Shown here piece after piece: positions 1 to 64,000 of a stretch of 64,000 bases of DNA. The stretch comes from Crocinitomicaceae bacterium (GTDB lineage Bacteria > Bacteroidota > Bacteroidia > Flavobacteriales_D > Crocinitomicaceae), in the NCBI GenBank assembly GCA_017984635.1, contig JAGNZC010000005.1, forward strand, positions 1 to 64,000, in the 5' to 3' direction. A program made the translations under genes and the position numbers. The notes beneath the pieces were generated by a model. The model made no database searches, was not told the origin of the DNA, and worked only from the letters and a program-made list of their open reading frames with translations. Within the stretch, counting starts at the first letter, position 1. The number at the start of each line of letters is the position of its first letter.

Positions 1-215
1 ATCACTTAGATATGAAAACAAAAGACATCATTAAAGATGCGTTGAAAGCATTTGATGGCACATTGATTTTAGTATCTCACGACCGTGATTTCTTAGATGG
101 ATTGGCAACTAAAGTCTTTGAATTTGGCAACAAACGTGTTAAGGAACACTTTGAAGATGTAAAAGGATTCTTAGCTAAAAAGAAAATGGATTCTTTAAAA
201 GAAATCGAGAAATAG
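1..215 (+). CDS. ABC-F family ATPase, C-terminal fragment (cut by window edge)
   Basis: The reading frame is open from the left edge and starts mid-motif. The first codons read H-L-D-M, the end of the 'DEPTNHLD' Walker B/D-loop of an ABC-F ATPase, and 'LVSHDRDFLD' with the switch histidine follows about 20 residues later. Only about the last 70 residues are visible. ABC-F proteins are soluble twin-ATPase factors that act on the ribosome (translation factors or antibiotic protection), but this tail does not show the subfamily. The ATG at 12 is internal, not the start. The gene converges on the glycosyltransferase ending at 218, with only two bases between the stops. A second, complete ABC-F gene lies at 25563-27500. 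Confidence 0.9.
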   Translation, partial: HLDMKTKDIIKDALKAFDGTLILVSHDRDFLDGLATKVFEFGNKRVKEHFEDVKGFLAKKKMDSLKEIEK

Positions 216-217
216 CA

Positions 218-1324
218 TTAACTTTTAGTGATTTTCCTGCCTTTCCAATCTATAGTACGCGTGAAAGACAAATACAGTAAGATTATACTGTAAATCGGTA
301 AAAGAACTTCGTAAAGAGGAAGCAGTAGCAACGTTTTCAAGCGACCTTGTTTGTAAAAAAAAGGTGTAATAAATAAACCGTCTATTAGAGTTTTGAAAAA
401 AACTAAATAGCTTAGGTTGCTCCAGTTACTTGTAACCAATTCGTAGCTTATACCTACTATAAATAAAGTGGTAAAAAGTCCTTGAAACAATGCGACACAA
501 TTTGCCGTTCCATCTTTTACAGATGACGTTTTGGAAATCCAACGCAACCGTTGTTTCAAAAACGCTTGAAGTGAATTCGGAGTTTCAGTATACACTGCAT
601 ACATCATCGATGTTACTAATTGAATGGAAGCGTTGGCTCGTTTAAAATCAGCCAATAAAAACATATCGTCACCACTACTTATGTGTTGGTGTTTCAAAAT
701 TGAATCTGTTGCTTTCAAAACCGATGACTTAAACAAGAGATTTGCACCACTCGCAACAATTGGTTTAGTAAAACCTGCAATCCCTTGATTAATCGCGTTG
801 ATTAATAATACATCTAATTCAAAAAAACGTTGACTGAAATTTCGGGCTTCTAATACGACAGGCAAGATTGCTAAATCAACTTTGGGCAATGTTGTTAAAT
901 GTATAAAATAATCAGGTTCAAAATAAACATCCGCATCCATTGTTAAATAATATTCTGAAGGATAAAGCTTCATTGCAAAACGCAAAGCTTGCTTTTTACC
1001 TTCTACCCCATTTGGCAAATTAATTACTGTTAATTGAGTTGCTATTTCACTTTTTTGAATGACATCTAAACTGCTGTCTTCAGAATGGTCATCAATAAAA
1101 ATGATGCGTTTTGGTAATCCTTTCGCAGCATTTAAACTCGCTAGTATTGAATGAATTCTATGTTCTTCGTTTCTAAAAGGGACTAAAAGCGAAATATTAT
1201 ATAAATCAAAAGAAGGAGTTTGATTCAATATTACATTTTCTTTTCTTTGCTGAATTAGAACACCAAAAACAAATAGTAAAATAAAAATTAGTGTATAAAT
1301 TATAAAAAGGAGAGTGGTTATCAT
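218..1324 (-). CDS. Membrane-associated family 2 glycosyltransferase
   Basis: 368 residues with one N-terminal membrane segment (residues about 2-24) and two or three hydrophobic segments near the C-terminus around a GT-A domain. Visible GT2 motifs: VPFRNEE at the nucleotide-sugar site, IDDHSED, DAD (metal-binding DxD), GDD in the acceptor region and QRLRW (the QxxRW motif of processive-type and related GT2s). The ATG follows directly on the TAG stop of the upstream flippase-like gene, so the two are probably co-translated. Donor and acceptor cannot be told from sequence. Pairing with a flippase-like membrane protein suggests lipid-linked or exported glycans (inference). Confidence 0.88.
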   Translation of the reverse strand: MITTLLFIIYTLIFILLFVFGVLIQQRKENVILNQTPSFDLYNISLLVPFRNEEHRIHSILASLNAAKGLPKRIIFIDDHSEDSSLDVIQKSEIATQLTVINLPNGVEGKKQALRFAMKLYPSEYYLTMDADVYFEPDYFIHLTTLPKVDLAILPVVLEARNFSQRFFELDVLLINAINQGIAGFTKPIVASGANLLFKSSVLKATDSILKHQHISSGDDMFLLADFKRANASIQLVTSMMYAVYTETPNSLQAFLKQRLRWISKTSSVKDGTANCVALFQGLFTTLFIVGISYELVTSNWSNLSYLVFFKTLIDGLFITPFFYKQGRLKTLLLLPLYEVLLPIYSIILLYLSFTRTIDWKGRKITKS

Positions 1325-2191
1325 CTATTTCTTTTTTGCGATGAAAATAGCAAAAATTGTTGGAATAAATAAATTGAAGACCCAAACAGAAAGAGAAGCT
1401 AATAAAATGGGTTGTTGCGTTAAACCTGCAAAACTCAATACCCACAAAGAAATCGACTCTCGAATGGCTAATTTACCTAGAAATAATGAAGGTGAAATCG
1501 TGACCCATAAATAAACTTGAAAAATCCATGCGATTAATTCAACTGAAAATGGAACTCCAAAAGCGAGCAATAATGAGCAAAATTGAACCACAAACACAAG
1601 ATATCTTAAAAAGCTAAAGTATAAAATACGCCATCTGAAACATGGTTTTGACTTTAATTTTAAAAAATAAGAACGCAATCCTCTTTTATTCCTGAAAAAA
1701 CGTGAAAAGTGTTCAACAGAAAAAAAAGCGAGTAAAAAGAGGAATAGTGCGATTAAAAAAATGAACAGAACCAAATAAAAACCTTGTTGCAAAGGAGTTT
1801 CTTGAAGAAAAACTAATCCTAGTGCTCCGAATAATAAGCTCATTAAAAATTGACCGTAATTGGAAATCAACGTTGAACCAATTAAATCAATTCGATTCTT
1901 ACGTTCAAAATAATAGATTCTCCCAATAAAATTTCCCTGCATATTGGGTGTAAGCATTCCTGTTATGATTCCTGCACAAAAGGATTGAAAAGCACGTTGA
2001 TCAGTTGTTTCTAAAGAAGTAAAACGAAGTGTTTCTTGCCACTTTTTCCATTCAAAAAACCAGTTCAAAGGAATTAAACTAAATGCAAGGATTAACCAAA
2101 AATAATTTTTAATTGGATCTGAATGAAAGTTCCAATCTACTTTTTTTAATGTTTGAAACAAAAAATAAAGAAGCACGATAAATGCAATCAT
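1325..2191 (-). CDS. Flippase-like (LPG synthase TM-region / UPF0104) integral membrane protein
   Basis: About 288 residues from the first ATG, with many hydrophobic segments. The composition and the aromatic/basic loops (such as NMQGNFIGRIYYF and the SLFLGKLAIRES segment) match the UPF0104/'lysylphosphatidylglycerol synthase TM region' family, which includes AglD-type proteins. No catalytic domain is attached. I chose the ATG at 2191. In-frame TTG codons at 2239 and 2296 would add a lysine-rich N-terminus, but the one at 2296 would overlap the divergent ruvC by 43 bases. The 3' end abuts the GT2 gene (TAG then ATG). A role in moving or presenting a lipid carrier for the GT2 is inference. Confidence 0.75.
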   Translation of the reverse strand: MIAFIVLLYFLFQTLKKVDWNFHSDPIKNYFWLILAFSLIPLNWFFEWKKWQETLRFTSLETTDQRAFQSFCAGIITGMLTPNMQGNFIGRIYYFERKNRIDLIGSTLISNYGQFLMSLLFGALGLVFLQETPLQQGFYLVLFIFLIALFLFLLAFFSVEHFSRFFRNKRGLRSYFLKLKSKPCFRWRILYFSFLRYLVFVVQFCSLLLAFGVPFSVELIAWIFQVYLWVTISPSLFLGKLAIRESISLWVLSFAGLTQQPILLASLSVWVFNLFIPTIFAIFIAKKK

Positions 2192-2253
2192 TTTAAAAAA
2201 AACGAGTACAATCTTCTTATTTTTTATAGCTTTAACCAATGATTTTTTTTTGA

Positions 2254-2811
2254 ATGGTTGAAGATAAGATAATTCTCGGAATTGACCCAGGTACAACGGT
2301 CTTAGGTTATGGTTTAATCCATATAAAAAAGAACAAATTAGAATTGATCAACTTTGGCATTATTCAATTAAGTAAACTTCCAACGCATCCTGATAAGTTG
2401 AAACGGATTTTTGACCGTTTAGACGGAATCATCAAAGAATTTAAGCCTGATGAAATGGCGATTGAAGCTCCATTTTTTGGGAAAAATGTTCAATCTATGC
2501 TCAAGCTTGGTCGCGCACAAGGTGTAGCTATTGCAGCGAGCTTAAGTCACAATGTCCCCTTTGAAGAATATTCACCAAGAAGAATAAAGCAAGCGATCAC
2601 TGGAAATGGAAATGCGTCGAAAGAACAAGTTGCTTTAATGCTTCAAAAATTATTGAATTTCAATGAAATGCCTAAATACTTGGATGCAACAGATGGTTTA
2701 GCTGTTGCTGTTTGTCATCATTTCTCGAAAGGAATTGGCGAACACAACAAAGAAAAAGCGGGTAATTGGGATGCTTTTCTGAAATTAAATCCAGAAAGAA
2801 AACTTCGTTAA
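2254..2811 (+). CDS. ruvC: Crossover junction endodeoxyribonuclease RuvC
   Basis: 185 residues, normal length for RuvC. This Holliday-junction resolvase cuts four-way DNA junctions symmetrically together with RuvAB. The RNase H-like catalytic acids are all present: D11 in GIDPGTT, E71 in AIEAPFF, and D144/D147 in YLDATDG. The KNVQSMLKLGRAQG helix is also typical. The gene starts 62 bases from the divergent flippase-like gene, so its promoter must be in that short gap or inside the neighbour. A small membrane-protein gene follows nine bases after the stop. Confidence 0.97.
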   Translation: MVEDKIILGIDPGTTVLGYGLIHIKKNKLELINFGIIQLSKLPTHPDKLKRIFDRLDGIIKEFKPDEMAIEAPFFGKNVQSMLKLGRAQGVAIAASLSHNVPFEEYSPRRIKQAITGNGNASKEQVALMLQKLLNFNEMPKYLDATDGLAVAVCHHFSKGIGEHNKEKAGNWDAFLKLNPERKLR

Positions 2812-2820
2812 TTACAGTTT

Positions 2821-3177
2821 ATGATTAAAAAAAACAAAAACATATTGTCAAAAAGAGAATTTGCAAAACGCATGATTCGCTATTTTTCGATCTCCCTTTT
2901 TCTTATCATTTTCTCGCTTGGAATAGGCGTTGTTGGGTATCACATAACAGCAGGACTTGGTTGGATAGACAGTTTGTTAAATGCTTCGATGATTTTAACT
3001 GGAATGGGACCTGTTGATCGATTGACAAATGATTCGGCGAAAATTTTCGCTTCTATTTACTCTTTATTTAGTGGTGTAGCCTTCTTAAGTACCGTTGCAA
3101 TCTTTTTTTCACCGATTGCGCATCGTCTACTCCATGTTTTACATGTTGAAGACACGAAAGAAGAAGAAGAAAATTAA
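2821..3177 (+). CDS. Small two-TM channel-like membrane protein with a GMGPV loop
   Basis: 118 residues: a basic cytoplasmic start, TM1 (about 20-43), a re-entrant-like segment (about 48-66, 'WIDSLLNASMILTGMGPVD'), TM2 (about 75-100) and an acidic tail after HRLLHVLHVED. The order TM / pore-helix-like segment / short loop / 'KIFASIYSLFSGVAF' helix parallels the Ion_trans_2 potassium-channel pore. The filter TVGYG is replaced by TGMGPV. I recall similar short uncharacterised proteins with GMGPV and the terminal HRLLH motif in other phyla (memory, not searched). It lies nine bases after ruvC, probably co-transcribed. Its stop overlaps that of the convergent DUF4296 gene in a shared TTAA. Conduction of ions is not shown. 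Confidence 0.7.
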   Translation: MIKKNKNILSKREFAKRMIRYFSISLFLIIFSLGIGVVGYHITAGLGWIDSLLNASMILTGMGPVDRLTNDSAKIFASIYSLFSGVAFLSTVAIFFSPIAHRLLHVLHVEDTKEEEEN

Positions 3178-3584
3178 TTCAAGCTCTTTTTCAATTCACT
3201 TTCTTCTGTCTGAATAGTGTTTTCAGGGGTTTTTAGTGCATTTCCTGTTTTTGCAGACAAGACATTCATTGAATCTAAAATCTGATTATTTATCACAATC
3301 ATTTCTTCTTGTCGAGTAGCATAATAATCAAAACTTTTTTCAAATTGATGTGGTGTAAATCCGTACTTTTTTAAAATTAGCTGACCGGATTTCTTCATTG
3401 CATCGCTGTAAAAGGAAATATGCGAATACTTCATTTGCAAATCTGCTTCTATTAAATTTAAGTCGATTAAGACTTGAACCATTTCATCTTTTGAAATCAA
3501 ATCAGATGGCTTTTTTGTTCCCAACATTGGATTTGAAGAACAAGCCGTTACCACGAATAGAATCAAAAAATAAAGTCGTTTCAT
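3174..3584 (-). CDS. DUF4296 lipoprotein
   Basis: 136 residues. A short hydrophobic signal ends in a lipobox with C15 (FVVTAC), then SS. The conserved block '[24 protein letters not shown]' followed by a helical YGF...FEKSFDYY region is the Bacteroidota family DUF4296. It should be an envelope lipoprotein; function is unknown. Its ATG overlaps the TGA of dihydroorotase (ATGA), so it is the last cistron of the Dpm1-like / pyrC / DUF4296 run. Confidence 0.85.
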
Positions 3585-4927
3585 TTAATAAAATTAAAAC
3601 GTAAACGTTGACCATTTGTGCCTTCAATGATTTTTCCTTCATTATAAACCAACGTTCCGTTTACAAATGTTTTGTCAATAGAATATTGAAAGGTTGTGCC
3701 CTCAAATGGCGACCATCCACATTTATACAATAATGATTCTTTCACAACTTGCGTTGGCTTTTTGTCGACCACAACTAAATCAGCATAATAACCTTCCCGA
3801 ATAAATCCTCTGTCTTTTATTTTGAATAATATAGCAGGATGATGAGCCATTTTTTCAACGATTTTTTCAATTGAAATCAAACCAGTTTCCATTTTTTCTA
3901 GCATTGCTAAAAGTGCATGCTGAACTAATGGTCCACCCGAAGGCGCTTTAAAATAAGATTGACTTTTTTCTTCAATCGTATGCGGCGCATGATCCGTTGC
4001 AATAACATCAATTCTATTATCCAAAACAGCTTGAAAAATAGCGTCACGATCACTTGCTTTTTTAACTGCAGGATTCCATTTAATTAAATTTCCTTTTGCA
4101 GCATAATCTTCATCCGAAAACCATAAATGATGAACACATGCTTCAGCTGTAATCATTTTTTGTTCCAAAGGAATTGCATTTGAAAACAAAGCAAGTTCTT
4201 TTTCTGTTGAAATATGTAAAATATGTAAACGTGTATTGAATTTTTTGGCCAAACGTACAGCTAATGATGAAGAAAGGTAGCACGCTTCTTCGCTTCTGAT
4301 GATTGGGTGCAATTCTACTGGAACTTCTTCTCCATAAATTGCTTTATATTTCTCTATGTTTGCCCTAATGGTAGCTTCGTCTTCACAATGTGTTGCAATT
4401 AACATTGGTGGAACACGTGCAAACAAATCTTCTAACGTTTTTTCACTATCAACTAACATGTTTCCCGTTGAAGAACCCATGAATATTTTTACTCCGCACA
4501 CATTTTCTCCATCCGTTTTCAATACTTCATCAATGTTATCATTGGAAGCACCCATGAAAAAAGAGTAATTAGCAATAGAGCTATTTGCTGCAATTTGGTA
4601 TTTATCTTCTAATAATTCTTGCGTCAATGCATTAGGAACCGTGTTTGGCATTTCCATAAAAGAAGTAATTCCACCTGCAACAGCTGCTCTTGACTCCGTT
4701 GCAATGGTCGCTTTGTGAATTAAGCCTGGTTCACGAAAATGAACTTGATCATCAATACAACCTGGCAACAAAAACTTCCCTTCTAAATTGATTTCAGTAC
4801 ACGATAAAGATGTAGTTATCGATGGACTTATTTGGGTGATTCTGCCATCTTGAATTAATAAATCAGCTACAACTTGTTTTCCTTCGTTAACAATGGTTGC
4901 TGATCTTAATAGATAATTTAAACTCAT
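3581..4927 (-). CDS. pyrC: Dihydroorotase (class I amidohydrolase)
   Basis: 448 residues. The enzyme cyclises N-carbamoyl-aspartate to dihydroorotate, step three of pyrimidine synthesis. Amidohydrolase motifs: [10 protein letters not shown] (H63, R65), [11 protein letters not shown] with K147 as the likely carboxylated lysine, H180 in THCED, H238 in LHILHIS, and D312/H316 in ATDHAPH. The first His of the usual HxH is Q61. From memory this QVH form is normal for Bacteroidota dihydroorotases, so it is not damage. I chose the ATG at 4927 because it overlaps the upstream TGA as ATGA; a TTG at 4951 is a poorer choice. Confidence 0.93.
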
Positions 4928-5634
4928 AATTTCATTTTTCGCATTTTCCAAACACCCCAGAAAGCTTCTTTAAAAATACCAGCGCTCATTTTAGAAACGC
5001 CATATAAACGATCGACAAATGTGATCGGAACTTCTGTAATTTTAAACCCGTGACGGATTGCTGCATATTTCATGCAAATTTGAAAAGCGTACCCTTTAAA
5101 TGTAATTGCATCTAAATGAATCGTTTCCAATACTTTTCTGCGGTAACATTTAAATCCTGCAGTTGTATCTTTTATGGAAATCCAAAGGATCATTCGAACA
5201 TAAACACTAGCGAAATAAGACATTAGAACACGCTTTAAAGGCCAATTACTTACTTTTCCGCCTTTGCAGTAGCGCGAACCGATACTTACGTCAGCGCCAT
5301 TGAAGCATGCATTATACAAACGAATCAAATCATCTGGATTATGTGAAAAATCACAATCCATTTCAAAAATAAAATCATATTTATTTTTAATTGACCATTT
5401 AAATCCATGAATGTAAGCTGTACCTAAGCCTAATTTTCCAGTTCTAGATTCAAGAAAAATTCTACCTGGGAATTCTAGTTGTAATGTTTTTATTTGATCG
5501 GCAGTCCCATCAGGAGAATTGTCATCTACAAATAAAATGTGAAAATCCTTTTCCAACGACATGACTTTACGCGTCATGCGTTCTACATTTTCAATTTCAT
5601 TGTAAGTTGGGATGATAATTATTGAATCTGACAC
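4924..5634 (-). CDS. Polyprenol-phosphate mannosyltransferase-like GT2 (Dpm1 family)
   Basis: 236 residues, soluble GT-A glycosyltransferase. Motifs: IPTYNE at the start, [20 protein letters not shown] (metal-binding region) and [11 protein letters not shown]. This is the Dpm1-like group that transfers a hexose from GDP/UDP to polyprenol phosphate; no C-terminal membrane anchor is seen. The start is GTG at 5634, chosen because the sequence M-S-D-S leading to IIPTYNE matches the usual N-terminus and there is no closer ATG. It is followed by pyrC with an ATGA overlap. The exact sugar is unknown. Confidence 0.9.
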
Positions 5635-5697
5635 ACCTGTTTATTTATGCTTGCTAAATTAAATAAAAAAAAATTAAAATTTTTACAGAATTGCCAT

Positions 5698-6192
5698 TTA
5701 TTTAGCGCTTTCTTGATTTTTATAGAGCTCACTGATACAATCGCTGATTAAATCAGACTCATATCCTTTAGATTGCAAGAATTTAGTCACTTTTATTTTT
5801 TGATTCCACTCATTTTTCTCACTTGCCAATTCACGTATTTTCTTTTCAGCTAAATATGTGAGCGATGACCAATATTCATCTAAATCAATTTCTTTAATTG
5901 CTTTATCGATAGAGTATTTGGAAATGAATTTTTGATTTAAGTGGTTCTTGATTTTAATTCTGCCCCAACGTTTGATTCTAAATTTACCAGAAACATATGC
6001 CGATGCAAAACGCTCTTCATTTAAAAAATTAGTGGAAATAAGTTCAGCCAACAACTGATCTCTTTGCTCCCATTCAATTCCCCAAGAAATCATTTTTTGA
6101 TTGAGTTCAAACGAGCAACGCTCTTGATAAGCACAAAGCGCTTCTAATTTCGCTTTCGCTTCTAAAAAGGAATATTTACACTCCGACTTCAT
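5698..6192 (-). CDS. recX: Regulatory protein RecX
   Basis: 164 residues, all helical and rich in charged residues. It has the RecX pattern of three tandem three-helix repeats: LEALCAYQERCSFEL...KMISWGI, then LISTNFLNEERFASAYVSGKFRIKRWGR, then KNHLNQKFIS. RecX binds RecA filaments and limits RecA activity. It starts one base after the RNase G stop, so it is in the same transcript. recA is not next to it here, unlike in many proteobacteria. Confidence 0.93.
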   Translation of the reverse strand: MKSECKYSFLEAKAKLEALCAYQERCSFELNQKMISWGIEWEQRDQLLAELISTNFLNEERFASAYVSGKFRIKRWGRIKIKNHLNQKFISKYSIDKAIKEIDLDEYWSSLTYLAEKKIRELASEKNEWNQKIKVTKFLQSKGYESDLISDCISELYKNQESAK

Positions 6193-6193
6193 G

Positions 6194-7741
6194 TCAGAGT
6201 GTAATTTCCTCGTTATTTTTATTTACAAATGAGTATTGTAATAAGTGATGTGCAGTAACAGCGCGAACTTGTATCCACTTTTTATATTTGAAGAACCATT
6301 TTACTTGTCTTGAAATCAATCCTTTTGTAAAATAGGCTTCTAAATAAGGATGCACTAATAAGCTTACGGATGCTTCTTTTCTATCTGTTAACAGATAATT
6401 CAAATTGGATTCAATTTCTTCAGCCAACAAAATACTTGCTTGTACTTCACCTGTACCGTTACATGTAGGACAAGCTTCAGAAGTTTTAATATCTGTTTCA
6501 GGTCGCACACGTTGACGTGTAATTTCAATAACACCAAATTTTGATGGAGGTAAAATATTATGTTTTGCACGATCGGATTGCATAAATCCTTTCAATGTTT
6601 CAAACAATACTTTATTGTTTTCTCGTTCATGCATATCGATAAAATCGACACAAACAATCCCACCCATATCTCTCAATTGCAATACACGTGCAATTTCTTC
6701 AGCAGCCTCAATATTCGTTGCTAAAGCATTGCTTTCTTGACCATCAGCACCTTTTCGGTTACCACTGTTCACGTCAATTACATGCATTGCTTCGGTGTGT
6801 TCAATAATCAAATATCCACCATTTGAAAGTGGTACTTTTTTACCAAACAATGATTTAATTTGCTTATTAATTGCAAAGCGTTCGAAAATACTGATTTTTC
6901 CATCATACAATTTCAAAATCTTTTCTCTTCCTGGTGCAATACCAGTAACGTATTCTTTCATTTCTCCAAACAATGTTTCATCATTGATATGGATATTTGA
7001 AAAATCTGCATTTAATAAATCACGCAAAATGGAAGAAGTTTTACCAATTTCTCCCAATACTCTTTTTGGAGGTGTTGCAATTTTTAAGTTTGCATACATT
7101 CCTTTCCACTTTTCCATAAGATCTTTAAGATCTTGGTCAAGTTGCTCAATCTTTTTATTTTCTGCGACTGTCCGAATGATCACACCAAAATTCTTTGGTT
7201 TGATACTTTCCATTAAATCTTTTAGACGGTCTCTTTCGTCTTGTTCTTTGATTTTTTGAGATATTGAAATTTTATCTGAAAAAGGAACAAGAACTAAATA
7301 ACGACCTGCTAATGTAATTTCAGCACTCAAACGTGGACCTTTACTAGAAATAGGTTCTTTGGCCACTTGCACTAAAATTGATTGGGAAGATGAAATCACC
7401 TCATCAATCTTACCATCTTTTGGAATATCTTTTTCGCCTTTAAAATAAAGAAGATCGGCTACGTTTTGCTTACCATGAAGCGTGTCTTTGGTGAACTTAT
7501 TGAGTGAACTAAATTGTGGCCCTAAGTCTAAATAATGCAAAAATGCATCTTTATCATAACCAACATCTACAAACGCAGCATTTAAACTTGGAACAACTTT
7601 TCGAACTTTACCAAGGTAGATATCTCCTACTGCAAAGTCATTGTTTCCTTGTTCTTCATGCAATTCAATAAGCTTTCCATCGCGCAACAAAGCAAGCCAG
7701 ATGCCTTCTTTTCGGGCATCAACTACTAGTTCTAAACTCAC
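6194..7741 (-). CDS. rng: Ribonuclease G/E family endoribonuclease
   Basis: 515 residues, the length of RNase G rather than RNase E (no long C-terminal scaffold). An N-terminal S1-like domain with an insertion (about 36-140) precedes the catalytic domain. The Mg-binding aspartates are D323 in VIDVNSG and D366 in CVDFIDM, 43 residues apart as in E. coli RNase E (D303/D346). The Zn-link CPTCNGTG follows near residue 424. It processes rRNA and degrades mRNA with preference for 5'-monophosphate ends. The start is GTG (M-S-L-E-L-V). A terminator-like hairpin sits just upstream, and recX follows after one base. Confidence 0.95.
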   Translation of the reverse strand: MSLELVVDARKEGIWLALLRDGKLIELHEEQGNNDFAVGDIYLGKVRKVVPSLNAAFVDVGYDKDAFLHYLDLGPQFSSLNKFTKDTLHGKQNVADLLYFKGEKDIPKDGKIDEVISSSQSILVQVAKEPISSKGPRLSAEITLAGRYLVLVPFSDKISISQKIKEQDERDRLKDLMESIKPKNFGVIIRTVAENKKIEQLDQDLKDLMEKWKGMYANLKIATPPKRVLGEIGKTSSILRDLLNADFSNIHINDETLFGEMKEYVTGIAPGREKILKLYDGKISIFERFAINKQIKSLFGKKVPLSNGGYLIIEHTEAMHVIDVNSGNRKGADGQESNALATNIEAAEEIARVLQLRDMGGIVCVDFIDMHERENNKVLFETLKGFMQSDRAKHNILPPSKFGVIEITRQRVRPETDIKTSEACPTCNGTGEVQASILLAEEIESNLNYLLTDRKEASVSLLVHPYLEAYFTKGLISRQVKWFFKYKKWIQVRAVTAHHLLQYSFVNKNNEEITL

Positions 7742-7764
7742 GAAAGCCTTTTTTAAAAGTTAAA

Positions 7765-7800
7765 AAACAGAAAAACTTAGCAAGTTATCTTGCTAAGTTT
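7765..7800 (-). terminator. Intrinsic terminator / attenuator hairpin upstream of rng
   Basis: On the minus strand an 11-bp perfect stem (AACTTAGCAAG / CTTGCTAAGTT, 7774-7784 with 7789-7799) and a 4-nt loop are followed by a U-rich run (TTTTTCTGTTTTTT). It lies after the 30-residue gene and about 30 bases before the rng GTG. It would end the small-gene transcript or act as an attenuator in the rng leader. Confidence 0.8.
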
Positions 7801-7820
7801 ATACTATCACGTAACAAATG

Positions 7821-7913
7821 TTACTTTTTCTTTTTATGACGATTTTTTCTTAATCTTTTTTTACGCTTGTGCGTCGCCATTTTATGTCCTTTTCTTTTTT
7901 TACCACTTGGCAT
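7821..7913 (-). CDS. 30-residue highly basic protein (Bacteroidota ribosomal-type small protein)
   Basis: A 31-codon ORF. It starts M-P-S-G-K-K-R-K and ends N-R-H-K-K-K-K; 18 of its 30 residues are Lys or Arg, plus three His, and no acidic residue is present. Such proteins beginning MPSGKKRK and containing a 'MATHKRKKR' core are, from memory, present just upstream of RNase G in many Bacteroidota. The composition is that of a small ribosomal protein; it may be the Bacteroidota-specific large-subunit protein named bL38, but I cannot confirm this. It has its own candidate -7 box at 7987-7994 and a terminator hairpin after it. Confidence 0.8.
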   Translation of the reverse strand: MPSGKKRKGHKMATHKRKKRLRKNRHKKKK

Positions 7914-7986
7914 AATTCTATATTTTATAAGTGTTAATTTCTGTTTTAATCGTTCAGTCAAATGTTAGAAATTCTAAACGGGTCTG

Positions 7987-7994
7987 CAAAGATA
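7987..7994 (-). promoter_or_regulatory. Candidate -7 box (TATCTTTG) for the 30-residue gene
   Basis: Reads TATCTTTG on the minus strand, a perfect TAnnTTTG Bacteroidota -7 element, about 73 bases upstream of the ATG at 7913. I see no good TTTG at the -33 position. It lies between the HU stop and the small gene, so it would give a transcript separate from HU. Confidence 0.55.
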
Positions 7995-8039
7995 ATAAAT
8001 TCAACTGATTTTTTTTGAAAAATATTCAAAAACAAGTGA

Positions 8040-8330
8040 TTATTTTACTTTTACTTTATTTTTTACCTCGTCAACAAACGTTTTTGAAGGTTTAAATGAA
8101 GGAATATTGTGAGCTGGGATAATAATTGTCGTGTTTTTTGAAATGTTACGTCCAGTTTTTTCTGCTCTTTCTTTGACGATAAAGCTTCCAAATCCTCTTA
8201 AATACACGTTCTGTCCAGTTGCCAATGATGATTTGATAGAAGTCATAAACGCTTCAACAGCTTTTAATGCTTCTGTTCTCTCCAATCCTGTTACTTCTGC
8301 AATGTCTGCTACGATGTCTGCTTTTGTCAT
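8040..8330 (-). CDS. HU family DNA-binding protein
   Basis: 96 residues, slightly longer than typical HU (90). It has the N-terminal helical dimer part (MTKADIVADIAEVTGL), the LRGFGSF turn before the beta-arms, the arm segment GRNISKNTTIIIPA, and FKPSKTF with a basic tail. HU bends and compacts DNA as a dimer. It is divergent from mutY, with a candidate -7 box at 8371-8378 in the gap. The short spacing to the downstream small basic gene and RNase G allows read-through. Confidence 0.95.
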   Translation of the reverse strand: MTKADIVADIAEVTGLERTEALKAVEAFMTSIKSSLATGQNVYLRGFGSFIVKERAEKTGRNISKNTTIIIPAHNIPSFKPSKTFVDEVKNKVKVK

Positions 8331-8370
8331 TTTTTTTTATTTTGATATTATTATTTTTATTTTCAGACCG

Positions 8371-8378
8371 CAAAAGTA
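8371..8378 (-). promoter_or_regulatory. Candidate -7 box (TACTTTTG) for the HU gene
   Basis: TACTTTTG on the minus strand, matching TAnnTTTG, 40 bases upstream of the HU ATG. The predicted leader is about 35 nt. A matching -33 TTTG at the right distance is not evident. Confidence 0.6.
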
Positions 8379-8435
8379 CTTAGCAAATAGATTAAATTCC
8401 TAATTTCGTTCAAAGTTTTTTTAAAAAAAAATAAA

Positions 8436-9473
8436 ATGCTCGAATTTAGTCACGTTTTGAAGGGGTGGTACGAAAATGAAAAACGTGATTTACCATGGAG
8501 AAACACTGTCGATCCATACAAAATATGGTTGTCTGAAATAATTTTGCAACAAACCCGAGTAGAGCAAGGTAAAGCTTACTACTTTAAATTTATTGAACGG
8601 TTTCCAACTGTTTTTGATTTAGCCAATGCTGATGAAATGGAAGTTCTTAATTTATGGCAAGGATTGGGTTATTATTCAAGAGCTCGAAATCTGCATGCAT
8701 CCGCCAAAATAATTGTTACCGATTTTTCTGGAGTCTTCCCTGAAAATTATCAAAAAATCACTCAGCTAAAAGGAGTTGGTCCATACACCGCTGCTGCGAT
8801 TGCATCCTTTGCATTCAATGAAAAGGTTTCAGTGGTAGATGGTAATGTTTACCGTGTGTTAAGTCGGATTTTTGGAATTGAAGCTCCCATTGACTCTACT
8901 ACTGGTAAAAAACAATTTGCGGAGCTAGCTCAAACTTTAATCGATGATAAAGAACCTGGCATTCATAATCAAGCCATAATGGAATTTGGGGCTTTACAAT
9001 GCGTTCCTCAAAACCCAAGGTGTGAACAATGCCCATTTCAAAGAAAATGCTTTGCGTTTGAAAAACAAATGATCAAAACACTTCCTGTAAAAAGCAAAAA
9101 AATAGCTGTTAAAAATCGCTATTTTGACTACTTGATTTTTTCTTGGGATTCTAAGTTAATTCTTCAAAAGAGAGGCGAAAAAGACATTTGGGCTCATTTA
9201 TATGAATTTCCTCTAATCGAACGTGAATCTTTCAATAATACTATTAATTTTAATCAATACAGCATCAATCAACCTGCGTTTTCTTCAGAAGTTGTGAAAC
9301 ACATTTTATCCCATCAACATTTATATGTACAGTTTCATGTATTCAATTCAAAACCTATTTTTAAAAGTGATAGATGGATAGAAATAGAACGCGAAGATTT
9401 TCATAATTACCCAATACCTCGTGTGATTGATCGCTTTGTTGAATCTATAAAGTTAGACGTAACAATTGAATAG
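8436..9473 (+). CDS. mutY: A/G-specific adenine glycosylase MutY
   Basis: 345 residues. It removes adenine opposite 8-oxoguanine. The order is as expected: catalytic Glu in LSEIILQQTRVEQ, helix-hairpin-helix LKGVGPYTAAAIASF, the catalytic Asp in VVDGNVYRVLSR, and the [4Fe-4S] ligands C-x6-C-x2-C-x5-C (CVPQNPRCEQCPFQRKC). A C-terminal NUDIX-like domain (about 225-340, with HILSHQHLYVQFHVF) recognises 8-oxoG. It starts the plus-strand run mutY-ssb-gldE-gldD-folK, an order known from flavobacteria. Confidence 0.96.
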   Translation: MLEFSHVLKGWYENEKRDLPWRNTVDPYKIWLSEIILQQTRVEQGKAYYFKFIERFPTVFDLANADEMEVLNLWQGLGYYSRARNLHASAKIIVTDFSGVFPENYQKITQLKGVGPYTAAAIASFAFNEKVSVVDGNVYRVLSRIFGIEAPIDSTTGKKQFAELAQTLIDDKEPGIHNQAIMEFGALQCVPQNPRCEQCPFQRKCFAFEKQMIKTLPVKSKKIAVKNRYFDYLIFSWDSKLILQKRGEKDIWAHLYEFPLIERESFNNTINFNQYSINQPAFSSEVVKHILSHQHLYVQFHVFNSKPIFKSDRWIEIEREDFHNYPIPRVIDRFVESIKLDVTIE

Positions 9474-9479
9474 TTTTTT

Positions 9480-9487
9480 TATATTTG
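9480..9487 (+). promoter_or_regulatory. Candidate -7 box (TATATTTG) for ssb-gldE-gldD
   Basis: TATATTTG sits in the 28-base gap between mutY and ssb, 14 bases before the ssb ATG. If used, the leader would be about ten bases. No TTTG lies at the expected -33 distance, so it could be an internal or weak promoter. Confidence 0.5.
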
Positions 9488-9501
9488 TGTAAATATTCAA
9501 C

Positions 9502-9954
9502 ATGGCTGGTAGTGTAAATAAAGTGATTTTAATTGGAAATCTTGGCAAAGATCCTGAAGTTCGTCACCTTGAAAATGGTGCAGTTGTAGCGAATTTCTCC
9601 ATTGCAACTTCTGAATCTTACACAGACAAATCATCGGGTGAACGAAAAGAAGTGACTGATTGGCATGATATTGTTGTCTGGAGAGGCTTAGCCGAAGTAG
9701 TCGAGAAATACGTCAAAAAAGGATACAAAGTTTACATAGAAGGTAAATTAAAAAAACGTTCTTGGCAAGACAAAGAAGGAAATACGCGCTATACAACTGA
9801 AATTATTGCGGATGAACTTTCAATTTTATCACGACCTGAAGGAGGCGAAAAAACGGGAGAGCAAAAACCAGTCTATTCATCTGAAGGAACTCCCAATACA
9901 CCCAACAAAATAGATGAATTATTATCAGGTGACACAGATGATTTACCTTTTTGA
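9502..9954 (+). CDS. ssb: Single-stranded DNA-binding protein
   Basis: 150 residues. An N-terminal OB-fold (about 1-110; [46 protein letters not shown]), then a short disordered linker and the acidic tip DDLPF that binds repair and replication partners. It coats ssDNA as a tetramer. The mutY-ssb-gldE order makes this the DNA-repair-linked part of a gliding operon. Confidence 0.97.
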
Positions 9955-9956
9955 TT

Positions 9957-11282
9957 ATGCAAACATTGGAGCCTTCCCCCTATACTGAATTTCTTTTTGC
10001 AGGAATTAACTTGTCAACAACAATCATTAATTTCATTATATTAAGTGCTTTACTGATGCTTTCTGCATTTGCTTCAAGTTCTGAATCGGCCTATTTCTCT
10101 TTAGGACCAAAAGAAAAAGAAAGCTTAAAAAATGATGACTCAAAAGGTGCGAAAACAGCCTTAAAATTGCTTGAGAAGCCTAAAAACCTTCTTGCTACTT
10201 TGTTGATTTTAAACAATTTTGTTAATGTTGGAATCGTCATCTTATCTAGTTTTTTATTAGATGAGTTTTATCCACTCAACCCAGCAAATCAAACCTATCG
10301 CTTTTTAATTGAAGTTGTAGCTATTACATTTATGTTGCTTCTTATTGGTGAGGTGATTCCGAAAATTTACGCCAATAAAAATGCAGAGATTTTAGTACGA
10401 AGATTTTCACTTCCAATCTATTCTGTTCAAGCTTTCCCGCCTATTAAACTTTTAACAAACCTTCTTGTTTCAGGAACGAGATTGATGCAGAAATTGGCTA
10501 AAAACAGGGGAGTTAAAATCACAACAGATGAATTGGAACATGCATTAGCGTTAACAAAAGAAGATAATTCTTCTGAAGGTGAACACAAAATATTAGAAGG
10601 TATCGTGAAATTTGGTAATACTGAAGCTTGTCAAATTATGAAACCAAGAATGGATGTTTTTGCAATAGAAACAAACCTGCCTTTTGACCAAGTTTTAAAA
10701 ACAATTTTAGAAGCGGGCTACTCTAGAATTCCAGTTTATTCAGACTCTTTTGACAACATAAAAGGAATTTTATACATCAAAGATTTATTGCCTCATATCA
10801 ACGAAACTGCAGAATTTAAGTGGTATGAATTACTGAGAAAACCATTCTTTGTTCCTGAAAATAAAAAAATTGACGACTTGCTAAACGAGTTTCAAACCAT
10901 GAAAATGCACATGGCTATTGTTGTTGATGAATACGGAGGCTCTTCTGGCGTTGTAACTTTAGAAGATATTTTGGAAGAAATTGTTGGTGATATTACAGAT
11001 GAATTTGATGATGATGAGATCGTTTATTCTAAAATTGATGATCAAACCTATCTTTTTGAAGGAAAAACAACCTTAGTTGATTTCTATAAAGTGGTTGATA
11101 TTGATGGGAAAGAATTTGAACTTCAAAAAGGAGACGCAGAAACCTTAGGTGGATTCATCATAGAGAAGGCAGGAAAAATCTTGATGAATAACGAATTTAT
11201 TATCGTTGAAAATTGCAAATTCATTGTTGAATCATCGGATAAACGACGCATCAAAATGATTAAAGTCGTATTACAAAATTAA
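9957..11282 (+). CDS. gldE: Gliding motility protein GldE (CNNM/CBS membrane protein)
   Basis: 441 residues. An N-terminal DUF21/CNNM-type domain with three or four membrane segments (about 15-180), two CBS domains (IMKPRMDVFAIET... and ...VVTLEDILEEIVGDI), and a C-terminal CorC/HlyC-type domain (about 340-435). It resembles CorC-type ion-efflux factors. In F. johnsoniae, GldE supports gliding together with GldD. Identification rests on family plus position between ssb and gldD. I chose the ATG at 9957; a TTG at 9951 overlaps the ssb stop. Confidence 0.93.
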   Translation: MQTLEPSPYTEFLFAGINLSTTIINFIILSALLMLSAFASSSESAYFSLGPKEKESLKNDDSKGAKTALKLLEKPKNLLATLLILNNFVNVGIVILSSFLLDEFYPLNPANQTYRFLIEVVAITFMLLLIGEVIPKIYANKNAEILVRRFSLPIYSVQAFPPIKLLTNLLVSGTRLMQKLAKNRGVKITTDELEHALALTKEDNSSEGEHKILEGIVKFGNTEACQIMKPRMDVFAIETNLPFDQVLKTILEAGYSRIPVYSDSFDNIKGILYIKDLLPHINETAEFKWYELLRKPFFVPENKKIDDLLNEFQTMKMHMAIVVDEYGGSSGVVTLEDILEEIVGDITDEFDDDEIVYSKIDDQTYLFEGKTTLVDFYKVVDIDGKEFELQKGDAETLGGFIIEKAGKILMNNEFIIVENCKFIVESSDKRRIKMIKVVLQN

Positions 11283-11291
11283 ATCAATCGC

Positions 11292-11861
11292 ATGAAATTT
11301 ATTTTATTCGTTTTTACTCTAATGCTCTTTGCTTGTAGCAATGACGCTATTTTAATTCCAAAACCTCCAACGTATTTAAGATTAAATTTGCCTAAACATT
11401 CCTATTCTCTTTTTAAAGCGGATTGCGGATACTCATTCAATGTTGCTCAATTGTTCAAAGTTAAACCAGTTTACGATCAAAACAGGATAAAAACATGTCA
11501 CCAAGATATTAACTTAGGTTCGCTTAATGGGGTGATTCATTTTTCTTTTATTGATATGAAAGAACCTTTAGCAACATATGTGAATTTCGCCAATGACAAA
11601 GTGGACGAACACAAAGTGAAAGCAACAGCGATAGAAGACATTCAATTAATAAACAAAAAAAACAAAGTTTACGGTGTTCTTTTCGAACTTCAAGGGGACG
11701 TAGCTTCTCCATTTCAATTTTACCTAACTGATTCTGTTTCTAAATTCGTAAGTGGTGTTGTTTATTTTAATTGTAAACCAAACTATGATTCACTCAGACC
11801 AACATTGGATTACTTAAAAGTTGATTTATTAAAATTGACGCAGTCATTTAAATGGAAATAA
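11292..11861 (+). CDS. gldD: Gliding motility lipoprotein GldD
   Basis: 189 residues. A signal peptide with lipobox Cys C15 (LMLFAC), then the GldD signature: PKPPTYLRLNLPKHSY, a CGYSFNV segment, CHQDI, and a C-terminal GVVYFNCKPNYDSLRPTLDYLKVDLLKL. GldD is an envelope lipoprotein required for gliding and T9SS-dependent secretion in F. johnsoniae; its molecular role is unknown. It is ten bases after gldE and overlaps folK by ten bases. Confidence 0.95.
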   Translation: MKFILFVFTLMLFACSNDAILIPKPPTYLRLNLPKHSYSLFKADCGYSFNVAQLFKVKPVYDQNRIKTCHQDINLGSLNGVIHFSFIDMKEPLATYVNFANDKVDEHKVKATAIEDIQLINKKNKVYGVLFELQGDVASPFQFYLTDSVSKFVSGVVYFNCKPNYDSLRPTLDYLKVDLLKLTQSFKWK

Positions 11862-12349
11862 ATCAATACGTTTATTTAAGTCTTGGAAGTAATTTAGGCG
11901 ACCGTATGGACAACCTTAATTTTGCTTTTAATGCAATTAAAGATTTTGGGGTAATAAAAAGCAAATCATCAATCTACGAATGCCAAGCAATCGGTTTTGA
12001 AAGTAGTGACCTTTTTTACAATTGTTGCATTTGTATCGAAACAAACTTAAAACCCATTGAATTATTACATCAACTTAATACAATCGAAAAAAATGCTGGA
12101 AGAATTCGTTTGAATGATGGAAACTACCATTCTAGAAATTTAGACATTGACATTATCTTCTTCCAAGATCAAGTCATACAAACTGATATATTAAGTATTC
12201 CACATCCAAGGTACCATGAACGAAAATTTGTTTTAATTCCATTAAACGAAATTTCAGTTGAGTTAAAAGACCCCATAAGCCAATTAACAACGATCGAAAT
12301 TTTAGCTAACTGCAAGGATAATAGCGATTTAAAAAAGATTACTTTCTAA
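11852..12349 (+). CDS. folK: 6-hydroxymethyl-7,8-dihydropterin pyrophosphokinase
   Basis: 165 residues. HPPK motifs: LSLGSNLGDR at the N-terminus, YECQAIGFESSDLFYNC, RNLDIDIIFF (Mg-binding DxD) and IPHPRYHERKFVLIPL (pterin/ATP loops). It transfers pyrophosphate from ATP to the pterin in folate synthesis. Its ATG is inside the last codons of gldD, so it is probably co-translated with the gliding genes; no folP follows. Confidence 0.96.
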   Translation: MEINQYVYLSLGSNLGDRMDNLNFAFNAIKDFGVIKSKSSIYECQAIGFESSDLFYNCCICIETNLKPIELLHQLNTIEKNAGRIRLNDGNYHSRNLDIDIIFFQDQVIQTDILSIPHPRYHERKFVLIPLNEISVELKDPISQLTTIEILANCKDNSDLKKITF

Positions 12350-12378
12350 TTGAATAATTCTAAAAAAATCAAAATCTC

Positions 12379-12408
12379 TTTGTTTACTTACATTTTTGAT
12401 TATTTTTG
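12379..12408 (+). promoter_or_regulatory. Strong Bacteroidota promoter for the OmpA/TPR lipoprotein gene
   Basis: TTTG at 12379-12382, an 18-base spacer, and TATTTTTG at 12401-12408. Both elements match the consensus exactly. Transcription would start about 12412, leaving a leader of about 27 bases to the ATG at 12439. Confidence 0.8.
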
Positions 12409-12438
12409 CAATAACTAATAAGTTTTAAACGATTTTAT

Positions 12439-14139
12439 ATGAAAAAACAAAGCATCAAAGCTTTAGCGTTAATCGCTATTTCTTCAGCATTCGTGACAAG
12501 TTGTGATCTTTTGAAAGATCTAAATTACAAAGTTACACCTTCACCTTTAGAAATGCATTCAGATTCTGTTCGAGTGAAAGTTGAAGTTATGTTTCCTGAA
12601 AAAGGTATAAAGAAAAAAGCAAGTGCTGAAATTACACCTATGCTTGGAACAACAGCATTAAAAACTGTTACTGTACAAGGTGAAAAAGTTTCTGGAAATG
12701 GGACGGTTATTCAATACAAACCAGGAGGAAAAATGGTTTATACGGATGTGATCGCTTACAAACCTGAATTTGAAAATGCTGAATTAGTCGTAACTGGAAA
12801 AGTATTCAAAGGTGGTAAAGAGAAAAAAGATAAATTCCAAAACATCAAAATTGCTGATGGAACGATTATCACTCCTTATTTAGTAGCAAAGAATTTCAAA
12901 GTAATTTATGAAAAAGATGCATTTGTTCGTACTAATGAAAAATCATATGTTGCTCAAATCAACTTTGAAAAAGGAAAATCAGTTGTTAAACCTGCTGAAT
13001 TAAATGATAAAGACATGGTTGATTTCGTTAATTGGATGAAATCAGCTGAAACAAATCCTAAAATAGCAATCAAAGCGATTAACATTACAGGTTTTGCTTC
13101 TCCAGAAGGTGAAGTTGGTAAAAATGACAACTTATCGATGGACCGTGCTACTGCTGCTAAAACAGCATCTCAAGAATTAGCTAAAAAAGTAGCAAGTACA
13201 GCTGGTCAATTAGAAATTTACAACTTAGTTGGTAAAGGAGAAGATTTTGATGGTTTCAAAAAAGAATTACAAGCTTCTTCTATCAATGAAGATGAAAAGA
13301 ATTTAGTGATTCGTGTATTAGAAATGCACAAAGATCCAACAATGCGTGAAACTGAAATGCGTAATATGGGGAAAACATTTACTGAATTGGATAAAGATAT
13401 ATTCCCAAAATTACGTCGTTCCGAAATTTCAACAGTATATGATTTAACTGGTTATTCTGACGAAGAATTGAAAGCAGTATCAATTTCAAATCCTGATACT
13501 TTGACAATCGAAGAATTATTATTTGCAGCTACATTAACAAATGACTTAAATGAAAAAGCGCGTTTGTATACAATTGCAACTAAAAACTATGCTACTGATC
13601 ACCGTGGATTCAATAATTTAGGAGTTGTTAATTTCTACCAAAATAAAGTAGCGGACGCATTGGCTAATTTCGAAAAAGCAAATAACCTTAAAGATAACGC
13701 AATTGCTAAAAACAATTTAGCTGCTATTGCTGGTTTAAGCGGAGACCGTTCTAAAGCTGCTAAATTATTAGCTCAAGCAAAAGGAGCAGGTAGCGAAGTA
13801 AATTACAACAATGGAATCATCAATATCCAAGCTGGTAAATATGCTGATGCTGTAAGTAATTTCGGTGCAGAAGCATCATTTAACAAAGCATTGGCTCAAT
13901 TGTTAAATAATTCTTCATCAGAAGCAATGAAAACAGTAGATCTTTCTTTAGATAAAGAAAGTGCTAGAGGTTTTTACTTAAAAGCAATTGCTGCTGCGAG
14001 AATGGACAAAGCCGATGTACTTATGAATAATTTAAGAAATGCTATTTCAAAAGATGCTTCTTTTAAAACAAAAGCAGCGAAAGATAGAGAATTTTTAAAA
14101 TTTGCTACTGATGCAACATTTATGAGTATCGCTAAATAA
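12439..14139 (+). CDS. Outer-membrane lipoprotein with OmpA-like and TPR domains
   Basis: 566 residues. Signal peptide with lipobox Cys C22 (FVTSC); a beta-rich N-terminal part (about 30-150); an OmpA-like domain (about 170-245: INFEKGKSVVKPAEL, ITGFASPEGE, LSMDRATAA), which binds peptidoglycan in the family; and TPR-type helical repeats (about 375-560). The OmpA domain is internal rather than C-terminal. A perfect promoter, a strong terminator and its own transcription unit suggest an abundant envelope protein. PorE of the T9SS also combines TPR and OmpA domains in a lipoprotein, but the domain order differs and I do not assign it. Confidence 0.75.
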   Translation: MKKQSIKALALIAISSAFVTSCDLLKDLNYKVTPSPLEMHSDSVRVKVEVMFPEKGIKKKASAEITPMLGTTALKTVTVQGEKVSGNGTVIQYKPGGKMVYTDVIAYKPEFENAELVVTGKVFKGGKEKKDKFQNIKIADGTIITPYLVAKNFKVIYEKDAFVRTNEKSYVAQINFEKGKSVVKPAELNDKDMVDFVNWMKSAETNPKIAIKAINITGFASPEGEVGKNDNLSMDRATAAKTASQELAKKVASTAGQLEIYNLVGKGEDFDGFKKELQASSINEDEKNLVIRVLEMHKDPTMRETEMRNMGKTFTELDKDIFPKLRRSEISTVYDLTGYSDEELKAVSISNPDTLTIEELLFAATLTNDLNEKARLYTIATKNYATDHRGFNNLGVVNFYQNKVADALANFEKANNLKDNAIAKNNLAAIAGLSGDRSKAAKLLAQAKGAGSEVNYNNGIINIQAGKYADAVSNFGAEASFNKALAQLLNNSSSEAMKTVDLSLDKESARGFYLKAIAAARMDKADVLMNNLRNAISKDASFKTKAAKDREFLKFATDATFMSIAK

Positions 14140-14160
14140 ATTGAATCATATTAAATTAAA

Positions 14161-14190
14161 GCCTGTTAGATTTCTAGCAGGCTTTTTTTA
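14161..14190 (+). terminator. Intrinsic terminator of the OmpA/TPR gene
   Basis: GCCTGTTAG / CTAGCAGGC, a nine-pair stem with one G-U pair and an ATTT loop, followed by seven T. It also contains the stop codon and last codons of the convergent glycosyltransferase. Confidence 0.88.
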
Positions 14191-15092
14191 TGGAATCTAC
14201 TTAAGTAAAGTTGTTCAGCTTGCCCAGGCGTAGGAACTAAATGGTAGGCTATATTTAAAAAGGATACATCCATAATGGTTGAATAACCCGATCTTGAAAT
14301 GATTACATTTGCTTGTAAAATAAGCTGATCACAGAACTTCCAATCATTTGAATAAAAAATCTTTGTTTCTGTTTCTTCTCTTTCAATATAAGCTGGAACG
14401 ATAAATACCGCATTTGGAAAACGTTGTTTCATATCGTGATAGAATTGAACACTGTACGGCAAAGGTCCACTTACAATTACCAATTGATCTATCTGTTTTA
14501 TTTCATTTTTTTTGTAGAGAGAAAAACGAGATTTTACTCCTATATAATTCAGGTTTAATCCTTTCAATGGTTTACTTAAATCTCCAGCAAATGTTGAGTT
14601 TTCCGTGTCTAAAACCCACACTTCATTATAATGTGAAAGGAATCTTTTATGAAGGATTTGAAATGGCTTTTCCAAACACGAAAGCGGTAAATGCAACTGA
14701 TGCGTTATAAAAATAGATGGTACTTCTTTTGAGAAAAAACCATATCGATGATCAGATATTACCAGATCTATCTCACGATTTTTGACCCATTTAGCCACCT
14801 TTTTTTGCTCGTTTCTGTAAAAGTTGTAAAGAGAAAAACTATTTTTTAAAAGGTCCAATGAAAATTTACCATTTTCGCCAAATGCAAAAGGATAATCAGT
14901 ATGCTCAATGTAATTTATTTGAGGAAAATAGTTTGAAAAAATTGTCGTTTGTACTTTACTCCCTGCAATGAATATTTCATTTTCTTGCTGCAATAATTGA
15001 TGAATTAGAGGGATACACCGTGCAACATGGCCCATTCCCCAATTCAATGCTGATAACAAAATTTTTTGATTGATTATTTCTTCTGGTTTCAC
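14166..15092 (-). CDS. MurG-like glycosyltransferase, C-terminus encoded by a terminator
   Basis: 308 residues from GTG. It starts INQKILLSALNWGMGHVARC, the Rossmann N-terminal of GT-B enzymes related to MurG (GT28). It has the UDP-sugar region ISRSGYSTIMDVSF and PTPGQAEQ near the end. I placed the start at GTG 15092 because the open frame up to 15299 would overlap clpP and encode a hydrophobic stretch without family likeness; TATATTTG lies three bases before this GTG. The last eight residues (H-K-K-S-L-L-E-I) are written by the neighbour's terminator, and homologues, as I recall, run 30-40 residues past PTPGQxEQ. It may be trimmed. Confidence 0.78.
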   Translation of the reverse strand: MKPEEIINQKILLSALNWGMGHVARCIPLIHQLLQQENEIFIAGSKVQTTIFSNYFPQINYIEHTDYPFAFGENGKFSLDLLKNSFSLYNFYRNEQKKVAKWVKNREIDLVISDHRYGFFSKEVPSIFITHQLHLPLSCLEKPFQILHKRFLSHYNEVWVLDTENSTFAGDLSKPLKGLNLNYIGVKSRFSLYKKNEIKQIDQLVIVSGPLPYSVQFYHDMKQRFPNAVFIVPAYIEREETETKIFYSNDWKFCDQLILQANVIISRSGYSTIMDVSFLNIAYHLVPTPGQAEQLYLSRFHKKSLLEI

Positions 15093-15095
15093 AGT

Positions 15096-15103
15096 CAAAT
15101 ATA
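15096..15103 (-). promoter_or_regulatory. Candidate -7 box (TATATTTG) abutting the glycosyltransferase GTG
   Basis: TATATTTG on the minus strand with three bases between its G and the GTG at 15092. This would give an almost leaderless mRNA, or show that the true start is further down. No clear -33 TTTG is seen. Confidence 0.4.
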
Positions 15104-15184
15104 TCTTTAATTTTTTGAAAAAAATAGAAAAATTTATAGTGAGGCTATTGTTCGTAAAATTTCCTAAAAAAACAAAAAAAAGAA

Positions 15185-15214
15185 TTGCCAATAAGAACAA
15201 TGCTTTTATCTTTA
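15185..15214 (+). promoter_or_regulatory. Candidate clpP promoter
   Basis: TTG at 15185-15187, a 19-base spacer, then TATCTTTA at 15207-15214, one mismatch from TAnnTTTG. It lies 27 bases before the clpP ATG. Confidence 0.5.
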
Positions 15215-15240
15215 TAAAATAGAAAATAAACACACAGACT

Positions 15241-15909
15241 ATGTTTGATAAAAACGAATTTAAAAAATATGCAACTAAGCACATGGGCTTAAATAGCATG
15301 CACGTAGATCATTACATTGAATCTTCATTAACACCTTACATCATTGAAGAACGTTCGTTGAACATGACACAAATGGATGTTTTTTCTCGATTAATGATGG
15401 ACCGAATCATCTTTCTAGGGACTGGTATTGACGATTATGTTGCAAACATCATTAATGCGCAATTGTTATTTTTAGAATCTGCTGATCCAAACAAAGACAT
15501 ACAAATCTATTTGAATTCTCCAGGAGGTTCTGTTTATGCTGGACTTGGAATTTACGATACAATGCAATACATCAAGCCGGATGTTGCAACAATTTGTACT
15601 GGAATGGCCGCATCAATGGGTGCTGTCTTAATGTGTGCTGGTGCTGAAGGAAAACGTTCTGCATTGAAACATGCCCGCGTTATGATTCATCAACCATTGG
15701 GTGGAGCTCAAGGTCAAGCATCTGATATTGAAATTACAGCAAGAGAAATTCAGAAATTGAAAAAAGAATTATACGAAATAATTGCGCATCATTCTCACCA
15801 AACGTATGAAAAAGTTTGGGCTGATTCGGATCGTGATTATTGGATGACATCTGAAGAGGCAAAAGCTTATGGAATGGTAGATGAAATTTTGCTACGCAAT
15901 CCTAAATAA
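15241..15909 (+). CDS. clpP: ATP-dependent Clp protease proteolytic subunit
   Basis: 222 residues. The serine peptidase forms the two-ring ClpP barrel that degrades proteins unfolded by ClpX or ClpC. The catalytic triad is S125 (GMAASMGA), H150 (RVMIHQP) and D199 (DRDYWM). YLNSPGGSVYAGLGIYD is the oxyanion strand region. The N-terminus is longer than in E. coli, with a likely propeptide of about 40 residues. A hairpin separates it from clpX, 69 bases downstream. Confidence 0.97.
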   Translation: MFDKNEFKKYATKHMGLNSMHVDHYIESSLTPYIIEERSLNMTQMDVFSRLMMDRIIFLGTGIDDYVANIINAQLLFLESADPNKDIQIYLNSPGGSVYAGLGIYDTMQYIKPDVATICTGMAASMGAVLMCAGAEGKRSALKHARVMIHQPLGGAQGQASDIEITAREIQKLKKELYEIIAHHSHQTYEKVWADSDRDYWMTSEEAKAYGMVDEILLRNPK

Positions 15910-15938
15910 TTACTTTTGTAAAAAATAATTTATTAAGT

Positions 15939-15969
15939 CCATCCGTTGAAAAATGGATGGCTTTTTTTT
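15939..15969 (+). terminator. Hairpin with T-tract between clpP and clpX
   Basis: CCATCC and GGATGG pair around an A-rich loop, followed by C and eight T. The stem is only six pairs. It may partly end the clpP transcript, leaving clpX to read-through. Confidence 0.65.
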
Positions 15970-15978
15970 CTAAAAGCT

Positions 15979-17211
15979 ATGGCAAAAAAAGAAAGTGGTT
16001 GTTCATTTTGTGGGAGATCCAGAGAAGAAGTTGGGATTTTAATCGCTGGTGTTTCTGGACACATTTGTGAAAATTGCATTGAACAAGCACACACAATCAT
16101 TCAAGAAGAAGACGTGAACGCATCTTCCAAAAAAGAAGGCGATGTTAAAAAAGTAACCGTACTGAAACCTACTCAAATTAAAGAAAAATTAGATGAGTAT
16201 GTGATTGGTCAAGACGATGCTAAAAAAGTACTTTCTGTAGGTGTATATAATCACTATAAACGTCTAAATCAACCTGTATCAAAAGACGATATTGAAATTG
16301 AAAAATCAAATGTGATTTTGGTAGGTCGAACGGGTACAGGTAAAACATTGCTAGCGAAAACAATTGCTAAAATGTTAAATGTACCATTTTGTATTGCAGA
16401 TGCAACCGTTTTAACAGAAGCTGGATATGTTGGAGAAGATGTTGAAAGTATTCTTTCACGTTTGTTACAAGCTGCTGACTACAACGTTGACGCAGCAGAA
16501 CACGGTATTGTTTTTATTGATGAAATAGATAAAATCGCTCGCAAGAGTGACAACCCTTCCATTACAAGAGATGTTTCTGGAGAAGGCGTTCAACAAGCTT
16601 TATTGAAATTATTAGAAGGAGCAACTGTGAATGTTCCGCCTCAAGGTGGAAGAAAACATCCTGAACAAAAAATGATTCAAATAAACACCAAAAACATCTT
16701 GTTTATTTGTGGTGGTGCATTTGATGGTATTGAACGAATTATTGCGAATCGTGTAAACCGTCAAACGATTGGTTTTACATCGTCTGAAGTTGAAAGAATT
16801 GACAGCGAAAGTTTATTAAAGTACATCAATCCAACGGATGTGAAAACATTTGGATTAATTCCTGAATTGATTGGACGTTTTCCTGTTTTAACTTACTTGG
16901 AACCTTTAGATGGCGCAAGTTTAAAACGAATTCTAACTGAACCTAAAAATGCTTTAGTTAAACAATATACAAAGTTGTTTGACATCGATGGTGTTGCGTT
17001 AAAATTTGATGCAGCGGTTTTAGATTTTATCGTAACAAAAGCAATTGAATTTAAATTAGGAGCAAGGGGATTACGTTCGATTTGTGAAGCTATTTTGAAT
17101 GATGCAATGTATGAATTACCTTCTAAAAATGAAACAGAATTTAAAGTTACATTAGCTTATGCAGAACGTCAATTTGAGCAATCAAAAATGGCAACGCTAA
17201 AAGTTGCTTAA
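15979..17211 (+). CDS. clpX: ATP-dependent Clp protease ATP-binding subunit ClpX
   Basis: 410 residues from the ATG at 15979 (M-A-K-K-E-S-G). The N-terminal zinc-binding domain has C8, C11, C30 and C33. The AAA+ module follows with Walker A GRTGTGKT, Walker [12 protein letters not shown], pore loop and the RxxR-type sensor region [14 protein letters not shown]. It unfolds substrates and feeds them to ClpP. The in-frame ATG at 15946 would add 11 residues from the hairpin region and does not match the family. Confidence 0.97.
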
Positions 17212-17220
17212 ACGTTTTAT

Positions 17221-17251
17221 AAAAAAGGGAGAATTTAGTTCTCCCTTTTTT
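17221..17251. terminator. Bidirectional terminator between clpX and trmB
   Basis: GGGAGAA (17227-17233) pairs with TTCTCCC (17239-17245) around TTTAG, flanked by six A and six T. Works on both strands, serving clpX (+) and trmB (-). Confidence 0.88.
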
Positions 17252-17255
17252 ATGC

Positions 17256-17924
17256 TTAATTGATTTTGAATTTACAGTATTTTATAATGCTTCCTTTTGC
17301 TGTAAACAACTTTTCATAATGTGTTTTGATATGAAAAATGTCGCGGGTTTGTGGATCAATATTCTCAGGTAACTCTCCATATAAATCCCACGTTAACTCT
17401 AATAACTCATAGTTATTTGCTTTGATTTCTTCAACGGTGTATTCAAAAAGTAAATCGGAATCTGTTTTCATGTGAACAATTCCTCCCTGACGAAGCAATT
17501 TTCTGTAACGCGCCACAAATGGTCCTGAAGAAAGACGTTTATTCGGTTTGTTCGGTTGTGGATCTGAAAATGTCAACCAAATTTCATGTACTTCATTTTC
17601 TGCAAAACAATCCGTAATAAAATCAATTTTTGTTCTTAAAAATGCAACATTTTCTAAATTTTGCTCGATTGCTTCAGTAGCACCAATAAACATTCTAGCT
17701 CCTTTAATATCAACTCCGATAAAATTTTTATTTGGAAAATGTTTGGCTAATCCCACTGAATATTCTCCTTTACCACAACCTAATTCCAACACAATAGGAT
17801 GATCATTTTTAAAGTATTCAGCATGCCATTTGCCTTTCATTTCATATTCTTCACCAATGGTTGGTTCAAATACATTTTCATAGGTTTTAATCGCTGCAAA
17901 GCGACGAATTTTATCTTTTCCCAT
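17256..17924 (-). CDS. trmB: tRNA (guanine-N7-)-methyltransferase TrmB
   Basis: 222 residues from the ATG at 17924; the TTG at 17942 would overlap the upstream gene. It makes m7G46 in tRNA. The SAM-binding motif is VLELGCGKGEYSVGLA, then IGVDIKGARM, TFSDPQPNKPNKR (the conserved DP..KKRH-type substrate loop) and a C-terminal TDSDLLFEYT. Last cistron of the gldB-gldC-DUF2797-trmB run. Confidence 0.95.
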   Translation of the reverse strand: MGKDKIRRFAAIKTYENVFEPTIGEEYEMKGKWHAEYFKNDHPIVLELGCGKGEYSVGLAKHFPNKNFIGVDIKGARMFIGATEAIEQNLENVAFLRTKIDFITDCFAENEVHEIWLTFSDPQPNKPNKRLSSGPFVARYRKLLRQGGIVHMKTDSDLLFEYTVEEIKANNYELLELTWDLYGELPENIDPQTRDIFHIKTHYEKLFTAKGSIIKYCKFKIN

Positions 17925-17928
17925 TTTT

Positions 17929-18723
17929 TTATTCAACTTCAATCATTACAACATACCCCGTATGTTTTCTAATATTCAAAACCTCTCCATTTTCAAAAAT
18001 CAAATACTGACCTTTTATTCCAACTAATTTTCCTTGAATTTTAGGTGTTTTATCAAAACTTAAACTTTTTACTTTTTCTGGATAAGCAATTACAGGATAA
18101 TTTATTTCAACTATTTCATCGTCTTCAGTGAAAAACTCTGTTAAATCAGATGGCAACTGGTCGTGTAAATTCCATTTCTCTTCCACTAAATCAATCGAAG
18201 TGTCCAATTCATTTTTCAACATACGTTGCCAATTCGTCTTATCTGTAAAAAAAGACTTTAACGCTACTTCTAACCTACCCGCTTCATAGCGATTAGGTGT
18301 TTCAGCCAATCGGATTCCAGATTTAGCTCCTTGATCTATCCACCGTGTTGGGATTTGTCCAGCTCTTGTTACGCCTACTTTTACCGTGTCAGAAGCAGCT
18401 AAATAAACAAAATGAGGCACATTGTGGTGTGTGTTTTCCCATTCTGGATCTCTACCTTCTCCTAAGTGAGCGCGGCATAATTCAGGTCGAATGGTGCATT
18501 CTGTCGCTTCTGGAGCAGATATGAAACAAGGATAACAAAAGCCATCACCGAATGATTTCTTGGTGTTTTTACCACAAGATGTACATGTGATTTGCCCATT
18601 CCATTCCAAAGAAATAGTTGAGCCAATTAATTCATTAAGAATTAAATCAGAAGACAAACGAAGCGTGTATTGCACTTCATCGTGCAATTCAACATTCATT
18701 TTAGATAAAGGACCAAAAAACAT
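17929..18723 (-). CDS. DUF2797 protein with zinc-ribbon and GIY-YIG-like segment
   Basis: 264 residues. A CxxC...CxxC ribbon (CTSCGKNTKKSFGDGFCYPCF, with later ECTIRPELCRAHLGEGRD) precedes a segment VYLAASDTVKVGVTRAGQIPTRWIDQGA. That order of Tyr, K-V-G-V-T and a later R-W resembles GIY-YIG/T5orf172 folds. A C-terminal beta-rich part ends with ENGEVLNIRKHTGY. It belongs to DUF2797; function unknown. Its ATG overlaps the gldC stop by one base (TAATG), so translation is coupled to the gliding gene. Confidence 0.85.
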   Translation of the reverse strand: MFFGPLSKMNVELHDEVQYTLRLSSDLILNELIGSTISLEWNGQITCTSCGKNTKKSFGDGFCYPCFISAPEATECTIRPELCRAHLGEGRDPEWENTHHNVPHFVYLAASDTVKVGVTRAGQIPTRWIDQGAKSGIRLAETPNRYEAGRLEVALKSFFTDKTNWQRMLKNELDTSIDLVEEKWNLHDQLPSDLTEFFTEDDEIVEINYPVIAYPEKVKSLSFDKTPKIQGKLVGIKGQYLIFENGEVLNIRKHTGYVVMIEVE

Positions 18724-19073
18724 TAATCTTTCGCAGGTAAAATTTGCATTTTCTCAGCGAAATGATAGCAATAATCACGTAAATCTTCACAGATCAAATG
18801 TTCGCCTGTCGCTTTTTCAAACGTATCTGCCATGGTTAATAAGGTTTGGTGAAAAAATTGTTTCATCTCTTCAACAGACATTTCTTTTGTCCACAAATCA
18901 ATTTTCATGGTATTATTATCCTTCTCATCCCAAAGTGATAACATAAATGCTTTAGCTGGTGAATTTTCAATATTTCCGTCTTGTGCACTCCATTTCATAG
19001 AAAGCGGCAAGTTGTTTTCATTCAATCCAACTTGAATTTTTATTTCAGATGATTTTGTAATTTTATTTTCCAT
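18723..19073 (-). CDS. gldC: Gliding motility protein GldC
   Basis: 116 residues, soluble, no signal peptide. It has the GldC signature: K-S-S-E-I-K-I-Q-V-G-L-N-E-N-N-L-P, KWSAQDG, KAFMLSLWDEKD, TMKIDLWTKEMSVEEMK. In F. johnsoniae, gldC is next to gldB and loss of GldC mildly impairs gliding. It starts three bases after the gldB stop. Confidence 0.95.
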   Translation of the reverse strand: MENKITKSSEIKIQVGLNENNLPLSMKWSAQDGNIENSPAKAFMLSLWDEKDNNTMKIDLWTKEMSVEEMKQFFHQTLLTMADTFEKATGEHLICEDLRDYCYHFAEKMQILPAKD

Positions 19074-19076
19074 TTT

Positions 19077-20078
19077 TTAATCAATTTCGTATTCAACAAG
19101 AATTTCAGTGTATGATTTCTTTACTAATTCGCTTACAGAAATCTTTTCAAATTCCATGTATTTCTGCACAATTCGATAGCCTATAAATTGGCCCAAACGA
19201 TCTGGACCTTCTTCAGGTAATCCTGCTGAAAAAGGTCCTTCAGTAATTAAATTTCGAATCATTCGTTCGTCATTTTTAAACAACAATTTTTCTTTTACCA
19301 AATAATTCCAAAGTTGAGATTCATTTTCTTGAGACCATGCAAAATCTTTGTCAGAATACCTTAGGATTTGAGCATCTGAGGCAGTAGGAAGAGCAGCTTT
19401 TGTTAAATACAAAATCTTACCCCAGTAAATACTATTTTCAATCAAATTTCCTTTAATTTCCGGGACGTAATGAGTCATAATCCAAGAACACAATGCATCA
19501 CGTACTAAAAACTCTTCTTTAAAACCTTCTTTAATCCACTTGTAAAACTGATCAGGTGGCAATTGACGAATAACATCTGTGTTCATTGGTAAATAACGTT
19601 CTAATCCAACTCCAATTTCAGTTTCAGTACAAAAGGCATTAGCCGTAAACAATGAATTCATGAAAACAACAGCACTTGGGATTTTGCCATTTGGAAAATG
19701 ATATTTCAAATATTTAAACCCATTTGTAATTCCAGATTTAAAAAGTGATACATCAGAAAACCGTTGTGACAATCTATTTTCTAACTGACGAATGTATGGG
19801 TCTGAATAAAATTGTTGGATACTTTTATTAAATACAGAATCTTGTGCTCCTCTAAACTTCAAGCAATAGGCTAAGTTGTATTCATAAACATCCGGCACAA
19901 GCTGTTGCATCTTGTGGTGAATTTCTAAACGCTTTTTCGCATTACTTTTAAAAAGCAGCGAATCTAACTGAATAAAATCAATGGATACATCCTGATTATC
20001 AGCATCAATATCTAATGGATTTGAAGAACAAGCATTTAATAAAAAAAGAAATGAAATGATAGCTATAATTCGAAGCAT
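19077..20078 (-). CDS. gldB: Gliding motility lipoprotein GldB
   Basis: 333 residues from the ATG at 20078, which gives a clean lipoprotein signal with lipobox Cys C17 (LLNAC). The longer frame to 20129 adds an unlikely N-terminus. It contains the C-terminal family block GLPEEGPDRLGQFIGYRIV. Required for gliding and for secretion in F. johnsoniae; the biochemical role is unknown. It leads the gldB-gldC-DUF2797-trmB operon, with nadE on the other strand nearby, an arrangement I recall from other flavobacteria. Confidence 0.93.
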   Translation of the reverse strand: MLRIIAIISFLFLLNACSSNPLDIDADNQDVSIDFIQLDSLLFKSNAKKRLEIHHKMQQLVPDVYEYNLAYCLKFRGAQDSVFNKSIQQFYSDPYIRQLENRLSQRFSDVSLFKSGITNGFKYLKYHFPNGKIPSAVVFMNSLFTANAFCTETEIGVGLERYLPMNTDVIRQLPPDQFYKWIKEGFKEEFLVRDALCSWIMTHYVPEIKGNLIENSIYWGKILYLTKAALPTASDAQILRYSDKDFAWSQENESQLWNYLVKEKLLFKNDERMIRNLITEGPFSAGLPEEGPDRLGQFIGYRIVQKYMEFEKISVSELVKKSYTEILVEYEID

Positions 20079-20093
20079 TATAAGATTTTTTGT

Positions 20094-20101
20094 CAAAAAT
20101 A
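20094..20101 (-). promoter_or_regulatory. Candidate -7 box (TATTTTTG) for the gldB operon
   Basis: TATTTTTG on the minus strand, 15 bases upstream of the gldB ATG. Exact TAnnTTTG match, leader about ten bases; -33 element not clear. Confidence 0.5.
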
Positions 20102-20226
20102 CGGAAAAAGATAGTTTGCTTATTCGCATATTTTTAATTCTTTTTTGGAATCTATCAAATTAAAGTATTAAAATTTCCATTTTGAGTTGAAAATAAGTAA
20201 TATTGTAGTTGATTTAAAACGAAAAT

Positions 20227-21012
20227 ATGAAATCATTTTGGATAGTAATCACCTGTTTTTTAACAAGCTTTTCCTATACATTTGGACAAGATGCTGCTAC
20301 AAAAAAAATTCAAGCAGGAATTATCTTCGGAACTTCCGTTAATTTTCAACAACTCAACACAAAACGCTTTGAAGCGGATGGCGTTGGTGGTGATTTCACT
20401 ATTGGAGTCGATATGAATTATGGATTATCTGATGCTTTTGCTTTTTATACAGGTTTAGAATTTGATTTTTCTAAATTTTCTTACAATACGTTAGAAGATC
20501 AAACTACCTGGTATAATTTTAATGATTCTGAAATACTTGGTAGAAGTGACAATGAAACAGGTAGTGATTTATTTGTGTTAAAACATAGACAACATAACTC
20601 GATCTATTTGACGATTCCAACTATGATTCAATTTAGAACAGGATTCATAGGTTATTTTCGCTATTTTGGAAAATTTGGATTAAAAAATAGTTTTTGTTTA
20701 AGTAATAAAATGAATGATGAAGGTTTTTTAAATCCAATTTCAACTGGAAATAGCGAGTTAGTTCAAAATAACAATATGCATTCTCCAAGTGACTTATTAT
20801 TCTACAAAGGCTCAATTGGCTTGTCTCTTGGTGCAGAATGGAATTTTATTGGTTCAACCGTTTTAAGTGGAGAAGTAGGTTATTACTATGGTTTTACACC
20901 TGTTCATTATACTTTTGATAATGACAACTTATCACTTCAAGATGCAAGTGGTTTTTTTAGCAATAGCGCAAACCAAAATCAATTGAATTTTAAATTGGCT
21001 GTTTTATTCTAA
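20227..21012 (+). CDS. Outer-membrane beta-barrel protein (PorT-type)
   Basis: 261 residues. Signal peptide (cleavage near SYTFGQ), followed by alternating beta-strand segments with aromatic girdles: AGIIFGTSVNFQQL, DAFAFYTGLEFDFSKFSY, HNSIYLTIPTMIQFRTGF, YFRYFGKFGLKNSF, SLGLGAEWNF-like strands, and a terminal NFKLAVLF. This is a small porin-like barrel of the type annotated 'PorT/outer-membrane beta-barrel' in Bacteroidota. No specific substrate is evident. nadE follows after three bases, and the M48 protease and a second barrel-like gene after that. Confidence 0.7.
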   Translation: MKSFWIVITCFLTSFSYTFGQDAATKKIQAGIIFGTSVNFQQLNTKRFEADGVGGDFTIGVDMNYGLSDAFAFYTGLEFDFSKFSYNTLEDQTTWYNFNDSEILGRSDNETGSDLFVLKHRQHNSIYLTIPTMIQFRTGFIGYFRYFGKFGLKNSFCLSNKMNDEGFLNPISTGNSELVQNNNMHSPSDLLFYKGSIGLSLGAEWNFIGSTVLSGEVGYYYGFTPVHYTFDNDNLSLQDASGFFSNSANQNQLNFKLAVLF

Positions 21013-21015
21013 ACT

Positions 21016-21780
21016 ATGTCAGTCGAAATTCAAAAACACATCAGCAATTGGCTTTTAGAATATTGCCAAAATGCAAACATGAACGGATTTATTGTTGGGA
21101 TTTCTGGTGGAATTGATTCAGCGGTAACTTCAACATTGTGCGCTTTAACAGGAAAAAAAACTGTTTTAGTTAATATGCCGATTCGACAGTCAAAATCGGA
21201 ATACGATCGTGGAACTGAACACATCAATGATTTATTAGAACGCTTTGGTAATTGTAGTAAAATTGAAGTGAATCTAACTCCCATTTTTGAATCGATGGAA
21301 GCGAACTTTCCAGTAGATGTTGTTGCCAATCAATTAAGTATGGCGAATACACGCGCACGCTTAAGAATGACTACTTTGTATGCAATTGCACAACAACATG
21401 GTGTTTTAGTTGCTGGAACAGGTAATAAAATCGAAGATTTCGGAGTTGGCTTTTTTACAAAATATGGGGATGGCGGTGTGGATATTAGTCCAATCGCTGA
21501 TTTAACAAAAACAGACGTTAGAAATTTAGCTAAAGAATTAAATGTCGTAGCTTCCATTCAGTTAGCAAAACCAACAGATGGATTATGGGGAGATGATCGA
21601 ACAGATGAAGATCAATTAGGCGCTACCTATCCAGAATTAGAATGGGCAATGGAATTCAATGGTGATGAATCCAATCTATCAACAAGACAATTAGAAGTAT
21701 TATCAATTTACAGAAAGTTAAACAGACAAAACAAACATAAAATGGAACCAATTCCAGTTTGTCTACTTCCAAAAACATAA
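21016..21780 (+). CDS. nadE: NAD+ synthase (ammonia-dependent)
   Basis: 254 residues, without the N-terminal glutaminase domain, so ammonia-dependent. It joins deamido-NAD and ammonia using ATP. P-loop SGGIDS at 30-35; GNKIEDFGVGFFTKYGDGGVDISPIADLTK is the catalytic/NaAD region; a late KPTDGLWGDDRTDEDQLG. Position next to gldB matches other flavobacteria. Confidence 0.96.
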   Translation: MSVEIQKHISNWLLEYCQNANMNGFIVGISGGIDSAVTSTLCALTGKKTVLVNMPIRQSKSEYDRGTEHINDLLERFGNCSKIEVNLTPIFESMEANFPVDVVANQLSMANTRARLRMTTLYAIAQQHGVLVAGTGNKIEDFGVGFFTKYGDGGVDISPIADLTKTDVRNLAKELNVVASIQLAKPTDGLWGDDRTDEDQLGATYPELEWAMEFNGDESNLSTRQLEVLSIYRKLNRQNKHKMEPIPVCLLPKT

Positions 21781-21784
21781 AAAT

Positions 21785-23986
21785 ATGCGCTTTATTACTC
21801 TATTTTTACTTCTAATAGCATTCAATAGTAATGCTCAAGTAGATTTTAATAATTACAAAACGTTGCAAGCAAAAGGTGACATACCTGAAGATTTTAAGGA
21901 ATATACGTACCTAAAAGTTGCCGCCAATGCTAAAAACAAAATAAACGGCTTAAGTTACGAGCAAAGGAATATATTTCTTGAAGGAATTCATTATTCTATT
22001 GACAATATTTTACATTCAGGATATGTTGTTTATGGTGATGAAATTTCGGATTATGTTTCTAAAATTGCAACAAAACTATTAAAAGATGATCCAGAAGTAT
22101 TATCTAAGTTACGTTTTTATACTATAAAATCTAATTCTACCAATGCATTTAGTACTGACCAAGGAATTGTTTTCGTGACGACAGGATTAATTGCACAACT
22201 TTCTAATGAAGCACAGCTTGCAATGGTATTGGCTCATGAAATATCACATTATACAGAAAAGCATGTATTAGAAGGTTTTAAGGATAAACTAAAAAACAGA
22301 AGAACCTACAGAACAATTGAAGAATTAAGTCAATACTCAAAAGATAAAGAATTAAATGCAGATAGTTTAGGTATTCTTTTGTACAAAAACGCTGGTTATT
22401 CAATCAATGAAGTCTTACCTACTTTTGATGTTTTAATGTACTCTTATTTGCCATTTGATGAAGTAGAATTTCCAAAAGAATACTTTAATACAGATCAATT
22501 TTACATACCGAATCTAATGTTTTCTTCAAAAGAATATCCGATTAAAGCAATCGAAGATTATGATGATTCTGAAAGTTCACATCCTAACATTAAAAAAAGA
22601 AAAGAAGCAGCGGAAGAATTAATCAAAACATTAACTAATTGGGGGAATTTCAGTACGCAATTAGGTCAGTCAAATTTTGAATACATACGTAAAATAGCAC
22701 GTTTTGAATCGCTACGAACGGATGTATTGGAACAAAATTTCACAGATGCATTGTATTCATTGTTTATTTTGGAAAAAGACAATCCGAATTCAGCGTATTT
22801 GAAACGTATGAAAGCTCAACTATGGTTAAACTTAGCCATTTATAAAGCTGAAAACAAAGGCGATAAAACTTCAAAACGAACAAAAGAACTAGAAGGTGAA
22901 TCGGCTCAATTGCATTATTTAATTCGAAAACTATCAAAAGAAGGATTGACAACTTTGGCGGTTCGACAAATTTATGACCTAAAAAAATTGTTTCCAAACG
23001 ATGAAGAGATTTCAAAAGTATATGCTAATTTATTGAAACAAATAAGTAATTCAAAAAGCTTTAAATTAGATTCTTATGCAAAGAAAACATTCAGTATCGC
23101 GTGTTTAAACGCGATTCAAATTGCTGATTCCATTAAAAATGCTGTACCAACTGTAAAAGTGGAAGAAACAAAAACGAAATCAAAATATGATAAAATAAAA
23201 AATAAAAAAAATATCGAAAATGACCAAAATTTCGATTCTACTAAATTTTATTTGTACGGCTTAAGTGACGTAATACAAGATAAAAAATTCTTAGAAAATT
23301 TCAACTATGAATTAGAACTCGTTAAAGAGCAAGAAAAAGAGGATGCTGCTTTCACTAAATTAAGTAAGTCTGAGAAAAAGAAATGGTTAGAAAATAAAAA
23401 GAAAGCTGTAGATATTAATGAATTAATCATTGTTGAGCCAGTAGTTCAAATGAAAGGCCCAAATGGAATTGATCCAACATTGTCTGAAAACTATCAAATA
23501 CAATTATCCAATACTATTCAAGAAGTAAGTAGTGATTTAAATGTAAAAACTTACTTAATTGATCGCACTTCCATTAAAAAAAATGGTACTCAAATATTTA
23601 ACGAGCGTTCATTATTAATGAATTATTTAGATCAAATGTCAGATGTTGATAATGACAATATCTTAACAGTAGATTACCAATTATTAAATACGTTAAAAGA
23701 GAATTATGGAACAGCTAAAGTTATGTTTACACTTGTACAAAATCAAGTGAGTATAGATCTTAATCCATCCATGGTTATGACTAGCTCAATCTTTCTACCT
23801 CTTTCAATGGTCTATTTCCCAATAGTGATATTTGGAAGTCAATTTACAGATGTTGAAATTATTATTTTAGACCTTGAAACGAGTAAAGTGGAACGTAATT
23901 TAAGTTTTTACACAAAAGAAAAACCAACAAAATTGAAAATTGGTGCGCACATGTATCATTTCTTTCAATCCATCAAAAAGAAATAA
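21785..23986 (+). CDS. M48 family metallopeptidase with long C-terminal region
   Basis: 733 residues. A signal peptide (to about FNSNAQ) precedes an M48 domain: zinc motif HEISH at 151-155 and third ligand E189 in KELNADSLG. BepA-type periplasmic M48 proteases work on outer-membrane proteins. Here residues about 290-730 are added: helical, TPR-like charged segments, then a beta-containing part with a hydrophobic stretch (MVMTSSIFLPLSMVYFPIVIFGSQ). The target is unknown. The next gene encodes a barrel-like protein, so outer-membrane protein quality control is a fair inference. Confidence 0.82.
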   Translation: MRFITLFLLLIAFNSNAQVDFNNYKTLQAKGDIPEDFKEYTYLKVAANAKNKINGLSYEQRNIFLEGIHYSIDNILHSGYVVYGDEISDYVSKIATKLLKDDPEVLSKLRFYTIKSNSTNAFSTDQGIVFVTTGLIAQLSNEAQLAMVLAHEISHYTEKHVLEGFKDKLKNRRTYRTIEELSQYSKDKELNADSLGILLYKNAGYSINEVLPTFDVLMYSYLPFDEVEFPKEYFNTDQFYIPNLMFSSKEYPIKAIEDYDDSESSHPNIKKRKEAAEELIKTLTNWGNFSTQLGQSNFEYIRKIARFESLRTDVLEQNFTDALYSLFILEKDNPNSAYLKRMKAQLWLNLAIYKAENKGDKTSKRTKELEGESAQLHYLIRKLSKEGLTTLAVRQIYDLKKLFPNDEEISKVYANLLKQISNSKSFKLDSYAKKTFSIACLNAIQIADSIKNAVPTVKVEETKTKSKYDKIKNKKNIENDQNFDSTKFYLYGLSDVIQDKKFLENFNYELELVKEQEKEDAAFTKLSKSEKKKWLENKKKAVDINELIIVEPVVQMKGPNGIDPTLSENYQIQLSNTIQEVSSDLNVKTYLIDRTSIKKNGTQIFNERSLLMNYLDQMSDVDNDNILTVDYQLLNTLKENYGTAKVMFTLVQNQVSIDLNPSMVMTSSIFLPLSMVYFPIVIFGSQFTDVEIIILDLETSKVERNLSFYTKEKPTKLKIGAHMYHFFQSIKKK

Positions 23987-23987
23987 T

Positions 23988-24788
23988 ATGAAATTATTAA
24001 AAATAAGTATCGTAGCCTTAAGTTTACTATTTGTTCAAGTAAGTTTTGGTCAAAAGAAAAATTTTGGGTTTTTTGGCAAAAAATTCTACTTACAAGTAGA
24101 TGGGTTATTTTCTTCACCAGTAATTTACAATTTCCTTAATTTTGCAGGGTTTAATGATGTTGCTAGTTATGGCGCAAAAGGGAATAATTTGGTTGAAAAA
24201 AACAATTGGGCAAACTACGGTTATAGAATTAGTGCTGGTGCTGTTTTAAAAAGAAATTTTGGTATCGGACTCGAACTAGGAACAGATTATTCAAAAGTAG
24301 CACCTAATTACAGTACTTCCTCTCATGAAATGTTATCTATCTCTACTTTTAGTATACTACCAAAAATAGAAATTGCCAATGAAAGTGCATTATTACCAAT
24401 GGGATTAAGTCACCAATTTGGAATAGGCATGGAATGGTCTTCAATTGCTGATGAGAATTATCTCTTTCAAAAGTATAATTCATTTAATTCACAACTTGAA
24501 ACTGTTCATTACAATCAAGTAACGACAAGTGAATTACCATTTGGTGAAATCAATAAAATCCCTAGTGCCAATAGATTTGTTTTCATGTATGATTTAACGA
24601 TGAGAAATCCTATATCAAAAAGTTTAATGATAACATATGGATTCAAATACACTTTAAAATTTGCTTCTCTAAATCAAGAAGAAAAATTTGCAAACTTATT
24701 AAATTACAATGATTATTTAAGTGAAATAAATTTTCAACGTAACATGAATGTAATTACTTTTCACCTTGGCTTAACCTTCGCATTTTAA
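23988..24788 (+). CDS. Secreted outer-membrane beta-barrel-like protein, unknown function
   Basis: 266 residues from the ATG at 23988. Signal peptide ends near VQVSFGQ. Body rich in beta-strand patterns (KKFYLQVDGLF, FGIGLELGTDYSK, LMITYGFKYTLKF) with terminal VITFHLGLTFAF, a C-terminal strand ending in Phe as in outer-membrane barrels. I do not recognise a family. It begins one base after the M48 gene, likely same transcript. Its stop shares TTAA with the convergent ferredoxin. Confidence 0.72.
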   Translation: MKLLKISIVALSLLFVQVSFGQKKNFGFFGKKFYLQVDGLFSSPVIYNFLNFAGFNDVASYGAKGNNLVEKNNWANYGYRISAGAVLKRNFGIGLELGTDYSKVAPNYSTSSHEMLSISTFSILPKIEIANESALLPMGLSHQFGIGMEWSSIADENYLFQKYNSFNSQLETVHYNQVTTSELPFGEINKIPSANRFVFMYDLTMRNPISKSLMITYGFKYTLKFASLNQEEKFANLLNYNDYLSEINFQRNMNVITFHLGLTFAF

Positions 24789-25105
24789 GCTTCTGGAGCC
24801 AATCGCAATGTAATGCCATCAATTTCATCTGAAATATGAATCTGGCATCCCAAACGACTATTTGCTTTCACAAAAAATGCTTGATCTAACATGTCTAATT
24901 CTGCATCAGATTGTTCAGGCAAAGCCGTTTCAGATTCTAAATAACATTGACAAGTAGCACACATAGCCATTCCACCACATTCACCTAAAACAGGAAGGTC
25001 ATATGCTTTACAGACTTCCATAATATTCATGTTCATGTCAGTTGGTGCAACTAATTCATGTAAAACACCTTCACGATCGATGATATTGACTTTGATTTCA
25101 CTCAT
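24785..25105 (-). CDS. [2Fe-2S] ferredoxin (adrenodoxin type)
   Basis: 106 residues. Ligands C43, C49, C52 (CGGMAMCATC) and C87 (LGCQI): the C-x5-C-x2-C plus distal Cys pattern. The strand RLGCQIHISDEIDGITLRLAP is typical of the vertebrate-like / Isc-type group. It passes single electrons to an unknown partner; no reductase or P450 gene is near. A candidate -7 box is 17 bases upstream. Confidence 0.95.
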   Translation of the reverse strand: MSEIKVNIIDREGVLHELVAPTDMNMNIMEVCKAYDLPVLGECGGMAMCATCQCYLESETALPEQSDAELDMLDQAFFVKANSRLGCQIHISDEIDGITLRLAPEA

Positions 25106-25121
25106 TGTTTTCTATTTTTTA

Positions 25122-25129
25122 CAAAATTA
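25122..25129 (-). promoter_or_regulatory. Candidate -7 box (TAATTTTG) for the ferredoxin gene
   Basis: TAATTTTG on the minus strand, 17 bases upstream of the ATG at 25105, in the 34-base gap after the lipoprotein gene. No clear -33 TTTG. Confidence 0.45.
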
Positions 25130-25139
25130 TAAAAATGTT

Positions 25140-25562
25140 CTAATTATAGATGCGTAATTGGTTGGATCCGTTATAAAACGTTTGATACATTCGCAAGCCA
25201 AAATCACTTCCACTGATAGGAGAGCCATCGTACAACGAAAATTTAGCATTGTTACAATCGTCATTCAATTGCAAAAAATTATTCGTATCCGGATACAAAG
25301 GTTGCGGACATGTTCCATCAACATCTGCTGGAGAATGTCGATCAAAAGCTACAAACTCATCCATTGAACGGCGGTAAACAATAATCCCCTTAGATCCACC
25401 TGCCACATAAGCCCAACCGCCAACACCCGTCAAACCGCTATAACTTGGTAAATTGATATCAATTGAAATATCAAAAGGATAATTGGGAATAGGATTGTTT
25501 TTAGCCTTATTACAAGCGATTAAAAACAAGGCGGTAAAACAGAAAATGATTAATTTTTTCAT
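25140..25562 (-). CDS. Rieske-fold-like lipoprotein without obvious cluster ligands
   Basis: 140 residues. Lipoprotein signal with C17 (LFLIAC). The body 'GGWAYVAGGSKGIIVYRRSMDEFVAFDRHS', then two Cys-containing turns (GTCPQ, DDCNNAKFSLYDGSPISG), then L..YQTFY..NQLRIYN has the strand order I associate with Rieske-type proteins of Bacteroidota. The C-x-H / C-x2-H ligands are absent: there is FDRHS where C-x-H would be. It is an envelope protein, function unknown. The ATG directly follows the ABC-F stop (TAAATG). Confidence 0.65.
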   Translation of the reverse strand: MKKLIIFCFTALFLIACNKAKNNPIPNYPFDISIDINLPSYSGLTGVGGWAYVAGGSKGIIVYRRSMDEFVAFDRHSPADVDGTCPQPLYPDTNNFLQLNDDCNNAKFSLYDGSPISGSDFGLRMYQTFYNGSNQLRIYN

Positions 25563-27500
25563 TTATTCTTCAATCAATAATAATTGCTCAGTGAATTGCT
25601 CCCACTCGATCATTTTTGTATCTAATTCTTCTTTTACAGCATTAAATTCTTGTAGTTTTAAGGCTGCATTCTCTTCATTACTGTAATCTAAATTAGCAAT
25701 TTCAACTGTCATTAAAGCAATCTTTTTTTCCAAATCTTCAATTTTATCTTCACAACGTTTCAATTGATTGTTTAATTGTGTCTTTTGACGCTTTAATTCT
25801 TTGGCCTCATCGAATGTCAATGGCTTCTTTTCATCAATGGTAATTTTTTCAATTTTCTTTTCAATCGGTTTTATTACATCAATACCATTTGATATGTCCA
25901 TTTTACGCTGTAAGAACTCTTGTACGCCAAAATGATGGATTTTCAATGTGTGATCTTCAATGTCCCAAATACGATTCGTTAAATCTTGTAAAAACTCACG
26001 GTCATGCGAAACAACGATAAAGGTTCCTTCGTAATTTTTCAATGCTTCTTTTAACACTTCTTTACTTTGTATATCTAGGTGATTTGTAGGTTCATCTAAA
26101 ATTAATACATTGGAAGGGCTCAACAACAATTGACACAAGGCCAAACGCGTGCGTTCACCTCCTGATAAAACACCTACCCGTTTATCGACATCTTCACCCG
26201 TGAATAAGAATGCGCCTAATACACTTCGTAAATCTTTACGGATTTCTCCTTCAGCAATGGCGTCAACCGTTTCATAAATCGTTTTCATTGGATCTAATGA
26301 ATCCGCTTGATCTTGAGCGAAATAAGTGATTTTAGCATTGTGCCCTAAATTTACCTGACCATCGCCTTCTAATTTATTCAATAATCTCTTTAATAAGGTA
26401 GATTTACCAACACCATTTGGGCCTAGCAATGCAATTTTTTCACCACGTCCAACTGTTAAATTGATATTTTTGAAAAGTATTTTATCTCCGAAAGATTTTC
26501 CCATGTCGATCATTTCCAATACCCACTTACCTGGTTGAATACTCAATGGAAAAGCAATACGCATTCGGGCCACTTGGTCCTTCTCAACTTCGATTCGTTC
26601 TGTTTTATCTAATTTTTTAATTAACGACTGCGCAAAAGCAGCTTTGTTTTTCTTGGCACGGAATTTATTAATTAATTCTTCAGCGTGTTTAATATCTTTA
26701 TCCTGTTGCTTTTTCGCTCCTTCTAACCGTTCGAGTTCTTCTTCTCTTACAGCTTTATACTTTGTGTAAGGAAATGGAAAATCAAGTACTTTTCCCATGC
26801 TTATTTCCAACGTACGTTTAGTGACGTTATCTAAGAATAAACGATCATGTGATATAACAATAACAGCACCTTCAAATTTTTGTAAATAGTTTTCTAACCA
26901 ACTAATAGAAATAATATCTAAGTGATTGGTTGGTTCATCTAATAATATAACATCCGGTTGATTAACCAATATTTTAGCTAATTCAGCACGCATTTTCCAA
27001 CCACCAGAAAATGTAGATAAATCACGGTGTAATTCTTCCTCGCTAAAACCTAAGCCTTTTAAAGTTGTTACGATGCGTTCTTCCCACAAAAATCCTTCAT
27101 GCAAATTAAACGTATGGTTTAATTCATTGAGTTCATTTAAAAGATTTAAATAACTTTCGGATGAATAATCCTCACGTGTAACTAAATCATGATTAACCTT
27201 GTCTAATTGTGTTCTTAAATGTGTTAATAATTCATTTGATTGATTCAAATATTCAAAGACAGATTGATGGGTGTCAATTTTGATATCTTGCGTTAAAAAA
27301 CCAATCGTACAATCTTTCGGTTTGTGAATTTTACCATCTGTAGCTGTATCTCTTCCGGATAATAAGCGCAACATAGTTGATTTACCTGCACCATTCTTTC
27401 CAACTAAACCAATTTTATCTCCTTTATTAATCTGTAAATTAACATGTTGAAATAAATATCCTTGTGGTAAATGAACCCCTAATTGTTCTAAATTAATCAT
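25563..27500 (-). CDS. ABC-F family ATP-binding protein (complete)
   Basis: 645 residues, two ABC cassettes and no membrane segments. Cassette 1: Walker A GKNGAGKST, signature FSGGW, Walker B VILLDEPTNHLD. Cassette 2: Walker A GPNGVGKST, signature LSGGERTRLAL, second DEPTNHLD. An interdomain charged linker (about 240-300, with FRAKKNKAAFAQS) is the P-site tRNA interaction motif of the family. A C-terminal coiled coil (about 560-640) follows. It acts on the ribosome as a translation factor; subfamily is close to YkpA/Uup by length, not certain. The ATG lies four bases after a perfect -7 box. Confidence 0.94.
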   Translation of the reverse strand: MINLEQLGVHLPQGYLFQHVNLQINKGDKIGLVGKNGAGKSTMLRLLSGRDTATDGKIHKPKDCTIGFLTQDIKIDTHQSVFEYLNQSNELLTHLRTQLDKVNHDLVTREDYSSESYLNLLNELNELNHTFNLHEGFLWEERIVTTLKGLGFSEEELHRDLSTFSGGWKMRAELAKILVNQPDVILLDEPTNHLDIISISWLENYLQKFEGAVIVISHDRLFLDNVTKRTLEISMGKVLDFPFPYTKYKAVREEELERLEGAKKQQDKDIKHAEELINKFRAKKNKAAFAQSLIKKLDKTERIEVEKDQVARMRIAFPLSIQPGKWVLEMIDMGKSFGDKILFKNINLTVGRGEKIALLGPNGVGKSTLLKRLLNKLEGDGQVNLGHNAKITYFAQDQADSLDPMKTIYETVDAIAEGEIRKDLRSVLGAFLFTGEDVDKRVGVLSGGERTRLALCQLLLSPSNVLILDEPTNHLDIQSKEVLKEALKNYEGTFIVVSHDREFLQDLTNRIWDIEDHTLKIHHFGVQEFLQRKMDISNGIDVIKPIEKKIEKITIDEKKPLTFDEAKELKRQKTQLNNQLKRCEDKIEDLEKKIALMTVEIANLDYSNEENAALKLQEFNAVKEELDTKMIEWEQFTEQLLLIEE

Positions 27501-27504
27501 GTCG

Positions 27505-27512
27505 CAAAGATA
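27505..27512 (-). promoter_or_regulatory. -7 box (TATCTTTG) abutting the ABC-F start codon
   Basis: TATCTTTG on the minus strand, four bases (CGAC) before the ATG. If this is the promoter, the transcript starts at or within two bases of the ATG, giving a leaderless mRNA. The -33 region has no TTTG. It lies just after the gldN terminator, as a new promoter should. Confidence 0.6.
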
Positions 27513-27545
27513 CGTTCTTAATAACTAAGATAAAAATTGTTGGCA

Positions 27546-27573
27546 TAAAAAAACCCCGATAAATCGGGGTTTT
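27546..27573 (-). terminator. Terminator of the porP-gldKLMN operon
   Basis: Perfect stem ACCCCGAT / ATCGGGGT with an AA loop (27553-27570), extended by A/T pairs, followed on the minus strand by seven T. It lies 19 bases after the gldN stop. Confidence 0.92.
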
Positions 27574-27591
27574 AAAATTATTGTTTATGAA

Positions 27592-28599
27592 TTAGAAATT
27601 CCAAACATCGTGTTCTATAGTACGAATTTCTTCTTTGATTCTTTCCGCTTCGTGTAAAGCATCAACACCATTTTTGTAAGTATCTATACCTCTATCGTAC
27701 ACATTACTTTCTTTGTACATAACCGCATTGAAACGTCTTTTCCAGAATAAGTCGTCAAAACTCATCCATTGCGCATCATTTGCTTCATTATATACAAAAT
27801 AGTTGTTAAAAACTAAACGACACTCAGGGAAATACAACCAGAATAATTCAACGTATTTACCACCTTCTTTAGTTTGGTCGTAAATAACTGGTGCTAATCC
27901 TAAAATACGTTTATCTAAAACTGAACGCTCTTTATCAAAGAACCATTCTTCTTTTAAACGGTATTGAACAATGTTTTCAGATAAAATAGGAGATTTTTCT
28001 TGAACTAATACAGGTGCTAAAGTAATTTCACTTCCACTTGCATCATATGTTACAGAATCTTCACCATTTACTCCTTTAGGAGTTTCAAATCTTGCTTCAC
28101 CTAATACATTTAAATAACCATCTACTGAAGCTTTGAAATTTTTATCTGATTGTAAATTCATTCCAGCTTGAGCTTTCAAAGGATATTTGAATTGATCACC
28201 ATCTTTTTCACCTGCTCCAAAAATATCAAATGGATTTTTAGGCTCATAAATAGTTAAATTCTCATTCAAAATATTGTGTTTGATAACAGTCCACAAGCTC
28301 CAACGAGATGCATTTTTAATCCAAATACTATCTTGGTAACGATCAAATGGGTAGTACATTGAATGATTAATTTTCTCTCTCAAATCAATGTAACTCCAAA
28401 CACGACGATTCCAAATAACATCTGCTTCACGCACATCTTCATATGCAATCATTCGTTTTGTAGGAACGTGTTCTTTAATATAAATACCATCAATAACGCC
28501 TTCACTAGGCACATTAACAGGTCCTCCATTTACTTCAAGTTGAGCGTAAGAATTCATTGCAAAAGCAACAAATAACAAACTAAATAATATACTTTTCAT
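27592..28599 (-). CDS. gldN: T9SS ring component GldN
   Basis: 335 residues. Signal peptide (cleaved near NSYAQ). It has the GldN/PorN family segments: DVREADVIWNRRVWSYIDLREKINH, YYPFDRYQD, RWSLWTVIKHNI, a KEEWFFDKERSVLDKRILGLAPV region and PECRLVFNNYFVYN. GldN binds GldK to form the periplasmic ring of the type IX secretion system. No gldO paralogue is next to it. Last gene before the operon terminator. Confidence 0.97.
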   Translation of the reverse strand: MKSILFSLLFVAFAMNSYAQLEVNGGPVNVPSEGVIDGIYIKEHVPTKRMIAYEDVREADVIWNRRVWSYIDLREKINHSMYYPFDRYQDSIWIKNASRWSLWTVIKHNILNENLTIYEPKNPFDIFGAGEKDGDQFKYPLKAQAGMNLQSDKNFKASVDGYLNVLGEARFETPKGVNGEDSVTYDASGSEITLAPVLVQEKSPILSENIVQYRLKEEWFFDKERSVLDKRILGLAPVIYDQTKEGGKYVELFWLYFPECRLVFNNYFVYNEANDAQWMSFDDLFWKRRFNAVMYKESNVYDRGIDTYKNGVDALHEAERIKEEIRTIEHDVWNF

Positions 28600-28641
28600 T
28601 TTTATGGTTTTATTTTTATTAAAAAACTTTCCTACAATTAC

Positions 28642-30384
28642 TTATAATTTAAATGCAGAAGTTGCTGTTTTATTAGAAACACCAGTACCACTGTATACAC
28701 AAGAGAACATAACTTGTGATCCTGCAGGTGCAGCTTTCAAGAAACGCATTGCTTCATCAGATAATGTACTTCCCTGACCAACAACTGTTTTTGGAGCACC
28801 AGGTATGGACATAGCCCATTGTGTAACGTTAAATTTAGCTTTAGTTAATGGAATTGCTTCACCGTATCCAGCGTATAAATTTTTAGCTGTTCTAGATGTT
28901 ACTTTTTCTCCATCAGATGCTTTACCCCAATAAATTTCTGCTTTAGGCATTGATTTAATATCGAAAGTAAATGAACCTAAATTTACACTTTTATTCGTTA
29001 CAGAATTTTTACCAAATACTGAAATAGAACATGTTTTACCAGCTCCAGGTGTTGCTACCCATTGTGCTCCTGATTTAGACAAACTAACTCCAGCACCACT
29101 GATAGTAGTTTGATCATAACCCGATGCTACTGCTTCAACCATGTTAGAATAACCTCTATATAAAACTCTTAAATCTGGCAAAGAAACTGTTCCTTGCGGC
29201 TTCATAATTTTTATTGTATGTGTCCACTTTTCAGTTTTAGTTGCTCCAGATTTGTTTTTAATCGAAACAGTTCCACTTACAGGCATTTCAGCACCACCAG
29301 AAACTCTAATTTTTACAGTTCCTTGACCGTCTGCTACAGTTACTGATCCAGGACCTGTTACTGTTGGTTGATTATCAGTATCAAATGCTGCCATCATTAC
29401 TTTTAACTCAACTTCGTCACCTGAATTGGCAACAGCTGGACCATACGCTAAACCAACAATTTTGTTGAAGCTGTATTCACCTGTACTAACACGCGATTTA
29501 ATGTGAGCAACCGCCGTAGCTCTTGCTGCTAAAATCTCTTGTTGCATAGCTGTTAACGAAGCAACTGCACCAACTAAAGGAGCGTGATCAAAAGTTTTAC
29601 CTATCCAATGAACACCTTTCTCTTCGTCCATGTCTACGCGTTCTGGTTTGGTTAATTCCATGTAAATGTTTTTCAACACTTCACCATCATCGTTCACGTT
29701 GACTTTGTTTTTAGCAATCATTGCATCTACTTGCTTTGCTAGGTCATCGTTGTCTTTAAATTTGTTGATGTTTGTCGGACTAAAAGTAAATCCTTTAGCA
29801 CCAACTTTATACGTTCCAACTAATTTACAAACAACATTTCTAAAATCATTGTAACTGTTCCATAATTTAAGACCATCACCTTTTGGATTTTTAATCTCCT
29901 CACCAACGATGATATGCATAGGAACATCATATTGATCTTTTGCTTGTACAGCCATCAAATTCAAACGAGTTGGCAATAATGGGCTTGCTTTACTGTAAGG
30001 TACCCATACCAATGCTTCTTTATCTTTGTCTTTAATTTTAGTGATGTCTTCACCACTTTCTTTTAAGATTTTCAATTTCAAATCATCAATTTCTTTGATA
30101 CGTTTTGCTGTTTCAGCATCAATTTGATCAATTATTCCTAAGTAATACTTTACTTTTTGAATTTTCTCAATTGCATTCGTTTTATCAGCTAATTCACCGC
30201 TCAAATCAGATTTTGCAGCATTACCTCTATCTAAATGAGTGATAGAAGATTTTTGCGTATTTTCTTCAATTGCAACGAAAGCATCTAATACTTGTTTTGA
30301 TACGTTAAGGGCCAGAAGTGCGGTAAGTACAAGGTACATCATACCGATCATCTTCTGTCTTGGGGTTTCTTTTCCTCCTGCCAT
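28642..30384 (-). CDS. gldM: T9SS motor protein GldM
   Basis: 580 residues, about 60 longer than the F. johnsoniae protein as I recall it (about 513). A cytoplasmic start (AGGKETPRQKM), one membrane helix (about 13-35, MMYLVLTALLALNVSKQV) and four periplasmic beta/Ig-like domains. Conserved glycine-rich strands such as ANSGDEVELKVMMAAFD mark D2. GldL and GldM form the proton-driven rotary motor; GldM reaches the GldK/N ring. The start ATG is clear. The extra length lies in the periplasmic domains. Confidence 0.96.
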   Translation of the reverse strand: MAGGKETPRQKMIGMMYLVLTALLALNVSKQVLDAFVAIEENTQKSSITHLDRGNAAKSDLSGELADKTNAIEKIQKVKYYLGIIDQIDAETAKRIKEIDDLKLKILKESGEDITKIKDKDKEALVWVPYSKASPLLPTRLNLMAVQAKDQYDVPMHIIVGEEIKNPKGDGLKLWNSYNDFRNVVCKLVGTYKVGAKGFTFSPTNINKFKDNDDLAKQVDAMIAKNKVNVNDDGEVLKNIYMELTKPERVDMDEEKGVHWIGKTFDHAPLVGAVASLTAMQQEILAARATAVAHIKSRVSTGEYSFNKIVGLAYGPAVANSGDEVELKVMMAAFDTDNQPTVTGPGSVTVADGQGTVKIRVSGGAEMPVSGTVSIKNKSGATKTEKWTHTIKIMKPQGTVSLPDLRVLYRGYSNMVEAVASGYDQTTISGAGVSLSKSGAQWVATPGAGKTCSISVFGKNSVTNKSVNLGSFTFDIKSMPKAEIYWGKASDGEKVTSRTAKNLYAGYGEAIPLTKAKFNVTQWAMSIPGAPKTVVGQGSTLSDEAMRFLKAAPAGSQVMFSCVYSGTGVSNKTATSAFKL

Positions 30385-30454
30385 GATTTAATTAATTTTT
30401 ATTGTTAATCAATAAATATTTTCAATAACTTTAATATAACTGGTTAATCAAAGA

Positions 30455-31264
30455 TTACCCTTTAGTTATTGTCATAGCTTTTAACATATTTCCGTAAACG
30501 TTATTCAAGTCAGTTAAGTTTTTAGACAATAACGCCATGTTTTCTCTGTACAATCTTGTATCTTCAGTTGAAGCAGAAAGATTAGCCATCATTTCAGTTA
30601 CTTGAGATTGGAATTTCTCTGTAGCTTCTAAATGAGATGAAGAACCTTTTAATTGTAATTCATAAACATTGTTCAAAGCAGCTAAATTTTTAGATACTTT
30701 TTGCATTTGCTCACCAAAAGACTCACCATCTTTCGCATCAGAAGTCATTCCTGAAATTGAAACAGATGCTCTTTCATATGCTTCAGAAAGGTTAGAAACT
30801 TTATCAGATGCTGCTTGTAAGCTAGAAACATATGAATCAGTTGCAGCAGCAGCAGAAGAAACAGATTTCAATTGAGCTGCATTTTCACCTAATGAACGCA
30901 TACCATCTCCAAGACGCTCTAACAATTGACTATCAATTTTAGCTTCTTCTAACATTTTATCTAATTGATCCGTAATTCCATTACCGCCTTTAGATTTTCC
31001 TGCTGGTAAATTACTATGATCTAATTCATCAGAATGACCTAAAGCTAACTCAGGGTAAACTAATTCCCAGTTTGGATCTTCATGAATCGGTTCGAAAGCA
31101 GAGAAGATGAAAATCAACGCCTCAGTACTTAATCCTACTACTAGCATCGGCCCTGCAAACGGCCAGTGCATAATTTTAAATAAAGCTCCTACGATTACTA
31201 CTGCTGCACCAAATCCATACAGTTTCGCCATAAACTTTTTCCATCCTTTACTTCCTGGTTTCAT
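30455..31264 (-). CDS. gldL: T9SS motor protein GldL
   Basis: 269 residues. Two membrane helices (about 14-34 and 37-58) in the family segment LYGFGAAVVIVGALFKIMHW, with FAGPMLVVGLSTEALIFIFSAFEP. A long cytoplasmic helical tail (about 95-265) is rich in Ser/Ala/Asn with coiled-coil heptads. A Glu in the second helix (in STEALIF) is the likely proton-path residue by family. It partners GldM. The spacing to gldM is 70 bases, with no hairpin. Confidence 0.96.
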   Translation of the reverse strand: MKPGSKGWKKFMAKLYGFGAAVVIVGALFKIMHWPFAGPMLVVGLSTEALIFIFSAFEPIHEDPNWELVYPELALGHSDELDHSNLPAGKSKGGNGITDQLDKMLEEAKIDSQLLERLGDGMRSLGENAAQLKSVSSAAAATDSYVSSLQAASDKVSNLSEAYERASVSISGMTSDAKDGESFGEQMQKVSKNLAALNNVYELQLKGSSSHLEATEKFQSQVTEMMANLSASTEDTRLYRENMALLSKNLTDLNNVYGNMLKAMTITKG

Positions 31265-31319
31265 AGTTTTTTGTTTTTGTGTTTTTAAATAATTTAATTG
31301 TTTTGTTGTTTATTTATTC

Positions 31320-32882
31320 TTAGCGTAGTTCAATATCGCTGCGAATTTCTTCACCACCTTCTCTTGAGAAATCTCTTCCTCCTCTTCCAAGGTGAGTCAT
31401 TACGTTTCTAAATCCAACATAAGATTTTGATGAATCTTGGTACTCGTATGTACGTGTTGCATTGTGTAAATAGTAGCCTATGTCTTTCCAAGAACCACCT
31501 CTAATAACTTTACGTTTATTAGCTGGAGCATCCCAGTCCATTGCATCATATCTGTAATCAGCACTCATGTCATGAGAAAACTCATACATAGACTCATCAT
31601 AAGCTGTTTCACACCATTCAGCAACATTACCAGCCATACAATATAATCCCCATCCATTTGGATTGTATGAATATACTTTAACTGTTTGTACACCACCATC
31701 ATCTTCGTAGCGACCTCTCATAGGTTTGAAGTTTCCTAAGAAACATCCTGCTTCATTACGAATGTAAGGACCACCCCAAGGATACTGTGACATTTCCAAA
31801 TCACCTCTTGCTGCATATTCCCATTCTGACTCATTAGGCAAACGGAAATCGTTTACAAATAAATCTCCCATAGAAACTAACCAATTGTTTAAGAATTGTG
31901 TTCTCCATACTGCAAAAGCTTTTGCTTGAACCCATGTAACACCAACTACAGGATAATTATCATAGGCAGGATGCCAGAAGTACATGTTAGTTACAGGATC
32001 ATTAAATGAATAAGTGAAATCACGAACCCAACATAAAGTATCAGGATAAACGTTGATTACCTCATCAATAATAAATCTTTTTCTGTCTTCATGACCACGA
32101 ATCGCATTGTTTTGTCCTTTTTTGTTGAAGAAACCTAAGTCTTTATCTTGCCCTTGAGGTTCTTTCGTAAATGGATGAACTGGTGAAATTAATGTTCTAT
32201 GCTCTTCTACAGATTTTGACGCTGGATCTTGAACTTGACCAGTTGATTCATAACCATCTTTAGTAATGTTTATTCTTCCTCTTTTAGCTGCCTCTTTGTA
32301 ATCAATCCAGTAATACTTAAACATCAATTTACGCACATCGATTTCGCGTCTTTTATAATATCTTTCAGGTTGTGGATAATACATGTCAGCCAATAAAGGA
32401 ACAACTAACTCATCAGAGTAATCAATTGGACGATCCCAGTTTAAATTAAAGATTGAACGATTATTATCTCTATCAGAAGGATCATAATCAGCAAACTCCA
32501 AAGCTCCTTCATCAAAATAACGATCTTGGTAATTAATGTAACGTTCCGCTTCATCATCAGCTTCTAAACCAACGTACAATTTATCACGTGCTATCGAATC
32601 ACGAACCCACTCTACGAATTGACGGTATTCATTGTTTGAAATCTCTGTTTGATCCATGTAAAACGCCGGAACAGTAACTGTTTTAGCACGTGTTTCATGT
32701 TTAAACGGAACATCTTGATCGTTTTCACCCATCTGGAAAGATCCATGAGGAATGTAAACCATACCTAAAGGAACTTCAGGATTGTATACTGGTCTACCTA
32801 AAGCACCCGTTAAGTGACCAGAAGATTGTTTACAAGCAACCATCAGAACACTCAATACGACAAATAACAAAAGTTTTTTCAT
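31320..32882 (-). CDS. gldK: T9SS ring lipoprotein GldK
   Basis: 520 residues. Lipoprotein signal with C17 (LMVAC). The rest is an FGE-sulfatase/SUMF1-like domain: MVYIPHGSFQMGENDQD, VTVPAFYMDQTEISNNEYRQF, PVVGVTWVQAKAFAVWR, RLPNESEWEYAARG, MAGNVAEWCE and KVIRGGSWKD. The catalytic Cys pair of true FGE is absent, as expected for this structural protein. GldK anchors the GldK/N ring at the outer membrane. A purine-rich AAAGAGGT lies just before the ATG, an unusual Shine-Dalgarno-like sequence for this phylum. Confidence 0.97.
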   Translation of the reverse strand: MKKLLLFVVLSVLMVACKQSSGHLTGALGRPVYNPEVPLGMVYIPHGSFQMGENDQDVPFKHETRAKTVTVPAFYMDQTEISNNEYRQFVEWVRDSIARDKLYVGLEADDEAERYINYQDRYFDEGALEFADYDPSDRDNNRSIFNLNWDRPIDYSDELVVPLLADMYYPQPERYYKRREIDVRKLMFKYYWIDYKEAAKRGRINITKDGYESTGQVQDPASKSVEEHRTLISPVHPFTKEPQGQDKDLGFFNKKGQNNAIRGHEDRKRFIIDEVINVYPDTLCWVRDFTYSFNDPVTNMYFWHPAYDNYPVVGVTWVQAKAFAVWRTQFLNNWLVSMGDLFVNDFRLPNESEWEYAARGDLEMSQYPWGGPYIRNEAGCFLGNFKPMRGRYEDDGGVQTVKVYSYNPNGWGLYCMAGNVAEWCETAYDESMYEFSHDMSADYRYDAMDWDAPANKRKVIRGGSWKDIGYYLHNATRTYEYQDSSKSYVGFRNVMTHLGRGGRDFSREGGEEIRSDIELR

Positions 32883-32999
32883 TTTACCTCTTTTATATTT
32901 TAATTTCCGGATTCAACTAAACATTTACAGGATCAATAGTTTGAATTATAACGGAAAGTAACCTAAATTGGTTACAAATATTGTAATAATTTTTTTAAT

Positions 33000-33935
33000 T
33001 TACAACCATCTAGGGTGAATCGCCTTAGACATTGGTGGTTTTGGCAAGTGGTAACAATACTTTAAAAGTATCTCGTGAGAACCTCTTGATGCACTTGCTA
33101 ATTTATTTGTTGTAAGATCATAAGAATATCCTATTGTAAAGTTTTTCATAGGGATATAACCTAACATGACTCCAACTGCATCAACTGTTCTATATGTTAA
33201 TCCACCATATAATTTATCGTTGTAGATATAACGAACACTAATATCAGAAGAAAATTTAACTAAGTCTGTACGAACCAAGGCTTGTGCATCTAAATCACCA
33301 CCCCAAATATCTTTGAACTTTTTTCCTCCCATTAAATAATAGTGGCGAGCCATTTGATATTTCTGATCTATGTTACCTACTTTTTGAGTCATCAACGATT
33401 CATTTAAGTGAGTTGAAGAAATACCAACATAATAATCAGAAGAACCTTTGAAGTAAATTCCAAAATTCAAATCTAAATTAGTTGCACTAAATTCTGTTGG
33501 TAATTTTGAATCGGCAGCTGTTGTTGGCGGAACCCAATCAGGAGACATACCAAAATTAACCATACCAGCACCAATTCCAATTCCTAATGTGCCAGCACTT
33601 CCTAATCTTATTGGAAATGAATAATTTAACAATAAATTATTTTGTCTATTGAAACCAATTGCATCATGAAAAAATGAAATACCAATACCTCCTGGGAAAA
33701 AACGAGTTAAATTCGCTTCCACATTTAAAACACCTGAGTTTGGAGCGCCACTAATTTTATCCCATTGATTTCTATACAATGATGTGGCACAAATACCTTC
33801 TTCAATACCTGTAGAACCAGGATTTATACTCATTTTATCATACATAAAGTGAGTAATCAATTTATCTTGTTGTGCGATTACGTTTCCGTATGCAACAACC
33901 AATAAAGAGGTTAAAAGAATAATTTTTTTCTTCAT
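33000..33935 (-). CDS. PorP/SprF-type T9SS outer-membrane protein
   Basis: 311 residues. Signal peptide (ending near VIAQQ), then a PorP/SprF family 14-stranded barrel: LITHFMYDKMSINPGSTG, LYRNQWDKISGAPNSGVLN, GIGISFFHDAIGF and GYIPMKNFTIGYSYDLTT, C-terminal SHEILLKYCYHLP. PorP/SprF proteins act with the T9SS, usually as anchors for specific large cargo. It lies 117 bases upstream of gldK, in the position of PorP. The paralogue cannot be named from sequence alone. Confidence 0.92.
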   Translation of the reverse strand: MKKKIILLTSLLVVAYGNVIAQQDKLITHFMYDKMSINPGSTGIEEGICATSLYRNQWDKISGAPNSGVLNVEANLTRFFPGGIGISFFHDAIGFNRQNNLLLNYSFPIRLGSAGTLGIGIGAGMVNFGMSPDWVPPTTAADSKLPTEFSATNLDLNFGIYFKGSSDYYVGISSTHLNESLMTQKVGNIDQKYQMARHYYLMGGKKFKDIWGGDLDAQALVRTDLVKFSSDISVRYIYNDKLYGGLTYRTVDAVGVMLGYIPMKNFTIGYSYDLTTNKLASASRGSHEILLKYCYHLPKPPMSKAIHPRWL

Positions 33936-34110
33936 AAATAGTGTTTCTCTTGCTAATAAAAAACTAGAAAAAGTAGTAATTTTTCTCCAATTCAGGGGAC
34001 TAAAATAATTAATTTAATTTAAAAAAGAAATTTTTTAGCAGAATCTTATGTTAAAAAAAAACAGATACTAGTTAGAAACCCTATTATCAAGTAGATGCGT
34101 CGCTTTTATT

Positions 34111-35268
34111 CTACACTAATTTTTGATAGGTTTTCCACCATAAATTTGGTATTTCGTTTTTCATGGCACGTTCGTAGTCATCATAATTACAAGGCACTAA
34201 ATGATGTCGATCATATTTTGAATTTGTTGCACTTGGAAATGGAACCTCTAGCCACCATCTCTCAGACTTATTACTTTTATAGAATACCAATTCATTTTTA
34301 AAATCATCAATGTGAACAATAAACTTAATGTAGTCTTTTTTGGTACAAACTGGAAAATCACCAACACGCTGTGAAACGCCGTCAATAAAATACCAAATCA
34401 TTTGCGCGATCAAGCCGTCTACTAATTTAAAGTGCGTAGAACTATAATAATTAAAAATCCCGAATGCAGTCAGTTTATCACTAATACCGGCGTATTTACT
34501 GATTTGACATATTTGATCTGCCATGAACCCATTAGGAGAATGATAATAGTCAGAACCTAAATCTGCTGCTTTAATTGCTGTTACATCAATGCTCAAAATA
34601 TCTGCATTACGTAAATGCGGTTCAGCCTTTCTAAAATCAGTATTGTATTCACCTAAACGGCAACAATCGAAATACAATTTTTCGTACAAATCGAATTCTG
34701 CAGATGCAACCAATGGAGCTTGCATTCCTATATTAGCATGGTTAAACAAATAACAAGGTCGATCCAATAACATGTGACTTAAATAACCTGAAGAAGAAAC
34801 TGGCTCGTCCGGATTACCTAAATCTAATTTAGAATCAATCGAACAACTATTAACCATTTGTTCTAACTGCGAGTAACCTTTGTAAATGGCCACTTTTAAA
34901 TCATGGCTTCCACCAATAATAATTGGGATAATTTGCTTTTTTACTAATTCAGCAACACATTGAGAAAGAGCAAAATACGTGTCATTCAAAGTTGCACCAG
35001 GTAAAATATCCCCTAAGTCATACAATGGAAAATTCCACGATGAACCACTGTATAATTGATAAAAACTAGATCTAAAATGCGTTGGATTTGAATTAATTTC
35101 TATTGTCTTATCGCCTCTAAATTCTGGAACAAAAATCAAAGCTAAACCACCTGTTTTTAGTTCAGGAAATCCAGTTGATGTGTTTAGCTGAATTTTAGAC
35201 CCAATTTGCTGTTCGTCATAAACTCCAAGCGACTCAATTGGCGAGAAGTAAATAGAAATATCTTTCAT
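34111..35268 (-). CDS. Arginase/formimidoylglutamase-fold protein with substituted metal ligands
   Basis: 385 residues. The ureohydrolase fold is recognisable: IIIGGSHDLK (H122, canonical GGDHS), SIDSKLD (D145, K147, D149, where DAHxD has His) and SIDVTAI (D228, T230, where SxDxD has Asp). Four of six Mn ligands remain. It is often annotated formimidoylglutamase in Bacteroidota, but catalysis is doubtful and no histidine-degradation genes are nearby. It sits between topA and porP, a placement I recall in other flavobacteria. A role with the T9SS is inference. Confidence 0.8.
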   Translation of the reverse strand: MKDISIYFSPIESLGVYDEQQIGSKIQLNTSTGFPELKTGGLALIFVPEFRGDKTIEINSNPTHFRSSFYQLYSGSSWNFPLYDLGDILPGATLNDTYFALSQCVAELVKKQIIPIIIGGSHDLKVAIYKGYSQLEQMVNSCSIDSKLDLGNPDEPVSSSGYLSHMLLDRPCYLFNHANIGMQAPLVASAEFDLYEKLYFDCCRLGEYNTDFRKAEPHLRNADILSIDVTAIKAADLGSDYYHSPNGFMADQICQISKYAGISDKLTAFGIFNYYSSTHFKLVDGLIAQMIWYFIDGVSQRVGDFPVCTKKDYIKFIVHIDDFKNELVFYKSNKSERWWLEVPFPSATNSKYDRHHLVPCNYDDYERAMKNEIPNLWWKTYQKLV

Positions 35269-35303
35269 TGTGCAATTTTTCTCAAAACTACATGAAAAAG
35301 AAT

Positions 35304-35319
35304 TGCAGTATGCTCTGCA
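35304..35319 (-). terminator. Weak hairpin downstream of topA
   Basis: TGCAG / CTGCA five-pair stem, then a T-rich run on the minus strand (ATTCTTTTTC). Too short for confidence; it may only slow read-through from topA. Confidence 0.3.
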
Positions 35320-35357
35320 GTAAGAAAGTATTAAAGATGTAAATGTTTATAAAACGC

Positions 35358-37745
35358 TTATTTCTTTTTGGCAACAACTTTAGCTTTTGGCTTCGCTTTC
35401 GGTTTTGCTTTCGCTTTTGGAGCTGCTTTTGCAATGGTTTTTCGCGTTGGTTTTGCCTGAGAAGCTTCAATTTCTTTACATTCTTCGAAAGTTAACTTCT
35501 CCGCTTCCGTACCTTTAGGCAACTTGTAATTGTTCTTGCCTACTTTTAAGTACGCTCCCCATCTTCCGTTTAACAATTGATAATCTGCGTCTTCCGTAAA
35601 TAATTTTATGATTTTGTTTGCGTCTGCTTCACGTTTTAACAAAATAATCTCTACTGCTCTATCAAACGTAATGTTCATCGGACTTTCTTCTTTTGGAATA
35701 GAAGCAAAGATTTTACCATGTTGAATGTAAGGACCAAAACGACCTACATTTGCTTTTACAGTTAATTCTTCAAACTCACCCAATGTTCGAGGTAATTTGA
35801 ATAATTCTAAAGCATCTTCCAAAGAAATGCTTCCAATGGATTGATTTTTTTGCAATGAAGCAAATTGAGGCTTTTCTCCATCCGTTTGTTCGTCACCAAC
35901 TTGAACCATCGGACCGAAACGACCAATTCGAACGATGATACGTTTTCCAGATACAGGGTGAAAACCTAATTCACGCTCCCCACTTGCTCGTTCAGAGTTT
36001 TCAAGTGTATCTTCAACATTCTTATGGAACGGATCGTAAAACTGATGAATCATATCAGTCCATTTCAACATCCCATTTGCAATTTCATCGAATTCTTGTT
36101 CGACTTTCGCAGTGAAATTATAATCCATGATTAAATCGAAATGTTCTTGCAAGAAATCTGTTACTACGATTCCAATATCTGTTGGAGATAATTTATTTTT
36201 TTCTTTACCTGTTGTTTCCGTTTTAACTTCGTCTACAACTTGATTGTTTTTTAATTTGAAAACTTGATACGATCTTAAATCACCTTCGCGTTCCACTTTT
36301 TCAACATATCCTCTTTTTTGAATCGTTGAAATGGTTGGTGCATAAGTTGATGGTCGACCGATACCCAACTCTTCCAATTTCTTTACTAAAGATGCTTCTA
36401 CATATCGTGAAGGAGCTCTAGAGAATCGTTCTGTAGCTGTTATTTCTTCATTAGCGACAACTTCTCCAACTGAAACCGCAGGCAATAATCCATCCTCAGC
36501 TAATTCATCTTCTTCGTTTTCCTCTTGTTCAACTGTTGATTCCATGTAAACACGCAAGAAACCATCAAATTTAATTACTTCACCTTTTGCATTAAACACT
36601 TCGTCAATGGCAGGTGTTACAATTTTAATTGTAGTTCGTTCCAATTGTGCATGCGCCATTTGAGATGCGATAGCACGCTTCCAAATTAAATCATACAAAC
36701 GCTCATCTTCTCTTTCTCCTGAAATGGAGTGTGCTGAGAAATCAGTAGGACGAATTGCCTCGTGCGCCTCTTGTGCATTGGAGTTTTTATTCGCGTATTT
36801 TGTTGGCTTAGAATAATTTGCTCCGTAAGCACTTTCAATTTCTGCTTTCGCACCATTGATAGCAGTTTCAGATAAATTAACTGAATCTGTTCTCATGTAG
36901 GTGATTTTCCCTGCTTCATACAAACGTTGAGCAACAGACATTGTTCTAGAAACAGAAAAACCAAGTTTTAAACTTGCTTCTTGTTGCAAAGTCGATGTCG
37001 TAAAAGGAGCTGCAGGAGATTTTGTAGCAGGTTTTTGTTGTACATCTCCTATTTTAAACTCTGCACTTTTACATGCGTTTAACAAAGCAGATGCTTGAAT
37101 ATGATCTGTTAATTGTTTCGAAAGTTCCGCTTTAATTTTTCCATTTTTGGAAGAAAATAAACCATTTACTCTGAAAAAGCTTTCAGTTGCGTGTTTGTTA
37201 ATTTCTTTTTCACGATCAACGATTAAACGAACTGCAACAGATTGTACACGACCAGCTGAAAGACTTGGACGTACTTTTTTCCATAAAACAGGAGACAATT
37301 CAAAACCAACTAAACGATCTAGTACACGACGTGCTTGTTGCGCATTAACTAATTCCTGGTTGATTTGTCTTGGATTATCGATTGCTTTTAAAATCGCAGT
37401 TTTGGTGATCTCATTAAACGTAATACGTTTCGTTTCTTTTTTCTGCAAATTCAACGTCTCGTATAAATGCCAAGAAATGGCTTCTCCTTCACGGTCCTCA
37501 TCCGTCGCTAACCATACCGTTTCCGCTTCTTTTGCTAACTTCTTCAATTCTGCAACGACTTGTTTCTTATCGGCTGAAACTTCATAATTAGGTTCAAAAT
37601 TATTGGCTACATCAATTGCTACACCTTTCTTTGCTAAATCACGAACATGACCAAAGCTGGATTTAACAACATAATCCTTCCCAAGGTATCCTTCAATTGT
37701 TTTTGCCTTTGCAGGTGACTCAACTATTACGAGATTTTTTGCCAT
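35358..37745 (-). CDS. topA: DNA topoisomerase I
   Basis: 795 residues from the ATG at 37745 (M-A-K-N-L-V-I-V-E-S-P). Type IA enzyme that relaxes negative supercoils. TOPRIM acids E9, D82 and D84 (TDEDREGE); active-site Tyr283 in ITYMRTDS. Instead of zinc fingers the C-terminus has at least three topoisomerase C-terminal repeats (GRFGPMVQVG, GRFGPYIQHG, GRWGAYLKVG) and a lysine/alanine-rich tail, the usual form in Bacteroidota. The longer ORF start at 37778 lies in the leader. Confidence 0.97.
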   Translation of the reverse strand: MAKNLVIVESPAKAKTIEGYLGKDYVVKSSFGHVRDLAKKGVAIDVANNFEPNYEVSADKKQVVAELKKLAKEAETVWLATDEDREGEAISWHLYETLNLQKKETKRITFNEITKTAILKAIDNPRQINQELVNAQQARRVLDRLVGFELSPVLWKKVRPSLSAGRVQSVAVRLIVDREKEINKHATESFFRVNGLFSSKNGKIKAELSKQLTDHIQASALLNACKSAEFKIGDVQQKPATKSPAAPFTTSTLQQEASLKLGFSVSRTMSVAQRLYEAGKITYMRTDSVNLSETAINGAKAEIESAYGANYSKPTKYANKNSNAQEAHEAIRPTDFSAHSISGEREDERLYDLIWKRAIASQMAHAQLERTTIKIVTPAIDEVFNAKGEVIKFDGFLRVYMESTVEQEENEEDELAEDGLLPAVSVGEVVANEEITATERFSRAPSRYVEASLVKKLEELGIGRPSTYAPTISTIQKRGYVEKVEREGDLRSYQVFKLKNNQVVDEVKTETTGKEKNKLSPTDIGIVVTDFLQEHFDLIMDYNFTAKVEQEFDEIANGMLKWTDMIHQFYDPFHKNVEDTLENSERASGERELGFHPVSGKRIIVRIGRFGPMVQVGDEQTDGEKPQFASLQKNQSIGSISLEDALELFKLPRTLGEFEELTVKANVGRFGPYIQHGKIFASIPKEESPMNITFDRAVEIILLKREADANKIIKLFTEDADYQLLNGRWGAYLKVGKNNYKLPKGTEAEKLTFEECKEIEASQAKPTRKTIAKAAPKAKAKPKAKPKAKVVAKKK

Positions 37746-37789
37746 AATTTTGCGGTTGTTTTGATTTGATGGATGCAAAAATTTAGTTG

Positions 37790-37797
37790 CAAAAGTA
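37790..37797 (-). promoter_or_regulatory. Candidate -7 box (TACTTTTG) for topA
   Basis: TACTTTTG on the minus strand, 44 bases upstream of the ATG at 37745. Same octamer as the HU promoter. -33 element not clear. Confidence 0.55.
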
Positions 37798-37924
37798 AGT
37801 TTATTTCAATTGATAAAGCAAATCAATCAAAAAAAAGATAATTCACAAACATTATATCAACCATTCTTATACCATCAAAAACGTCAAAAAAATATGTTTT
37901 TTTAACAAAAGATAAGACTGACAT

Positions 37925-37955
37925 TTTGACATACTTTTAAATTTAACTATTTTTG
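37925..37955 (+). promoter_or_regulatory. Promoter of the miaB operon
   Basis: TTTG at 37925-37928, 19-base spacer, TATTTTTG at 37948-37955. Consensus match in both elements. Leader of about 20 bases to the ATG at 37979. Confidence 0.78.
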
Positions 37956-37978
37956 TACTACAAAACAAGTAAGTTAAA

Positions 37979-39427
37979 ATGGAATTCGAACAAAACAAGG
38001 ACATCGACGAATCAAAACAAGGAACGGCAATCGTATTAGAAGGCGCACAATCAATTGATGGAAAGAAACTTTACGTGGAAAGCTATGGCTGCGCGATGAA
38101 TTTCTCTGACAGTGAAGTTGTTGCTTCAATTATGGCAAAAGAAGGTTACTCCACGACAAGAAACGTAGATGAAGCAGATGTGATTTTAATCAATACCTGT
38201 TCGATTCGAGAAAATGCTGAAACACGCGTTCGAACTCGTTTAGGCGATTTGAAAATAAAGAAAAAAGAGAATCCTGATTTAGTAATAGGGATTTTAGGTT
38301 GCATGGCTGAACGATTAAAAACAGCTTTGTTAGAAGAAGAGAAATTAGTAGATTTAGTTGCTGGACCTGATGCTTACCGTGATTTACCTCATTTAATAGA
38401 AGAAGTTGGGACAGGGCAAAAAGCAGTCAACGTATTGCTTTCTCGCGATGAAACCTATGCAGATATTTCACCCGTTCGTTTAGATCAAGGAGGTGTTTCA
38501 GCATTTGTTTCCATTACAAGAGGTTGCGACAATATGTGTTCCTTCTGCGTTGTTCCATTTACAAGAGGAAGAGAACGTTCAAGAGATCCTAAAACCATCG
38601 TTGAAGAATGCAAAACATTGTTTGAAAAAGGATATAGAGAAGTAACATTATTAGGTCAAAATGTAGACAGTTACCGTTGGAATTTAACTTCAAAAGGTGT
38701 AATTAAAGACGAAACTATACCAACTACAAATTTTGCAGAACTCATGGAAATGGTAGCGAATGTTTCTCCTGAATTGAGAATTCGATTTTCTACTTCGCAC
38801 CCTAAAGACATGACGGATGATGTTTTGCATGTTATGGAAAAATACGAAAACATCTGTTCCAACATACATTTACCTGTTCAATCAGGAAATACGGATGTAT
38901 TAGCGCGCATGAATCGTGGTTATTCGAGAGAATGGTATTTAGACCGAATTAAAGCAATTCGAACAATTGTAACTGATTGTGCGATTTCAACCGATATGAT
39001 TATTGGGTTTTGTGGTGAAACAGAAGAAGAACATCAAGACACCCTCCGTTTAATGGATGAAGTGGAATTTGATTTTGCTTATATGTATAAATATTCTGAG
39101 CGTCCTAAAACACTAGCAGAGCGAAAATTTGAAGATGATGTTCCAGAAGAAGTTAAAAGCAAAAGGTTGACAGAAATAGTTGACAAACAGCGTCTACATG
39201 CCCATTTATGGAATAAAAAGCAACTTGGAAAAATTGACAAAGTATTGATTGAAGGTTTTTCTAAAAAATCGAACGAGCATTTGTGTGGACGCAATAGTCG
39301 CAATTCAATGGTGATTTTCCCAAAAGATAAATACCAGAAAGGACAATACGTAATGGTGAAAATAACGGATTGTACATCTGCCACCTTACTTGGTGAAGTA
39401 GTAGAAATTTGTTCAACAAACGCATAA
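37979..39427 (+). CDS. miaB: tRNA-2-methylthio-N6-dimethylallyladenosine synthase MiaB
   Basis: 482 residues. Radical-SAM methylthiotransferase that adds a 2-methylthio group to i6A37 of tRNAs reading UNN codons. N-terminal UPF0004 domain cluster ligands C38, C74 and C108; radical-SAM ligands C183, C187, C190 (CDNMCSFC); a C-terminal TRAM domain. The first 25 residues are acidic and extra. First gene of a six- or seven-gene run that includes a sigma-54 activator. Confidence 0.96.
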
Positions 39428-39430
39428 ACG

Positions 39431-40681
39431 ATGAATCTACAACAAGTTAAACAACGCTTTGGAATCATTGGAAATGCAGCGCTCTTAAACAGGGCGCTAG
39501 AAGTCGCCATTCAGGTTGCACCGACAGATATTTCGGTTTTGGTTACCGGAGAAAGTGGAACAGGGAAAGAAATCATACCGCAAGTCATTCATCAATTAAG
39601 TTCTAGAAAACATGGTGAATACATTGCTGTTAACTGTGGAGCAATTCCTGAAGGCACAATCGATTCAGAATTATTCGGTCACGAGAAAGGTTCCTTTACT
39701 GGCGCTGCGGGTAGTCGACAAGGTTATTTTGAAGTGGCAAATGGCGGTACTATTTTTTTAGATGAAGTAGCTGAATTACCAATGCAAACTCAAGTTAGGC
39801 TATTACGTGTTTTAGAAACAGGAGAATTTATCCGTGTAGGTTCCTCTAAAGTAATAAAAACAAATGTTCGCGTTGTTGCTGCAACCAATGAAAACATGCA
39901 ACGTGCTATATCGTCTGGTAAATTTCGTGAAGATTTATTTTACAGGTTGAGTACCGTTCCAATTCCTCTTCCGCCCTTGCGTAACCGAGAGGAAGACATT
40001 TATTTGTTATTTCGTAAGTTCTCTAGTGATTTTGCTGACAAATACCGCATGCCATCGATTCGTTTAAACCCAGATGCTGTGAAACTGTTGAATGCTTATT
40101 CATGGCCGGGGAATATCCGTCAATTGAAAAATTTAGTAGAACAAATATCTGTTATTGAAGTAGCTAGAGAAATTGATGCTATTACTTTAGCGTCGTATTT
40201 ACCCGTTGAAAATGAAAAAATGCCTTCATTAATCAACGAAACAACTTCTGAAAACTTTTCTGAGCGAGAAATCATGTATAAATTTTTATTTGACATGAAA
40301 AAAGACCTTTCAGAATTGAAGAAAATTGTCATAGATATTGCTCGAGGGGGTGAAATCGATTTAAACAATGATCAAACGGAAATCATCAATCGCATGTATC
40401 AAGAAATGAATACAGGCGTGAATCCCTCACAACACACAACACGTATATTGCCTCCTGCGATAGAAGCACCAAAAAATGATTTTCCGATTGAAAACGAGCA
40501 TACAGAATATGAAGTACACGAAGAAATTGAAGAATCATTATCTTTAGAAGACCGTGAAAAAGAATTGATACAAAAAGCCTTAGAAAAACACCGAGGTAAA
40601 AGAAAATATGCGGCAGCTGAATTAGGGATTTCAGAGCGTACATTGTATCGTAAAATTAAAGAATACAACTTGTTAGAATGA
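39431..40681 (+). CDS. Sigma-54-dependent transcriptional activator (AAA+ / Fis-type HTH)
   Basis: 416 residues. AAA+ domain at the N-terminus: Walker A GESGTGKE (40-47), the sigma-54 contact loop GSFTGA (87-92) and Walker B GTIFLDEVAEL. A variable linker (about 270-370) precedes a Fis-like HTH (KYAAAELGISERTLYRKIKEYNL). No receiver or sensor domain, so it is unlike NtrC. The loop has Ser for the usual Ala (GAFTGA), common in Bacteroidota as I recall. It starts three bases after miaB and overlaps lptE as ATGA. Targets unknown. Confidence 0.9.
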   Translation: MNLQQVKQRFGIIGNAALLNRALEVAIQVAPTDISVLVTGESGTGKEIIPQVIHQLSSRKHGEYIAVNCGAIPEGTIDSELFGHEKGSFTGAAGSRQGYFEVANGGTIFLDEVAELPMQTQVRLLRVLETGEFIRVGSSKVIKTNVRVVAATNENMQRAISSGKFREDLFYRLSTVPIPLPPLRNREEDIYLLFRKFSSDFADKYRMPSIRLNPDAVKLLNAYSWPGNIRQLKNLVEQISVIEVAREIDAITLASYLPVENEKMPSLINETTSENFSEREIMYKFLFDMKKDLSELKKIVIDIARGGEIDLNNDQTEIINRMYQEMNTGVNPSQHTTRILPPAIEAPKNDFPIENEHTEYEVHEEIEESLSLEDREKELIQKALEKHRGKRKYAAAELGISERTLYRKIKEYNLLE

Positions 40682-41190
40682 AAAATAGCATATTAATATT
40701 TACCCTCATAGCTGGATTAACTAGTTGTTGGCCTTCTAGTGTTTCATTGATCGATAAAGGTTCGATGCCTGAAGAATGGAAAACATTTTCAGTGAGAACT
40801 TTAAAAAATGAAGCGCCAAACATTCCGTTAAGTTTACCCGCTAAATTGACGGAAAGTATCAAAGATGGGGTTCAAAATAACACCCGTTTACAATTGAATT
40901 CAACAACGGGTAAAGGAGAAGTTCAAATTGAAGGAGCTGTAACTTCCTATTCCATTATGCCTGTTGCTATGCAAGTTGGAGATAATTCTGCGAAAAATAG
41001 GTTAACCATTGCTGCAAAATTTACTATCTTTATAACCGAACCCAAAGAGGAAAAAATAGAAATGACAAGTTCACGTTTTATTGATTACGATTCAAATGAA
41101 GATATTTCAAGTATTGAAAATACTTTATTAGAAGAGATTAATACACAAATTGTTCAAGACGTTGTCAATAAATTACTATCCAACTGGTAA
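40678..41190 (+). CDS. lptE: LPS assembly lipoprotein LptE-like
   Basis: 170 residues. Signal peptide with lipobox C17 (GLTSC). The body SVSLIDKGSMPEEWKTFSV...LPAKLTESIKDGVQNNTRL...GEVQIEGAVTSYSI...NRLTIAAKFTIFI is the Bacteroidota LptE family: a two-helix, four-strand fold that plugs LptD at the outer membrane. The start overlaps the activator's TGA (ATGA), so translation is coupled. lptD is not in the window. Confidence 0.85.
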   Translation: MKNSILIFTLIAGLTSCWPSSVSLIDKGSMPEEWKTFSVRTLKNEAPNIPLSLPAKLTESIKDGVQNNTRLQLNSTTGKGEVQIEGAVTSYSIMPVAMQVGDNSAKNRLTIAAKFTIFITEPKEEKIEMTSSRFIDYDSNEDISSIENTLLEEINTQIVQDVVNKLLSNW

Positions 41191-42299
41191 TGCTAAATTT
41201 AGAGGAAATAGCACAACGTATTGCACAGCCTAATAGTTGCAAAGTGGATGACTTAGAAGATTTAAAATTGTTTTCTGAGAAGTATCCTTATTCTCAAGTT
41301 TTTCCATTGTTGTATCTTAATACCTTAGCAATTCATTCGGATGTTCGTTTTGACGAGGAATTACACCGTTATGCTTACCGTATTTCTGATCGAGCACAAT
41401 TGTATCAATTAATTCATCAAAATAACTTCTCTGAAAAAGAGCCTATAACACCAATTGTTTCTCCAATTGAAATTGAAGTACCCCATCAGGAAATTGAAAA
41501 CATAATTCCTACAGAACCAATTTCAAACGAAGAAGTGACACATTCTACAACTTCTTTGGAAGAAGTTATTGAACCTGAAATGGATCTAACAGTTGGAATT
41601 CAAGATACACCTGAGCAAATTGTAACAATTGAATCAACACTTACAGATATTGACGAAGAAGATGACGATTCTGATGAAGGAACCATTCCTTTGTCGATTG
41701 CTTCAGAAGCAGAAAAAATAAATCCGTTTATTGAAAACGATCCAATTATTGCGCCATCGAAAGAAGAATCAAATTTTGATAAAGAACTAATGGCTGAAGC
41801 TATTAATAGTAGCTACAATTTAGATCATCTAATTGACGCAGAAGAAAGAATATCTGAAGAAGAAATAATTGATTTTGAAGTTGAATCGATAGAAAACAAT
41901 TCGCCTTTTGATACAGAAACGTTTGAAAAACAATCGTTTTCATCATGGTTACATGCCAACGAATCACAGAAAAGATCATTTTTTGATGAAGAAAAAGATA
42001 AAATTGATTCAATTTTAACAAAATTCATCGAAGACCAGCCTAAAATTTCTCGTCCAACAAAAGAAAATTTTGAAGCCATTAAAGAGAAGACTGAATTTTA
42101 TTCTCCTATCAAAAAAGCCAAGCAGAGTCTGGATTCCACAGCTATGCCTGTGAGTGAAACCTTAGCGAAAATATTTGCAGTACAAGGCAATTATCCAAAA
42201 GCAATTTACGCTTATGAACAATTATGCTTGATAAATCCAGAAAAAAAGATTTTCTTTGCATCCCAAATTGAAGAATTAAAACAAAAATTAAATACATAA
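41190..42299 (+). CDS. Acidic protein with TPR-like C-terminus, unknown function
   Basis: 369 residues, no signal peptide. An N-terminal helical part (about 1-90: EIAQRIAQPNSCKVDDLEDL, FPLLYLNTLAIH) is conserved-looking. A long acidic low-complexity middle (about 95-300) follows, then a single TPR-like repeat at the end (SETLAKIFAVQGNYPKAIYAYEQL). The ATG shares its A with the lptE stop (TAATG). secG follows after three bases. Position between lptE and secG is conserved in relatives I recall; function not known. Confidence 0.7.
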   Translation: MLNLEEIAQRIAQPNSCKVDDLEDLKLFSEKYPYSQVFPLLYLNTLAIHSDVRFDEELHRYAYRISDRAQLYQLIHQNNFSEKEPITPIVSPIEIEVPHQEIENIIPTEPISNEEVTHSTTSLEEVIEPEMDLTVGIQDTPEQIVTIESTLTDIDEEDDDSDEGTIPLSIASEAEKINPFIENDPIIAPSKEESNFDKELMAEAINSSYNLDHLIDAEERISEEEIIDFEVESIENNSPFDTETFEKQSFSSWLHANESQKRSFFDEEKDKIDSILTKFIEDQPKISRPTKENFEAIKEKTEFYSPIKKAKQSLDSTAMPVSETLAKIFAVQGNYPKAIYAYEQLCLINPEKKIFFASQIEELKQKLNT

Positions 42300-42302
42300 A
42301 CA

Positions 42303-42614
42303 ATGGATACTTTATTTTCAATCATCATTATTTTAGCAAGTGTATTATTAGTACTTGTCGTTTACGTTCAAAATCCTAAAGGTGGAGGTTTAAGCTCTGA
42401 CTTTGGTGCAGCACAACAAATTGGGGGTGTTCAAAAAACAAGTGATTTTATCGATAAAGCAACGTGGACTTTAGCAGGTACAATCATGTTATTAAGTATA
42501 ATTATTACTTTGAGAACGAAAACACCAGATCCTGTAATGCAAGATCAAGCTAAACAAGAGCAAAATCAAAATCCAGCAGGAAAAGGGCAACCTGCTCCAA
42601 CTCAGAAAAAATAA
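42303..42614 (+). CDS. secG: Preprotein translocase subunit SecG
   Basis: 103 residues. Two membrane helices (about 3-22 and 55-75) separated by the family loop VQNPKGGGLSSDFG. The polar Gln-rich tail (about 80-103) is typical in Bacteroidota. Part of SecYEG, aids protein export. It ends the miaB transcript; a terminator follows. Confidence 0.93.
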   Translation: MDTLFSIIIILASVLLVLVVYVQNPKGGGLSSDFGAAQQIGGVQKTSDFIDKATWTLAGTIMLLSIIITLRTKTPDPVMQDQAKQEQNQNPAGKGQPAPTQKK

Positions 42615-42635
42615 GTTCTTACAACTCATTCAAAA

Positions 42636-42668
42636 TGTCAGTATGTCATACATGCTGACATTTTTTTT
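42636..42668 (+). terminator. Terminator after secG
   Basis: TGTCAGTATG / CATGCTGACA, ten pairs with one G-U, loop TCATA, then eight T. Confidence 0.9.
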
Positions 42669-42694
42669 GCCCTTTAGTTGACAAAACTTGCAAA

Positions 42695-42726
42695 TTTGTC
42701 GCATTCAATTGTATGGCATACATTTG
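42695..42726 (+). promoter_or_regulatory. groESL promoter
   Basis: TTTG at 42695-42698, 20-base spacer, TACATTTG at 42719-42726; both consensus. Leader of about 34 bases to groES. No CIRCE element (TTAGCACTC-N9-GAGTGCTAA) is seen, so HrcA control is not indicated. Confidence 0.78.
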
Positions 42727-42763
42727 GTAAAATCATAACAACTAATTTAAAATTTAAAAACAC

Positions 42764-43039
42764 ATGTCGATTCATTTTAAACCTTTGGCGGATCGCGTTC
42801 TAATTGAACCAGCGCCAGCAGAACAAACAACAGCAAGTGGATTAATCATTCCTGACACAGCAAAGGAAAAACCATTAAGAGGTACTGTAGTTGCTGCAGG
42901 ATCAGGAAAAGCAGATGAACCAATGACTGTAAAAGTTGGAGATAGCGTTTTATTTGGTCAATATTCAGGGACTGAAATAAAATTAGAAGGTAAAAACTAT
43001 TTAATCATGCGTGAAGCAGATATTTACGGTATTTTTTAA
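42764..43039 (+). CDS. groES: Co-chaperonin GroES
   Basis: 91 residues. The family core [33 protein letters not shown] with the mobile loop, then GTVVAAG and [15 protein letters not shown]-like end. Heptameric lid of the GroEL chamber. groEL follows after 18 bases. Confidence 0.98.
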
Positions 43040-44689
<1,650 letters not shown>

Positions 44690-44724
44690 TTTAAATAGAT
44701 TTTTAGTAGTTTTGAAAATCTTAT

Positions 44725-44748
44725 AGCGGACGCTGAAAAGTGTCCGCT
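44725..44748 (+). terminator. Hairpin 1 after groEL
   Basis: AGCGGAC (44725-44731) pairs with GTCCGCT (44742-44748). A weak pyrimidine tail (TTCTCGTTTCTT) follows. Likely the first groEL terminator. Confidence 0.6.
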
Positions 44749-44800
44749 TTCTCGTTTCTTATTTCCCGACTTGATCGGATAATAAAAACGTCATTATATA

Positions 44801-44828
44801 AAACGCTCTTCGGTAACGGGGAGCGTTT
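44801..44828 (+). terminator. Hairpin 2 between groEL and ahcY
   Basis: AAACGCTC (44801-44808) pairs with GAGCGTTT (44821-44828), 12-base loop, tail CTTTGTT. Purpose unclear; may be a back-up terminator. Confidence 0.5.
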
Positions 44829-44850
44829 CTTTGTTAAAAGTATAGCACAA

Positions 44851-44879
44851 AAAAAGGAGATTCAATGAATCTCCTTTTT
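44851..44879. terminator. Bidirectional terminator between groEL and ahcY
   Basis: A near-perfect 14-bp inverted repeat (44851-44864 with 44866-44879) with A- and T-tracts at its ends. It serves both ahcY (-) and groEL (+). Confidence 0.9.
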
Positions 44880-44895
44880 AAATTTAATCAACTGA

Positions 44896-46209
44896 TTAAT
44901 ATCTGTAATGCTCCGCTTTAAATGGACCTTCAACAGGAACACCAATGTATTCAGCTTGATCATTGCGTAAAGTTTCTAACTCAACACCAATTTTAGCTAA
45001 ATGCAAACGAGCTACTTTCTCATCTAAATGTTTCGGCAACATGTAAACATCGTTTCCGTAGTTTGCGCTATTTTGCCATAACTCCAATTGCGCCAAAGTT
45101 TGATTAGTAAATGAATTTGACATTACAAATGATGGGTGACCAGTTGCACATCCTAAATTCACTAAACGACCTTCAGCTAAAACGATAATGTCTTTTCCAG
45201 CGATGGTATACATATCAACTTGTGGTTTGATTGTATTTTTAGTAGACCCGTGATTTGAGTTCAACCAAGCCATGTCGATTTCATTGTCGAAGTGTCCAAT
45301 GTTACAAACGATTGCTTTGTCTTTCATTCCTTCGAAGTGACGTCCAACTACGATGTCTTTGTTTCCAGTTGTAGTAACGATGATATCACCTAAACCGATA
45401 ACTGTGTCCAAACGTTTTACTTCAAATCCGTCCATTGCAGCTTGTAAAGCACAGATTGGATCGATTTCCGTTACAATAACACGCGCACCTGCACCTTTCA
45501 AAGAAGCAGCAGAACCTTTACCAACATCACCATATCCACAAACAACAGCTACTTTTCCAGCCATCATAATATCTGTTGCACGACGAATTGAATCAACTAA
45601 CGATTCTTTACATCCGTATTTGTTATCAAATTTAGATTTAGTAACAGAATCATTTACATTGATTGCAGGCATTACCAATGTTCCATTTTTAACTCTCTCG
45701 TATAAACGGTGAACACCTGTTGTAGTTTCTTCTGAAAGACCTTTAATTCCAGCAGTTAATTCAGGGAAACGATCAAAAACCATGTTTGTTAAATCACCAC
45801 CATCATCTAAAATCATGTTCAATGGCTCACCACCTTCAAACGCAAAAATAGTTTGTTCAATACACCAATCAAATTCTTCTTCGTTCATACCTTTCCAAGC
45901 ATAAACAGGGATTCCAGCTGCTGCGATTGCTGCTGCTGCGTGATCTTGTGTAGAAAAAATATTACAAGAAGACCAAGAAACTTGAGCTCCTAAATCAACC
46001 AATGTTTCAATTAAAACAGCTGTTTGAATCGTCATGTGCAAACATCCTGCGATGCGCGCACCAGCTAAAGGTTTTTTTCCTGCAAACTCTTCACGAAGCG
46101 CCATTAATCCTGGCATTTCAGCTTCTGCTAATGTAATCTCTTTACGTCCCCACTCAGCAAGACTAATGTCTTTTACTTTGTAAGCTAATTTTTCTGATGT
46201 ATTACTCAT
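44896..46209 (-). CDS. ahcY: Adenosylhomocysteinase
   Basis: 437 residues. Hydrolyses S-adenosylhomocysteine to adenosine and homocysteine, keeping methylation going. NAD motif [13 protein letters not shown], substrate region [17 protein letters not shown], and C-terminal [13 protein letters not shown] with [10 protein letters not shown] that closes the NAD site of the neighbour subunit. A 5' hairpin and candidate promoter lie upstream. It is separated from hemH by 99 bases. Confidence 0.98.
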
Positions 46210-46242
46210 GTTTTGTTTTTATGTACTTATTTTTATAATTAG

Positions 46243-46267
46243 GTCGATTTCATTTTTCTTAATCGAC
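46243..46267 (-). promoter_or_regulatory. Hairpin at the 5' end of the ahcY mRNA
   Basis: On the minus strand GTCGATT pairs with AATCGAC across an 11-base A-rich loop. With the -7 box at 46270-46277 the transcript would begin at or inside this stem, so the leader starts with a stem-loop. It could stabilise the message or regulate it; it does not match a riboswitch I know. Confidence 0.4.
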
Positions 46268-46269
46268 TG

Positions 46270-46277
46270 CAAATTTA
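46270..46277 (-). promoter_or_regulatory. Candidate -7 box (TAAATTTG) for ahcY
   Basis: TAAATTTG on the minus strand, 60 bases upstream of the ATG at 46209. No clear -33 TTTG. Confidence 0.55.
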
Positions 46278-46308
46278 CGAAACTCCTTTGTTAAAAAAAA
46301 ACCAATTC

Positions 46309-47328
46309 TTATAAACGTTCTTTAATTAAATCAGTTACGCAATCAATGAATGAAACATGATCGTTTGAACTTGGTACTAATTGTACTTTCTCGCCCCCAT
46401 GTTCTTCAAATATTTCTTGGTACTCTGATCCAATTTCAATGATTGTTTCTAAACAATCTGCCACGAAAGCTGGACTAAAAACCAATAATTTTTTCGCACC
46501 TTTTTTACCCCATTCCTCAACCACTTTATCTGAAAAAGGCGTCAACCATTTTTTGTCTAAGCGCGATTGAAAACAAACGGTATAATCTTCTTCTTTGATT
46601 CCTAGTTTAGCCGCAATTAATCGTGTTGTAGCGTAACTTGTCGCTTTGTAACAGAATTTATTTTCTTCATTAATTTCAGTCTCACAAGGTTGATCTGCAC
46701 ACAAATCCGTGTCTTCATACACTTTATCAACTTGACGTTCTGGCAAGCCATGGTATGAAAATAAAACATGATCGTAATCTGACAAATTAAATTCTTTTGC
46801 CCGTTCAACCACTGAATTGATGTAACCCTCATGGTTGTAGAATTGACTTACAATTTTTACGGAAGGAATAACCCACCATTTACGAATGATATTCATTGCT
46901 TTTTCAATCGCAGAGCCACTTGATGCACTCGCATATTGAGGAAATAGAGGAATGATAATGATTTGGTCATAATGTGCTTTTTGCATACGTCCCAACACAC
47001 TTTCCATAGATGGATTTTGGTAACGCATAGCCATTTCAATGGTTACATCATGGCCACTAAAACGTTCTTGCACCAATTTTACGACATTTTCAGTGTGTGT
47101 TTTAAGCGGAGAAATACCATTTCCAAAAGCCCATAATTCTTTGTAAATCTTTGCAGATTTTGGTGCTCTAAATGGAACAATAATTCCATTCACTAAAATT
47201 TTTCTCGCCAACCAAGGAAGATCAATAACCCGCGGATCATTTAAAAATTCGGATAAATACGTTCTTACGTCACTTGTTGATGGACTATCGGGAGTTCCCA
47301 ATTGGATTAATAATACGCCTGTTTTCAT
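46309..47328 (-). CDS. hemH: Ferrochelatase
   Basis: 339 residues. Inserts iron into protoporphyrin IX. Catalytic His in FSYHGLPERQ, LIQLGTPDSP at the start, PLFPQYASASSGS. A cysteine-rich insert (DLCADQPCETEINEENKFC) follows the catalytic loop, with another Cys in TVCFQSR; some bacterial ferrochelatases carry a [2Fe-2S] cluster in such an insert. It follows the SBP-like gene by 13 bases, so shares that transcript. Confidence 0.96.
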   Translation of the reverse strand: MKTGVLLIQLGTPDSPSTSDVRTYLSEFLNDPRVIDLPWLARKILVNGIIVPFRAPKSAKIYKELWAFGNGISPLKTHTENVVKLVQERFSGHDVTIEMAMRYQNPSMESVLGRMQKAHYDQIIIIPLFPQYASASSGSAIEKAMNIIRKWWVIPSVKIVSQFYNHEGYINSVVERAKEFNLSDYDHVLFSYHGLPERQVDKVYEDTDLCADQPCETEINEENKFCYKATSYATTRLIAAKLGIKEEDYTVCFQSRLDKKWLTPFSDKVVEEWGKKGAKKLLVFSPAFVADCLETIIEIGSEYQEIFEEHGGEKVQLVPSSNDHVSFIDCVTDLIKERL

Positions 47329-47341
47329 ATAATGGTCAAAT

Positions 47342-48196
47342 TCAAAATAATTTTTCTTGCCAATTTTCTTTCGAATTTGCTGGCAATAAATTTAATTTTG
47401 TTAAATAATCTATTGTTTTTTCAAATGCTTCAGGAAATTCTTTTCCTTCATAATTCCAATCAGTTTCAATCAACCAATTTTGAACTTGAGAAGGTTTTAA
47501 ATTATACCTCCAAGAAATCATTTCAACTGCATTTGCTGCATGTTTTATTGCCTTAGCCTTTTCGTTGACTATTAAACACATTTCTTGCAATAATGTTGCG
47601 TGTTTTTCTAAAACTTCATTTCGGACAGCAATTACAAAACATGGCCAAGGAGTAACGACCTCATCGATGTACCTACATTTCGCTTGTTCTGTAAAAGGAA
47701 AAGTGGTGTATTTTTCCCACAAGAATCCTTGAGCTTCATCTTTTCCTAAAGCCCAAAGTGCTCCGTAAACATCTCCAACACTGTTGAATTTTAGTTCGTC
47801 GGTATCCCAACCTTCTTGGTCTGCCTTTACATAAGCCATCAAGTGAGAACCTGAACCAATTCGTGAAATCGCAAAAACTTTTCCTTCTAATTCTTTGACG
47901 TTTTTAATATCAGAATGATAGGGAACATGAATCCCCCAATGCAAGGGAGAAACGACATAAACTTGAATGATTTTTGCAGGTAATCCTTCTAAAATTGCTT
48001 TTGTAATTCCTTCTGTTAACAAAACCGCAATGTCTATTGAACCCGTTTCTAATCCACGAATCATTTGACCGGTGCCTCCATTCATATCACTCCAATGAAG
48101 ATCGAGATTTATTTTTTTAAAATCACCTTCTTCAATTGCCATTCGCCATGGAAGATTGAAATGTTCAGGAACACCACCAATTTTTAAACCTATCAT
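47342..48196 (-). CDS. Cytoplasmic solute-binding-like protein (NMT1/PBP type II fold)
   Basis: 284 residues, no signal peptide. IGGVPEHFNLPW, GGTGQMIRGLETGSIDIAVLLTEGI, VSPLHWGIHVPYHS and ISRIGSGSHLMAYVKA show the type II periplasmic-binding fold. From memory similar proteins occur in fungi (Ca3427-like) and bacteria, also without export signal. The ATG overlaps the TGA of the upstream exporter gene (ATGA). Ligand unknown. Unlike uptake SBPs there is no permease of an importer next to it. Confidence 0.75.
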   Translation of the reverse strand: MIGLKIGGVPEHFNLPWRMAIEEGDFKKINLDLHWSDMNGGTGQMIRGLETGSIDIAVLLTEGITKAILEGLPAKIIQVYVVSPLHWGIHVPYHSDIKNVKELEGKVFAISRIGSGSHLMAYVKADQEGWDTDELKFNSVGDVYGALWALGKDEAQGFLWEKYTTFPFTEQAKCRYIDEVVTPWPCFVIAVRNEVLEKHATLLQEMCLIVNEKAKAIKHAANAVEMISWRYNLKPSQVQNWLIETDWNYEGKEFPEAFEKTIDYLTKLNLLPANSKENWQEKLF

Positions 48197-49962
48197 AGCG
48201 TTTCTTCATTAAATTGCATATCGTACAATTTTCGGTAATATCCTTCTTTTTGCAACAATTCTGCGTGTGACCCAATTTCTTTGATCTCACCTTTATCCAA
48301 CACAATGATTTTATCTGCATTTTGAATCGTAGATAAACGATGAGCGATAACAATCGAAGTTCTTCCTTTTGTTAGTTGAGCAGTCGCATTTTGTATCATT
48401 TCTTCGGATTCATTGTCAACACTTGACGTTGCTTCGTCTAAAATTAAAATATGTGGGTTGTAAACACAAGCACGGATAAACGATAGTAATTGACGCTGAC
48501 CAACGGATAAAACACCTCCTCGTTCACCCACTTGATAATCGTAATCGTTTGGTAATTTTGAGATGAAATCATGGGCACCAACTGCTTTTGAAGCTTCGAT
48601 TACTTGTTCTCGAGAAATAGAAGTATCCCCTAAAGTAATGTTATTGTGAATGGTGTCAGAAAACAAGAAAACATCTTGTAAAACAATGGCAATGTTTTTA
48701 CGCAAGTAAGTTAATTCAATCGTCTGAAGATCGGTTTCTCCAATAAAAATAGCCCCTTTTTGGTATTCATAAAAACGGCCTAACAAGTTAACGATGGTTG
48801 ATTTTCCAGCTCCTGTTGCGCCTACAAATGCTACAGTTGTACCTGGTTCAATTTTTAAATCAATATTTTTCAATACCCATTCTTCGTTTTTGTAGGCAAA
48901 AGAAACTTGGTTAAAAGTAATAGCTTGATTGAAATCACAAGTGTCAACAGTTCCGTTGTCCTGAATGTGTTCTTTCAAATCTAGTATTTCAAAAACACGT
49001 TCGGCTCTTACAGTTCCTCGTTGTAAAATATTAAACTTGTCAGCTAATTGTCGAATAGGACGGTACAACATATTTACCCATAAGATAAATGAAATAATTT
49101 CGCCGTACATGTTGCTAATTTCTTTTTGCGACTTCCCTCCTACTTTTAATGCACCATAAACCAATAGTAAGGCAATCGATAAAGAACTTAATAATTCTAC
49201 CACTGGAAAGAAAATCGAATTCGCCCAAACAGCATTGATATGTGCTTGACGGTGACCTTTATTGATTTCTTCAAAACCAACGTATTCTTGTTTCTCACGG
49301 TTGAACAACTGTACAATGTTCATTCCTGTTAATCGTTCTTGAACAAAATTATTCAACTTAGTTACTTGTGCTCGTTCCAATTGAAACGAATCACGCATAG
49401 CACGCGCAAAAATCCGGGTGGCTATTAACAACAATGGAATTGGTATAATTACCATAATCGACAATTCCCAGTTGCTTGTAAACATCCAAATCAATATGAT
49501 AATCAAGGCTAATAAATCACCTGCAATATCCATTAATCCAGCAGAAAACACTTCAGTAATTGCTTCTAAATCAGAAACAACTCGTGTTACTAAAGCACCG
49601 ATTGGCGTTCCGTCAAAATAACGCATTCTAAAACTCAAAATATGACCAAATATTTTTTGACGAAGATCTTTGATTACAGATTGAGCTAATAAATTAGATA
49701 AATAAGAACTTGTAAATTGAAGAACTCCCTCTAAAATCAACATTCCAATAATGATCATCGACCAGAAAAAAAGCATGTTTCCATCTTGCTTTTTAATAAT
49801 GTAATTGTTGACCATATTCCCAATCAAAGCAGGACGCGTTGGTCCTAAAATAGAAAGAACCAAAGTGCTTAAAATTGCCAGTAGCAAAATACTTTTGTAT
49901 GGCTTCGCGAATGCTATTAAACGTTTAAAAACCGATAAGTTTATGGTTGCTTTTTCAGACAT
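48193..49962 (-). CDS. ABC exporter, MsbA/multidrug type (fused TM and ATPase)
   Basis: 589 residues. Six membrane helices (about 15-320) fused to an ATPase domain: Walker A GATGAGKST, Q-loop, signature LSVGQRQ (Val for the second Gly, frequent in this subgroup) and Walker B HILILDEATSSVD. It should work as a homodimer pumping lipid or drug outward. A perfect -7 box abuts the ATG, and the SBP-like gene is translationally coupled downstream. Specific substrate not deducible. Confidence 0.93.
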   Translation of the reverse strand: MSEKATINLSVFKRLIAFAKPYKSILLLAILSTLVLSILGPTRPALIGNMVNNYIIKKQDGNMLFFWSMIIIGMLILEGVLQFTSSYLSNLLAQSVIKDLRQKIFGHILSFRMRYFDGTPIGALVTRVVSDLEAITEVFSAGLMDIAGDLLALIIILIWMFTSNWELSIMVIIPIPLLLIATRIFARAMRDSFQLERAQVTKLNNFVQERLTGMNIVQLFNREKQEYVGFEEINKGHRQAHINAVWANSIFFPVVELLSSLSIALLLVYGALKVGGKSQKEISNMYGEIISFILWVNMLYRPIRQLADKFNILQRGTVRAERVFEILDLKEHIQDNGTVDTCDFNQAITFNQVSFAYKNEEWVLKNIDLKIEPGTTVAFVGATGAGKSTIVNLLGRFYEYQKGAIFIGETDLQTIELTYLRKNIAIVLQDVFLFSDTIHNNITLGDTSISREQVIEASKAVGAHDFISKLPNDYDYQVGERGGVLSVGQRQLLSFIRACVYNPHILILDEATSSVDNESEEMIQNATAQLTKGRTSIVIAHRLSTIQNADKIIVLDKGEIKEIGSHAELLQKEGYYRKLYDMQFNEETL

Positions 49963-49966
49963 GGCA

Positions 49967-49974
49967 CAAATTTA
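49967..49974 (-). promoter_or_regulatory. -7 box (TAAATTTG) abutting the ABC exporter start
   Basis: TAAATTTG on the minus strand, four bases (TGCC) before the ATG at 49962. Predicts an mRNA starting at or next to the ATG. No -33 TTTG. Confidence 0.5.
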
Positions 49975-50084
49975 CTTTTTTTCACTTGGACTGCATTCAT
50001 AATGCGGTCACTTTTTATGATTTATTACAATTGTAAAAACAAATTGTTTGCTTTTTTACTTTACTTTTATAAAAACAATTGATT

Positions 50085-50732
50085 ATGCTCTATAATTTAT
50101 CTGATACCAATTCAATTTTGGGGAACTATTTAAGTGAAATTCGTTCTGTTGACATTCAAAAAGATTCTATGCGTTTCCGCAAAAATTTTGAAAGGATTGC
50201 CGAAATTATGGCATATGAAGTATCAAAAACAATGACTTTTAAAACCATTTCTGTTACTACTCCTTTGGCTACTGCGCAGGTAAATGTAATAGCTGAACAG
50301 CCTATTTTAGCAACCATTTTAAGAGCTGGTTTGTCGATGCATCAAGGATTGTTGAATTATTTTGACGGAGCTGATAGTGCTTTTATTTCTGCTTACAGAA
50401 GACATACAACAGATGAAGAATTTGATATCCATGTTGAATATTTAGCAGCGCCATCGATTGACAATAAAGTTGTAATTATTAGTGATCCGATGTTAGCTAC
50501 TGGAAGTTCAATGGTAACCGTTTACAAAGCGCTTTTAAAACAAGGGAATCCTGCTAAAATTATTGTTGTTGTAGCCATTGCAACGCAAGAAGCAATCGAT
50601 TTTGTAAAAACCCATTTACCCTTAAACACAGCTATTTGGGTTGCAGCGATTGATAGTGAGTTAACAGCACATTCCTACATTGTTCCTGGTTTAGGCGATG
50701 CTGGCGACTTAGCTTATGGAATTAAATGTTAA
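50085..50732 (+). CDS. upp: Uracil phosphoribosyltransferase
   Basis: 215 residues from the ATG at 50085; a TTG at 50079 is in frame but not needed. Makes UMP from uracil and PRPP. PRPP motif VVIISDPMLATGSSM, and the uracil-site tail YIVPGLGDAGDLAYGIKC. The upstream gap holds a weak TACTTTTA element. Two small genes follow: a membrane protein and a HAD phosphatase. Confidence 0.95.
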   Translation: MLYNLSDTNSILGNYLSEIRSVDIQKDSMRFRKNFERIAEIMAYEVSKTMTFKTISVTTPLATAQVNVIAEQPILATILRAGLSMHQGLLNYFDGADSAFISAYRRHTTDEEFDIHVEYLAAPSIDNKVVIISDPMLATGSSMVTVYKALLKQGNPAKIIVVVAIATQEAIDFVKTHLPLNTAIWVAAIDSELTAHSYIVPGLGDAGDLAYGIKC

Positions 50733-50741
50733 TTTTACGCT

Positions 50742-51182
50742 ATGAATTGGACCGCAATTAGTAGTGTTTTAGCATTAGCAACCGTAAAGTTTTTGTTAGC
50801 CCCTTCTTCTGGAAGAGCTTTAAATTTACCATTTTGGGAAACTTATTTTGCCGCATTAATAGGGGGAGTTATAAGCGCAACCTTTTTCTACTTTTTCAGT
50901 GAATTCATGTTGAAAATAAGTGAAAAAAGAAAAGCAAGGAAAATCGACAATAACGAACCGATCAAACGTAAATCCTCCAAATCAAAACGATTAATTTTAA
51001 AGATAAAAAACAAATTTGGGATGTATGGAATTTGTATTCTAGGCCCATTTATTTTATCCATTCCAATTGGAACGATTATCGCTGCAAAAATGTACGGAAA
51101 ATCTAAAATGACCTATCCAATCATTTTGTTTGGCTTAGCAATGAACGGAATGATTTTAACACTAATTTCCTACTTAGTTTAA
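50742..51182 (+). CDS. Small integral membrane protein (possibly DedA-like / small multidrug export type)
   Basis: 146 residues. Hydrophobic segments about 4-20, 32-55, 92-113 and 122-145, with a lysine-rich middle loop (about 58-90). The pattern KFLLAPSSGRALNLPFWETYF and GPFILSIPIGTIIAAKMYGKSKM recalls PF06695 (putative small multi-drug export), but I am not certain. It is nine bases after upp and two before the HAD gene, so co-transcribed with both. Confidence 0.6.
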   Translation: MNWTAISSVLALATVKFLLAPSSGRALNLPFWETYFAALIGGVISATFFYFFSEFMLKISEKRKARKIDNNEPIKRKSSKSKRLILKIKNKFGMYGICILGPFILSIPIGTIIAAKMYGKSKMTYPIILFGLAMNGMILTLISYLV

Positions 51183-51183
51183 A

Positions 51184-51900
51184 ATGACTGATCAACACTT
51201 ATTTTTTGATTTAGATCGCACTTTATGGGATTTTGAAAAGAATTCAAAAATTGCATTAACACAATTATTTCATCACCACGGACTGCATAATCACATTGCA
51301 AATTTCCATGCATTTTATGGACATTATAAATTAAAAAACGCACAATTATGGAAAGAGTATGGTGCAGGTCGTTTAAAAAAAGAGGCGCTAAGAGATGAAC
51401 GATTCCGTGTAACCTTAAACCATTTTTCTATCAACGATGAAGATTTGGTAAAAAAAATAAGTGATGGTTACGTGGAACTTTCTCCGCAACAAACCGCTTT
51501 GTTTCCAAACGCTATAGAAACCTTGGAATACTTAAAAAAAGAAGGTTATACAATGCATATCATCACGAATGGATTCAAAGAAGTGCAATTTATCAAATTA
51601 AAAAATTCAGGATTAATTGATTTTTTTGATGTTATTGTATGTTCTGAAGATGTAGGACACAACAAACCGAATCCAGCAATTTTCAATCATTCATTAAGCA
51701 AAGCCGCTGCAACTGCCGAAAAATCGGTGATGATTGGTGATGACTATGAAGTGGATGTATTAGGCGCTTTGAATTTCGGAATGAAAGGCGTTTTATTTGA
51801 TCCCTACAACGAATTCAAATCATCAGTTGACGGACATAAAATAAAGGATCTTAACGAATTGCCAGCTTTGTTGCCATGGGTTTTCAAAGAAAATTTGTAA
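51184..51900 (+). CDS. YjjG-family HAD nucleotidase
   Basis: 238 residues. HAD motif I FFDLDRTLWDFEKNS (DxD), motif II ITNGFKEVQ, motif III/IV VGHNKPNPAIF and MIGDDYEVDVLGA. The insertion after motif I and length fit YjjG, a house-cleaning pyrimidine nucleotidase. It fits next to upp (pyrimidine salvage). It converges on the GT39-like gene ending at 51924. Confidence 0.88.
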   Translation: MTDQHLFFDLDRTLWDFEKNSKIALTQLFHHHGLHNHIANFHAFYGHYKLKNAQLWKEYGAGRLKKEALRDERFRVTLNHFSINDEDLVKKISDGYVELSPQQTALFPNAIETLEYLKKEGYTMHIITNGFKEVQFIKLKNSGLIDFFDVIVCSEDVGHNKPNPAIFNHSLSKAAATAEKSVMIGDDYEVDVLGALNFGMKGVLFDPYNEFKSSVDGHKIKDLNELPALLPWVFKENL

Positions 51901-51923
51901 TTCAAAACAGTAAAGAGATTCAA

Positions 51924-53750
51924 TTAGCGCTTGAAAAACAACTTAATTGCATTTAATTTTTGCATTTTCTTTTGAGGATTCCAAGCATATATTTTTAATA
52001 CATCGCTTCTTTTTAAATCTTTAGGCAGTCTGAACGCACTTGTAATTACACCATCATTATTTGTTTCAATTTTAGTCAAATCAAATGCATGGTAAAAATA
52101 AGGTTGATCATTTTTCATAAGCATTTCATTGTCTCGAACAATGGTAGCAACTAAATAAAAGGAACCGGATGTATCTAAGCTTCCTTCCGTTTGCAAAACA
52201 TAATAATCCGAACGTTTTTTCAATGCTGGAACATGTGAAATTTCAATAGATAAGTCTCCGAAAAACTCTAAATCTATACTATCTTTTCTAGCACTTTTTT
52301 CAGAAATAATGCGATTTAGTTTTTTATTATTCTTCCCTTTTTTGTAGAAATAAGCTGTAGAATAAGGCAATGAAAGTGATGTTACTAAATGTGGGTATTT
52401 TTCCCGAATTACTTCTTGGTACATTGGCGTCAATTCAACGGTTGATTCACTGAAGCAAAAATAGTTTTTTGTTGAAGAATCAACTCGTTTTTTTAATTGA
52501 AATAAAACATCCTTTTGAGTCCAATCTACAATTGGCTCTCTTACATCATCTTCTAAGTAATAATTAAGATAATTTATACTGTTGAAAGCTGATGCAAACT
52601 CAATATTTTCAGTGCCATATTTTTGCTGAACTCGATGAATAAATGCTGCTTGTTCTCGAAAAACACCAAAGTGAATAGGGTCTTGAATACGGAAAAGGAT
52701 AACGCTATGTGTAATAGAAAGGACTAAAATGAATTTTAATAATCGCCACTTTTGGTATTCTTTCATTTCAATTTCAGAGGGTAGAATACCTAGAAACAGA
52801 AAAGGTAAAATAAATACCATTGCTGATTCTCTTAAAATTGGAGTAAGCGCATAGGACAAAACAAAAGCGACAACGAAAACAGTTAAAAACACTGCGATTC
52901 CGAACTTTTTATTCCAATTAATAAGTGTAGATTTTTCTTTCTTACGAAAACGTACTATTACAGCAAATATGACTAAAAATACAACTATTAAAACAAGCGA
53001 TTCATTGAAAAACAAATAAATAAATTCAAATGCCCATTTCCAAGAAGGTGCCGGTAGCCAATTTAATCCACCACGATTCAAATGAAACAAGGTAACAGAT
53101 AAATGAGGTGCAAATGCAATGATACTGATTGACCCTGCTATTAATAGCCACTTAATTTTAGCTTTACCAATGATGAATAAAGCGCATATCCCTATTAAAC
53201 CTACAGTTAGAAAAGCAAAATAATGCGACAACATGGCTCCAATTAATCCAATAAAAAGGAAAAAAGTCCATTTAACAAAATGATTGTTTCCGTGTTTGAT
53301 TTCTAGTACACTTAAAAAGCTGACTAAAACAAAAAACTCTCCTGAATTGTAAGGTCGAGCAAAGACACTGTTCATCACTGCAAATGATAAACCTGTCAAC
53401 AAAGCAAGCGTCACTAACCCACTAAAACGAGTAAAATGTCGATTCGCAATGTGATAAATTAAACTCGAATTTAAAATAAAAAAAAGTAAACCTGTAGATC
53501 GTAACGACCATTCACTGTCGCCGAATAGATGAACCCAAATCCATAAAAACACTTGGTAAAAGGCAGGATGCATATCGCCAACTTGGATGCCATAATACCA
53601 CAATTCATTCCAGGAAGTGGATTGTGTTCGATTCCAAGCGCTTAATTCATCATTTGTTAAACCTTGAACGATAATAAAATAACAACGAAAAAGGAAGCCA
53701 ATACAAAGTATCCATAAAAATAAACGATGTTCTTTGAGCCACTTAATCAT
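51924..53750 (-). CDS. GT39/ArnT-like multi-pass glycosyltransferase
   Basis: 608 residues. About ten membrane helices (1-350) with the catalytic-type Asp-Glu in GLTNDELSAW in the first loop, and a soluble C-terminal part (about 350-608). This is the GT-C class that uses polyprenyl-phosphate sugars at the outer face of the membrane. The Dpm1-like gene at 4924-5634 could supply such a donor, but is 46 kb away (inference). It is downstream of rlmB by 12 bases and probably co-transcribed. Confidence 0.75.
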   Translation of the reverse strand: MIKWLKEHRLFLWILCIGFLFRCYFIIVQGLTNDELSAWNRTQSTSWNELWYYGIQVGDMHPAFYQVFLWIWVHLFGDSEWSLRSTGLLFFILNSSLIYHIANRHFTRFSGLVTLALLTGLSFAVMNSVFARPYNSGEFFVLVSFLSVLEIKHGNNHFVKWTFFLFIGLIGAMLSHYFAFLTVGLIGICALFIIGKAKIKWLLIAGSISIIAFAPHLSVTLFHLNRGGLNWLPAPSWKWAFEFIYLFFNESLVLIVVFLVIFAVIVRFRKKEKSTLINWNKKFGIAVFLTVFVVAFVLSYALTPILRESAMVFILPFLFLGILPSEIEMKEYQKWRLLKFILVLSITHSVILFRIQDPIHFGVFREQAAFIHRVQQKYGTENIEFASAFNSINYLNYYLEDDVREPIVDWTQKDVLFQLKKRVDSSTKNYFCFSESTVELTPMYQEVIREKYPHLVTSLSLPYSTAYFYKKGKNNKKLNRIISEKSARKDSIDLEFFGDLSIEISHVPALKKRSDYYVLQTEGSLDTSGSFYLVATIVRDNEMLMKNDQPYFYHAFDLTKIETNNDGVITSAFRLPKDLKRSDVLKIYAWNPQKKMQKLNAIKLFFKR

Positions 53751-53762
53751 TCAATTACTTAT

Positions 53763-54545
53763 TTAATCGCGTAATTCTTGACGTGTTTTTTCGTATAAAA
53801 TCATTCCTGCTGCAACCCCAACATTCATAGATGCAATTTCACCACGCATAGGGATCCTAGCTTTGATATCAGATAAATTCAATAAATCAGAAGTGATTCC
53901 ATCTTCTTCAGAGCCTAAAATGATGGCAACAGAACCTCTTAAATTCACTTCATACAAAGGGATTTTTGATTTTTCAGTACATGCGACAATACGCATACCT
54001 AATTGTTGTAAGTAAAATAAAGAATCTTTTAGATTAGTTGTTTTACAAACTGGAATACGATTCAAAGCACCTGCGGAAGTTTTAATTGCATCAGCCGTAA
54101 CCAAAGCAGATCCTTTAGACGGAATTAAAATCGCATCAACACCTTGACATTCAGCCGTTCTTGCGATTGCACCAAAGTTACGAACGTCTGTAATACGATC
54201 TAATACTAGGATCATTGGCTTCTCTCCTTTTTCCATTCGTTCTTCAACAAATGGCTCAATCAATTGATATTCAATTGGAGAAACGTAAGCTATTACACCT
54301 TGATGATTTCCATCAATAACACCGTCTAATTTTTGAACAGGAACAAATTGTAATTGAAAATCACGACCTGCTAAAGCATCTTTTAATTCAGAGAAAAGAT
54401 CTTTATTCATCCCTTTTTGAATTAAAATCTTGTTAATCTCACGTCCAGCTTTGATTGCTTCAATAACAGCGCGTACTCCAAAAATCACATCTTCAGCAGA
54501 TTTTTTTCGTTCAAACTTCTTATATTCCATTCTTCTATTTTCCAT
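53763..54545 (-). CDS. rlmB: 23S rRNA (guanosine-2'-O-)-methyltransferase RlmB / SpoU family
   Basis: 260 residues. N-terminal substrate-binding domain (about 15-95), then a SPOUT knot domain: ILVLDRITDVRNFGAIARTAEC, ILGSEEDGI, MNVGVAAGMILYE. It methylates G2251 in the peptidyl-transferase P-loop of 23S rRNA. The start is the ATG at 54545. Six bases after the OsmC-like stop. Confidence 0.94.
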   Translation of the reverse strand: MENRRMEYKKFERKKSAEDVIFGVRAVIEAIKAGREINKILIQKGMNKDLFSELKDALAGRDFQLQFVPVQKLDGVIDGNHQGVIAYVSPIEYQLIEPFVEERMEKGEKPMILVLDRITDVRNFGAIARTAECQGVDAILIPSKGSALVTADAIKTSAGALNRIPVCKTTNLKDSLFYLQQLGMRIVACTEKSKIPLYEVNLRGSVAIILGSEEDGITSDLLNLSDIKARIPMRGEIASMNVGVAAGMILYEKTRQELRD

Positions 54546-54551
54546 TTCTTT

Positions 54552-54959
54552 TTATTTATAAACGATTGAAAATTCAACCGCTACATTATCACCCAATGTT
54601 TTTGCAACCGGGCACGCTTTTCCAGCTCTGATTACTTTTTCAGCCTGTATATCCGTCCAATTATTTCCTTTAAAATCGATATGAATCACAATTTTACCAA
54701 TTCTTCTAGGATTAGCTTCCATGATTTTCTCAACACTTGCTTTCGCATGTTCAAAAAATACGTCATGTTCTTTGCAATAAATTCCGATAATTGTCAACAT
54801 GCATGAAGCATATGCTGTTGCGACTAAATCAGTAGGAGAAAATGCTTGACCTAAACCATTGTTATCAAGCGGTGCATCTGTAATGATAGAAGTATTCGAT
54901 TGAACATGTGTACATTTTGTTCTAAGTCCTCCCAAATATTCAACTTCTGCTGTAATCAT
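54552..54959 (-). CDS. OsmC/Ohr family protein
   Basis: 135 residues from the ATG at 54959; the ORF to 55004 uses a TTG. The two reactive cysteines are in TAYASCMLTIIG and AGKACPVAKTL. OsmC proteins reduce organic hydroperoxides with thiol partners. The N-terminal strand VEYLGGLRTKC and SPTDLVATA are family marks. It may share transcription with rlmB and the GT39-like gene. Confidence 0.92.
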   Translation of the reverse strand: MITAEVEYLGGLRTKCTHVQSNTSIITDAPLDNNGLGQAFSPTDLVATAYASCMLTIIGIYCKEHDVFFEHAKASVEKIMEANPRRIGKIVIHIDFKGNNWTDIQAEKVIRAGKACPVAKTLGDNVAVEFSIVYK

Positions 54960-55124
54960 AAAATTATCAAAAATTTGTTTTGTAACTTTGTCTTTTGAAA
55001 TCAAAAACGATTTTAATTGGTAAAAATAAGCTTTTTATTTGAGCCTAAGAAATAACGAACATTTTGAATGAATGAATTGTTATTTAAAAAGCACATTTAT
55101 TAAAGCGCATTTAGTTAAAGTGAA

Positions 55125-56000
55125 ATGAGTGAAATAAGTCAAAAAGATAATTCTGAGATTCGTATTAAAAAACCGAAATGGTTGCGTGTAAAATTGCCCA
55201 TTGGCGAGAATTACCGTAGGGTTAGATCATTGGTTGACGAGCATAAGCTACATACAATTTGTGAAAGTGGTAGTTGTCCAAATATGGGTGAATGTTGGGG
55301 AGAAGGCACTGCTACTTTTATGATTTTAGGAAATATTTGTACGCGTTCATGTGGTTTTTGTGCTGTTAAAACAGGTCGACCAGAAGAAGTTGATGAATTT
55401 GAACCAGGGAAAATTGCACACAGCGTAAAAACGATGGGAATCAAACATGCTGTAATTACTTCTGTAGACCGCGACGACTTGAAAGATGGTGGTTCTGGTA
55501 TTTGGGTTCAAACTGTTAAAGCCATTCGCCATCAATCACCAGGTACAACATTAGAAACTTTGATTCCTGATTTTGCAGGAAATTGGGAAAACTTACAAAA
55601 CATTATCGAAGTTGCACCTGAAATTGTCAGTCATAATTTAGAAACGGTGCGACGTTTAACCAAACAAGTGCGTATTCAAGCTAAATACGATCGAAGTTTA
55701 GAAGTATTATTTCGTTTGAAAAAAGGCGGTATGCGCACAAAATCAGGTATCATGCTAGGTTTAGGAGAAACTGATGAAGAAATCATTGAAACAATGCAAG
55801 ATTTACGCAGTGTACAAGTTGATATTTTAACATTGGGGCAATATTTGCAACCAACGCCCAAACATTTACCGATTGCTGAATTTGTAACACCTGAACGTTT
55901 TGAAAAATATCAGAAAATAGGCATGGAAATGGGATTTAGATATGTAGAAAGCGGCCCCTTGGTTCGCTCATCTTATCATGCTGAAAAGCATTTGTTTTAA
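55125..56000 (+). CDS. lipA: Lipoyl synthase
   Basis: 291 residues. Inserts two sulfurs into octanoyl groups on lipoyl domains. Auxiliary cluster ligands C46, C51, C57; radical-SAM ligands C72, C76, C79 (CTRSCGFC); the conserved RSSY near the C-terminus. lipB is not adjacent. Dihydrolipoyl dehydrogenase is 3.4 kb downstream, metabolically linked. Confidence 0.97.
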
Positions 56001-56148
56001 GTTTAGACCTGTCTATTTTATTGAAAATTTGAAATAAATTGAAGCGAGTAAAAACAGTAAATTAATAAATTTGAAAATTAGATTTAAAAAACTAATAATA
56101 AATTAACATATGTTTTGATTTTTTATTAATTTGGCGGTCGCATTACTA

Positions 56149-56156
56149 TAATTTTG
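56149..56156 (+). promoter_or_regulatory. Candidate -7 box (TAATTTTG) for the T9SS cargo gene
   Basis: TAATTTTG, 10 bases before the ATG at 56167. The nearest TTTG (56130-56133) leaves only 15 bases of spacer, so the -33 is weak. Confidence 0.5.
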
Positions 56157-56166
56157 TAATAATTAC

Positions 56167-59100
56167 ATGATGAAAAAAACAAAAATTATCTTTGGAACAT
56201 TAGGAATTGTTGCTGTCGCAGCAATCGTTGCTGTTTCACCTTGGGGCAAAAACATCAATGGTCAATATGCACAAAAGGACTTGCCTTCTTTGGAAAGTCA
56301 AAATGCAAATGATGCTCAGAAGTGGTTGGAAGCTCGCTATGTTGATGTAACAACAGGTGAAAGAATTTCAGATGCAAAATTAGCATTGATTGAAAAGCAA
56401 ATTTTAGCCATTCCCAAGAATAAAAGTATCTCATTTGTAGAAAGAGGTCCAGATAATATTGGTGGAAGAACGCGCGCAATTCAAGTTGACAGAACAAATA
56501 TTAATCGCGTTTGGGCTGGTGGTGTTTCAGGAGGTATTTTCGTTACAGAAAATAGAGCAAATACATGGACAAGAATTAATTCATATATAAATGCTGGTGC
56601 CTCTCCAAATATTTCTAGTATGACTCAAACTCCGGATGGAACATTGTATGTTGCAACGGGATCTAATCAAGAGGGATGGGCTCCTGGAAATGGTGTTTGG
56701 TACACTACTGATGCTGGAGCAACTTGGGCAAAAATCCCAGGAACAACAGCAAGTACAGAAGTTGAATCAAATGATGTTGATAATTATGTTTGGATGGCAA
56801 CATCTTCAGGTTTGAAGAAATGGAAAGTAGGAGATGCAGCTCTAACAGGTGTTACAGGTGTTACAGGTTCTTGTTCAGCATTCAAAATGTCAAAAGACGG
56901 ACAAGTTATAGTAGGAGCATTTAGTTCTAATAAAACGTTTGTTTCAAATGATGGCGGTGCTACTTGGACCGATAAATCAGGTTCAGGTGCTACAGTTGTT
57001 CCTGTTGGGTCACAGCGAATCGAATATGCAATCTCTCCAAATAAAGTTGGCGGAAATTATTCAGTATATGCAGTTAGAACGAATGCTAACCTTTCTGGAA
57101 TGAATGTTTCACATGACAATGGTCAAACTTGGTCACAATTTATCGGGCCATCAGGAACACCAAGTAATTTAGATATCTATAGAAATCAAGGGACTTACAA
57201 TTCTATTGTAACTGTATCTGCAACTGATAATGAAAAAATATTAATTGGTGGTATTGACATTTGGAAATGGAAACAAACGACAAGCAGTCCTGCCTATGGT
57301 GGTTTTGAGAAATTATCACAATGGTTTTTATCTCCTTCTTCACCAGCATACGTTCATGCTGATAACCATGAAATGAAATGGGATAACACAGGCCGTTTAT
57401 ATGTAGGAAATGATGGCGGTATTGGTATTACGGTGAATGAAGGTCAAAGTTGGTACCCAGCAAACAGAGGGTATAATATTACACAATACTATGGAATAGC
57501 ATTTGATAAAGACGGATCTGTAATGGGTGGTGCTCAAGATAACGGAACTACTTACAATGATCATTTCTTAAATACAAAAGAATTTAGAGAAGTTGGTGGT
57601 GGAGATGGAATGGCATGTGAGATTTCTTTTTTCAATCCAAATGTAATGTTCTCAAGTATTTATTACAACTCATTCTCACGTTCAAGTGACAGAGGTCAAA
57701 GTTGGGGTGCATTTATTCCTGGTTTACCTACAACATATCCAGCTGTTGGTACTGAAGGATCCGTTCATCCGTTCCAATCTTCTATGTTTTTAGCTGAATA
57801 CTACGATTTAAATTCACAAGATTCAGTTATTTTTATTCCTACTAAAAACATTTCAGCTGGAACACAAATTAAAGTTCCAAGTAGAGCTACTGGTGATAGT
57901 ATGATCTATACAACTACTACCAATTTATGGTTTGACGATACAGCTTATTTTGATCCAGCTTACACAATTTTAGATGTATCTGTTGTAAATGCAATAAATG
58001 GTCAAACAGTATTAATTGGAAATTATGGTTGGACACCTTTTGCAAGTGCTACAGGTACACCAACTAATCCATCAATAGGAGATACGTTAACAGTTCATTA
58101 TCCAGCTGGTGATGGGATTGTAGTTGTACAAAGTAAAGGTACATACACACACTACTTTGCATTCAATGCTAATAATGGAAAGAAATTAAGTTTAGGGACA
58201 GATACATACAGAATTAATGTTTCTTGGGACACATTAATAGTACAAGATCCTTTCCAATCATGGTTCTTATTTTACGTTAATACAAATGGTGGTGAAATTT
58301 GGGGAACTAGAAGTGCATTACAATTAAGTAATCTTGCTCCAATTTGGGTAAAAATAGCTCAAGGTATTGGAGGTTCTGGTGCTGGAAGTAATGAATCAAT
58401 TACAGTTGATGTTGAATTTTCTAAAAATCTAAATCACTGTTACATTTCTACAGGTGCTGGTGGTGTATACAGAATAGATGGTCTTGGGAGTGCTTACATT
58501 TCAGATCCTAATTTTAAGAAAAAAGCAGGATACTGGGTTGATAATAACACAGGACAATCAATGGCTCCAATTGGAACTACAAAAACTCAAATTACGACAA
58601 CTAACTATCAAGGTATAGCAGTTAATCCTAGCAATTCAAATGATTTAGTTGTGTTCTCAGGATTTGGTGGCGCAATGAAACGTTCTTTAAACGCTACTTC
58701 TGCAACACCTACTTTCACTGCTTTAACTGCAATCACAAATCCTGCAGTTGCTTGTTATGACGGAATTATTGATAGAGATGATTCAGACGTTTTAGTTGTT
58801 GGTACATCTAATGGTGTTTTTGTTTCTGAAAACGGTGGTGGATCTTGGACAAATGCTTCTGCAGGATTCGAAGGAACTCCAGTTTACCATGTTCGTCAAT
58901 CTTGGAGAACATGGAATGAAGGTAACAGAAGACCAGGTGAGATTTACATTGGAACTTACGGTCGTGGAATCTGGGCATCAGCTTCATACTTAGGAATTGA
59001 TGAAAATGGAAACGGAACAAACGGAAGTGAATTCAAAACAAAATTGAAAGTTTATCCTAATCCAACTACAGATAACGCAACATTGACTTTCAACTTAAAA

Positions 59101-59289
59101 GAAACTTCTAATGTAGCTGTTTACGTATACTCTATTTCTGGAGTATTGGTAAAAACATTTACTGAGAAAAATGTTTCTGAAGGTGCTCAAACAATTAAAA
59201 TTGATAGCGACGATTTAACAAATGGAACGTACATTGTTAAATTAATTGCTGGAAAACAAAACGATACAGTGAAATTTATTAAACGATAA
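56167..59289 (+). CDS. T9SS cargo protein with Asp-box (BNR/sortilin-like) propellers
   Basis: 1040 residues. An N-terminal hydrophobic segment (about 4-25) acts as signal. Repeated Asp-box motifs (S/T-x-D-x-G-x-S/T-W): TTDAGATW, SNDGGATW, SHDNGQTW, SSDRGQSW, and related SENGGGSW, mark a large beta-propeller like sialidase/sortilin proteins. C-terminus KVYPNPTTDNATLTF ... ISGVLVKTF ... GTYIVKLI is a type A T9SS sorting domain. So it is likely exported by the T9SS encoded here and tethered or released outside. Catalytic residues of sialidases are not evident. Substrate unknown. Confidence 0.9.
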   Translation: MMKKTKIIFGTLGIVAVAAIVAVSPWGKNINGQYAQKDLPSLESQNANDAQKWLEARYVDVTTGERISDAKLALIEKQILAIPKNKSISFVERGPDNIGGRTRAIQVDRTNINRVWAGGVSGGIFVTENRANTWTRINSYINAGASPNISSMTQTPDGTLYVATGSNQEGWAPGNGVWYTTDAGATWAKIPGTTASTEVESNDVDNYVWMATSSGLKKWKVGDAALTGVTGVTGSCSAFKMSKDGQVIVGAFSSNKTFVSNDGGATWTDKSGSGATVVPVGSQRIEYAISPNKVGGNYSVYAVRTNANLSGMNVSHDNGQTWSQFIGPSGTPSNLDIYRNQGTYNSIVTVSATDNEKILIGGIDIWKWKQTTSSPAYGGFEKLSQWFLSPSSPAYVHADNHEMKWDNTGRLYVGNDGGIGITVNEGQSWYPANRGYNITQYYGIAFDKDGSVMGGAQDNGTTYNDHFLNTKEFREVGGGDGMACEISFFNPNVMFSSIYYNSFSRSSDRGQSWGAFIPGLPTTYPAVGTEGSVHPFQSSMFLAEYYDLNSQDSVIFIPTKNISAGTQIKVPSRATGDSMIYTTTTNLWFDDTAYFDPAYTILDVSVVNAINGQTVLIGNYGWTPFASATGTPTNPSIGDTLTVHYPAGDGIVVVQSKGTYTHYFAFNANNGKKLSLGTDTYRINVSWDTLIVQDPFQSWFLFYVNTNGGEIWGTRSALQLSNLAPIWVKIAQGIGGSGAGSNESITVDVEFSKNLNHCYISTGAGGVYRIDGLGSAYISDPNFKKKAGYWVDNNTGQSMAPIGTTKTQITTTNYQGIAVNPSNSNDLVVFSGFGGAMKRSLNATSATPTFTALTAITNPAVACYDGIIDRDDSDVLVVGTSNGVFVSENGGGSWTNASAGFEGTPVYHVRQSWRTWNEGNRRPGEIYIGTYGRGIWASASYLGIDENGNGTNGSEFKTKLKVYPNPTTDNATLTFNLKETSNVAVYVYSISGVLVKTFTEKNVSEGAQTIKIDSDDLTNGTYIVKLIAGKQNDTVKFIKR

Positions 59290-59307
59290 TATTCACAAAA
59301 TAAATTG

Positions 59308-59339
59308 AAAGGGTTACTTTTTTAAGTAACCCTTTTTTT
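59308..59339 (+). terminator. Terminator after the T9SS cargo gene
   Basis: GGGTTACTT / AAGTAACCC nine-pair stem, TTTT loop, AAA before and seven T after. Confidence 0.92.
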
Positions 59340-59348
59340 ATTGATAAA

Positions 59349-59382
59349 TTGTCTGAAAAATCAATTGTTAATCCTAACTTTG
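59349..59382 (+). promoter_or_regulatory. Candidate lpd promoter
   Basis: TTG at 59349-59351, 23-base spacer, TAACTTTG at 59375-59382. Leader about 13 bases. The spacer is at the long end. Confidence 0.55.
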
Positions 59383-59399
59383 TAAAAAATTAATATAAA

Positions 59400-60803
59400 A
59401 TGAACGCTTACGACATTACAATTATTGGTTCAGGACCAGGTGGATACGTTGCTGCACTTCGTTGTGCTCAATTAGGAATGAAAACAGCTCTTATTGAAAA
59501 ATATGACACATTAGGTGGTACCTGTTTAAATGTTGGTTGTATTCCTTCTAAAGCTTTATTAGATTCATCAGAACATTACCATAATGCAATCCACAATTTC
59601 AAAGAACACGGAATTGATGTAAAAGATGTTCAAGCAAACATCACGCAAATGATTCAACGAAAAAGCGATGTTGTTTCTCAAACGTGTGCAGGTGTTAAAT
59701 TTTTAATGGATAAAAACAAAATTGAAGTAATTCACGGTTTAGGTTCATTCGTTGATAAAAACACGATTAAAATTACGGCAAATGATGGAAGTGAAACCAA
59801 CATCACTTCTAAGAATATTATTATAGCAACTGGTTCAAAACCTAATTTTTTTCCAGGAATGGAGCCAGATAAAAAAAGAATCATCACTTCTACGGAAGCA
59901 TTGGTTATGAAAGAGATTCCAAAAAGAATGTTGGTAATAGGTGGTGGAGTGATTGGACTAGAATTAGGCTCTGTTTACGGGCGTTTAGGAACTGAAATCG
60001 AAGTGATTGAAAACAACTCAACGATTCTTCCGACAATGGATGGTGCTCTTGGAAAAGAATTAACAAAAGTCTTGAAAAAGGAAGGGTTTAAATTTCATTT
60101 TGAATCAAAAGTACAAAAGGTTGAAAACAAAGGAAATCACGTTGTTTTAACTGCATTGAATAAAAAAGGTGAAACAGTTACCTTAGAAGCTGACTATTGT
60201 TTAGTTGCTGTTGGTAGAAAACCATTTACAGCAGGTTTGAACTTAGAAGCAGCAGGTGTAAAAGTTACAGATCGTGGTCAAATTGATGTAAATGATCATT
60301 TACAAACAAATGTTCCAAACATTTATGCTATTGGTGATGTTGTTCGCGGAGCGATGCTTGCTCACAAAGCGGAAGAAGAAGGTGTATTTGTAGCTGAAAC
60401 AATCGCAGGACAAAAACCACATATTAATTACAATTTAATACCTGGTGTTGTTTACACATGGCCAGAAGTTGCGGCTGTTGGTAAAACTGAAGAGCAATTA
60501 AAAGCTGAAGGCGTTGAATACAAAGTAGGTTCTTTCCCAATCAAAGCATTAGGAAGAGCACGTGCAAGTATGGATACAGCAGGATTAGTTAAAGTTATCG
60601 CGGATAGCAAAACGGATGAAGTTTTAGGTGTACACATGATTGCACCAAGAGCTGCCGATTTAATTATGGAAGCAGTGGTAGCGATGGAATACAGAGCTTC
60701 GGCTGAAGACATTGCTCGTATTTGTCACCCTCACCCAACCTATTCGGAAGCAGTGAAAGAAGCAGCATTGGCTGCAACAGACAACCGCGCTCTTCACGTA
60801 TAA
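59400..60803 (+). CDS. lpd: Dihydrolipoyl dehydrogenase
   Basis: 467 residues. FAD-dependent E3 of 2-oxoacid dehydrogenase complexes. FAD motif GSGPGG (10-15), redox disulfide C42/C47 in GGTCLNVGCIPSK, NAD motif VIGGGVIGLELGSV, and catalytic-base motif HPHPTYSE near the end. E1 and E2 genes are not beside it. Confidence 0.97.
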   Translation: MNAYDITIIGSGPGGYVAALRCAQLGMKTALIEKYDTLGGTCLNVGCIPSKALLDSSEHYHNAIHNFKEHGIDVKDVQANITQMIQRKSDVVSQTCAGVKFLMDKNKIEVIHGLGSFVDKNTIKITANDGSETNITSKNIIIATGSKPNFFPGMEPDKKRIITSTEALVMKEIPKRMLVIGGGVIGLELGSVYGRLGTEIEVIENNSTILPTMDGALGKELTKVLKKEGFKFHFESKVQKVENKGNHVVLTALNKKGETVTLEADYCLVAVGRKPFTAGLNLEAAGVKVTDRGQIDVNDHLQTNVPNIYAIGDVVRGAMLAHKAEEEGVFVAETIAGQKPHINYNLIPGVVYTWPEVAAVGKTEEQLKAEGVEYKVGSFPIKALGRARASMDTAGLVKVIADSKTDEVLGVHMIAPRAADLIMEAVVAMEYRASAEDIARICHPHPTYSEAVKEAALAATDNRALHV

Positions 60804-60815
60804 GATTTATATAGT

Positions 60816-60850
60816 AAAAAAAGGAGTATGAAATTCATACTCCTTTTTTT
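60816..60850. terminator. Bidirectional terminator between lpd and the TlpA-like gene
   Basis: GGAGTATGAA (60823-60832) / TTCATACTCC (60834-60843) perfect stem, flanked by seven A and seven T. Confidence 0.93.
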
Positions 60851-60857
60851 GTGTTCA

Positions 60858-61835
60858 TTATTTCAACCCTTTCAATAGTTCAATTAACGCAGGATCGGAA
60901 GGTCTCGGTGCGTTGGCATTCAAAACCAAGCCATTGGGATCAATTAAAATAAAGCGGGGAATACCTTTCACAAAGTAACCAGTTACAAAATCTGAACTCC
61001 AATCTTTATCTGCAAACAATTGCACACCTGTCAAGCCTTTTTCATTTACAAATTCTTTCCATTTATCGTGATCTTTTGCTTTATCCACTGAAATACTTAC
61101 AAATGCAATGTTTGAATCATGAAATGCTTCTTCCACTTTTTTCAAGGATGGGATTTCAGCTTTACAAGGTCCGCACCATGTAGCCCAAACATCGACATAA
61201 ATATATTTCCCTTTGAAATCAGCTAATTTAGATAAGCCACCTTTGTAGTTTTCAAAATTAAAATCAGGAGATGGTTTTCCATGTAATTCGACTGCTTTCA
61301 ATAAATTCTCATAGTATGCTACATTTCCTTTCATTCCTGCTTCGTAGCTTTCTAAATATACTTTTTTAAATTGTGCATCGAATTTACTTTCAGTCAGATT
61401 GTCTTTTACAAATTTCAAGCGTTCACTCATGATTTGTAACATGTCAGCGGGTGCTTTTTCGTTTTCTTCTAATTTGTTATCCGTGATAAACTGTTGTTTT
61501 ACAAAAGTATTCTCTACTGATAAATCTCCTGAAATTGAAAATGTAGCGTCAAAGTTTTTTTCATCCGCTTTTACTTCGATTTTCATACCATTACGTAAAT
61601 AAAGCAGAGCGAAATTTCGTTTTATCGAACAATAGTACATCCCCTCTTCTAAAGAAAAATCAGCTGAGAAAAGTTGTTTGTCATTGATTGGAATGTACTT
61701 TTTAAATCCTTTGTTGTTTTGAAGTAACATCGAATCACTTGTTCTATTTGTGATCGTTCCTTCAAAAGAAAACATATCTTTTTGCGCGAATGCAATTCCA
61801 CTTAAGAAAATGGAAATCAGTACTATTAATCTCAT
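60858..61835 (-). CDS. TlpA-type thioredoxin-like protein with N-terminal extension
   Basis: 325 residues. Signal peptide (cleaved near IAFAQ). N-terminal beta-rich domain (about 20-115, DUF4369-like), a helical linker, then a thioredoxin fold with active-site WCGPC (220-224) and the cis-Pro motif KGIPRFILID. It probably works in the periplasm as a thiol oxidoreductase. It is 42 bases downstream of the S46 peptidase and may share its transcript. Confidence 0.92.
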   Translation of the reverse strand: MRLIVLISIFLSGIAFAQKDMFSFEGTITNRTSDSMLLQNNKGFKKYIPINDKQLFSADFSLEEGMYYCSIKRNFALLYLRNGMKIEVKADEKNFDATFSISGDLSVENTFVKQQFITDNKLEENEKAPADMLQIMSERLKFVKDNLTESKFDAQFKKVYLESYEAGMKGNVAYYENLLKAVELHGKPSPDFNFENYKGGLSKLADFKGKYIYVDVWATWCGPCKAEIPSLKKVEEAFHDSNIAFVSISVDKAKDHDKWKEFVNEKGLTGVQLFADKDWSSDFVTGYFVKGIPRFILIDPNGLVLNANAPRPSDPALIELLKGLK

Positions 61836-61877
61836 ATTATCTTTTTTTGTTAATTTATCTAACTTGAAACGTGCGTA

Positions 61878-64000
61878 TTATTTAGTTTTCATTAATACCA
61901 TTTCATCTACTAAATGTTTAGCTCCAGCATATTTATCCATCACCCACATCACGTAGCGAATATCAACCACAACATTTCTGCAACGATTTGGATCAAACAT
62001 GTAATCAGACATGGTGCTTTCCCATGTTCTGTCAAAATTCAAGCCCATTAAATAGCCATTTTCATCTAATACTGGAGAACCTGAATTCCCGCCAGTTGTG
62101 TGATTAGAACCTGTAAAACATACCCATAACTCACCATTTTGAGCATAATCTCCGTAATCTTTCGCTTTATACAATTCAAACATACGTGGCAACAATTCAA
62201 AATCTGGATTTCCAGTGTTGTATTTGGCGATCATTCCAGCTAATGTTGTATGTTCTGTGTATAGCATTCCATCTGTTGGTGCAGAACCTTCCAATTTACC
62301 GTATGTAATTCTCAATGTGCTATTTGCATCACTCCAATGTTTGTCATTCGGGAACATTTCATAAACTCCGGCAACATATGTTTTCAATAAGTCGTTCATT
62401 TGAGTGTCAAAATTGGAATATTCTGGAAGAATTTGTTCCGTGAATTCCGTTGCAAAACGATCATACAATTGATAACCAGGATCTTTTTTCAACTTAGCTA
62501 ATGATTTAGACTTAAATGATTTCAAGAAAGCTACATAGCGTTCTTTATTCGTTAAAATTGATTTACTGTAAATTTCTTTGTTCAATGCAGTAATGTTTAG
62601 GTTCGAGAAATCAGCAGTTGTTCTCCCCTCTTTCGTTTCTTTCAAGTATAATTCTGTCAATAATTCAAAGATTTTTTGATCGACTGTTGCATCGTAATTT
62701 TTGAAGAAGCCATCTGCTCCTTTGATTAACTTATCTACAGTTGTATTCAAGGTTCCTTTTTCCACCAATTGATTGTAGTTTTTAGATAAATCTTTTAATC
62801 CACGGGCTAATTTGTACAATTCAGGACCTACAAATAAATATTCAACGCCCATTGAATAGGCAAATTCCCATTTAGATCCATTTGTTGTTAAGGTATTCAT
62901 TTGATCAATTACAGCCGCATAATTGGTTTGCCATTCAGGTTTTGAGCGCGCTGCGATTTTGTACTTTTCTTCGCGTTCCAATTTTATACTGTAACCATCT
63001 AATATTTTCAATCCATCCACTTGTCCGATCCATTTCTTGTACGCATTCGCGATAGAAGCTTGTTTCGCTGAATATTTAATTCTTACTTCATCCGAAGAAC
63101 GCATCGCTGCATCAATAACACTCAACGATTTTTCACGCATTTTAATGCGAGCTGGTCGTTCTTTTTCAACGATAAATTTCAAATAATTAGAAACTACATG
63201 TTGTTCTGTTTCACCTGGAAAACCATATACCATAGTGAAATCTCCAACTTTACGGTCTTTAAAAGAAATCGGTAAAAAATGAAGAGGTTTGTAAGGCACA
63301 TTCGTTGAAGCGAACGCTGCAGGTTTGTTATCTGTACCAGCATAAATTCTAAATACTGAAAAATCACCAGTGTGGCGAGGCCAAACCCAATTATCCGTGT
63401 CGCCACCGAATTTACCAATCGAATTGGGAGGTGTACCAACAAATCGTACATCTTTAAAAACCTCTTTCACGATGATGTAGTAATCGTTTCCGTAATTAAA
63501 CGGTTTAATTTCCGCTTCGTAATGTGTGCCTGAAACCGCTGATTTTACTATATTCTCGATGTTTTTAGCAATTTTTGCTGCTCGTTCTGCTCCTTTTTCA
63601 TTGATTAATACACCCGCTAAAACAGCAGTTGTCACATTATCAATTCGAACCATACGTGTAGCTGTTAAACCTGCATTAGGTAATTCTTCTGCTAAATTTT
63701 TCGCCCAAAAACCATTTTTAAGGTAATCTTTCTCTAACGATGAATGCGATTGAATTTGAGAATAACCACAGTGGTGATTGGTTAGCAATAAACCTTTGTC
63801 TGAAACTAATTCTGCCGTACAACCTCCACCAAAATGCATAATGGCATCTTTCAAACTCGAATGGTTGACATCATAAATATCTTTTGCACTCAATTTCATT
63901 CCTTTGGCTTGCATGTCTGATTCAAAAGCAGCAATTAAAGAAGGAATCAACATTCCCTCTTCTGCCAATAAAACGTTCACTCCAAGGAATAAATAAACAA
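61878..64000 (-). CDS. S46 family dipeptidyl-peptidase (DPP11-like), 5' end cut by window edge
   Basis: At least 707 residues; the frame stays open to the edge through a hydrophobic signal-like segment (...YLFLGVNVLLAEEGM), so the GTG at 63980 is internal. S46 triad: His in LLTNHHCG, Asp in HTGDFSVF, Ser in GGNSGSPV. The residue 18 positions after the catalytic Ser is Arg (NFDR); in the P. gingivalis enzymes this site (673) is Arg in DPP11 (Asp/Glu at P1) and Gly in DPP7. So DPP11-type specificity is predicted. It releases dipeptides in the periplasm. Confidence 0.93.
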   Translation of the reverse strand, partial: VYLFLGVNVLLAEEGMLIPSLIAAFESDMQAKGMKLSAKDIYDVNHSSLKDAIMHFGGGCTAELVSDKGLLLTNHHCGYSQIQSHSSLEKDYLKNGFWAKNLAEELPNAGLTATRMVRIDNVTTAVLAGVLINEKGAERAAKIAKNIENIVKSAVSGTHYEAEIKPFNYGNDYYIIVKEVFKDVRFVGTPPNSIGKFGGDTDNWVWPRHTGDFSVFRIYAGTDNKPAAFASTNVPYKPLHFLPISFKDRKVGDFTMVYGFPGETEQHVVSNYLKFIVEKERPARIKMREKSLSVIDAAMRSSDEVRIKYSAKQASIANAYKKWIGQVDGLKILDGYSIKLEREEKYKIAARSKPEWQTNYAAVIDQMNTLTTNGSKWEFAYSMGVEYLFVGPELYKLARGLKDLSKNYNQLVEKGTLNTTVDKLIKGADGFFKNYDATVDQKIFELLTELYLKETKEGRTTADFSNLNITALNKEIYSKSILTNKERYVAFLKSFKSKSLAKLKKDPGYQLYDRFATEFTEQILPEYSNFDTQMNDLLKTYVAGVYEMFPNDKHWSDANSTLRITYGKLEGSAPTDGMLYTEHTTLAGMIAKYNTGNPDFELLPRMFELYKAKDYGDYAQNGELWVCFTGSNHTTGGNSGSPVLDENGYLMGLNFDRTWESTMSDYMFDPNRCRNVVVDIRYVMWVMDKYAGAKHLVDEMVLMKTK

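Follow-up and report, generated by a model that had tools for sequence, protein, structure and literature searches.

A sequence-constrained hairpin between the genes of ribosomal protein bS22 and RNase G in Crocinitomicaceae, a probable limit on RNase G synthesis

In the 64,000-nucleotide stretch of Crocinitomicaceae DNA considered here, called the window in the following, a hairpin stands between the gene of ribosomal protein bS22 and the ribonuclease gene rng, and it probably limits the amount of RNase G that is made. Our preferred reading, to which we assign a probability of about 45%, is that it is a dedicated, sequence-constrained intercistronic RNA element, a leaky terminator in this lineage that would keep rng expression low and that is probably recognised as RNA, with RNase G as the likeliest partner. 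The evidence consists of directly observed features: the anatomy of the hairpin, the synteny, the covariation, the constraint on its sequence, and the absence of a promoter motif between the two genes.

The hairpin occupies positions 7800 to 7773 on the minus strand and has the form AAACTTAGCAAG-ATAA-CTTGCTAAGTTT, that is, the arms AAACTTAGCAAG and CTTGCTAAGTTT form a 12-bp stem without mismatch, closed by the 4-nt loop ATAA. Four of the 12 pairs are GC, which makes it the stable GC-containing stem-loop of an intrinsic terminator. On its 3' side lies the U-rich tail TTCTGTTTTTT (7772–7762), with a U-tract score of 4.14; since scoring starts at the last G-C pair, the U-tract in the window begins at 7775. 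A spacer without promoter motif (7761–7742) leads to the rng GTG at 7741, 31 nt from the stem. A 70-nt region around the hairpin has a minimum free energy of −17.6 kcal/mol and a z score of −3.3, and none of 200 shuffles folds equally well. A preliminary description, made from the letters of the window, had reported a perfect 11-bp stem with a 4-nt loop and a U-rich tail 30 bases before the GTG. The perfect stem, the loop and the tail are all there, while the actual stem length is 12 bp and the distance 31 nt. The fold z score, the covariation in 24 family sequences and a covariance model (see below) confirm that the hairpin is real as described here.

The 30-codon gene upstream of the hairpin (MPSGKKRKGHKMATHKRKKRLRKNRHKKKK; 7913–7821 on the minus strand, reading frame 7913–7824) was identified with phmmer by its matches to PDB chains of solved ribosomes, namely 9i5v (E = 1e-9), 7jil and 8fmw, with E values from 1e-9 to 1.5e-5. 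The gene earlier characterised as basic and of ribosomal type is thus that of bS22, a protein described in the ribosomes of Flavobacterium johnsoniae and Borrelia (PMC10618245). We also looked for bS22 on plasmids and did not find it there. Downstream, rng (7741–6194, minus strand, GTG start) encodes an RNase E/G family ribonuclease (PF10150, E = 3.8e-95; TIGR00757, E = 8.4e-130), and upstream of bS22 lies a gene for an HU-family DNA-binding protein (8330–8040, minus strand; PF00216, E = 1.9e-28). The order on the minus strand, from 5' to 3', is accordingly HU, a TATCTTTG box, bS22, the hairpin, the U-rich tail and rng.

By its named relatives the window belongs to the Crocinitomicaceae, close to Fluviicola. 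A motif search places bS22 immediately 5' of rng in 49 of the first 50 relatives, and in the fiftieth, L029, bS22 is visible as MPSGKKKKRHKMSTHKRKKR. The same adjacency is found in all 80 loci of the named genome collection, and in all class-level (Bacteroidia) loci with a locatable rng start; nine short loci had no rng match and are outside this count. The HU gene is seen upstream of bS22 in many relatives and is absent from view in others, for example L030, L035, L102 and L123. As a side observation, three public bins titled Chitinophaga pinensis, Candidatus Kuenenia stuttgartiensis and Polynucleobacter meluiroseus (L054, L056 and L060) carry rng loci that are clearly of Crocinitomicaceae type (79–85% identity), and their titles look wrong.

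We now turn to the question of whether the hairpin is a terminator or something more. When the entire 64-kb window was scanned for terminators under strict criteria (stem of at least 8 bp, at least 3 GC pairs, U-tract score above 3), 11 sites were returned, the bS22–rng hairpin among them and none inside genes. Nine of the other ten lie just 3' of same-strand genes, and the tenth coincides with one of these nine at a bidirectional site. With its score of 4.14, against 3.45–4.70 for the other terminators of the window, the hairpin has the U-tract of a terminator too, and its terminator grade in the window is supported.

The foremost alternative to our reading, a substantial possibility but the lesser one, is therefore that the hairpin is just the leaky intrinsic terminator of bS22, ending most bS22 transcripts and leaving rng to a constant, unregulated read-through. 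Since the scan is satisfied by the hairpin alone, plain termination explains the anatomy without any partner, and this counts against the explanation that we prefer. The U-tract score stays at 3.7–4.4 in most of the genus, partial terminators are recognised as a class in the transcriptome of a flavobacterium (PMC9723704), and at such a site in rpsB–tsf about one third of transcription reads through (PMC2834685).

What speaks against plain termination is the behaviour of the stem sequence. The controls were terminators that follow three other genes of the window, compared across up to 26 genomes of the genus; this is a limited set, in which two of the three genes are less conserved than rng. 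The controls usually keep the hairpin and the run of U, while the sequence of the stem drifts freely, even after a gene that is 79–99% identical. The lower stem of the bS22–rng hairpin, in contrast, has 86–100% identity to that of the window in 20 of 21 relatives (L031 and L032 being outside this comparison), and 71% in L030, for which the ungapped rng comparison is unreliable. At the fourfold sites of rng, the identity in the same relatives is about 33–63%. The upper stem is variable and covarying, and the constraint on sequence is concentrated in the lower part.

The tail is regularly interrupted (UUUUUCUGUUUU, UUUUUUGUGUUUU, UUUUUCUAUUUU), in contrast to most control U-tracts, and the scores within the family range from 1.6 to 4.4, although stems extended past the core lose part of the U-tract in the score, which lowers the values of, for example, L022, L025 and L055. 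In Brumimicrobium and other genera of the family the hairpin is conserved but the U-tract is poor, and outside the family, of 64 gaps whose stem is perfect, only 10 reach a score of at least 3. What the relatives have in common is a hairpin 3' of bS22 and 5' of rng, not a good U-tract. The controls keep their U-tracts and not their stem sequences. This strengthens the idea of a role beyond termination for the bS22–rng hairpin, which, judged from these sequence comparisons, looks like more than an ordinary terminator. We have also searched for a conserved antiterminator with RNAalifold over an extended region of 14 relatives, and none was found; the calculation gave the main stem, a weak and mostly G-U start-codon hairpin and a small stem in the coding region, none of which competes with the main stem.

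The conservation of the hairpin was examined in an alignment of 24 family sequences. The 12 stem pairs are kept in 98.3% of the cells, a figure biased upward by the choice of rows with a clear stem of this type, and firmer evidence comes from two-sided changes, which are found in 8 of the 12 pairs. None of 500 shuffles reaches any of the observed measures, and structures slid along the alignment pair in only 23–60% of the cells. A covariance model built from the 24 sequences has matches in 131 of 150 family genomes at E < 1 and in about 105 at E < 1e-3. Each of the 30 best matches is located in the bS22–rng gap; many of them are in training genomes, those from outside the model being L213, L214, L216–L221, L224, L225 and L228–L230. 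Across the family the distance from hairpin to start codon is 25–34 nt, and most stems have 11–16 bp. Stem conservation in related genomes was one of the checks on which the preliminary description had staked its proposal, and the proposal survives it, the stem being conserved with strong covariation.

Eleven loci lack this sequence type (L027, L028, L033, L061, L065, L069, L071, L074, L080, L132 and L133), and a hairpin is still found at the same place, weak in the case of L132. Five of them (L027, L028, L061, L069 and L074) represent genera of the family with a different hairpin sequence, and a recognition sequence, if any, is therefore not universal. Outside the family, 87 of 121 bS22–rng gaps fold with z below −2. 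The control for the folding energies is here the shuffled sequences, since the stretch upstream of bS22 carries a hairpin of its own in the family and its energies are not a clean reference. These outside gaps are enriched in TTCTGT (20 against 6.6), CTGTTT (23 against 8.4) and TTCTGTTT (7 against 1.0), counts to which related species do not contribute independently. The wider proposition, that RNase G of Bacteroidota controls its own synthesis through a sequence-recognised RNA element in a ribosomal-protein operon, with sequence-variable structural counterparts at the same place in much of the class, appears rather unlikely to us in this general form.

Other assignments of the element were also considered. 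An Rfam scan gave chance matches only, far under the gathering scores (best E = 0.3). The stem has many G-U pairs, which favours an RNA structure over a DNA-level palindrome for a regulator, and the latter is thus disfavoured. A repeated element or a generic terminator sequence was rejected, as AACTTAG-N-CTAAGTT is found once in the genome. A pairing of the bS22 leader with the U-rich tail, seen in a 286-nt fold of the window, is by eye not kept in L003 or L005. The conservation of the stem sequence could also have another cause, for example pairing with a small RNA.

The structures outside the family bear on a further alternative, in which RNase III or another nuclease would cut the stem in a dicistronic mRNA and thereby split the bS22 and rng messages, as happens upstream of E. 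coli pnp. The rpsO–pnp precedent (PMC2834685), the hairpins without U-tract in much of the class and the perfect stems of 18–21 bp in several Bacteroidales loci (L091, L093, L101, L105 and L106) agree with such a processing site. Most stems of the family, however, have a length that is short for RNase III, and the concentration of the sequence constraint in the lower stem also argues against it, so that we regard this explanation as improbable.

Next, the promoter of rng has to be considered. The −7 consensus of the flavobacterial sigma-A is TAnnTTTG (PMC9723704). A motif scan finds no such box between the bS22 ATG and rng in the window. The nearest one to rng is TATCTTTG (7994–7987, minus strand), 5' of bS22, and, as it has the motif and recurs 5' of bS22 in relatives, it is our candidate −7 box for the bS22–rng unit. 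Between the starts of bS22 and rng, the motif is also absent in 60 of 62 distinct family loci and in 113 of 120 other loci. Since there is no TAnnTTTG box between the two genes, rng probably depends on read-through through bS22. The earlier remark that there is no room for a separate promoter before rng agrees with the 31-nt gap and the missing motif. It is important to distinguish here between the conserved structure and its fixed position upstream of rng, which are seen, and the shared transcript, which is deduced from the absence of the promoter motif.

A promoter of rng of a type not covered by the scan, located inside bS22 or in the gap, with the hairpin merely insulating the two genes, is slightly less probable still than a processing site. 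The scan over the loci covered the TAnnTTTG consensus only, other sigma motifs account for about 7% of the starts in F. psychrophilum (PMC9723704), and the gaps outside the family are long enough for a promoter. Against this stand the short distance from hairpin to GTG in the window, the absence of the common box in 173 of 182 loci and the bS22–rng adjacency in all scored loci. Finally, ribosomal proteins act on their own mRNAs, and bS22, a basic RNA-binding protein whose gene directly precedes the hairpin, might likewise regulate the unit by binding to it. We consider this very improbable, as the element lies 3' of bS22 and not in its leader and is not known to resemble the 16S pocket.

Among 182 loci, 170 have GTG or TTG as the codon aligned to the rng GTG of the window and 7 have ATG; in the remaining 5 the start was wrongly set by the procedure. 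This use of GTG or TTG nearly everywhere in the 182 Bacteroidia loci (7741–7739 in the window) looks as if weak initiation were selected. In the Mucilaginibacter loci L111, L113, L114, L115, L122 and L130, a conserved AAGAAATGGAGTAGC is located directly 5' of the TTG start; it contains ATG-GAG-TAG, a possible two-codon upstream frame.

Returning to the dedicated RNA element that we prefer, the following sequence of events can be proposed. bS22 and rng would form one transcription unit with its promoter upstream of bS22, and the hairpin would separate bS22, a ribosomal gene that is highly expressed, from rng, a ribonuclease gene whose expression has to remain low. In the lineage of the window, the hairpin would act both as a leaky intrinsic terminator and as a stabilising 3' end of the bS22 mRNA, while rng would be carried solely by the read-through transcripts and translated from its weak GTG start. 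The stem sequence and the distance to rng are held more strictly than termination would require, and the hairpin persists in relatives with a poor U-tract. For these reasons, recognition of the element as RNA is probable as well. RNase G, the likeliest partner, may cut the U-rich stretch beside the stem and in this way limit its own mRNA.

Two further hairpins were observed in the same region. At the boundary of rng and recX (6204–6176, minus strand), a 12-bp hairpin pairs the last codons of rng with early codons of recX and has the recX ATG in its loop. The stem is coding, yet it changes in step across relatives (TTACACTC/GAGTGTAA, TTGCACTC/GAGTGCAA, TTACGCTC/GAGCGTAA), and none of 500 shuffles reaches its covariation score. 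The hairpin may serve in translational coupling or mask recX. The second one is found in many relatives (e.g. L012, L016, L058 and L063), in which a terminator-like hairpin with a run of about 8 U comes directly after the promoter box of bS22, in the form TATCTTTG-CACTCCCG..CGGGAGTG-TTTTTTTT. It lies roughly 65–105 nt 5' of the bS22 ATG, its inner pairs change in step by eye, and the window has a weaker form of it (7986–7951, minus strand). The start site is perhaps inside the 5' arm, in which case the hairpin might stop transcripts coming from HU and spare those starting there. The strict box-hairpin pattern occurs at most once per genome among the 40 searched. The same arrangement (ATTTGCACTCCCTTATTCCGAGGGAGTGTTTTTTTT) was also seen in a genome of another family in the order (L240, 1497–1536), before a tRNA-like gene cluster.

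The control of RNase E/G levels in Bacteroidota appears to be undescribed in the searchable literature: in the open-access literature we found neither the bS22–rng unit nor a control of RNase G described for this phylum, which is weak evidence of novelty as subscription papers are mostly outside this coverage. The presence of bS22–rng in every scored Bacteroidia locus, together with the constrained hairpin and the conserved weak start codon, offers a concrete and testable site.

Several known systems can be compared with the bS22–rng unit. A partial terminator between a ribosomal gene and the next gene of the operon is present in E. coli rpsU–T1–dnaG. The E. coli rpsB–attenuator–tsf operon has the same arrangement (PMC2834685). 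In both cases, unlike here, the downstream gene does not encode a nuclease able to act on the element. By analogy, the system that is closest in logic is E. coli rpsO–t1–pnp (S15–PNPase), which likewise consists of a small ribosomal protein gene, a terminator hairpin and a ribonuclease gene, and for which a dicistronic read-through transcript and nuclease processing near the hairpins are described (PMC2834685). The unit of the window differs in that its genes are those of bS22 and an RNase E/G enzyme, that it has no sign of a second promoter like P2, and that its hairpin is conserved in sequence in the family, while an RNase III site is only hypothetical.

The preliminary description had instead drawn a link to the leader hairpins of E. 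coli RNase E. This link is no more than an analogy, for which Rfam gives no kinship, and rpsO–t1–pnp is closer in logic. The E. coli rne 5' UTR reportedly mediates feedback through a stem-loop bound by RNase E (Schuck 2009), and in both systems a structured element precedes the coding sequence of an enzyme of the RNase E/G family. In E. coli, rne is transcribed from a promoter of its own and its 5' UTR is long, whereas the element of the window is intercistronic, without Rfam relation, and its autoregulation is hypothetical. Simple stem-loops, even a terminator, can serve E. coli RNase E as an allosteric site, although the groove residues involved are mostly not kept in gammaproteobacterial RNase G (PMC9841416).

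A U-rich stretch in a structured region 5' of an RNase E gene is also found in Synechocystis. There, RNase E cleaves the 5' UTR of its own mRNA at a U-rich site, and it is reported to bind short hairpins that adjoin AU-rich sites and to cut immediately downstream; premature 3' ends are part of this system, and autoregulation has been proposed (PMC10989929). In Synechocystis, however, the 5' UTR is long and dedicated and the cleavage is demonstrated, while in the window a ribosomal gene lies upstream and the cleavage is hypothetical. If RNase G does act on the element, the feedback of RNase E/G enzymes would extend to a further phylum, with an anatomy unlike that of E. coli and the cyanobacteria.
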